From an uncultured Pelagibacteraceae bacterium (GTDB lineage: Bacteria > Pseudomonadota > Alphaproteobacteria > Pelagibacterales > Pelagibacteraceae), in contig CACIWJ010000003.1 of the NCBI GenBank assembly GCA_902590365.1, forward strand, positions 1 to 36,355: 36,355 nt of DNA, given 5' to 3'. Both the position numbers and the translations under genes were made by a program. The notes below the pieces were generated by a model, which worked only from the letters and a program-made list of their open reading frames with translations, ran no database searches and was not told where the DNA came from. Within the stretch, counting starts at the first letter, position 1, and the number at the start of each line of letters is the position of its first letter. This document shows positions 1 to 36,355 of the stretch, piece after piece.

Positions 1-141
1 AGAGCTTCTTCAAACAAGCCGTCACTTGTAGTTGTTACTGAAAGCCCTACATCAGACAAAAGAAAAAAAGAAATTTTTAATTTTATAGATAATTTATTGA
101 AAAAATCTGGAAAAATTGGCGAGTACGACCAAAAAATTTAA
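1..141 (+). CDS. C-terminal fragment of a CDS truncated by the window start; function unknown
   Basis: Open frame from base 1 to TAA at 139-141, reading RASSNKPSLVVVTESPTSDKRKKEIFNFIDNLLKKSGKIGEYDQKI*. Confidence 0.55.
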   Translation, partial: RASSNKPSLVVVTESPTSDKRKKEIFNFIDNLLKKSGKIGEYDQKI

Positions 142-148
142 TTTATAA

Positions 149-982
149 TTAAATATTAAGATATCTATATAAAAAGATAGTTCCAACTACATATAGAAAA
201 ATTCCAAAAAATCTCTGTAATTTTGATTTATCAAGTTTATGAACTGTATTTGCTCCTATTCTCGCCATGAACATTGTTATTGGTATAAATATTAAAAACG
301 CAGGTATATTTATAAATCCTACACTTAATGGCAAATCAGCTTTTAAAAATGAACCAGTTATTAAAAAACCTAATGCACCAAATAAAGAAATTACTGAACC
401 AATAGCAGCTGCACTACCTATAGCTTTATTAATTGGATAGCCAAAATATTTTAAAATAGGAACATTCATAATTGCTCCTCCTATCCCCATAGTAGATGAA
501 ACGAATCCTGAAACAAAACCAAGTATAATCCTTGGAATTAGATTAAAATTCACTTTAAAATTATCTGTTTTATCTTTAATGTTTAATAAATAAGCTCCAC
601 ACAAATAAACGATTGTAGTAAAAAACAGCAAAAGAGATTTGGTATGCAAAATAGCAGCAAAAATAGTTCCTGATAGTACACCTATTATTACAAAAATTGC
701 ATAATTTTTGATCACACCAAAATCAACTGATCCATTTTTTTTATGAGTTAGAACAGAAATTATAGAGGTAGGAACGATTATTGAAAATGAAGTTCCAACA
801 GCTAAGTGCATCAAGTACTCTTGGTTTATGTTTAAACTTTCAAAGATAAAAAATAGAAAAGGAACAGTAATAAGTCCTCCACCAATTCCAAACAATCCAG
901 CAAGAAAACCAACTGGAAAAGCAGTTAGCACCATGAGTAATATAAAGAATGAATATTCGTTTGATAAAATTAAATTAATCAA
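149..982 (-). CDS. TauE/SafE-family permease (sulfite exporter-like)
   Basis: 277 aa polytopic protein with repeated GxFGIGGG / GFVSSTMGIGGA motifs typical of TauE/SafE. Confidence 0.85.
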   Translation of the reverse strand: MINLILSNEYSFFILLMVLTAFPVGFLAGLFGIGGGLITVPFLFFIFESLNINQEYLMHLAVGTSFSIIVPTSIISVLTHKKNGSVDFGVIKNYAIFVIIGVLSGTIFAAILHTKSLLLFFTTIVYLCGAYLLNIKDKTDNFKVNFNLIPRIILGFVSGFVSSTMGIGGAIMNVPILKYFGYPINKAIGSAAAIGSVISLFGALGFLITGSFLKADLPLSVGFINIPAFLIFIPITMFMARIGANTVHKLDKSKLQRFFGIFLYVVGTIFLYRYLNI

Positions 983-1967
983 TTTGAGTCGCTGTATGTG
1001 CCTGAGGAGCTAATTTAACTTTATCCATAATATGGTCAATTTTTTTAACATCTGCATCTCTAACACACATATTTTCACTTAAATATCTTTTCCAGAAACT
1101 TGAACCTGTTTGTCCATGAAATAAACCTAGGGTATGTCTCATAATTTGATTCATTCTTGTTCCTTTTTTAATTTCGTCTTTAACATAAGGAACTAATTTT
1201 TTAATTATTTCTTCTCTTGAAAGAACATTTTTATTATTAAAAATTTCCTTTTCAATATCAGCTAAAATATAGGGTGAATGATAAATAGATCTTCCAAGCA
1301 TTACACCATCTACTTTATTCAAATGTTCTTTTATTTGATTAGTTGATGTTATGCCGCCATTAATGATTATTTCTAAGTCCCTAAAATCTTTTTTTAAATT
1401 ATAAACCATTTCATACTTTAATGGTGGAATATTTAAATTTTGTTTTGGGGTAAATTTTCCTAACACTGCTTTTCTTGCATGTATAATAAATGTTTTAACA
1501 CCAGTAGATTTTAAAAGATTTATAAAATTAAAAAGACTTTCATAATCTTCTACATCATTGTAACCAATTCTTGTTTTAACAGTTACAGGTAATTTTGTTT
1601 TGGCTTGCATTTCATTTAAACATTCGGCAACTAGGTTTGGTTCTTTAATTAAGCAAGCTCCAAATTTATTTTTTTCGACTTTTTTACTTGGGCAGCCTAG
1701 ATTTAAATTTATTTCATCATAACCAAATTCTTCTCCTACTCTTGCTGCATTAGCTAACAATTTTGGTGAAGAACCACCTAATTGTAAGGCAACTGGTTTT
1801 TCATTTATATTAAACGACAGTAGTTTATTTTTATCACCTCTATCAATTGCTTCTGAAACAATCATCTCAGTGTATAGCAAGACATTTTTGCTAATTAATC
1901 TTAAAAAATACCTTTCATGCTTATCAGTGCAGTCCATCATAGGAGCAACTGAAACTTTTCTATTCAT
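975..1967 (-). CDS. dusA: tRNA-dihydrouridine synthase A
   Basis: N-terminus VSVAPMMDCTDKHERYFLRL, LNLGCPSKKV and INGGI; Dus-family TIM barrel of the DusA type. Confidence 0.9.
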   Translation of the reverse strand: MNRKVSVAPMMDCTDKHERYFLRLISKNVLLYTEMIVSEAIDRGDKNKLLSFNINEKPVALQLGGSSPKLLANAARVGEEFGYDEINLNLGCPSKKVEKNKFGACLIKEPNLVAECLNEMQAKTKLPVTVKTRIGYNDVEDYESLFNFINLLKSTGVKTFIIHARKAVLGKFTPKQNLNIPPLKYEMVYNLKKDFRDLEIIINGGITSTNQIKEHLNKVDGVMLGRSIYHSPYILADIEKEIFNNKNVLSREEIIKKLVPYVKDEIKKGTRMNQIMRHTLGLFHGQTGSSFWKRYLSENMCVRDADVKKIDHIMDKVKLAPQAHTATQID

Positions 1968-1988
1968 ATTTAAGATTTTTATCTTATT

Positions 1989-2516
1989 TTATTGATTATT
2001 TACAGAGTCGTCTTCAGATTTTTCTAAATTTGTATTCTCTTCTTCTTTTAACTGTTCTATTGAAACGTCATTATTTTGTTCATCAGTGTCAGCTTTGATT
2101 TCTACCTGTTCATTTGTTTCATTTTTTAATTCTGCTAAATCATCTTTTGATACTTGAATTTTTTCAGGAATTTTTCTGGCTCTTTTTGAGGGTAATATTG
2201 GTGTACCACTTTTTGAAATTTCGCCTTTATATAAATTTTCAAAATCATCTCCAATTTCTTCATCTTCTGAAGATGTATCGTCTATTTGTTCTACATGTTT
2301 TCTTAACTTGTAAATGGCACTTTCAATTAATTCTGGAACTTTTATATTTTCTTGTGCAATCTCCCTTAAAGAAATGACAGTATTTTTATCATTATCAGCA
2401 CTTACAGTTGGTTCAACACCTGCATTTAGTTGAGTAGTTCTCTCTTTTGCTACTAAAACCAACTCATATGGACTTTCAACTTTATCAATACAATCTTCAA
2501 CAGTTACTCTGGCCAT
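1989..2516 (-). CDS. rpoZ: DNA-directed RNA polymerase subunit omega with extended acidic C-terminus
   Basis: N-terminus [30 protein letters not shown]...[13 protein letters not shown] matches RpoZ; about 100 further residues, rich in D/E. Confidence 0.9.
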
Positions 2517-2552
2517 GCGAGGTATTTATACCTGTGAAAATTTAAAATCAAG

Positions 2553-3767
2553 CTATTTTTGCTGATATATAGGATTTAATTTTCCTTTAATTATAAACAA
2601 CATTACTATCGATATAAAAATGTAGGTTCCAGATATAATAGATATATTTTCAATAGTTAAACCCATATCAATTAAAATCCCAAATAATGCAGTTCCAAAA
2701 GCAGTTGCAAAAACCATTAAAGCAGTAGTTAAAGCTTTGATTGATCCAATGTGTTTTACACCATAAATTTCAGCCCATGTTGAGGATCCAAGTACGTTAG
2801 CTAATCCATTTGAAATACCAATTAAACCTAAAAAGAAAAAAGATGAAATAGGATTTTTAAAATAGAACAATACAACAGCAGATAATAGAAGAGGAATATT
2901 CATATAAACTAAAAGCTTTCTACTGGTAAATTTGTCAATCAAAAAACCTGATACAAATAAAGTTATTACAGAGGCGATAGAATAAACCATGAATGATTGT
3001 GCAATTATGTATGGTCCCCATCCTTTTGAAGAAAGAATAAAAGATTGATAAACAAATACACCAGTTGCAATCCAAGGCATAGCAAGCATGTTCATACAAA
3101 TAATATAAAACCTATAGTCTTTTAAAACTTCTAACCTGTTCCAATTTTTTATATTTTTTTCTTTTGTTTCATTTACAGATAATTCCTCTCTAGAATCAAA
3201 GTTAAGATTTTTTATTAAAATAAAAGATAAAATTGGTAAGAAAAGTAAAATTAAAATAGATATATAAAACCAAATATCTCTCCAATCAATTATGGTTAAT
3301 AAATAAATGATCAACACAGGTAAAATAAATTCTGCAGTAGATAAACCAAACCATCCTGTGCTTAAGGCTTTACCTCTAGACTTTGTAAAAAAGCGTGAGA
3401 TAGTTGTTGTTGCAGTATGAGACATCATTCCTTGGCCTGAAAATCTCATTAAAAAAATTGCAATAAATAGAATTGTTACAGACGAAATTTTTGAAAAAAA
3501 GAAACTAGAAAAAGATAAAAGCAAAGTAACAAAAAATGCAAATTTAAAAATATTAATATCATCTATTTTTTTACCTACCCAGATAAGTAAAAAACTACTT
3601 AATAAAGTTGCCGATGCATAGATTGTGCCAAATTGTCCATGTGTAATGGACAGTTCATTTCTTATACTAGTGTTAAAGATTCCTAAAAAAAAACTCTGTC
3701 CAAAACTAGAAAAAAATGTAAAGATAAAACCAAATATAATTACTTTTAAACTTAATTTATTAAACAT
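2553..3767 (-). CDS. MFS transporter
   Basis: 404 aa, about 12 hydrophobic segments, MFS-like loop WVGKKIDDINIFK and internal symmetry (SGFLIDKFTSRKL). Confidence 0.85.
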   Translation of the reverse strand: MFNKLSLKVIIFGFIFTFFSSFGQSFFLGIFNTSIRNELSITHGQFGTIYASATLLSSFLLIWVGKKIDDINIFKFAFFVTLLLSFSSFFFSKISSVTILFIAIFLMRFSGQGMMSHTATTTISRFFTKSRGKALSTGWFGLSTAEFILPVLIIYLLTIIDWRDIWFYISILILLFLPILSFILIKNLNFDSREELSVNETKEKNIKNWNRLEVLKDYRFYIICMNMLAMPWIATGVFVYQSFILSSKGWGPYIIAQSFMVYSIASVITLFVSGFLIDKFTSRKLLVYMNIPLLLSAVVLFYFKNPISSFFFLGLIGISNGLANVLGSSTWAEIYGVKHIGSIKALTTALMVFATAFGTALFGILIDMGLTIENISIISGTYIFISIVMLFIIKGKLNPIYQQK

Positions 3768-3772
3768 TTTTT

Positions 3773-4642
3773 ATGTCTTGTAACGTTGCTTTTATCGGTC
3801 TTGGTGTCATGGGTTATCCAATGGCAGGATATATATCAAAAGCTGGACACAATGTAACTGTTTATAATCGTACAACAACTAAAGCAGACAAATGGCTAAC
3901 TGAATACAAAGGTAAACTAGCAAAAACTCCAGCTGATGCTGCTAAAGATGCTGAGTATATTTTTACCTGTGTTGGAAATGATAATGATTTAAGAGAAGTA
4001 ACCTTTGGTGATAACGGAGCTTTTAAAACAATTAAGAAAGGTGCTATTTATATAGATAACACAACAGCTTCAGCAACGATTGCAAGAGAAATTTATGAAT
4101 ACGCTAAGAAAAATGGTTTTGGTGCTTTAGATGCTCCAGTATCTGGTGGTCAAGCCGGTGCAGAAAATGGTGCATTAACTGTTATGATTGGTGGTGATCA
4201 AGCAGACTTTGACAAAGCAAAAGATAAAATTGATTGCTACAGCAAAAAAATGAAATTACTTGGAAAAGCTGGCAATGGTCAATTAGCAAAAATGGTTAAC
4301 CAAATCTGTATAGGTGGTCTTGTTCAAGCATTGTCAGAAGGTATTAACTTTGGCTTAAAAGCTGGATTAAATATGGAAGATGTTATTGAAGTAATATCTA
4401 AAGGAGCAGCTCAATCATGGCAGATGGAAAATAGATATAAAACAATGATTGATGATAAGTTCGAATTTGGTTTCGCGGTAGATTGGATGAGAAAAGATTT
4501 AAAAATTGCACTAGATGAAGCAAAAAAAAATAACTCATTGCTACCTATAACAGAAATTGTTGACCAATATTATGGTGATGTTCAAAAACTTGGCGGAAGT
4601 AGATGGGACACATCAAGTTTAATTAGAAGATTAAGGAAATAA
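3773..4642 (+). CDS. NAD(P)-dependent beta-hydroxyacid dehydrogenase (3-hydroxyisobutyrate dehydrogenase / tartronate semialdehyde reductase family)
   Basis: FIGLGVMGYPMAGYISKAGH Rossmann motif; DAPVSGGQAGAENGALTVMIGG; GNGQLAKMVNQ catalytic Lys region. Confidence 0.9.
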   Translation: MSCNVAFIGLGVMGYPMAGYISKAGHNVTVYNRTTTKADKWLTEYKGKLAKTPADAAKDAEYIFTCVGNDNDLREVTFGDNGAFKTIKKGAIYIDNTTASATIAREIYEYAKKNGFGALDAPVSGGQAGAENGALTVMIGGDQADFDKAKDKIDCYSKKMKLLGKAGNGQLAKMVNQICIGGLVQALSEGINFGLKAGLNMEDVIEVISKGAAQSWQMENRYKTMIDDKFEFGFAVDWMRKDLKIALDEAKKNNSLLPITEIVDQYYGDVQKLGGSRWDTSSLIRRLRK

Positions 4643-4648
4643 CACTGT

Positions 4649-5248
4649 ATGCAACCAGCATACTATGAAGATTTCAGTGAAATCAAAAAAAAGATTTGGT
4701 TAATGCTTGATGATGCAGTGACTAACAGAGGTTCTCAATTTAGAATACCGACATTCATTTGTGGTGATCAATCTAGTTTCGATGGAAGAATTGTAGTTCT
4801 TAGAAAATCTGATCAAAAAAATAGCTTAGTTCAATTTCATAGCGATATAAGATCTGATAAAATTGAAAAATTAAAAAAAAATCCAAATGCTGCAATGCTT
4901 TTTTATGATAAAGAAGAAAAGATCCAAGTCAGATTAAAAGTTGAATGCACAGTGAACCACAATAATGATGTAACAAAAGAATCTTGGTCTAAAACTCAAC
5001 ATATTAGTAGAAAATGTTATTTAGTTGATAATGGCCCAGGTACAGAGTCTGATATTCCAACTTCAGGATTAAAACCTGAATTAGATAATTTTGAATTTAC
5101 TATGGAGCAAAGTGAAGAAGGCTATAAAAACTTTACTGTGATCCAGTGTAAAGTAAAATCTATTGAATGGCTTTATTTAGCTGCCAAAGGTCATCGAAGA
5201 GCTAGATTTAATTTAGAAACAAATAAAGATACTTGGTTAGTTCCTTAA
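4649..5248 (+). CDS. Pyridoxamine 5'-phosphate oxidase-like flavin-binding protein
   Basis: RIVVLRKSDQKNSLVQFHSDIRSDKIEKLKKNPNAAMLFYD and C-terminal GHRRARF fit the PNPOx-like split barrel. Confidence 0.8.
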   Translation: MQPAYYEDFSEIKKKIWLMLDDAVTNRGSQFRIPTFICGDQSSFDGRIVVLRKSDQKNSLVQFHSDIRSDKIEKLKKNPNAAMLFYDKEEKIQVRLKVECTVNHNNDVTKESWSKTQHISRKCYLVDNGPGTESDIPTSGLKPELDNFEFTMEQSEEGYKNFTVIQCKVKSIEWLYLAAKGHRRARFNLETNKDTWLVP

Positions 5249-5249
5249 T

Positions 5250-6596
5250 TTAATCTAATGCATCTGATATGAAAACATCAGTTGCAGCTCTTATTCCGCT
5301 TCTATTAGCGCCATGAACTGTTCCATATGCACCGGCGGTTGCTTCTCCAGCAAAAAAAATTCTATCTCCTACAGGTCTTTTTAATCTAGGTCTTAATGAT
5401 GATTTTCCTGGTTTTGCGCCAGAATAAGCTCCTAAAGTAAATGGATTTTTATTCCATCCTGTAGCTAAAGCTTTTACAAAATATTTATCATAAAATTTTG
5501 AACCAAAATTTGATTTAAGTTGGTTTACCACAAAATCAATCATTGCTTGGCTTCCTTCATTTTCTAAATTTCTTGAAAATTCTCCATTAAGAGCAAAAAG
5601 ACATAAATTTGTTCCACCCATTCTAAGAAGACCATAACCAATACCCTCAGGTGATTTTGCACCGTTACTGTTAATTTTAGAATAAAAATTAGTATCTTTT
5701 TTAAATTGGCCAACAAATCTTTTTTTTAATTCCAATATTACTCGATTAGAAGTTCCCATAGTTATTCCCTCAAAAGCTTCATATTTTCTTTGAGGCAAGG
5801 CTGGTGTAAATTTAATTTTTTCCGCTCTTAAAACACCAACAGAAGTGGTCACAATACATGCTTTTGTATTTATTGTTCCTTTATTGGTTACAATTTGTAC
5901 TCCTTTGCCACCCCATTTTATTTCACTTACAATTGTATTTAAATCAACTGGTACATCTTTTCTATAATAAGCTAGCAATGTTCCATATCCTTCTCTACAA
6001 AGTGCATTTCCACTTTCCCAATAATTATCTTCATAGTTAAGACTATCGTCAGCTACAGAAAGATTATCAAAATCTCTCGCAGTAATTGCTGCGTGAGCTG
6101 TATCAAACCAACTGTTTTTTTTTGTACCTTCTGGAATTAAGTCCATCAGTGGAACATCTGTGCCACCATCTGAATAAATATTTTTAATTTTTTTGTATAT
6201 ATTCCAAAACTCATTTCCACTTATTTTACTTTTTCCATCATAAACAACTGAAGTAGATGGTTCTTTATATATCTTAAATTTATCTTTATTCTCTTTTCCA
6301 AATTTATAAAGTTCATTACCTTTTCTAGCATGTAGCCAATGAGCACCATGATCAGCAGGCAAACCAAATGTAGTCATATCAGTGTAACATCTGCCTCCAA
6401 TTCTATTCATGCCTTCAATACATAAAACTGGTATATTTCTTCTCATTAATTCAGCGGTTGCAGCTAAACCTGCTGATCCAGCGCCAATAACAACAACATC
6501 AGGATTTGATTGTGCAAAAGAAATAACTGGTAAAGTAGCTAGGGCCAAACCTGATAAAGATTTTTTTAAAAACTGTCTTCTTCCTATTAACTTCAT
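5250..6596 (-). CDS. Flavin monoamine oxidase family protein with Tat signal
   Basis: Tat-like N-terminus GRRQFLKKSLSGLALATLPVISFAQS; FAD motif VVIGAGSAGLAATAEL; C-terminal FFAGEATAGAYGTVHGANRSGIRAA. Confidence 0.9.
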   Translation of the reverse strand: MKLIGRRQFLKKSLSGLALATLPVISFAQSNPDVVVIGAGSAGLAATAELMRRNIPVLCIEGMNRIGGRCYTDMTTFGLPADHGAHWLHARKGNELYKFGKENKDKFKIYKEPSTSVVYDGKSKISGNEFWNIYKKIKNIYSDGGTDVPLMDLIPEGTKKNSWFDTAHAAITARDFDNLSVADDSLNYEDNYWESGNALCREGYGTLLAYYRKDVPVDLNTIVSEIKWGGKGVQIVTNKGTINTKACIVTTSVGVLRAEKIKFTPALPQRKYEAFEGITMGTSNRVILELKKRFVGQFKKDTNFYSKINSNGAKSPEGIGYGLLRMGGTNLCLFALNGEFSRNLENEGSQAMIDFVVNQLKSNFGSKFYDKYFVKALATGWNKNPFTLGAYSGAKPGKSSLRPRLKRPVGDRIFFAGEATAGAYGTVHGANRSGIRAATDVFISDALD

Positions 6597-6619
6597 TAAT
6601 AAATTAGGCTATCCTTTTT

Positions 6620-7432
6620 TTAAATTCTAAGCAATAGGATTTTTTTAATAGTGTGGAATACAAAAAGCAACAAAGTATAAATTTTATAAATAATTTTGTA
6701 TTTTAAAAAATACTTAAATTTTTTACCTGTTCTATTTGATTTTTCTAAATATTTCATATCCTCATAAGAATGGTTTATGACTTCTTTACTAGCTATATTA
6801 TTATTACCTTTTCTTATAAAAACCATGTTGTGATAAAAAGAAATATTTGTAATCTTTGAGTCATATTTTTTCTTTAAGTAAAATGGATTAGCAATTTCTT
6901 GATAGTTTAAGCTATCTGTTAAATTTTTAAAAAAATTCATATGTGAATTTGAATATTTTAAATCGAATGGATTACCACCAAAAAAATGGTTGTAGCTAGT
7001 CTGCATATCTTCAACAATATACAATCCATTATCCTTTAAGGCTGGAAAAAGTAGCTCAAAGCTTTTTTTAACATCTTTAGAAATATGACTGCCATCATCA
7101 ATTATAATATCAAAATCAGTATATTTTTTTATAATTTCTTCAATAAACTGTTTATCGCTTTGAGATCCTTGATGTACTTCTATATTTTTTCTATCTAACT
7201 TTTTTTCTACTATATCTATTTTATGTATATCTATTCCTATAATTTGAGAATTTTCAAAGTAATCAGACCAAGTTAATAATGATTTTCCATCTGCAATTCC
7301 AATTTCTAAAATTTTAAGTTTTTTATCTTTAATTTGATTAAAATAACTTTCATATATTTCTATATAACCATGTTCTAGTTTGTCTGTTTTATATATAGAT
7401 GAAATATTTTTAAGATCTTTATGATTACCCAT
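6620..7432 (-). CDS. Class I SAM-dependent methyltransferase (sugar/macrolide O-methyltransferase-like)
   Basis: ILEIGIADGKSLLTW, IIGIDIHKID, DIIIDDGSHISKD, GLYIVEDMQTSY. Confidence 0.8.
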   Translation of the reverse strand: MGNHKDLKNISSIYKTDKLEHGYIEIYESYFNQIKDKKLKILEIGIADGKSLLTWSDYFENSQIIGIDIHKIDIVEKKLDRKNIEVHQGSQSDKQFIEEIIKKYTDFDIIIDDGSHISKDVKKSFELLFPALKDNGLYIVEDMQTSYNHFFGGNPFDLKYSNSHMNFFKNLTDSLNYQEIANPFYLKKKYDSKITNISFYHNMVFIRKGNNNIASKEVINHSYEDMKYLEKSNRTGKKFKYFLKYKIIYKIYTLLLFVFHTIKKILLLRI

Positions 7433-7435
7433 AAA

Positions 7436-7948
7436 TTAAAATATAGACTCGGAATATTTTTTCCAATTATTTTGATAGTGTATTGCGTTTTCAGTAATTG
7501 ATTTAACTTCTTCTTCAGTTACTTGTCTAATAACTTTTCCTGGTGCGCCTATAACTAAAGAATTGTCAGGTATTTCTTTATTTTCAGTTATAAGAGCTTT
7601 TGCACCAATAATGCAATTTTTTCCAATTTTAGCATTATTTAAAATTACTGCTCCAATTCCTATCAAAGTATTATCTCCAATAGTACAACCATGCAGCATT
7701 ACAAGGTGTCCAACTGTAACATTTTTTCCAACTTTTAAAGGGTAGCCGGGATCAGTATGCAGCACGCTACCATCTTGAATATTAGAGCCTTCTCCTACTG
7801 AGATATTTTCGATATCACCTCTTAAAGTTGCATTAAACCAAATACTTGAATTTTTTTCCAAAGTAACGTCTCCAATTACAACAGCATTTGGAGCTACCCA
7901 ATTTTCGCCAGAGTTTTTTGGTTTTTTATCTTTTAAATCATAAAACAT
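7436..7948 (-). CDS. Gamma-carbonic anhydrase family protein (left-handed beta-helix)
   Basis: Hexapeptide repeats; SIWFNATLRGDIENISVGEGSNIQDGSVLH and VGHLVMLHGCTIGDNTLIGIGAVILN. Confidence 0.9.
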   Translation of the reverse strand: MFYDLKDKKPKNSGENWVAPNAVVIGDVTLEKNSSIWFNATLRGDIENISVGEGSNIQDGSVLHTDPGYPLKVGKNVTVGHLVMLHGCTIGDNTLIGIGAVILNNAKIGKNCIIGAKALITENKEIPDNSLVIGAPGKVIRQVTEEEVKSITENAIHYQNNWKKYSESIF

Positions 7949-7968
7949 AAAATATATATTGTTTTAAC

Positions 7969-8523
7969 ATGACACTTACAAAAACACCAATATGTGATTT
8001 CGGTAAAAAAGCCGAAAATTTTAAACTTAAATCTACAGTTAATAAAATTTTATCTCTAGAAGATATTAAAGGAAAAAAAGGAACTTTAATTATGTTTATT
8101 TGCAATCATTGTCCTTATGTAAAAGCAGTAATCCAAGATATTGTAAGTGATTGTAAAGAATTAGAAAAACATGGAATAAACTCAGTGGCAATTTGTTCAA
8201 ACGATGTAAAAAATTACCCAGAAGACTCCTTTGATAAAATGATTGAATTTTCAAAAAATCATAATTTTAGTTTTCCATATCTTCACGATGAAAGTCAGGA
8301 AGTTGCTAAGAAATATAGTGCAGTATGTACACCTGATTTTTTTGGATATAATGAAAAATTAGAACTTCAATACAGAGGAAGAATGAGAGAATTAAAAGAA
8401 TTAAAACCAGTTCGATCAGGTGATAGCGATCTCTTAACTGCTTTAAAAATGATATCAAAAACTGGCAATGGTCCAAAAGAACAAATCCCTAGCATGGGAT
8501 GTAATATTAAGTGGATTAATTAA
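7969..8523 (+). CDS. Thioredoxin/peroxiredoxin-like protein (AhpC-TSA/Redoxin fold)
   Basis: LIMFICNHCPYVKAV (CxxC-like NHCPYVK) and CTPDFFGYNEKLELQYRGRM. Confidence 0.85.
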   Translation: MTLTKTPICDFGKKAENFKLKSTVNKILSLEDIKGKKGTLIMFICNHCPYVKAVIQDIVSDCKELEKHGINSVAICSNDVKNYPEDSFDKMIEFSKNHNFSFPYLHDESQEVAKKYSAVCTPDFFGYNEKLELQYRGRMRELKELKPVRSGDSDLLTALKMISKTGNGPKEQIPSMGCNIKWIN

Positions 8524-8525
8524 AA

Positions 8526-9608
8526 ATGTACGTTGTTGTAACAAGAAACTTTCCTCCTGAAGTTGGTGGCATGCAAAATTTAATGTGGGGTTTATCTAAA
8601 TCTTTATCTAAATTAAATATGCTCAAAGTATTTGCTGACTATCATGAAAATTGCAAAATTTTTGATGAAAAAAATACCTTTTCTACTGAAAGAATTGGAG
8701 GTCCTAAATTATTAAGAAAATTCAGAAAATCTTATTTAATAAATGACTTTTTAAATAAAAATAAACATGTCAGTTGTGTTATTGCAGATCACTGGAAAAG
8801 TTTAGAATTAATAAAATCAAACAAGAAAAAAATCTGTTTAATACATTCAAAAGAAATTAATCATAAAAAGGGAACTAGACTTAATAATAGAGTTTTAAAT
8901 GTATTAAACAATATTGATTATGTTATTTCTAATTCTAATTATACAAAAAATCTTGCAATAGATCTTGGTGTGCAAGAAGAAAAAATTATTGTTATAAATC
9001 CAGGGGTAGATCCAACAAACGAAATACCGAAGAAAGATTTAGACGAGGCTGAAAAATTATTTAATGGTAAATCAAATAGATTAATTACTGTTTCGAGATT
9101 TGATAAACGTAAAAACCATGAAAAAGTTATAATGGCTTTGAGAAATTTAAAAGAACTATATCCTAGTATTATTTATGTGTGTATTGGATATGGTGAAGAA
9201 GAAGAAAATGTAAAAAAACTCGTAAATGAATTAAATTTAAATAATCAGGTAGTTTTTCTAAAAAATATTTCAGATAATTTAAAAAATGCTTTAGTTGCTA
9301 AATCAAATATTTTTATTATGCCTTCAGTAATTCACAACAAATCTGTTGAAGGTTTTGGAATAGCATTTGTAGAAGCTGCTCAATATGGAGTACCTTCTAT
9401 TGGTGGCAAAGATGGTGGTGCATCGGATGCAATTATAAATGAAAAAACGGGCTTAATTTGCGATGGAAATAATCTTGAAGAAATATATTCAAGTATCGAT
9501 AAACTTTTAAAAGATCATAAATATAAAGAGTACGGAAAAGCTGCAAAAGCAAACTCTTATAATTTTCATTGGGGAAAAATAATAGAAAACTATAAAAAAA
9601 TTTTATAA
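8526..9608 (+). CDS. Glycosyltransferase family 4
   Basis: RNFPPEVGGMQNLMWGL donor-fold N-terminus; VSRFDKRKNHEKVI; EGFGIAFVEAAQYGVPSIGGKDGGASDAI. Confidence 0.9.
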   Translation: MYVVVTRNFPPEVGGMQNLMWGLSKSLSKLNMLKVFADYHENCKIFDEKNTFSTERIGGPKLLRKFRKSYLINDFLNKNKHVSCVIADHWKSLELIKSNKKKICLIHSKEINHKKGTRLNNRVLNVLNNIDYVISNSNYTKNLAIDLGVQEEKIIVINPGVDPTNEIPKKDLDEAEKLFNGKSNRLITVSRFDKRKNHEKVIMALRNLKELYPSIIYVCIGYGEEEENVKKLVNELNLNNQVVFLKNISDNLKNALVAKSNIFIMPSVIHNKSVEGFGIAFVEAAQYGVPSIGGKDGGASDAIINEKTGLICDGNNLEEIYSSIDKLLKDHKYKEYGKAAKANSYNFHWGKIIENYKKIL

Positions 9609-10535
9609 TTTTATTTTTTCAAATACTTTTTGTGCGCTAAGTTTTTTTAAATCATTTACTTGAATAGGTTTAAACTTTTCTCTTTCAATACTAACCTTAT
9701 GTGCAGTTGTATGTGATCCAAATAATGTAATTCCCTTAACATTTAAATGTGCAGCCATATGAGCTGGGCCTGTATCATTTGCTATAACAAAAGAACTATT
9801 TTTAATTAATGAAGATAACTGTGCTATATCCAAAGCTTTTTCACCATCTAAGACAGATATTGCATCAAACTCTTTTGCATCGTTTAATTCATTTGGTCCT
9901 GGGGCAATCAATATTTTATATTCATTTTTATATCTATCTTTGATAATTTTAATTAGTTCGTTGTAATAGGGCCATTTTTTTGATGACAAATGTGGTGAAC
10001 AAAATGGAAATAAAATTATATATTTTTTTAAATCGTATTCAGTTTGTATTTTAGTTATATCAGAGCAGCTCCAGGAAAAATTTGGAAACATTGTATGTTT
10101 TGTATTTATTCCAGAGGTTTTTAATTGGTGATCAAAACGATCTAGGACAGGTTTTTTATCAAATTCTTCTTTGGAAAGATCTTGTGGTAAAGTAGATTCT
10201 GAGGATGACCATTTATCAGAATTTGTATTTGGAAATAATATTTTTTTATAAAATAAAGTTCTTGAGGAGTTTTGGAGGTCATATACTTTATTAATATTCA
10301 ATTTTTTTATCTTCCTCATTAAAGAAAAAAGATAAATCAAATTAAATCTAGAAAGCCTTTTGTCCAATATAACGTCTGTTAGATATGGATTTTTTTTGAA
10401 TAAATCAAAATATGGTTTTGTGGTTAATAAATATATCTGGTCATCTTTATGATTTTCATAAATATCTTGAATTGCACCACTGGCTTGGGCTATATCTCCT
10501 AGTGAACCGTGTTTTATGATTAAAATATTGGACAT
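9603..10535 (-). CDS. Glycosyltransferase family 9 (LPS heptosyltransferase-like)
   Basis: ILIIKHGSLGDIAQASGAIQDI; C-terminal SSFVIANDTGPAHMAAHLNVKGITLFGSH. Confidence 0.9.
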   Translation of the reverse strand: MSNILIIKHGSLGDIAQASGAIQDIYENHKDDQIYLLTTKPYFDLFKKNPYLTDVILDKRLSRFNLIYLFSLMRKIKKLNINKVYDLQNSSRTLFYKKILFPNTNSDKWSSSESTLPQDLSKEEFDKKPVLDRFDHQLKTSGINTKHTMFPNFSWSCSDITKIQTEYDLKKYIILFPFCSPHLSSKKWPYYNELIKIIKDRYKNEYKILIAPGPNELNDAKEFDAISVLDGEKALDIAQLSSLIKNSSFVIANDTGPAHMAAHLNVKGITLFGSHTTAHKVSIEREKFKPIQVNDLKKLSAQKVFEKIKL

Positions 10536-10567
10536 ATTTTTAACAACTTAACATACTATTAAATTTT

Positions 10568-10957
10568 ATGAATAAAATTCTTGTAGAAGTTTCTATTGGT
10601 GAGCTTTTGGATAAAATTTCAATTTTAGAAATAAAAAAAGAAAAAATCAAAGATACAGATAAGTTAAAGTTTATAAATGATGAGTATAACATTTTGAATG
10701 ATCAATTTAAAAAGAATGTCAAAACTGATGATAAACTCAATCAATTATTTAAATCATTAAAAGAAATAAACGCAAAACTTTGGCTAATTGAAGACGAAAA
10801 AAGGATGTACGAAAAAAACTCAGACTTTGGAGAAAAATTTATAAAAGTATCCAGAGATATACATTTTTTTAATGATGATAGAGCCAAAATAAAATTAGAA
10901 ATAAATAATCACACTGGTTCAAAAATAAAAGAAATTAAAGAATATACTGCCTATTAA
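10568..10957 (+). CDS. DUF6165-like family protein
   Basis: MNKILVEVSIGELLDKISILEIKKEKI...LWLIEDEKR...DIHFFNDDRAKIKLEIN; recalled family pattern for small proteins next to LPS glycosyltransferases. Confidence 0.7.
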   Translation: MNKILVEVSIGELLDKISILEIKKEKIKDTDKLKFINDEYNILNDQFKKNVKTDDKLNQLFKSLKEINAKLWLIEDEKRMYEKNSDFGEKFIKVSRDIHFFNDDRAKIKLEINNHTGSKIKEIKEYTAY

Positions 10958-11745
10958 TTTGCATCAAGAACAGCATGAAGAAATTGTTTAGTTCTTTCAT
11001 TTTTTGGATCACCAAATAATTGATCTGGTGGACCTTGCTCAAAAATTTTTCCTTCATTAAAAAAACATACACGGTCAGAAATTTCGCGAGCAAAACCCAT
11101 TTGATGAGTTACCATTATCATTGTAAGACTATGTTCCTTATTTAAAGATCTGATTACATTTAATACCTCTCCTACTACTTCTGGATCAAGCGATGATGTA
11201 ATTTCATCTAACAGCATAACTTTCGGTCTCATAGCTAAAGCTCTTGCAATTGCTACTCGTTGTTGTTGTCCTCCAGACAGTCTAGTTGGATGCTGATCTT
11301 TCTTATCTGTTAAACCAACTAATTCTAATAACTCTAAAGCTCTTTCTTCTGCATCTTCTTTTTTCATTCCTAAAACTTCCACAGGAGCTTCAATACAATT
11401 TTGAAGAGCTGTCATATGTGGAAATAAATTAAATTGTTGAAATACCATTCCAATTTTTGATCTTCTGTCTCTCAAATATTTTTCATTTGCTTCAACTAAT
11501 TTTCCACTTGAGTCCATATGAGTAAGGGGTTCACCATCTAAATGAATGATGCCTCCATTGATTTTTTCTAAAGTCATTAAAACTCTTAAAACAGTTGTTT
11601 TTCCTGAACCAGATGGTCCAATAATTGACACCATTTCATTTTTTTTAATATCTAAATTAAGTTTATCTAAAACTACTAAATCACCATATTGTTTTGTTAC
11701 TTCTTCAAACTTAACTATAATTTCATCAGAATTTTTATTTTTCAT
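10954..11745 (-). CDS. ehuA: Polar amino acid/ectoine-type ABC transporter ATP-binding protein
   Basis: Walker A GPSGSGKT, signature LSGGQQQRVAIARAL, Walker B VMLLDEITSSLDPE; follows ehuB-C-D order. Confidence 0.85.
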   Translation of the reverse strand: MKNKNSDEIIVKFEEVTKQYGDLVVLDKLNLDIKKNEMVSIIGPSGSGKTTVLRVLMTLEKINGGIIHLDGEPLTHMDSSGKLVEANEKYLRDRRSKIGMVFQQFNLFPHMTALQNCIEAPVEVLGMKKEDAEERALELLELVGLTDKKDQHPTRLSGGQQQRVAIARALAMRPKVMLLDEITSSLDPEVVGEVLNVIRSLNKEHSLTMIMVTHQMGFAREISDRVCFFNEGKIFEQGPPDQLFGDPKNERTKQFLHAVLDAN

Positions 11746-11757
11746 ATTTTAAATATG

Positions 11758-12435
11758 TTATTGTTTAATTTTTCCTTGAGCAACATTAACTCTTCTTTCT
11801 AATTTTCTAACCCACATAGCAGCTGGAACAGAAAGAATTAAGAATATTACACCAACCATTGTATAAGGTTCCAAATATCTATAATTATAACCACCTACTG
11901 CTGTTGCTGCATGAAATAATTCAGCAACTCCTATTGTTGATAAAAGTGGAGTATCTTTAAAAATTCCTACTAAATAATTTCCCATTCCTGGAATAGCTAT
12001 AGGAAACGCTTGAGGTAAAACTATTCTTCTATAAGTGTATACAGTTGAGAAGTTTAGCGCTCTACAAGCTTCCCATTGTGTTTTTGATACACCTTCTAAC
12101 GCTCCCCTATAAACTTCTGAAAGATAAGTTCCAAAATGTAGACCAATTGTAATCATTCCACATAACCATGCTGATAATTTTATGCCAAATTGAGGTAATA
12201 CAAAGTAAACAAAAAATAATTGTATTAAAAGTGGCGTTGAACGGATGAATTCAACTATCTCTCTGTTGATTACATTTATAATTTTATAAGGAGTTCTTTG
12301 GCCAAGTAAAAAAAATAATCCTACAACCAAAGCTATTGCATAACCTACACCTGCAGCAATTATAGTATTTAAAGTTGCCAGTAACATTTGTGGTAAAATT
12401 TCATAAGCAAAATCCCACTTAAATCCCATTTCCAT
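11758..12435 (-). CDS. ehuD: ABC transporter permease, EhuD-like
   Basis: HisMQ-type permease: EFIRSTPLLIQLFFVYFVLPQFGIKL, EVYRGALEGVSKTQWEACRALNFS. Confidence 0.8.
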   Translation of the reverse strand: MEMGFKWDFAYEILPQMLLATLNTIIAAGVGYAIALVVGLFFLLGQRTPYKIINVINREIVEFIRSTPLLIQLFFVYFVLPQFGIKLSAWLCGMITIGLHFGTYLSEVYRGALEGVSKTQWEACRALNFSTVYTYRRIVLPQAFPIAIPGMGNYLVGIFKDTPLLSTIGVAELFHAATAVGGYNYRYLEPYTMVGVIFLILSVPAAMWVRKLERRVNVAQGKIKQ

Positions 12436-12436
12436 A

Positions 12437-13108
12437 TTAAGCCTTTCCTCTTCCTACTTTTTTTGCAGCTAAAACCTCTAACCATCTTAAAAAAGGTACA
12501 AGCGCAAACCTCGCCATAAAATAATAAATTAGTAAAGCTGTTCCAAAACATTGTGCTGAAAGCCACGTAATAGAATTAATTTGTTTTGCTTCAAAAGTTA
12601 AATCAACAACAGTAACCAAAGCCACAAGTGCTGTCGCTTTTAAAAGTTCTACTGTTAGGTTTGCAGCTGGTGGCAAAATAATTGGAAATATTTGTGGAAT
12701 TATAATTCTTTTAATTCTTTTTGCTGGACTAAAATTAAGTGCATGCGCAGCTTCCCATTGTCCTTTGGGAACTGCTAATATGCCTCCTCTAACTATTTCA
12801 GCTCCATACGCACCAAAGTTCAAACCTAGTGCTGCTACACCTGCTGTAAAAGCTTCTAATGAAATACCAAAAAATGGAAGCACATAATACGCCCAAAATA
12901 ATTGAACTAATAAAGATGTTCCTCTAAAAAATTCTATATAAACAGTCGCTGTTCCTTGAACGATTGGGTTCTTGGATAAACGCATCAATCCAAAAATCAT
13001 TGAAATAATTACATAAAGAATAATTGAACAAACTAATACCTTAACTGTTGTAACTGTTCCTAGTAACAGTGTTGTTCCATGTTCAGCTAAGAATGCAAAA
13101 TAACTCAA
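12437..13108 (-). CDS. ehuC: ABC transporter permease, EhuC-like
   Basis: HisMQ-type permease: EFFRGTSLLVQLFWAYYVLPFFGISL, EIVRGGILAVPKGQWEAAHALNFS. Confidence 0.8.
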   Translation of the reverse strand: MSYFAFLAEHGTTLLLGTVTTVKVLVCSIILYVIISMIFGLMRLSKNPIVQGTATVYIEFFRGTSLLVQLFWAYYVLPFFGISLEAFTAGVAALGLNFGAYGAEIVRGGILAVPKGQWEAAHALNFSPAKRIKRIIIPQIFPIILPPAANLTVELLKATALVALVTVVDLTFEAKQINSITWLSAQCFGTALLIYYFMARFALVPFLRWLEVLAAKKVGRGKA

Positions 13109-13136
13109 TGTGTAACCATCAATTAAAACTAAATGA

Positions 13137-13167
13137 AATCAGGCGACCGTTATTTGATCGCCTGATT
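13137..13167 (-). promoter_or_regulatory. GC-rich stem-loop between SBP gene (ehuB) and permease gene (ehuC)
   Basis: Perfect 10-bp inverted repeat AATCAGGCGA (13137-13146) / TCGCCTGATT (13158-13167), 11-nt loop, immediately 3' of the ehuB stop. Confidence 0.8.
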
Positions 13168-13188
13168 AAATAATTATATAAAAAAATA

Positions 13189-14034
13189 CTACTTAGTTGA
13201 GCAAGCCCACTCAGTAGTCATATCAGAAGGAGGTAATTGAGCTTTATCGTACCCGTACTCACCAGCTCTCTCTAACATCTTAGCTGGATTAGCCATAACT
13301 TTAGCTAAAGCAACATTGAAAGCTTCTCTGAACTCACTATCACTTTTTCTAAAACCAATACCTACTACGTTAACAGTTTCTTTAGGCATTAATTTAGGAT
13401 CAGTAACTTCAAATTTACCACCTGTTTTTTCTTCATGTTCTTTTGCACCAAAGAAAGTTTGAACAGCAGCGTCAGCTCTTCCTGCTTTCATAGCAGCAAG
13501 TATTCCTACCTCACCTTCAACTAATAACATTTGGCTATCTGGAACACCAAATTTTTTAGCTGCTTCAACAGTATTGAAACCTGCACCTGTTACTAGCATA
13601 GCTCCTGTATCAATAACATCTTGGTAATTATTAATATTTTTTGGATTTCCTTTTGGCACCAACATTGCATCACCAAAAACACCTATTGGATCAGAAAAGT
13701 CAATATTCGCACATCTACTTTTTAGAATGTACATACCGCCAGTAATCATATCAGAACGATTTGCGTTGATTCCAGGAATCAAACCAGACCATTCAAAAAC
13801 TTTAGTTTCATGTTCTGTAATCCCCATTTCTTCTAAAACAGTCAAAGCAATCATGTTAACAAAACCTAATGCTTCACCGTTATCACCTGCATAAGCCCAT
13901 GGCACAGCAGTACCAAAGCCAAGTCTTAACTTGTGTCCATCTTTTAATCTATCAGTCAGTGTTGCTGCACTAACAGAAGAAATACTAAAAATGATAACAA
14001 GAAAAACTGTAAAAGATTTAAAAAATCTATTCAT
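13189..14034 (-). CDS. ehuB: Family 3 extracellular solute-binding protein, EhuB-like
   Basis: Signal peptide MNRFFKSFTVFLVIIFSISSVSAA; SBP_bac_3 pattern LRLGFGTAVPWAYAGDNGEALGFVNMIALTVLEEMG. Confidence 0.8.
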   Translation of the reverse strand: MNRFFKSFTVFLVIIFSISSVSAATLTDRLKDGHKLRLGFGTAVPWAYAGDNGEALGFVNMIALTVLEEMGITEHETKVFEWSGLIPGINANRSDMITGGMYILKSRCANIDFSDPIGVFGDAMLVPKGNPKNINNYQDVIDTGAMLVTGAGFNTVEAAKKFGVPDSQMLLVEGEVGILAAMKAGRADAAVQTFFGAKEHEEKTGGKFEVTDPKLMPKETVNVVGIGFRKSDSEFREAFNVALAKVMANPAKMLERAGEYGYDKAQLPPSDMTTEWACSTK

Positions 14035-14096
14035 ATATTTCCCCTTAATTATTAATTTATTTTTAAAAAAAAAATTTAACTAAAAATTTTGTTGTT

Positions 14097-14126
14097 TGTA
14101 TAGTTTTATAGTAACAAAAAATTCAA
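14097..14126 (-). promoter_or_regulatory. Candidate sigma-70-like promoter for ehuB operon
   Basis: Minus strand TTGAAT - 18 nt - TATACA, upstream of an SD-like AAGGGGAAATAT-ATG start for ehuB. Confidence 0.4.
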
Positions 14127-14160
14127 TCTCAGGTTGACTTAAAAAAATTTCTTTTAGTTT

Positions 14161-14934
14161 CTATGTAAAATTAACATTATCTCCAACATTTATGTCACCA
14201 TCATCTAATGCTGTCAAATATATACCCATATCAAAATGATTATACTGATCCTTTAAAGATTTAAGTAAATTTATTTTTGTATCAGTTTTTGGTTTAAGAT
14301 TGATAGCAACACATCGTGGAATATTTTTTTCTACTTTGAATGATACGTTATTAATTTTTATAATTTTATCAATCCAATTACGTTCTTCCCATGCATCAAT
14401 CCCTTCGACATAAAAATTTGCTCTAAATCTTTCAAATTCTACTTTTTGATTAATTTTACTTTGAAAATCATCAACGCTTTTAAGATTTACTAAAGACATA
14501 GAATTAAAAATTTTATTTGAGTGTGAAGTATCATAAAAAGGAAAATCTTTATTTTTTAATAAAATTATAGGTTTGCTTAAAGAACTTTCTAATTCTGTTA
14601 ATTTATTTGTAAGTAATAATCGTTCTTGTTCATTATCTGGTGAAATTGTTACTAATTCTTTTTCTTGATATGTTAAAGTTAATTTTTCATTTTTATAAAA
14701 AAAATTATATTTATTTAAAGCAGGCGAATTTTTTAAAGTTAAAAAATTGTTAAGTTTTCTTTGGTTGGGATCTTTTTCAAGTAGTTTTGATTTATTGGAA
14801 TCTATACCTCTTGAAAAAGCAAAAATTCTATCATTTGCAATACCAAGATTTTTTTTAATATTTGATGTTTCTATATTTTGAAATGATACTGACTTAACAG
14901 GAAAATAATGTATGGATTTAATTTTGCAGTTCAT
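14161..14934 (-). CDS. MOSC domain-containing protein
   Basis: N-terminal IKSIHYFPVKSVSFQNIE...GIANDRIFAF; C-terminal FERFRANFYVEG...WIDKIIKINNVSFKVEKNIPRCVAINLKPKTD. Confidence 0.8.
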   Translation of the reverse strand: MNCKIKSIHYFPVKSVSFQNIETSNIKKNLGIANDRIFAFSRGIDSNKSKLLEKDPNQRKLNNFLTLKNSPALNKYNFFYKNEKLTLTYQEKELVTISPDNEQERLLLTNKLTELESSLSKPIILLKNKDFPFYDTSHSNKIFNSMSLVNLKSVDDFQSKINQKVEFERFRANFYVEGIDAWEERNWIDKIIKINNVSFKVEKNIPRCVAINLKPKTDTKINLLKSLKDQYNHFDMGIYLTALDDGDINVGDNVNFT

Positions 14935-14936
14935 AA

Positions 14937-15764
14937 TTAATACTTTCCAATTTTTTCAGAGCCAAAATAAAAAATTTTTGATAATTCTTCATTTGCTTTA
15001 TTTTGAGAAATAACTTCTTTTCTTCCCATTAGTTCTGTCGGAATATTTGAGTACTCATGATATTTATATTTATCTTCTCCTCTTGCTTTCTGAACATACA
15101 TTTTTCCTAGCACTTGATCAACATTACTACCTATATAACTTTGAATAACAAAACCAATTCTTCTATCATCACTATAATTTAAACCTGAACCGTGAACAAT
15201 TTTTGGATGATGTAAAGACATTTGTCCTGCTTTTAGAATTACAGGATCAGTTTTATCTAGAGAAACATTTTTAATTGTTTGTCCACGTGTTAATAAATTA
15301 TTTTCATCAAATTTTTGTTCATGATGTCTTAAATTTTCTTTGTGTGAACCTGATAACATTCTCATACAGCCATTATTCTCATTAGCATCAGTAATTGCTA
15401 CCCAAACTGTAACCCAATTGTGAGGTTCTAAACCTATATATTTTGCATCTTGGTGAAAACTAACAAACCCTTTTTCTTTAGGGTTTTTTATAAACAACGT
15501 AGTACCACAAATAAGAATATTTTTACCAATAATACTTTCAACTGCATCTAAAATATTTTTATTTAAACAAACTTTATTAAATACTGGTGAAATCAGATGA
15601 ACATAGTTACGATTAATTCCTTCTAGAGCTTTTGGCCAATTTTTTTCAATTTTTTCTATTTCATCTCTAATTTCTTTAGCTTCAGTAGAAGTCAAAGCAT
15701 ACACAGGCGAAATATAACCTTTATTTTTATAATAATCTAATTGCTCTGTTGTTAATTTGGTCAT
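14937..15764 (-). CDS. Phytanoyl-CoA dioxygenase (PhyH)-family Fe(II)/2-oxoglutarate oxygenase
   Basis: GFVSFHQDAKYIG (HxD), distal LHHPKIVHGSGLNYSDDRRIGF (H and R), WVAITDANENNGCMRMLSGSH. Confidence 0.9.
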   Translation of the reverse strand: MTKLTTEQLDYYKNKGYISPVYALTSTEAKEIRDEIEKIEKNWPKALEGINRNYVHLISPVFNKVCLNKNILDAVESIIGKNILICGTTLFIKNPKEKGFVSFHQDAKYIGLEPHNWVTVWVAITDANENNGCMRMLSGSHKENLRHHEQKFDENNLLTRGQTIKNVSLDKTDPVILKAGQMSLHHPKIVHGSGLNYSDDRRIGFVIQSYIGSNVDQVLGKMYVQKARGEDKYKYHEYSNIPTELMGRKEVISQNKANEELSKIFYFGSEKIGKY

Positions 15765-16441
15765 TGTGAATAACCATATTTTTTCTCTAAAAATTTTATT
15801 AAATTGTGAATTATAAAAGTCATAAATAAATAAATACCACCAGCAACAATAAATACTTCTATAGGTTTAAATGTTGTAGAAATTATATATTTTGCTACTC
15901 CAGTCAAATCCATCAATGTCACTGTGCTTGCTAGAGAAGTTCCTTTCATCATTAATATAATTTCATTGCCGTATGCTGGAAGAGATTGCCTGATAGCTAT
16001 AGGGATTTGAATTTTATAAAAAATTATTTTATTAGATATTCCCAAACTTTTTCCTGCTTCAATAAACCCTGGCTTGATTGTTTGAAAAGCAGATCTTAAT
16101 ATTTCCGATGTATAAGCCCCGGTATTTAAAGCAAAAGCTATAATTGCACACCAGTAAGGTTCTTTAAAGACAACCCATAAAAAAGTTGATCTAAAGTATT
16201 CTATTTGCCCTAAACCAAAATAGATAATAAATATTTGAACAAGCAATGGTGTACCTCTAAATACATAAGAGTATCCGTAGGCAAATTTATTTATAATTTT
16301 ATTTTTACTTAATCTTAAAATTGCAAATAATAACCCAATAAATAAACCAAAAAACAAAGATAGAGATAATAATTTTAACGTTACGACGGCAGCATCTAAT
16401 AACTTTGGAAAACTGGTTATCATTAAATTTATATCCATCAA
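15761..16441 (-). CDS. Polar amino acid ABC transporter permease (HisM-like)
   Basis: YVFRGTPLLVQIFIIYFGLGQIEYF; EILRSAFQTIKPGFIEAGKSLGIS; 4-bp overlap with upstream permease. Confidence 0.9.
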   Translation of the reverse strand: MMDINLMITSFPKLLDAAVVTLKLLSLSLFFGLFIGLLFAILRLSKNKIINKFAYGYSYVFRGTPLLVQIFIIYFGLGQIEYFRSTFLWVVFKEPYWCAIIAFALNTGAYTSEILRSAFQTIKPGFIEAGKSLGISNKIIFYKIQIPIAIRQSLPAYGNEIILMMKGTSLASTVTLMDLTGVAKYIISTTFKPIEVFIVAGGIYLFMTFIIHNLIKFLEKKYGYSQ

Positions 16442-17130
16442 AAGCCCCTACTATATTTAATTTCCAATCTATTAATTAACTTCATGCTTAAAAATGTAAG
16501 TAATAAATATAAAACTGCAGCAAATGAATAAAAGAAAAGTGGATCTCTAGTTGAGCCAGCAGCAATGTATGATTGTCTCATTATTTCAACTAAACCTGTA
16601 ACTGATATTAGTGATGTGTCTTTTAAAGTAATTTGCCAAACGTTACTCAAATTAGGAATTGCCAATCTTAACATTTGAGGCATGATTACTCTAAAAAAAT
16701 AAACAAATCTTTTAAGTCCTAAAACTTGTGAAGCTTCAAACTGTCCTCTGTCTATAGATTGAATAGCTCCTCTAAAAACTTCTGTTGAATATGCACCAGA
16801 TATAATACCGATAGCGAATGATCCAGTTATAAATGCATTAATTTCGATATATTCGTTGTACCCAAATATAGACGCTACATACATAACAGCACCACTTCCA
16901 CCAAAAAAAAATAAATAAATTACTAGTAATTCTGGAACTCCTCTGATTACCGTTGTGTAAGAATTTCCAATAAAATTAAAAAATTTATTTTTGGATAATT
17001 TAAGTGGAGTAAATATTAATGCAAAAAGAAAACCTATAAACATAGCTGTTATTGAAACAGCAATGGTCATTAGAGTGGCAATAAATAATTCATCACCCCA
17101 ACCAGTTTTTCCAAATGCTAGAAGTTCCAT
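16438..17130 (-). CDS. Polar amino acid ABC transporter permease (HisQ-like)
   Basis: TTVIRGVPELLVIYLFFFGGSGAVM; TEVFRGAIQSIDRGQFEASQVLGL. Confidence 0.9.
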   Translation of the reverse strand: MELLAFGKTGWGDELFIATLMTIAVSITAMFIGFLFALIFTPLKLSKNKFFNFIGNSYTTVIRGVPELLVIYLFFFGGSGAVMYVASIFGYNEYIEINAFITGSFAIGIISGAYSTEVFRGAIQSIDRGQFEASQVLGLKRFVYFFRVIMPQMLRLAIPNLSNVWQITLKDTSLISVTGLVEIMRQSYIAAGSTRDPLFFYSFAAVLYLLLTFLSMKLINRLEIKYSRGF

Positions 17131-17136
17131 ACAGAC

Positions 17137-17161
17137 TGGCGACTATATATTATAGTCGCCA
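17137..17161 (-). promoter_or_regulatory. Stem-loop between SBP gene and first permease gene
   Basis: Perfect 11-bp inverted repeat TGGCGACTATA / TATAGTCGCCA with 3-nt loop. Confidence 0.85.
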
Positions 17162-17174
17162 AATCTAAAATTAA

Positions 17175-18002
17175 TTACATAGATGCGTCGAAACCGAACC
17201 ATTTAGTAGCAATTCTACTAATGTCTCCGTTCTTTCTCGCTTGATCAATTGCTTTGTTAAAAGCTTGTAAAAGTTCAGTATCATCTTGTCTGATACCAAC
17301 TCCTACACCATTACCAAATGCACCACCTGAAAAAGTTGGTCCAACTAAAACAACTGGTTTACCTGATTTTTCTGCATAATCACTAAATGCTACCGCAGCA
17401 GCTAATGCAGCATCACATCTACCAGATGCTAAATCTAGGTTAACCTCGTCTTGTGTTTTATAAGTTCTTACATTCACTTTTCCAACATCACCTGAATCTA
17501 AAAAGTTTTGGTGAATTGTTGCCGTTTGAACACAAACCGTTTTTCCAGCTAAGGCAGCTGTAAGAGTTTTTAAAGCTTTTTTTGCAGCAGCGTTAGGCTT
17601 TGTTAAATTTATTCCAGCAGGAGTATCCATGCCTTCAAGACTAGAACCTTTCATAACTGCTAGTGAAGCAACTTCATCTGCATAACCTTGAGAAAAACTA
17701 ATTGCTTTTTGTCTTTCTGCAGTAATCGACATCCCTGCCATTATTGCATCGAACTTTCTCATTATAAGTGCTGGAATCATTCCATCCCAATCTTGTTCAA
17801 CGATTACACATTGTTTTCCCATGTATCTACAAAGAGCCCATGCTAATTCAACTTCAAATCCAATAAGTTTACCTGAAGCATCTTTTGAATTCCAAGGTGG
17901 GTAAGCGCCCTCTGTTCCTATTTTTATTTTGTCAGCATTAGCAGATATTGTTAAAAATAAAGTTATCAATAACCCTAAGCTGAATTTTTTGATTATATTC
18001 AT
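17175..18002 (-). CDS. Family 3 extracellular solute-binding protein (basic amino acid / opine-type)
   Basis: Signal peptide; KIKIGTEGAYPPWNSKDASGKLIGFEVELAWALCRYMGKQCVIVEQDWDGMIPALIMRKFDAIMAGMSITAERQKAISFS is typical of lysine/arginine/ornithine-type SBPs. Confidence 0.85.
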   Translation of the reverse strand: MNIIKKFSLGLLITLFLTISANADKIKIGTEGAYPPWNSKDASGKLIGFEVELAWALCRYMGKQCVIVEQDWDGMIPALIMRKFDAIMAGMSITAERQKAISFSQGYADEVASLAVMKGSSLEGMDTPAGINLTKPNAAAKKALKTLTAALAGKTVCVQTATIHQNFLDSGDVGKVNVRTYKTQDEVNLDLASGRCDAALAAAVAFSDYAEKSGKPVVLVGPTFSGGAFGNGVGVGIRQDDTELLQAFNKAIDQARKNGDISRIATKWFGFDASM

Positions 18003-18059
18003 TATCCCTCCAAATATATTTAGAGAATTATTTCACAAATATTTAAATTAAAAAAGAAA

Positions 18060-19100
18060 TTATTTATTTAATGAAGAAGCAAAATTCCATGAACAATCAA
18101 AACTTGGTATATAAATTCTATCTAGAGATGTATTACCAAAGCTTTTATCAAACAAATTAAGCCAATTATCTACTTGCTTAGGTTTTTTATCTTGGCTACC
18201 CACTTGAGCTGTTATTGTTCCATTAGGTTTTAAAATTCTTTTTAATGAATTTATATTTTTTGCTGCAAGATCAATACAATATTGATCATCATTCAAATCT
18301 ACAAAAATTTTATCATATTTATTATCTTCAACTTTTTTAATACTTTCAAATGCATCACCCCAAACACACTGTACAGAATTTTTAGCAGTAGCTTTTTCTC
18401 CAATTTTTGAAATATGTTTTTCACAAACATGCACTACTTCAGGGTCAAGTTCATACCAATCTATAAGATTAAATCCTTGTGAAATACATTCTCTAGCAAC
18501 TCCACCGTCTCCACCACCAATTATTGCTGATTTATCTTTTGCAGAATTTAGTTTGATGCCAGAGTTAACAAATGTGGAGCTATATAAATGTTCATCGCTT
18601 TCAGCTACCTGAAGTTCATTATCTATAAATAAAGATTTTCCAAATTGTTCTAAATCTAAAATTTCAATATGTTGACCTACTTTTGATGTAAAATCTTCTA
18701 AAACATTTTTTACTATATAAAATTTCTTAAGGCCTGGAGAGCTATAAATATCATCGTAATAACTAACTGTATCCCTATTAAATTCCTTTTTAATAATTCG
18801 CTTGTGTTTAATTTCTTTTTTTAAAATATCTAACGCAACTGTTGGACTAATCTTTCCACATGTAAAAAAATCAAAACTAATAATTCCTTTTTCTGGAAAA
18901 GTGTGAAAACTGATATGGCTTTCTGCTAATAAAGCTACCAAAGTAAAACCTTGAGGTTCAAACTTATATTTAGAAATTTCTAGTACCGTTACTTTTGCTT
19001 TTTTTGCAATTTTATAAACTAACTTCTCAAAGAATTTTGGCTCATATTCTTTGCTAGTTCCAATAATGTCTAAAGTAACGTGCTCCCCCACTTTACTCAT
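18060..19100 (-). CDS. speD-speE: Fused S-adenosylmethionine decarboxylase / spermidine synthase-like aminopropyltransferase
   Basis: N-terminal SpeD with LLAESHISFHTFPEKGIISFDFFTCG (pyruvoyl-Ser region); C-terminal SpeE-like SAIIGGGDGGVARECISQG and WYELDPEVV, in one 346-aa frame. Confidence 0.92.
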   Translation of the reverse strand: MSKVGEHVTLDIIGTSKEYEPKFFEKLVYKIAKKAKVTVLEISKYKFEPQGFTLVALLAESHISFHTFPEKGIISFDFFTCGKISPTVALDILKKEIKHKRIIKKEFNRDTVSYYDDIYSSPGLKKFYIVKNVLEDFTSKVGQHIEILDLEQFGKSLFIDNELQVAESDEHLYSSTFVNSGIKLNSAKDKSAIIGGGDGGVARECISQGFNLIDWYELDPEVVHVCEKHISKIGEKATAKNSVQCVWGDAFESIKKVEDNKYDKIFVDLNDDQYCIDLAAKNINSLKRILKPNGTITAQVGSQDKKPKQVDNWLNLFDKSFGNTSLDRIYIPSFDCSWNFASSLNK

Positions 19101-19106
19101 AAAAAA

Positions 19107-19766
19107 TTATCCTTTTTTATAACTTTTTATTTTCTCCAAGATTTTTTGCATTTCTGTAAATGAAAGAATCTTTGGCTCTCCTAACTTTATTGTATTTATG
19201 TATTGATGACAAATGTTTTCAACTTCTTCAGCAAGTTCAAAAGCTTGTTTTAAATTTTGCCCAAATGCAACCTGGCCGTGGTTTGACATCAAACACGCTT
19301 TTCTTTTTTCTAAAGCTTTAATAATATTTTGAGAAAGTTCTTTAGTTCCAAAAGTTGCATATTCTGAGCATTTTATGTCTTCTCCGCCTGCAAGTGCTAT
19401 CATATAATGGAAGGCAGGAACTGATTTACCATGTGCCGATACAGCTGTAGCGTGAGGTGAATGAGCGTGAACGATTGCTTTAGCTTCTTTTTTTTTTAAA
19501 TAAATATCTTGGTGAAAACGCCACTCTGAAGAAGGATTCAATCCTGAGTTAAAAATTTTTAAAAAATCATACTCTTTATTTAATTCTAAAAAAACAATAT
19601 CTGTTTCTTTAAGTGCTTCATATTTTATTCCTGATGGAGTAATTAAAAAACCTTCAATATTATTAATGTTAGTTCTTACAGAAACATTTCCGGATCTTAA
19701 AGGTGAAAGATTACTGGTGTTAAGTTTTTGAGCAAATTTTATTACTTCTTCTTTCAAATTTTGCAT
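19107..19766 (-). CDS. Class II aldolase/adducin family protein (fuculose-phosphate aldolase-like; candidate DHAP-shunt aldolase)
   Basis: GNVSVR, PSSEWRFHQDIYLKKKEAKAIVHAHSPHATAVS (HxH), SNHGQVAFGQNLKQAFELAEEVENICHQYI; next to mtnA/mtnP. Confidence 0.85.
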   Translation of the reverse strand: MQNLKEEVIKFAQKLNTSNLSPLRSGNVSVRTNINNIEGFLITPSGIKYEALKETDIVFLELNKEYDFLKIFNSGLNPSSEWRFHQDIYLKKKEAKAIVHAHSPHATAVSAHGKSVPAFHYMIALAGGEDIKCSEYATFGTKELSQNIIKALEKRKACLMSNHGQVAFGQNLKQAFELAEEVENICHQYINTIKLGEPKILSFTEMQKILEKIKSYKKG

Positions 19767-19969
19767 TATTTTTTAAGTTTTTTATTAATTTCTGTTTCAC
19801 AAAAATTTTTAATTTCTTCCCCAGTTTTATTTTTTGACAAATTTTTTTGTGCTATCATGCATGCTTTAAGAGATTTTTCATAACTAAATGAGCCATACTC
19901 AAATTTTGTTAAATACAAAGCCAAAATAGCTAAAATTACAAAAATAATTGGATACAAGTTTTTTTTCAT
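19766..19969 (-). CDS. Small single-pass membrane/exported protein, unknown function
   Basis: 67 aa, N-terminal hydrophobic helix, two Cys; overlaps mtnA by 4 bp and the aldolase start by 1 bp. Confidence 0.7.
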   Translation of the reverse strand: MKKNLYPIIFVILAILALYLTKFEYGSFSYEKSLKACMIAQKNLSKNKTGEEIKNFCETEINKKLKK

Positions 19970-21036
19970 TTAAATATTTTTTTTAAACCTTCTTCAGATG
20001 CCTTACAAACTCCTTTTTCTGTTATAAGTCCTGTAACATATTTAGCAGGAGTTATATCAAAAGCTAAATTCATTGCTTTACTTTTTTTTGGATAAATTTG
20101 GATTTTTTTTACATTTCCATTATCGTCCAAGCCTTCTATGTGTGATAGTTCTTCTGATTGCCTCTCTTCTATTGGTATATCTTTGTAATTTTTTATTTCC
20201 CAATCAATTGTCGAACTTGGCAATGCTACATAAAAAGGTACATTATTATCTTTGGCTGCTAGTGCTTTTAAATATGTTCCAATTTTATTACAAACATCAC
20301 CATTTGCTAAAGTTCTATCTGTCCCAACTATACACATATCAACCTGTCCTCTTTGCATTAAAATACCTCCGGTGTTGTCTGCAATAATAGTATTAGATAC
20401 GTTCTCTTCATTTAATTCATAAGAAGTTAAATTAGCTCCTTGGTTTCTTGGTCTTGTTTCATCAGCCCACACATGAACTGGTATTCCTTTTTTATGTGCA
20501 TGATAAATTGGAGAAGTTGCTGTTCCCCAATTAATTGTTGCAAGCCATCCAGCGTTACAATGAGTTAAAATGTTTACTGTATCTTTTTTTTTATTATAAA
20601 TTTCCTCAATTATTTTAAGACCATTTAGTCCAATATTTTCACAGAACTTAACATCTTCTTCACAAATTTCTTTTGCTTCATTTAATGCTATTTTTAAAAT
20701 TTCATTACTATTAACTCCTGATAATTTATTTATCATTCTATCAACTGCCCACTTTAAATTAATAGCTGTTGGTCTTGAATTAATTAAATTTTCTGCTGAT
20801 TTTTTTAAAAATGATTGATCATTATTTTCAATAATAGCTAAAACTAATCCATAAGCTGCTGTAGCTCCAATAAGAGGTGCACCTCTAACCTCCATAGTTT
20901 TAATTGCATTAATTGCATCTTTTACTGTTTTTAGATCTTTAATGATAAATTTATGCGGAAGTTTTGTTTGATCGATAATTTTAACAACATTATTTTCAAA
21001 CCATATAGTTCGATATTCTTTGCCTTCAATTTTCAT
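19966..21036 (-). CDS. mtnA: S-methyl-5-thioribose-1-phosphate isomerase
   Basis: MEVRGAPLIGATAAYGL, LTHCNAGWLAT, VWADETRPRNQGANLTSYEL, IVGTDRTLANGDVCNKIGTY. Confidence 0.93.
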   Translation of the reverse strand: MKIEGKEYRTIWFENNVVKIIDQTKLPHKFIIKDLKTVKDAINAIKTMEVRGAPLIGATAAYGLVLAIIENNDQSFLKKSAENLINSRPTAINLKWAVDRMINKLSGVNSNEILKIALNEAKEICEEDVKFCENIGLNGLKIIEEIYNKKKDTVNILTHCNAGWLATINWGTATSPIYHAHKKGIPVHVWADETRPRNQGANLTSYELNEENVSNTIIADNTGGILMQRGQVDMCIVGTDRTLANGDVCNKIGTYLKALAAKDNNVPFYVALPSSTIDWEIKNYKDIPIEERQSEELSHIEGLDDNGNVKKIQIYPKKSKAMNLAFDITPAKYVTGLITEKGVCKASEEGLKKIFK

Positions 21037-21902
21037 TTATTTAAAACTCTACCAGCTATTGTTTTAAGTTTATCTTTTGTTTTCTGAGTTCTTTTTTCAG
21101 GCGCAGTAATGATTGCTACATCTAAACAATTGTTTGTCGGGTCTTTTGGATCAATATGTTGTTCAAAATTATCTATTAGATTTTTAATCATATTTTTTGC
21201 TTTTGCTGCGTTTCCTAAAAGAACTTTTATAACTTGTTGAACATCTACATTCTCATGATCTGGATGCCAGCAATCATAGTCTGTTACCATTGAAACTGAT
21301 GCATATCTAATTTCTGCTTCTCTTGCTAATTTAGCCTCAGGCATATTTGTCATTCCAATTACATCAGCTTTCCAGGATCTATATAATTTGGACTCTGCTA
21401 ATGTAGAAAATTGAGGACCTTCCATAACCACATAAGTTCCTCCTTTTTGATATTCTATTTTTTCTTTTTTAATAGCTTCTTCGCACGCATTCATTAGTGC
21501 ATTAGATGTGGGATGTGCCATAGAAACATGAGCAACTATCTCATCATCAAAGAAAGTTTTATTTCTTGCAAAAGTTCTATCTATAAATTGATCAACAATA
21601 ACAAATTTTCCTGGTGGTAAATCTTCTTTTAATGATCCTACCGCTGAAACTGAAACTATATCAGTAGCACCTAATTGTTTGAGTGCATCAATATTGGCTC
21701 TAAAATTTATATTTGAAGGGTTGATAAAGTGACCACGCCCGTGTCTTGGAAGAAAATAAACTTCTTTATTGTTATAAGTTGTTTTTAAAATTTTGTCAGA
21801 AGGCTTACCCCAGGGTGTATTAATTTCTAATAATTCCCTATCTTTAAATTCTTCAACATCATAAAGGCCGCTTCCACCAATTACAGCTAATTTATTTGTC
21901 AT
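21033..21902 (-). CDS. mtnP: S-methyl-5'-thioadenosine phosphorylase
   Basis: LAVIGGSGLYDVEEF, FLPRHGRGHFINPSNINFRANIDALK, VVMEGPQFSTLAESKLYRSWKADVIGMTNMPEAKLAREAE. Confidence 0.93.
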   Translation of the reverse strand: MTNKLAVIGGSGLYDVEEFKDRELLEINTPWGKPSDKILKTTYNNKEVYFLPRHGRGHFINPSNINFRANIDALKQLGATDIVSVSAVGSLKEDLPPGKFVIVDQFIDRTFARNKTFFDDEIVAHVSMAHPTSNALMNACEEAIKKEKIEYQKGGTYVVMEGPQFSTLAESKLYRSWKADVIGMTNMPEAKLAREAEIRYASVSMVTDYDCWHPDHENVDVQQVIKVLLGNAAKAKNMIKNLIDNFEQHIDPKDPTNNCLDVAIITAPEKRTQKTKDKLKTIAGRVLNK

Positions 21903-21942
21903 ATTATTTAAAATGATTTAATTATTTATAACTTAAAAATTT

Positions 21943-22470
21943 ATGGATTTAAAAGAATATATTAGATCAATACCAGACTATCCCAAAAAAGGAATATTAT
22001 TTAGAGATATTACTACTCTAATTAAAGACGAAAAAGCATTCACAGAATGTATTAATCAAATTGTTGAAAAGTCAAAAAATTTTAAATTTAATAAAATTGC
22101 AGCAATTGAATCTAGAGGTTTTGTGTTTGCTTCAGCAGTATCATATTTATTAAAAAAACCTTTTATAATGTTGAGAAAAAAAAATAAATTGCCAGCAGAC
22201 ACTTACTCCGTTGATTTTGAGCTTGAATATGGAACAGCTACAATTGAAGTACATAAAGACTCGATACAAAAAGAAGATTCTGTACTCATAATTGATGATT
22301 TGATTGCAACTGGTGGAACAGCTGAAGCAGCGGCCAAACTTGTGAAAATATCTAAAGGAAGTATTGCAGGATTTATATTTGTAATTAACTTATTTGATTT
22401 AGGTGGTTGTGATAGTATAAAAAAACAGGGCCACAAAGTAGAAAACTTAATTGAATTTCCAGGACATTAA
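21943..22470 (+). CDS. apt: Adenine phosphoribosyltransferase
   Basis: IPDYPKKGILFRDITTLIKD, AAIESRGFVFASAVSYLLKKPFIMLRKKNKLP, VLIIDDLIATGGTAEAAAKLV. Confidence 0.95.
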   Translation: MDLKEYIRSIPDYPKKGILFRDITTLIKDEKAFTECINQIVEKSKNFKFNKIAAIESRGFVFASAVSYLLKKPFIMLRKKNKLPADTYSVDFELEYGTATIEVHKDSIQKEDSVLIIDDLIATGGTAEAAAKLVKISKGSIAGFIFVINLFDLGGCDSIKKQGHKVENLIEFPGH

Positions 22471-23363
22471 ATTTTAATTCTAAAAGAAGACTTTTTATTA
22501 CATATAGAGTTTATCAATCCAGAAAATCTACAAAAATATAAAATTTTATTTTTTTTATCAAACATAAGAGAGTAAAATATAAACTTAATAAAATATCTTA
22601 ATAATCTCGATGAAGATTTTTTTAATGCAGTAATCATTCCATAGTTTTTTTTATGATAATAGTAAAATGACCACATATAATGCCAGTTTCTTAATTTTGA
22701 AAATTCAAATTTATATTTTTCCAATGAAGCTAGTGAACTTTTAAAACCTAGGTGTGTGATTTTTAAATCAGTGCTCATAAATATCTTTCCGCCTTTACTT
22801 TTCACTCTAAAACATAAATCATTTTCTTCAAAAAAAAGAAAAAAATTTTCGTCAAAAATTTTTTCATCATCAAAATTGTTTAAGTTTAAAAGTAAAGAAC
22901 ATCCTGAAACCCAATCGACATCGTAAAGATTAAATTCATTTAAAAAATTTGCTTCTTTAAGATTTTTTTTATTATCAAAAAAACCAGCTGTGTGGTAATC
23001 AGATTGTTCAGCAAAACTTGTTCCAATTATTGAAAAATCTAGCTTTCCATCTAAATATTTTTGAATACTTGAAAAAAAATTTTTTTCACAAATTATATCG
23101 GGATTAAATATTAATGCATATTTTGTCTTTACCATATTTAAACCAAAATTATTTCCACCTGCATATCCTAGATTTTTTTCAGTTAATATAATTTTAATAT
23201 TTTTATATTTATCTTCAAAATACTTTTGGTTTTCAAAATATGTTGAATTTTCAACAACAATTATTTTTATATTTTTATCTATTGACGATAGACAATTATC
23301 TAGTATTTCTTTCCCAGTTTTATAAGTTAAAATAACTAAAGTTAAATTATCCAAATTATTCAT
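22467..23363 (-). CDS. Glycosyltransferase family 2 (rhamnosyltransferase-like)
   Basis: VILTYKTGKEILDNCLSSI, NLGYAGGNNFGLN, YALIFNPDI, DVDWVSGCSLLLN, FFLFFEENDLCFRVKSKG. Confidence 0.9.
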   Translation of the reverse strand: MNNLDNLTLVILTYKTGKEILDNCLSSIDKNIKIIVVENSTYFENQKYFEDKYKNIKIILTEKNLGYAGGNNFGLNMVKTKYALIFNPDIICEKNFFSSIQKYLDGKLDFSIIGTSFAEQSDYHTAGFFDNKKNLKEANFLNEFNLYDVDWVSGCSLLLNLNNFDDEKIFDENFFLFFEENDLCFRVKSKGGKIFMSTDLKITHLGFKSSLASLEKYKFEFSKLRNWHYMWSFYYYHKKNYGMITALKKSSSRLLRYFIKFIFYSLMFDKKNKILYFCRFSGLINSICNKKSSFRIKI

Positions 23364-23420
23364 ATTTCTGACTTAAATAATAAATATATACTTATTTTTT
23401 AATTATTGTAATAAATAAAC

Positions 23421-24449
23421 ATGCAAAAAATTATCGTTACTGGTGGATTGGGTTTCATTGGAAGTAACTTAATTGATCTATTGTTAAAAAAAAAATACAA
23501 AATTATTAATATTGATAAAGTAAATTATGCCTCAAATTTTTACAATGTTAAAAATTTTCAAAAATCTAAAAAATACAAATTTATAAAAGCTAATATAAAT
23601 AATGAAAGCAAAATAAGTAAAATTTTTTTAAAATACAATCCTATTGCAATTTTTAATCTTGCGGCTGAAACACATGTTGACAGATCAATTGATAGCCCTA
23701 GAGAATTTATCAATAGCAATATTTTGGGCGTTTTTAATCTGTTAGAAAGTTTCCGTAAATATTCAAAAATAAATAAAAAAAGTAAGTTGATTCATATTTC
23801 AACTGACGAAGTTTTTGGTGATGTTATTGAAGGTAGGTCAGTTGAAAAAGATCCATATATACCTAGCTCACCATATGCTGCTTCTAAAGCTGCATCAGAT
23901 CATTTGGTATCTTCATATGTTAGGACCTACAAAATAAATGCTATAATTACAAATTGTTCAAATAATTTTGGTCCTCGTCAACACCCAGAAAAACTTATTC
24001 CCAAAATGATATTTAATATAATAAATAATAGACCTCTTACTCTATACGGAAGAGGAAAAAACTCTCGGGAATGGATATTTGTAAAGGATCATTGCGAAGC
24101 ACTTTTTAAAGTTTTTAAAAAAGGAAAAGTAGGAGAATTTTATAATATAGGATCTAATAAAAATTTTAATAATATTCAAATATGCGAAGAATTAATAAAA
24201 ATAGCAAAAGTAAAAATAAAAAAAATTGGATCGAATGTTAAGATAAAATTTATTAAAGATAGACCTGGTCATGATTTAAGATATGCGCTTAATAGTAATA
24301 AGATTTATAATAAATTAAAATGGAAACCTAAAACAAAATTCAAAAAAGGTTTGTATGACACATTTTCTTGGTATTTAAATAATAAGAATTACTACAAAAA
24401 AATAAATAAAAAAGATATTCTAAATAGGTTGGGATTAAAAAATGATTAA
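23421..24449 (+). CDS. rfbB: dTDP-glucose 4,6-dehydratase
   Basis: IIVTGGLGFIGSNLIDLLL, NLAAETHVDRSIDSP, HISTDEVFGD, SPYAASKAASDHLV, CSNNFGPRQHPEKLIPKMI. Confidence 0.95.
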   Translation: MQKIIVTGGLGFIGSNLIDLLLKKKYKIINIDKVNYASNFYNVKNFQKSKKYKFIKANINNESKISKIFLKYNPIAIFNLAAETHVDRSIDSPREFINSNILGVFNLLESFRKYSKINKKSKLIHISTDEVFGDVIEGRSVEKDPYIPSSPYAASKAASDHLVSSYVRTYKINAIITNCSNNFGPRQHPEKLIPKMIFNIINNRPLTLYGRGKNSREWIFVKDHCEALFKVFKKGKVGEFYNIGSNKNFNNIQICEELIKIAKVKIKKIGSNVKIKFIKDRPGHDLRYALNSNKIYNKLKWKPKTKFKKGLYDTFSWYLNNKNYYKKINKKDILNRLGLKND

Positions 24450-25308
24450 AAAAGGTATAATATTATCTGGTGGAATGGGAACAAGAATGAGCCCGTTAAC
24501 TAAAGCTGTTAACAAACAACTGTTACCTATTTATGATAAACCATTAATTTATTATCCCTTATCTATTTTAATGTTGGCCAAAATAAAAAATGTTTTGATA
24601 ATTGTAAATAAAGGTGAATTAAACCAATATAAAAAATTACTTCCGAACGGAAAAAATCTTGGCATGAACATTACTTATAAAGAACAATCATCTCCACGAG
24701 GACTTCCAGATGCATTTATCTTGGGTGAAAAATTTATCGGCAAAGATAATGTGGCACTTATTCTTGGTGATAACTTTTTTTATGGTCAAAATTTAAGTAA
24801 TCAACTTTTAAATTCAGTTAAATTAAAAAAAGGAGCAAAAATTATCTTACATAGAGTAAGTAAACCTGAATTGTATGGAGTGGCAAAAATCAATCAACAA
24901 AAAAAAGTTTTAACCATTAAAGAAAAGCCAAAAAAATTTTTGTCTGATTTAGCAATAACTGGTTTATATTTTTTTGATAATAACGTTATAAAATTTGCTA
25001 AAAAATTAAAACCTTCTAAAAGAGGAGAATTAGAAATAGTAGATTTAATTAACAAATATAAGAAAAATAAAAAACTTTCAGCTGATTTAATAGGTCGTGG
25101 TGGAGCTTGGCTAGATTCCGGTTCAATTGAAGATTTTTACAAAACAAGTTCATTTGTTGCAGCAATCGAAAATAGACAAGGTTTTAAAATTGCTTGCCTA
25201 GAGGAAATCTCTTATACAAACGGTTGGATAAATAAAATCCAAATACAAAAAGCTATTAAATTTTACGGAAATTGTGAATATTCAAAATATTTGAGTAAGT
25301 TAATATAA
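24442..25308 (+). CDS. rfbA: Glucose-1-phosphate thymidylyltransferase
   Basis: KGIILSGGMGTRMSPLTKAVNKQLLPIYDKPLIYYPLS, LILGDNFFYG, GGAWLDSGSIEDF. Confidence 0.95.
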   Translation: MIKKGIILSGGMGTRMSPLTKAVNKQLLPIYDKPLIYYPLSILMLAKIKNVLIIVNKGELNQYKKLLPNGKNLGMNITYKEQSSPRGLPDAFILGEKFIGKDNVALILGDNFFYGQNLSNQLLNSVKLKKGAKIILHRVSKPELYGVAKINQQKKVLTIKEKPKKFLSDLAITGLYFFDNNVIKFAKKLKPSKRGELEIVDLINKYKKNKKLSADLIGRGGAWLDSGSIEDFYKTSSFVAAIENRQGFKIACLEEISYTNGWINKIQIQKAIKFYGNCEYSKYLSKLI

Positions 25309-25309
25309 A

Positions 25310-26020
25310 TCACAAAATTTTAAGTAATTTTTCATATGAAATGATATTCATAAATTTTTTATAGTTATGAAAGTAATCGTGAAATTTTAATTTTGAATAA
25401 TTTTGAATATTTATAGAAAGTTTATTTGTATTTTTTCTTTTAAAGATTACACCAATCCCCATATCGGCATAGCAAGTATACACATCTAGCTCATCATGAG
25501 TTCTACACTCAACGATTGCCTTCCAAACATCTCCATTCCAATGATATTGGCATCTTGGAACAGCTTGGTCAAAAACATTGTTGGGTAAACAATCATGTAG
25601 TAAAATTATACCTCCTTTATTTAAAAATAATAAAGAATTATTAATATCTTTTTTAACTTGTTTGTATTTATGCAAACCATCTATAAAAATACAATCAAAA
25701 GTCTTAGTATTAGCTTTAAAAAAATTATCACTAGTAGCTTTTATTGTTCCACCAGATACTGGGTCGACTCCAATTTTTTCTAAAATTTTAATTTTATTAA
25801 AAACTTCGTTTGCAAAACAACCAATTTCTAAATATGTTTTATAATTTTTAATATTTATAATTTCTTGGATTATATTAAATCTATGAGGTTTATCTTTAAA
25901 ATCAAATCCAATATCACCAATATTTTTTTCTTTAAAATTTTCTTGAATAAAACGTTTTATTTTAAATAGCTTTGAGCTTTCAAAAAATCGGTCATATTTT
26001 CTTTTTAAAAAATTTAACAT
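25310..26020 (-). CDS. Class I SAM-dependent methyltransferase (Methyltransf_24-like)
   Basis: YLEIGCFANEVFNKI, FDCIFIDGLHKYKQVKKDINNSLLFLNKGGIILLHDCLP. Confidence 0.8.
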   Translation of the reverse strand: MLNFLKRKYDRFFESSKLFKIKRFIQENFKEKNIGDIGFDFKDKPHRFNIIQEIINIKNYKTYLEIGCFANEVFNKIKILEKIGVDPVSGGTIKATSDNFFKANTKTFDCIFIDGLHKYKQVKKDINNSLLFLNKGGIILLHDCLPNNVFDQAVPRCQYHWNGDVWKAIVECRTHDELDVYTCYADMGIGVIFKRKNTNKLSINIQNYSKLKFHDYFHNYKKFMNIISYEKLLKIL

Positions 26021-26166
26021 TATTAAATGGTATCAAAAAATTAATCTGTCCCACTTTCCAATACCATTATTTAACATAAAACTATAAGAAAATAGCTAGC
26101 TAAAACTTATCCACAGGCAATATATTAATTTGAAATTAATTTTTATACTAATAACTTACGATTCAA

Positions 26167-27201
26167 ATGAGAATTGAAGAGGAACTAAAACTCGATTATT
26201 CAGATGTACTTTTTAGACCTAAGAGAAGCACTTTATCAAGTCGTAAAGATGTAAATTTAAAAAGAACTTACAAATTCAGATATAGCAATAGCGAATGGTC
26301 AGGAATTCCAATCATGGCTGCAAATATGGACGGTGTAGGTGAATTAGGTGTTGCAGAAAAAATGTCCGAATTTGATATGATTACCTGTCTAACTAAACAA
26401 CATGATACTAAAAAATTAAATCAATATAAAAAAATTAAATCAATTTATAAAAATATTGCTGTAAGTGTTGGTATTAAAAAAGAAGACTTCAGTATGCTTG
26501 ATAAATTATTGAAAGAATTTAATTTTATCAAATTTATTTGTATAGATGTTGCCAATGGATATTCAGAACGCTTCAGCAAATTTATAAAATCAGTTAGAGA
26601 AAAATATCCAACAAAAACAATAATAGCTGGAAATGTTGTTACTGCAGATATGACCCAAGAACTAATATTAAGTGGTGCCGATATAGTAAAAGTTGGTATC
26701 GGACCTGGAAGTGTTTGTACAACAAGAATTCAAACTGGTGTTGGCTATCCCCAGTTGAGCGCTGTTATAGAATGTGCTGATGCAGCACATGGTTTAGGAG
26801 CACACATTATTGCTGATGGTGGTTGTACATGTCCTGGCGATGTTGCAAAAGGTTTTGGTGCTGGTGCAGATTTTGTAATGCTTGGAGGGATGCTTGCAGG
26901 TCATGATGAAGGAAAAGGCAAAGTTGTAAAAAGTAATGGACATAAATATATAGAATTTTATGGATCAAGTTCTCTCACGGCTAACAAAAAACATTATGGT
27001 GGCTTGTCAGATTATAGAAGTAGTGAAGGTAGAATTGTCAGAGTTAAGTATAGGGGAAAAATAAAAGATACTATTTCAAATATTCTTGGAGGGATTAGAA
27101 GTAGTTGCACATATGTTGGGGCACCTTCTCTTAAGCAACTAAGCAAATGTACTACATTTGTGAGAGTATCTAATCAATTTAACGATACTTTTGTAAAATA
27201 A
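26167..27201 (+). CDS. guaC: GMP reductase (IMPDH/GMPR family)
   Basis: KLDYSDVLFRPKRSTLSSRKDV, IPIMAANMDGVGELGVAEKM, GADIVKVGIGPGSVCTTRIQTGVGYPQLSAV; 344 aa with no CBS insertion. Confidence 0.92.
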   Translation: MRIEEELKLDYSDVLFRPKRSTLSSRKDVNLKRTYKFRYSNSEWSGIPIMAANMDGVGELGVAEKMSEFDMITCLTKQHDTKKLNQYKKIKSIYKNIAVSVGIKKEDFSMLDKLLKEFNFIKFICIDVANGYSERFSKFIKSVREKYPTKTIIAGNVVTADMTQELILSGADIVKVGIGPGSVCTTRIQTGVGYPQLSAVIECADAAHGLGAHIIADGGCTCPGDVAKGFGAGADFVMLGGMLAGHDEGKGKVVKSNGHKYIEFYGSSSLTANKKHYGGLSDYRSSEGRIVRVKYRGKIKDTISNILGGIRSSCTYVGAPSLKQLSKCTTFVRVSNQFNDTFVK

Positions 27202-27220
27202 TTAATTAAATATTAAATTT

Positions 27221-27297
27221 TGGTAGCGGGAAGTGGGATCGAACCACTGACCTCGGGCTTATGAGTCCCGCGCTCTAACCAACTGAGCTACCCCGCC
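27221..27297 (-). tRNA. tRNA-Met (anticodon CAT, elongator-like), CCA encoded
   Basis: Minus strand GGCGGGGTAGCTCAGTTGGTTAGAGCGCGGGACTCATAAGCCCGAGGTCAGTGGTTCGATCCCACTTCCCGCTACCA folds as a cloverleaf; loop CTCATAA gives anticodon CAT. Confidence 0.95.
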
Positions 27298-27391
27298 ATT
27301 TAACTTAAATAACGCAGATTTATATTACTTTTTATTTTGATTTCAATCAATGATTTGATTAATAACTATAATAACTAGCTTAAAATTAGAT

Positions 27392-29401
27392 ATGAAAAAA
27401 GTTAAAAAATTTATTTATATATTAATTTTAATATTTATTTCATTAATATTTTTCGAAATAATTTCTATTTCTACAAAATATGTAAATAGATCTACATTTA
27501 ATATTGATGTAAATAATGTTCGAATTCCTCTTATTAAAAAATTAGTTAGAAAAATAGATAATTTTTATGCTTTTTCACTACTTAAATTAAGCAAAAAACA
27601 CCAAGAACATTTAAATCAACAGGATAAAAAATTTGAAGATTTGCCTGAATATAAAACTCTTTCAGCAAAAAAAAATAATTTTACAATAAGTAATTTTAAT
27701 GAAAAAAATAACCTTGATGAATGGAAAAGAAGTCATGGCAATCATTCTTCAAATAGATTTTCAAATTTATCAAAAATTAACTTATCAAATATCAAAAATT
27801 TAGATTTGGTATGGAAATATGAATTTAGTGATATAAATAGAGATATTCAAGCCAACCCTGTTATAGCTAATGGAAAAATATTTACACCTACAACAGGAAA
27901 TAAAGTTATTTCTATAAATGCTGCTACTGGTAAAAAAATTTGGGAATATCAAACTGACTCTACACCTGCTAGGAGGGGTATTCTTTTTTGGTCCTATGAA
28001 AATAAATCTAAAATCTATTTTTGTGCTGAAAAAAATCTAATAAGTTTAAACGCTGAAAATGGTAAATTAGAAAAAAATTTTGGAAAAAATGGGATAGTTA
28101 AATTAAAGAATAGATGTAAAATTTCTCCTGTAATTATAAATAATAACTTGGTAATTGCGACTGTTGAGCCTGCTTTGGAAGTATACAACCTTAATAATGG
28201 AAAACTTCTTTGGAAATACTATTTAAAAAAAAAATCTGAAAAAAAAAGATATGGAGGTAAAAGATATGATTATTCAGGAGGCAATCCTTGGGGTGGCATA
28301 TCTGCCGATACTAAAAGAGGAATTGTATTTATAACAACCGGAAATGCAGGATCTTATTTTAATGGTGTTAACCGACCTGATGATAACAAACATTCAAATT
28401 CTATAATAGCTATAGATATTTTAAATAAAAAAAAATTATGGGATTTTCAAGAAATTAAACATGACATCTGGAATTTTGATATTCCAGCTCCTCCTATTCT
28501 TACATCTATAAGAAAAAATAATATTAATATAGATGTTGTTGTTGCAGTTTCTAAAACCGGTAATACTATAATTTTAGATCGTTTATCCGGTGAACCTATT
28601 TTTGATTTTCGTGAAAAAAAAGCACCTAGATCAAAAATACCTGGCGAAAAAACTTCATACTATCAACCCTTCCTTGATCTTCCTGAACCTTTTTCTAAAC
28701 AATTTTTTTCAAAAAGTGAAATCTCTAATATTTCAACTCAAAGTACCAACTATATAAAAAATAAAATAAAAAATTCAAACTATGGTTTTTTTGAACCACA
28801 TGAAATTGATAAACAAAATATTTTTTTTGGTTTTCATGGTGGGGCGGAATGGATGGGAGCATCTATTAATAATAATGATGGTATGATGTATATTACCTCA
28901 CATAATATTCCTACGGTTGGAAATATTCATGAGGTAGAAAATAAATATAGTTATTATAAATATTATAGTGAGTTTGAAAGATTGCTTGATCAAAATGGTT
29001 ATCCAGGATCAAAACCACCTTGGGGTAATTTAAGTGCATTAGATTTAAATACCGGAAAAATAAAATGGCAGGTACCTTTTGGTGAATATGATGAGTTAAC
29101 AAAAATGGGAATACCATTAACAGGAACTGAAAATTATGGAGGTGCAACTGGTACTGCGGGCAATCTTATATTTGCAACAGGAACTCTGGATAAAAAAATA
29201 AGAGCATTTAACTCTAACAATGGAGAAGAAGTGTGGTCTTACCAGTTGGAATATGTTGGATCAGGACCACCTTCAATTTATTCAATCAATGATGAACAGT
29301 ATATTGTGGTAGCATCTACTGGTAGTTATAGTTTATCAAGTGCTTATAATGTAGATTTTGGTAACTTGTTGTACTGTTTTAAATTAAAAAAAAATGAATA
29401 A
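27392..29401 (+). CDS. Membrane-anchored PQQ-dependent dehydrogenase-like beta-propeller protein
   Basis: N-terminal TM helix; WEYQTDSTPARRGILFW, RPDDNKHSNSIIAIDILNKKKLWDFQEIKHDIWNFDIPAPPIL, PPWGNLSALDLNTGKIKWQVPFG, GGATGTAGNLIFATGTLDKKIRAF. Confidence 0.85.
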   Translation: MKKVKKFIYILILIFISLIFFEIISISTKYVNRSTFNIDVNNVRIPLIKKLVRKIDNFYAFSLLKLSKKHQEHLNQQDKKFEDLPEYKTLSAKKNNFTISNFNEKNNLDEWKRSHGNHSSNRFSNLSKINLSNIKNLDLVWKYEFSDINRDIQANPVIANGKIFTPTTGNKVISINAATGKKIWEYQTDSTPARRGILFWSYENKSKIYFCAEKNLISLNAENGKLEKNFGKNGIVKLKNRCKISPVIINNNLVIATVEPALEVYNLNNGKLLWKYYLKKKSEKKRYGGKRYDYSGGNPWGGISADTKRGIVFITTGNAGSYFNGVNRPDDNKHSNSIIAIDILNKKKLWDFQEIKHDIWNFDIPAPPILTSIRKNNINIDVVVAVSKTGNTIILDRLSGEPIFDFREKKAPRSKIPGEKTSYYQPFLDLPEPFSKQFFSKSEISNISTQSTNYIKNKIKNSNYGFFEPHEIDKQNIFFGFHGGAEWMGASINNNDGMMYITSHNIPTVGNIHEVENKYSYYKYYSEFERLLDQNGYPGSKPPWGNLSALDLNTGKIKWQVPFGEYDELTKMGIPLTGTENYGGATGTAGNLIFATGTLDKKIRAFNSNNGEEVWSYQLEYVGSGPPSIYSINDEQYIVVASTGSYSLSSAYNVDFGNLLYCFKLKKNE

Positions 29402-30239
29402 TTTCAAACTATTTTGTATTACACATAAACCAATAAAAAATATTGAGAAAATTGGTCTTATACCAGCAGGCGTAGGAAAACATAATTTTCCATCAAATTA
29501 TATTATAGAAAATTCAGGAAATAATATTGCAGATAAAAATTTTTGCTATTCAGAAACATCATTTCATTATTGGATCTGGAAAAATTTACTTCCAAAATTA
29601 AATGAAAATGAATGGATAGGAACATGTCAATACAGAAGATATTTTGTAAAAAAAGAATATGCTGATAAAATCCAATACAGTAATAGACAGCAAGGCTTAT
29701 ATGATCTTAACAATATAGAAGATTTAAAATCTATCCTGCAGCTTGAGCCAGAAAAACAATGGAATGATTATGATGTAATTTTATGCAACCCATGGAGCGT
29801 ATCAAATGTAAAAAAAATGAAACTAATTAAAAGAGGTTTTAAATCATTGTTAAAAGACCCATCAATTTTTTTTAATAAAGATAAACAATCTATAAAGCTT
29901 CATTTTGACATGAGTCACGGTCATGGAAATTTAGAAAAAGCTGCAAATTTACTTCCAGAAAAAGACAAAAAAGATTTTATAGCTTATGTTTCATCAAAAA
30001 CATGGCTAATTGGTCATTGTATTTTTATATCAAAAAATAAAAAATTAATGAATGAGTTTTATAGTGATTTATTTTCATGGTTATTTGAGTGTGAAAAAAT
30101 TTTTGGTTTTGATTCCAATAGTTACGATACAAAAAGAATTTACTCATTTCTAACAGAAAGATATATGCCATTCTGGTTCGAAAAATATTCTAAGGTCCTT
30201 ACCTGGCCTTGGGTATATTTTGATATAAGTAAATATTAA
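29394..30239 (+). CDS. DUF4422-like protein (putative glycosyltransferase-like)
   Basis: KLFCITHKPIK, IADKNFCYSETSFHYWIWKNLLPKLNENEWIGTCQYRRYF matches the DUF4422 YWIWKN..GLCHYRRYF pattern. Confidence 0.75.
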   Translation: MNNFKLFCITHKPIKNIEKIGLIPAGVGKHNFPSNYIIENSGNNIADKNFCYSETSFHYWIWKNLLPKLNENEWIGTCQYRRYFVKKEYADKIQYSNRQQGLYDLNNIEDLKSILQLEPEKQWNDYDVILCNPWSVSNVKKMKLIKRGFKSLLKDPSIFFNKDKQSIKLHFDMSHGHGNLEKAANLLPEKDKKDFIAYVSSKTWLIGHCIFISKNKKLMNEFYSDLFSWLFECEKIFGFDSNSYDTKRIYSFLTERYMPFWFEKYSKVLTWPWVYFDISKY

Positions 30240-30349
30240 ATTATTTCTTATTTTTTATAAATTCAAGCAACTTTACTTTGCTATATATTTAATGTAAATT
30301 TTTCTTCTCAAAATGAGTTTTTAGTACTACTTTCTTAATAAAAATCTTT

Positions 30350-31333
30350 ATGAGTATTACTGAATTTAAATTTTCAACTGAAGTGGAAGCTGCTGATATC
30401 TCTAATGCTATTAATAAAAATTATGGCTATGTAATGACCGAATTTTTAGAACTACAAAGAGGATGGTTATTCAGGGCTTATTCTGTTTTTAAAGATTTAG
30501 ATAAATATTTAATTTTAATGAATTTAATAGATAAAACTTTTAAATCATATTCAGAATATTTAATTAAATATAATTTCGATGAATTTTATTCAGTTAAAGA
30601 ATATGAGCTTAAAAAATTCAATATAGTACATGTTGCAAAAGAACTATCAATGTCTAAAGAAACAGCTAGAAGAAAAATTATAGAAATGGAAAAAAATGGT
30701 TTAATTATAAAAAATAAAAAGGCAGTACTTATGCAAAGGCGTGGTTACAATTTACAAAAACCTACTGAATCTATTATACATATTTCAAAGTTTATGTCGA
30801 TTTTATCAAAATTACTTAAAAAAAATAAAGTTGTTAATAATGAAATAACAACAAAAGATTTTGAGACTTTAATAAAAAAAAATTTTACACAGTGTTGGAG
30901 TTATTTTTTAAGTTTTCAAATTGAATATTTAACTGGATTTAAGAAAGAATTTTTTGGTGACTATGAAACCCTCTCTATATGGGCAATGATAGTTTATAAT
31001 CAAAATTTATTTTTTAATAAAAAAATAAATAAAAATAGTGATTCAATTGTTTCGGAAAAATATTTTAAAATGCTAACTTTTTTAGAAGAATCTTTAGGTT
31101 TAAATGCAATGACTATTTCAGATCTTACAGGTATCCCTAGGCCTACTGTTTTAAGAAAGCTTAATAAATTAATTAAAACGAAATGGATATCTAAAGATAA
31201 AAAAGGCTTATACAGAATGATGCCTAGTGAAAAAAATTATAAAGATTTAAATGTATTAAGACTTAAAAATGTTAACAAACTTTCTTACATGGTATCTAAA
31301 ATTTATAACACTGCCAGGTTTATTAAAACCTAA
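30350..31333 (+). CDS. Putative transcriptional regulator with two winged-HTH-like segments
   Basis: VAKELSMSKETARRKIIEMEKNGLI (internal) and ISDLTGIPRPTVLRKLNKLIKTKWISK (C-terminal) both read as HTH. Confidence 0.7.
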   Translation: MSITEFKFSTEVEAADISNAINKNYGYVMTEFLELQRGWLFRAYSVFKDLDKYLILMNLIDKTFKSYSEYLIKYNFDEFYSVKEYELKKFNIVHVAKELSMSKETARRKIIEMEKNGLIIKNKKAVLMQRRGYNLQKPTESIIHISKFMSILSKLLKKNKVVNNEITTKDFETLIKKNFTQCWSYFLSFQIEYLTGFKKEFFGDYETLSIWAMIVYNQNLFFNKKINKNSDSIVSEKYFKMLTFLEESLGLNAMTISDLTGIPRPTVLRKLNKLIKTKWISKDKKGLYRMMPSEKNYKDLNVLRLKNVNKLSYMVSKIYNTARFIKT

Positions 31334-31363
31334 GAATATTTAAATTAAATATATGCTATTACG

Positions 31364-31585
31364 TTATAGAGATGCGATTACGCCAGTAATCAAAATTACT
31401 GATGCAATCAAACTTAGAAAAATTATATTTTCTTTTTTTTCTTTCTTTTTTTCTTCTCTTACCCTGTCCATTAAAACATTGATATCAACTTTATGTGTAT
31501 CTGATTTTCTTGATTTTTTTTCTTCATCAGCATAACCAATAGCTTGGTCATGTGTTAAATTCGATGACATTTGTTCTGTTGACAT
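31364..31585 (-). CDS. Small protein with C-terminal transmembrane helix, unknown function
   Basis: 73 aa; charged Lys/Glu-rich N-terminal half, C-terminal IIFLSLIASVILITGVIASL. Confidence 0.7.
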   Translation of the reverse strand: MSTEQMSSNLTHDQAIGYADEEKKSRKSDTHKVDINVLMDRVREEKKKEKKENIIFLSLIASVILITGVIASL

Positions 31586-31595
31586 ATCGCGTTAC

Positions 31596-31642
31596 CCTAG
31601 AATTGATTAAACCATGCAAAACGAATCAGTGCAAGTTCTAGG
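31596..31642 (-). promoter_or_regulatory. Candidate structured 5' leader of the 73-aa protein gene
   Basis: Minus-strand arms CCTAGAA(C)TTG (31642-31632) and CAATTCTAGG (31605-31596): 10 bp with one bulge, ending 10 nt before the ATG. Confidence 0.55.
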
Positions 31643-31688
31643 TTGCTCAATTTGAGTTTAGAGCCAAAATTATTTGCTCATATTGAGT
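31643..31688. promoter_or_regulatory. Paired imperfect-palindrome sites (candidate operators)
   Basis: TTGCTCAATTTGAGT (31643-31657) and TTGCTCATATTGAGT (31674-31688): 13/15 identical, 31 bp apart. Confidence 0.5.
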
Positions 31689-31696
31689 ACTCGCGT

Positions 31697-34141
31697 TTAA
31701 ATTGATTTAAAATTTTTTTGATTTAATGATTTAGGCTGTAATTCTGCAGTATATTTAGTTTTAGCAACTTCAATATAAAGTTTTTTATTCTTTAGATCTT
31801 CCTTTAATAAATCCACTGAAACATAGCCGAAAGCCAAATTTTTCTTAAAATTGAATGAATAATTTCCAGATGTTGTTCTTCCAATTATTTTGTCTTCTAA
31901 ATAAATAGGCTCATCATGCAACATTAGAGGTTCACCAGGTTTAGAATTTTGTAATGTAAGTGTTATGAATTTTTTTGATAGAGTTTTATCTTTAATTTTT
32001 AATAGTGCTTTCTTTCCTACAAAATCAGTATTTTTTTTATAACTTATAGTAAATTGAAGACCAGCTTGATATTGATTTTCTTCTGGTGATATATCGTGAC
32101 CCCAGTGTAAATATCCACTTTCCATTCTCATTGTATCCATAGCAAGCATTCCACAATTACAAATATTAAATTCTTTTCCAATATCAATTATTAAATTATA
32201 AATTTCCTTAGAGTCTTTAATATCCATGTAAAGTTCCCATCCTAATTCACCCACATAAGATAGTCTTTGAGCCCAAATTTCTTTATCTTTTATTATAAAT
32301 TTTTTAGCCGTTCCAAATTTAAAATTTTCATTAGATAAATCATCTTTAGATAACTTTGACATTAAATTTCTACTTTTTGGTCCAAATACTCCTAGACAAG
32401 CTATTTCATCTGTTACATCCTTAAACTCCACATCTTTTGATAAATGCTTTAAAATATGAAATTTATCACGTTCTCTATTAGCTGCTGAAGTTATTATTCT
32501 AAAATAATCTTTATCAATACAAACAACAGTTAAATCAGTTTCTATTCCAGCATCTTCATTAAGCATCTGTGTATAAGTTGTTTTTCCTATTATATTTTTT
32601 ATATTTGCAGTACAAATTTTTTGTAACTCAATATGAGTTTTTTCTCCTTTTAAATCGTATTTTGAAAACGCAGTAAGATCAAATAACCCAACATTTTCTC
32701 TTGCATTTTTTGTTTCAAATTCTACTGATGGGTACCAGTTTTGGTAATTATAACTATATTTAAACTCTGATTTTTCATTGTTTAATGCAAACCACATTGG
32801 TCTTTCATAACCTGAGGAAACTCCAAAACAAGCACCAGCTTTTTTTAAATCTTCATGATAAGGAAGTAATTTTTGATTTCTTGATGTTTTATGTTGTTTA
32901 TATGGCCAGTGCATTCCATATAGATCACCTAATGTCTCTGTAATTCTTTCTTTTATAAAATCTATTTTTGAATGAAAATTTTGAAATCTTTTAATATCAT
33001 AAATAAATAAGTCTTCATTAATATGGCCCTTCATCATCCATTCAGCTGTTACTTTTCCAACCCCTCCTCCGCTTCCAATTCCGATACTATTTAAACCACA
33101 GCATGCAAATAAATTTTTTAAACCAGGAACTTCACCTAATAATGTATTTGTATCTGGTGTAAACGACTCAGGACCTGCAAAAAATTTTCTAATTCCAGCT
33201 TTTTCTAAAATTGGAACTCTTTTTAAAGCAGCTTCTAAATAAGGTTCAAAATGCTCAAAATTTTCTGGAAATTCTCCAAATGAAAAATCGTTAGGAACTC
33301 TATTGGTTTTATTAAATGCAGGAATTGATTTACCTTCAAATATTCCAATTAACATTTTTCCAGCGTCTTCTTTTAAATATAGACTGTCATCAAAGTCTCT
33401 TAAAACTGGAATATCTTTTGGTAGTTCTTTAATTCCTTCTGTAATAACGTAAAAATGTTCCGCAGGATATAATGGAATACTAAGACCTATATCTTCTCCT
33501 ATTTGTCTTGACCACATTCCTGTTGCAAGAACTATATATTCACATTCAATAGTTTTGCCATTTGCTATTACTCCTGCAACTCTTCCATTTTTTTTAATTA
33601 TTTTTTCTACAGGAGATTTCTCAAAAATCTGAGCTCCTTCTTTTTTTGCTGCTTTTGCAAGTAAATTTGTAACACCAATTGGGTCCGCTTGACCATCTCC
33701 TGGCATAAAAATACCTCCCAAAATATTTTTTTCATTAATTATGGGATATATTTTTTTTATCTGTTCAATATTTAAAACTTCTACATTTACATCAAATAAC
33801 TGTGCTGTTGTTGCTTGTCTTTTAAGTTCTTCCCATCTTCCATTAGTTGTGGCAATTGATAATGCGCCGTTTAATTTTAAACCACTTGAAAAATCTAAAT
33901 CTTTTTCTAGCTTTTTATATAATTCTAAAGAATATTTTCTAATCTTCGTTATTGCTGCTGAAGGTCCTAACTGACTAACAAGACCTGCTGCATGCCAAGT
34001 TGTACCTGAGGTCAGTTGATCTCTTTCTAATAATATTGTGTCTTTCCATCCAAATTTTGCTAAATGATATGCTGTTGAACAACCAGCTACACCACCTCCT
34101 ATTACAATAACTTTACAACCATTCGGTAATTCTTTTTTCAT
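31697..34141 (-). CDS. FAD-dependent oxidoreductase fused to GcvT-like domain (dimethylglycine/sarcosine dehydrogenase family)
   Basis: VIVIGGGVAGCSTAYHLAKFGWKDTILLERDQLTSGTTWHAAGLV; C-terminal GcvT-like LSYVGELGWELYMDIKD, GYVSVDLL; 814 aa. Confidence 0.9.
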   Translation of the reverse strand: MKKELPNGCKVIVIGGGVAGCSTAYHLAKFGWKDTILLERDQLTSGTTWHAAGLVSQLGPSAAITKIRKYSLELYKKLEKDLDFSSGLKLNGALSIATTNGRWEELKRQATTAQLFDVNVEVLNIEQIKKIYPIINEKNILGGIFMPGDGQADPIGVTNLLAKAAKKEGAQIFEKSPVEKIIKKNGRVAGVIANGKTIECEYIVLATGMWSRQIGEDIGLSIPLYPAEHFYVITEGIKELPKDIPVLRDFDDSLYLKEDAGKMLIGIFEGKSIPAFNKTNRVPNDFSFGEFPENFEHFEPYLEAALKRVPILEKAGIRKFFAGPESFTPDTNTLLGEVPGLKNLFACCGLNSIGIGSGGGVGKVTAEWMMKGHINEDLFIYDIKRFQNFHSKIDFIKERITETLGDLYGMHWPYKQHKTSRNQKLLPYHEDLKKAGACFGVSSGYERPMWFALNNEKSEFKYSYNYQNWYPSVEFETKNARENVGLFDLTAFSKYDLKGEKTHIELQKICTANIKNIIGKTTYTQMLNEDAGIETDLTVVCIDKDYFRIITSAANRERDKFHILKHLSKDVEFKDVTDEIACLGVFGPKSRNLMSKLSKDDLSNENFKFGTAKKFIIKDKEIWAQRLSYVGELGWELYMDIKDSKEIYNLIIDIGKEFNICNCGMLAMDTMRMESGYLHWGHDISPEENQYQAGLQFTISYKKNTDFVGKKALLKIKDKTLSKKFITLTLQNSKPGEPLMLHDEPIYLEDKIIGRTTSGNYSFNFKKNLAFGYVSVDLLKEDLKNKKLYIEVAKTKYTAELQPKSLNQKNFKSI

Positions 34142-35446
34142 TTAGATTTCACTTTTAGCAATTATTTTCTCAAAAAGTAATCTGGTAAATATGCCTATGT
34201 TTAAAAAAGGTTGTGGTGGTAACCAGATTGGTTGTTTTTTACTTTGAATTATTGAAATTTCTTCCGAATTTTCTTCTTCTGCCATTAGTGCAATTTGCTC
34301 ACCAAATAGTGTGCCAACTCCTATTCCTGAACCATTATAACAACCAGCAACAAAAATATTTGTATCAATTTTTTCAAATATTTGAGAACTATTTCCGCTT
34401 CTACAAACAATTCCAGACCAACTTGAATTAATAATATCTTTTGCTAATGTTGGAAATCTTTTTTCAATCCCAATCCTATGAAAATAAATTCTTTTATTTA
34501 ATTCTTTTTTAGACATACTGTTAGGATTTCTTAACTCTGCAGTATTTCTAATTAAAATTCTTCTATCTTTAGTCATCCTAACAGTTGCTCCCATTGGTCT
34601 AATTGGTAATACTCCCCACTCTTTTGGTTCACCTATAGATTTAAACTCTTTTTCATTTAAGGGTCTTGTCATGCTAGCTGTAAGTGTAATAGGAAAATTA
34701 TATCTTTTTTTAATACCTAGATTGCTTAAAAAACCATTGGTACAAAAAATAATTTTTTTAGTTTTAATATTATTTTTTTCAAATGAACAATCTATATTTT
34801 CATTTGATTTATTCCATTTTAACAAAGTAGTATTTTCGAATAATCTTACATTTTCAGGTAAAGCATTTACCATAGCTCTAATCAATTTACCTGGATTTAA
34901 TAATATTCCACCATTAGTAAAAACGCCAACCTTATAAAAATTTGTTCCTAATTTTTTTTTAAGATCCTTTTGATAGAGAATTGTATTTTCAAAGTTCAAT
35001 TTTTTTAACAGATCACTAAAATTTTTTGCTTTACCTTCATCTTCTAATCTCGATGAAGCAAAATATTTACCACATTCATTCCAATCACAATCCACTTGAT
35101 ACTCATTATTAAATTTTTTAACTGCTTTAATACCTAACTTATATATTTGAGCTTTCTTTTTATAATTAGAAATATCTTTATCTGAAGTAAAACCGTCATT
35201 TAAAGTTGTATCAACTAAATATCCAGAGTTTCTGCTGCTAGCACCTTCTCCTGCCAATTGTGCATCAACTAAAATAATTTTTTTATTTTTAGCAATTTGT
35301 CCTAATTTTCTTGCAGCAGATAATCCAGTAAAACCAGCGCCAACTATTAAATAATCACAACTTAGATCGTTATTCAGTTTTCTGATATTTGATCTTTGAT
35401 TTTTATAATCAATCCATCCACAGGAGTTATCATTAAAAATTTTCAT
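34142..35446 (-). CDS. DAO-family FAD-dependent oxidoreductase
   Basis: DYLIVGAGFTGLSAARKLGQ, LVDAQLAGEGASSRNSGYLVD, C-terminal NIFVAGCYNGSGIGVGTLFGEQIA. Confidence 0.88.
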   Translation of the reverse strand: MKIFNDNSCGWIDYKNQRSNIRKLNNDLSCDYLIVGAGFTGLSAARKLGQIAKNKKIILVDAQLAGEGASSRNSGYLVDTTLNDGFTSDKDISNYKKKAQIYKLGIKAVKKFNNEYQVDCDWNECGKYFASSRLEDEGKAKNFSDLLKKLNFENTILYQKDLKKKLGTNFYKVGVFTNGGILLNPGKLIRAMVNALPENVRLFENTTLLKWNKSNENIDCSFEKNNIKTKKIIFCTNGFLSNLGIKKRYNFPITLTASMTRPLNEKEFKSIGEPKEWGVLPIRPMGATVRMTKDRRILIRNTAELRNPNSMSKKELNKRIYFHRIGIEKRFPTLAKDIINSSWSGIVCRSGNSSQIFEKIDTNIFVAGCYNGSGIGVGTLFGEQIALMAEEENSEEISIIQSKKQPIWLPPQPFLNIGIFTRLLFEKIIAKSEI

Positions 35447-35472
35447 AAATTTTTATGATAATTTTAAATATA

Positions 35473-35913
35473 TTAAATCATTTGTAATCCAACACCTGTT
35501 TTTGGGTAAGTGTAAAGATTATAATTTGCAGTTAATTCATCACCAGGTTTGACATCTTTTATTGTTACCATAAACATAAATTTTGCATCAATTTTTTCAT
35601 GTAAATTGTAATACATGTTTTCTCTATCGGTTTTTCCATCTTTTATCTGTTTGCCGGTCTTACTTGGATCTATGATATCTCCAAACTTTAATCTTGGCAG
35701 AAAATCTGAAACCATTCTTATTACTGTTGGATTGTTTGAGTGATTATAAAAGCCACCTAAGGGGGTTCTTATATATTTATTCTCAAATTGTTCATCTCTA
35801 ATATGCGTTACTCCAATAAATGAATTTATTTTTATATCAATAGTAGAAAATAAACCTAAACCTTCGATTGGAGAATTTTTAATAGTTAGTCCGTTGGGTA
35901 AAGGTCTATACAT
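35473..35913 (-). CDS. SET domain-containing protein (putative lysine methyltransferase)
   Basis: SPIEGLGLFSTIDIKINSFIG, GGFYNHSNNPT (NHSxxP-type), VKPGDELTANYNLY (GEELTxxY-type). Confidence 0.75.
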   Translation of the reverse strand: MYRPLPNGLTIKNSPIEGLGLFSTIDIKINSFIGVTHIRDEQFENKYIRTPLGGFYNHSNNPTVIRMVSDFLPRLKFGDIIDPSKTGKQIKDGKTDRENMYYNLHEKIDAKFMFMVTIKDVKPGDELTANYNLYTYPKTGVGLQMI

Positions 35914-35914
35914 T

Positions 35915-36355
35915 TTAACTTACAACTTCTTTTGGTGAAATATATTTATGTCCAAAAATATCTGCAACAGCTTTATATGTAACGTTTCCTTTGCAAACAT
36001 TTAAACCTGCTAAAAAATTTGGATCATCATTTAAAGATTTTTTATAGCCATCTTTTGCTAATTTTATTAAAAAAGGAAGTGTTGCTTTGTTTAAAGCGAA
36101 AGTTGATGTTCTTGGTACTCCCCCTGGCATATTGGCTACACAATAATGAACTACATCATCAACTATATAAGTGGGATTTGCATGAGTAGTTGGTTTACTA
36201 GTTTCAACGCAGCCTCCTTGGTCAATTGCAACATCAACAATTACCGAGCCCCTTTTCATATTTTTTAACATATTTTTTGTTACTAGTTTTGGTGCCTCAG
36301 CACCTGGAATTAAAACACCTCCAACTAGTAAATCACACTCAGAAATTAATTTATT
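35915..36355 (-). CDS. ald: Alanine dehydrogenase, C-terminal portion (N-terminus beyond the window)
   Basis: The frame continues past the listed ORF start to the window edge: NKLISECDLLVGGVLIPGAEAPKLVTKNMLKNMKRGSVIVDVAIDQGGC; then HYCVANMPGGVPRTSTFALNKATLP. Confidence 0.93.
   Translation of the reverse strand, partial: NKLISECDLLVGGVLIPGAEAPKLVTKNMLKNMKRGSVIVDVAIDQGGCVETSKPTTHANPTYIVDDVVHYCVANMPGGVPRTSTFALNKATLPFLIKLAKDGYKKSLNDDPNFLAGLNVCKGNVTYKAVADIFGHKYISPKEVVS

Follow-up and report, generated by a model that had tools for sequence, protein, structure and literature searches.

The DHAP shunt composed of MtnP, MtnA and Ald2 is known from Rhodospirillum rubrum and Rhodopseudomonas palustris, and in R. 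palustris the methylthio group is turned into methanethiol (PMC5893883). The shunt of Escherichia coli is composed of MtnK, MtnA and Ald2 (PMC10986504, PMC12632272). On the side of polyamine synthesis, the SAR11 fusion enzyme is promiscuous, and its operation in reverse has also been proposed (PMC8437039). The SpeD::SpeE orthologues of strains HTCC1062 and HTCC7211 make spermidine and spermine/thermospermine (PMC11107197).

The window analyzed here, the whole stretch of 36,355 nucleotides, belongs to a genome of the Pelagibacteraceae (SAR11). Few cells on Earth are as numerous as those of SAR11, the most abundant bacteria of the ocean. The route by which 5'-methylthioadenosine (MTA) is disposed of bears on the forward running of SpeD::SpeE, and also on the fate of the methylthio group, which may be reuse, oxidation or loss as a volatile. 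The locus described below gives a compact, testable answer on MTA disposal in SAR11: very probably, it is a SAR11 DHAP shunt joined to polyamine synthesis.

Layout and gene identities of the locus

The features of the locus and the transport genes beyond it are as follows.

15761 to 17130, minus strand: two genes for amino-acid ABC permeases, ArtQ/ArtM-like (matched by PF00528 and by NCBIfam permease models)
17175 to 18002, minus strand: family-3 solute-binding protein (SBP), Lys/Arg/Orn-type (TIGR01096, 2.3e-70, just under the cut-off)
18060 to 19100, minus strand: speD::speE fusion (speDE), AdoMet decarboxylase-aminopropyltransferase, 346 aa (PF02675 and PF01564)
19107 to 19766, minus strand: class II aldolase, FucA-like (PF00596, catalytic residues)
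19766 to 19969, minus strand: 67-aa ORF, N-terminus hydrophobic (no family model reached its cut-off)
19966 to 21036, minus strand: mtnA, methylthioribose-1-phosphate isomerase, 356 aa (TIGR00512)
21033 to 21902, minus strand: mtnP, 5'-methylthioadenosine phosphorylase, 289 aa (PRK08931, TIGR01694)
21903 to 21942: intergenic stretch between mtnP and apt, 40 bp (read directly)
21943 to 22470, plus strand: apt, adenine phosphoribosyltransferase, divergent from mtnP (TIGR01090)

The first-pass annotation had described a run in one direction from mtnP through mtnA, the 67-aa ORF and the aldolase gene to speD::speE, with apt divergent, and this layout holds. All of the former lie on the minus strand, with overlaps of 4 bp (mtnP/mtnA), 4 bp (mtnA/67-aa ORF) and 1 bp (67-aa ORF/aldolase) and a single gap of 6 bp between the aldolase gene and speD::speE, and apt on the plus strand lies 40 bp from the start of mtnP. 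The enzyme assignments made there were also borne out by family models. MtnP scored 446.5 bits on PRK08931 (cut-off 437) and 312.6 on TIGR01694 (cut-off 274.85), and MtnA scored 423 bits on TIGR00512 (cut-off 279); the phosphorylase and isomerase of the MtnP form of the DHAP shunt are thus both present over curated cut-offs, in overlapping genes. Apt scored 195.2 bits on TIGR01090 (cut-off 185.85). In SpeD::SpeE, PF02675 (AdoMet_dc, 1.1e-26) covers residues 7-109 and PF01564 (Spermine_synth, 9.9e-19) covers 170-338, and the self-cleavage motif AESHIS and the FTCG motif were read directly. As in the SAR11 fusion, a class 1b AdoMetDC domain stands N-terminal to an aminopropyltransferase in one ORF, and full-length relatives are found throughout the Pelagibacteraceae.

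The aldolase matched PF00596 at 2e-49 and, among solved structures, FucA (1fua/1dzx, 1e-48) and DrdA (6btd, 8e-40). Its residues Glu81, His100, His102, Tyr121, His163 and Tyr216 are invariant in sequence set A1 and correspond to the catalytic FucA residues Glu73/His92/His94/Tyr113/His155/Tyr209 in 47/47 aligned sequences. A linked class II aldolase of the Ald2 type, with all FucA-type residues kept, is therefore present. The protein is 38% identical to Ald2 of E. coli S88 (L073:11370-12011) and 45% identical to FucA, so identity alone is no proof of Ald2 specificity. FucA itself was rejected as an identity on 176.7 bits against TIGR01086 (cut-off 400.25) and on the lack of fucose isomerase or kinase genes among the genes adjacent to the aldolase. 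The MtnB models gave 63.8 bits (TIGR03328, cut-off 137.05) and 57.5 bits (PRK09220, cut-off 226), and E. coli Ald2 scored in the same range on TIGR03328 (68.5 bits).

The window holds no mtnB, mtnC or mtnD, as had been observed previously. Its own genome is 57.6% complete, and the absence of salvage genes therefore needed testing in relatives. Beyond the window the search was run for mtnD (ARD, acireductone dioxygenase), on which the absence of the canonical pathway in relatives rests; mtnD was over cut-off in 0/118 genomes of the order, and the control search found it in Bacillus subtilis and others.

Among the named Pelagibacteraceae loci (n = 80, found through the aldolase), mtnA is present in 75, and speDE follows 3' of the aldolase gene on the same strand, at a gap of 1-28 bp, in all 79 that reach speDE. 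The linkage of aldolase, speDE and mtnA is far beyond chance, and the earlier claim that MTA production is physically coupled to MTA breakdown stands. The 67-aa ORF has a match in 16 of the 80 loci, and its cluster contains four members, including that of the window, across the window and 40 fetched stretches; it is a sporadic small insert outside the conserved core. The solute-binding protein gene is a conserved neighbor, found 3' of speDE and in the same orientation in 32 fetched loci, mostly at a gap of 46-68 bp and regardless of the state of the aldolase slot, and most of the loci fetched from the genus show the order speDE-SBP-permease-permease. Divergent apt is found beside mtnP in 32 fetched loci and beside a nucleosidase-like gene in 4.

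In the window genome, we infer that the genes from mtnP to speDE are co-transcribed, and the 40 bp between mtnP and apt likely hold divergent promoters. No riboswitch was found upstream of mtnP or speDE with Rfam, and promoter and terminator scans gave matches no commoner than in shuffles.

The exchangeable slot beside speDE

Orthologues of mtnP and mtnA occur in 62 and 64, respectively, of the 118 genomes of the order. Every one of the 64 mtnA genomes carries exactly one type of aldolase: the small aldolase in 53, a fusion in 11, and both in none. The fusion, a 677-aa class II aldolase::short-chain dehydrogenase (SDR) of the NF006192/PRK08324 type, occupies the same slot as the small aldolase, and the SDR motifs TGxxxGxG and YxxxK were present in 26/26 sequences checked. 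At least six changes between aldolase and fusion are forced within the order, and the nearest relative of the window mtnA (94% identical) has the fusion type. In a third state, an MTA-nucleosidase-like gene replaces the three genes in 5 speDE-bearing genomes of the order; in 4 of the loci fetched it immediately precedes speDE, and it is found in 0/64 mtnA genomes. The DHAP shunt was already known from other bacteria; that the slot beside speDE is swappable, with repeated swap-in of the fusion in SAR11, is new in this analysis.

Outside SAR11, 122 Alphaproteobacteria with mtnA were compared. The aldolase occurs in 71 (49 adjacent on the same strand) and the fusion in 48 (26 adjacent on the same strand); 70 versus 47 genomes carry a single type, 1 carries both and 4 carry neither (Fisher p 7e-28, ignoring phylogeny). 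It can be seen that the gene set of the DHAP shunt, not that of classical methionine salvage, accompanies mtnA in nearly all sampled mtnA-bearing Alphaproteobacteria.

Where relatives carry the fusion, its gene points away from speDE (85-99 bp) and towards mtnA, and no shared transcript of mtnPA and speDE is to be expected there. Co-expression with speDE is therefore not essential, and the co-expression claimed earlier is overstated if read as obligatory.

RhaEW was rejected as the identity of the fusion. It scored 441 bits on TIGR02632 (RhaD_aldol-ADH, cut-off 567.75), the mtnA-linked fusions form a clade separate from RhaEW (SH-aLRT 99) with their best score on NF006192, and in relatives the fusion is linked to mtnA, not to a rhamnose locus. 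For RhaEW it is established that the aldehyde product undergoes NAD-dependent oxidation (PMC3870299), and by analogy the aldehyde is probably oxidized in the fusion-bearing relatives. We lean slightly towards the fusion being a dedicated oxidative MTA-salvage enzyme, which would cleave 5-methylthioribulose-1-P, use NAD+ to oxidize (methylthio)acetaldehyde to (methylthio)acetate, and be interchangeable with Ald2 in an otherwise unchanged locus. No assignment of the fusion to MTA salvage was found in the searchable open-access literature, and comparative genomics points to such a role for this widespread family. In databases the family is named only generically.

Pathway, purpose and competing explanations

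In the proposed pathway, SpeD::SpeE would decarboxylate AdoMet and transfer aminopropyl groups, with one MTA formed per transfer. MtnP would split MTA by phosphorolysis into adenine, which Apt would convert to AMP, and 5-methylthioribose-1-P, which MtnA would isomerize to 5-methylthioribulose-1-P. This last compound, the putative substrate of the FucA-like aldolase, would be cleaved to 2-(methylthio)acetaldehyde and DHAP, of which the latter would enter central metabolism. 5'-Deoxyadenosine may also be processed by these enzymes.

The slot swaps and the nucleosidase-like replacement suggest that the shared job is removal of MTA with recovery of adenine. Judged from gene content, removal of the polyamine by-product and adenine recovery would be the purpose common to SAR11, and this explains all three states of the locus with fewer assumptions than the sulfur limitation invoked by the first-pass annotation. 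Recovery of carbon as DHAP is likely; reuse of the sulfur and a benefit to a sulfur-limited organism are possible. The salvage route cannot be called closed, as it was originally, since sulfur ends at the methylthio-aldehyde with no linked enzyme and some relatives have the nucleosidase-like gene only.

Primary sulfur salvage, in which the methylthio-aldehyde would pass through methanethiol to methionine as in R. palustris, is conceivable but unlikely. MtnP-MtnA-Ald2 of R. palustris releases methanethiol aerobically (PMC5893883), and SAR11, which depends on reduced sulfur, is able to use methanethiol (PMC8437039); however, no gene for the methylthio-aldehyde or later steps was recognized beside the window locus, the nucleosidase-like gene in five speDE genomes would alone yield no sulfur, and the aldehyde in the fusion state is probably oxidized to the acid, judging from RhaEW (PMC3870299).

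A reading in which 5'-deoxyadenosine produced by radical SAM enzymes is the main substrate, and the proximity of speDE incidental, is improbable. The constant position of speDE, no more than 28 bp from the aldolase in 79/79 loci found through that gene, argues against it, as does the nucleosidase-like replacement, also directly before speDE in its 4 fetched loci. The idea draws on the promiscuous, bifunctional DHAP shunt of E. coli (PMC10986504) and on DrdA of Bacillus thuringiensis, which serves disposal of 5-deoxyribose (PMC6079011). In other Alphaproteobacteria the mtn cluster occurs without adjoining speDE, so MTA and 5'-deoxyadenosine are both probably handled.

As for the third enzyme, a shunt aldolase fits best. 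The strongest evidence is that the same slot holds a class II aldolase::dehydrogenase in relatives and that the order lacks mtnD over cut-off; the kept FucA residues and low MtnB scores agree with the aldolase reading first proposed. The plant MtnB-type enzyme DEP1 is reported to have aldolase activity as well (PMC6079011), and a dual function is therefore not wholly excluded by the residues. An MtnB dehydratase in conventional methionine salvage, with MtnC and MtnD encoded elsewhere, shares the superfamily, the neighbors mtnP and mtnA, weak model matches and the DEP1 precedent for coexisting chemistries, but was rejected as very improbable on scores far below both cut-offs and within the range of an established aldolase, on mtnD in 0/118 genomes against mtnA in 64, and on the other aldolase, fused to a dehydrogenase, that otherwise holds the slot.

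Comparison with known systems

The DHAP shunt of R. rubrum and R. palustris (PMC5893883) uses the same three enzyme families as the window, and many Alphaproteobacteria have the same cluster, often as mtnP-apt-mtnA-aldolase. The window locus is consistent with this aerobic, MtnP-type variant, but here the shunt abuts speD::speE and apt is divergent. Also, the species of that study are mostly terrestrial, whereas the lineage of the window is oligotrophic and marine. The E. coli shunt likewise has MtnA and a FucA-like aldolase adjacent; however, a nucleosidase and a kinase stand in place of MtnP, its aldolase is the 38% identical protein considered above, and its genes sit in a genomic island together with those for a transporter and the repressor MtnR. 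DrdK-DrdI-DrdA of B. thuringiensis (PMC6079011; PDB 6btd) also employs a FucA-like aldolase that cuts a 5-modified ribulose-1-P, and catalytic Glu76 of DrdA has the role of the conserved Glu of the window aldolase, but this kinase-based system disposes of 5-deoxyribose alongside complete methionine salvage.

RhaEW, an L-rhamnulose-1-P aldolase / L-lactaldehyde dehydrogenase (PMC3870299), has the two-domain architecture of the relatives' fusion, and RhaEW-type proteins adjoin L-rhamnose isomerase in the alphaproteobacterial loci L128, L129 and L131. Finally, the AdoMetDC-aminopropyltransferase of Ca. Pelagibacter has the same domain fusion as the window, and the available part of its description (PMC11107197) does not describe the genomic coupling to MTA disposal that is seen here.

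Gene order and conservation of the locus

The layout claimed in the first-pass annotation was confirmed by coordinates, and every gene name was backed by family searches.

Genes of the window locus
21902-21033, minus strand: mtnP; exceeds curated family cut-off
21036-19966, minus strand: mtnA; exceeds curated family cut-off; 4-bp overlap with mtnP
19969-19766, minus strand: 67-aa ORF; 4-bp overlap with mtnA
19766-19107, minus strand: class II aldolase (PF00596); 1-bp overlap with the 67-aa ORF
19100-18060, minus strand: speD::speE (speDE), 346 aa; 6-bp gap after the aldolase
Opposite strand to mtnP, start 40 bp away: apt; exceeds curated family cut-off

The 346-aa ORF was resolved by family searches into an AdoMet decarboxylase domain and an aminopropyltransferase domain, and L-fuculose-1-phosphate aldolase was the closest solved structure to the aldolase in a structure-homologue search. 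The closest named relatives of the window are single-cell and metagenome-assembled Pelagibacteraceae (aldolase identity up to 85%), and the window is therefore assigned to SAR11. Because its own assembly is only 57.6% complete, statements of absence rest on relatives.

Among the named Pelagibacteraceae loci, fetched with the aldolase as query, speDE lies 3' of the aldolase on the same strand, with a gap of 1-28 bp, in all 79 that reach speDE. The full order apt / mtnP-mtnA-aldolase-speDE-SBP (SBP, family-3 solute-binding protein) is displayed in simple form by 49 named loci, 38 without and 11 with an ORF of the 67-aa type. Being sporadic among fetched and named loci, this ORF is left outside the system. 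In loci fetched across the order Pelagibacterales, the mtnP-mtnA and mtnA-aldolase overlaps are mostly exactly 4 bp, as is typical of coupled translation.

Most loci of the genus encode a binding protein of the Lys/Arg/Orn type and two permeases 3' of speDE; these might conceivably help to provide the polyamine precursor. In the window, no ATPase gene of its own adjoins this block; the binding protein, two permeases and ATPase of a second ABC transporter for polar amino acids are encoded nearby, at 10954-14034. A PhyH-type dioxygenase (window 14937-15764; L035:3853-4641 in a fetched stretch) adjoins the speDE-linked block in many genomes; in L059 and L071 such a gene is found in the mtnA-mtnP interval. 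In other SAR11 genera (L041:9712-10509, L042, L049-L051), a nitrilase-superfamily gene directly follows speDE. Its product resembles deaminated-glutathione amidase and, less strongly, N-carbamoylputrescine amidase, and may take part in polyamine synthesis. Unrelated inserts of up to ~9 kb occur within mtnP-mtnA-aldolase-speDE of relatives (L054:7208-8677, L059:6008-14981, L071:4604-13577, L066:5826-7860), so this site tolerates repeated insertion; gene content on the apt side is likewise variable. Elsewhere in the window, a tRNA gene (27224-27297, minus strand, RF00005, 62.6 bits) is the sole Rfam match, and a 146-aa putative SET-domain protein, recognized by eye (35473-35913), has FAD-dependent oxidoreductase-like genes on one side and a truncated alanine-dehydrogenase-like gene on the other.

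Identity of the third gene

The earlier proposal that the third gene is the aldolase of the DHAP shunt was supported. Its product keeps the FucA catalytic residues, which are the same in all 47 aligned sequences, that of E. coli Ald2 included, and the MtnB models give 63.8 and 57.5 bits (cut-offs 137 and 226), in the same range as E. coli Ald2 on the MtnB model (68.5). No match to acireductone dioxygenase exceeded the cut-off among the 118 genomes of the order; across the class, just 8 of 269 genomes had a strong one.

The MtnP-MtnA-Ald2 route of R. rubrum and R. palustris turns MTA into adenine, DHAP and 2-(methylthio)acetaldehyde; in aerobic R. palustris it leads on to methanethiol (PMC5893883). 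A kinase variant of the shunt functions in E. coli (PMC10986504, PMC12632272). Spermidine and spermine/thermospermine are products of the SAR11 SpeD::SpeE fusion, whose decarboxylase domain is active (PMC11107197). The window aldolase would act on 5-methylthioribulose-1-P (and 5-deoxyribulose-1-P). No linked gene for the methylthio-aldehyde was found in the window; there it may be reduced to methylthioethanol, oxidised, or converted to methanethiol.

Three states of the slot between mtnA and speDE

It can be seen that mtnA is present in 64 of the 118 genomes of the order, each with exactly one aldolase type: the small FucA-like aldolase (53) or a 677-aa fusion (11). One further aldolase genome, G036, has this gene right where a contig ends, and its mtnA may simply fall beyond. 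The 677-aa protein joins a class II aldolase to a short-chain dehydrogenase, SDR (NF006192, 901.7 bits, cut-off 639; PF00596 plus PF13561/PF00106). In the SAR11 family it fills the slot in reverse orientation, divergent from speDE by 85-99 bp in ten loci and abutting mtnA tail to tail in seven.

A third group of genomes is without mtnP, mtnA and both aldolase types. Five of these with speDE have a short PF01048 gene (MTA/SAH nucleosidase superfamily; below NCBIfam cut-offs), which in the four fetched encodes 174-178 aa and lies between apt and speDE (L064:6320-6844, L065:4253-4780, L068:3850-4380, L070:3269-3805). Three of these four show the E...E...D catalytic pattern of MTA nucleosidase, and the fourth shows part of it. 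This nucleosidase-like gene occupies the place of mtnP-mtnA-aldolase in some SAR11 genomes.

None of the 118 genomes has more than one slot state. Well-supported branches of the mtnA tree force at least 6 changes between aldolase types within the order, and the closest mtnA to that of the window (94% identical; pair support 97/96) comes from a fusion genome. Such exclusive occurrence and forced switches make the two aldolases look like interchangeable parts of one function.

Among 122 other alphaproteobacterial mtnA genomes, the small aldolase occurs in 71, the fusion (≥44% identical to the SAR11 fusion) in 48, both in 1 and neither in 4; this complementarity has a Fisher p of 7e-28, uncorrected for kinship. 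The small aldolase in 49 genomes and the fusion in 26 lie no more than 3 kb from mtnA and in every case share its strand; mtnP-apt-mtnA-aldolase and mtnP-(apt)-mtnA-fusion are frequent arrangements. Loci with mtnA-linked fusions (NF006192) from across Alphaproteobacteria include L052:4147-6180, L053:5189-7222, L063:5692-7716 and L112-L123. Remoter members of this fusion class (29-34% identical) served as an internal control and form a separate clade, adjoining L-rhamnose isomerase in 3 of 5 fetched loci (L128, L129, L131). The only one scored, from L128, lies far above the RhaD_aldol-ADH cut-off, whereas the mtnA-linked fusions fall below it. The rhamnose-linked fusions look like RhaEW, a proven L-rhamnulose-1-P aldolase / NAD-dependent L-lactaldehyde dehydrogenase (PMC3870299), and the mtnA-linked fusion is predicted to be an MTA-salvage enzyme. 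Given the NAD-type motifs of its SDR part and the example of RhaEW, this fusion would go on to oxidise the aldehyde to (methylthio)acetate.

Purpose, regulation and relation to known loci

A proposed purpose must account for every one of the three states. MTA removal with adenine recovery does so, because apt is adjacent in loci of each and MTA would be removed by each of the enzyme sets. DHAP recovery is compatible with the two aldolase states. Sulfur reuse, taken alone, accounts for none of the three, and the nucleosidase state would not deliver it. MTA is a by-product of polyamine synthesis. Reverse running of SpeE has been proposed for SAR11 (PMC8437039); MTA would then also be a co-substrate, and an adjoining enzyme that consumes MTA would bias SpeE towards running forward. 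The suggested co-expression of speDE with the MTA genes was supported in part: in the window they could plausibly share a single transcript, but one-transcript regulation is not general, because speDE points away from the adjacent gene where the fusion fills the slot.

An open-access literature search found no paper combining 'SAR11' and 'DHAP shunt', the main survey (PMC7237333) lying outside its reach, and no report of an aldolase::SDR fusion linked to MTA, so priority is not firm. The result is well founded, can be tested and bears on an abundant organism, though the chemistry involved is already known. The window locus joins the DHAP-shunt family of loci as a new member, set apart by its physical union with speD::speE and its swappable third slot.
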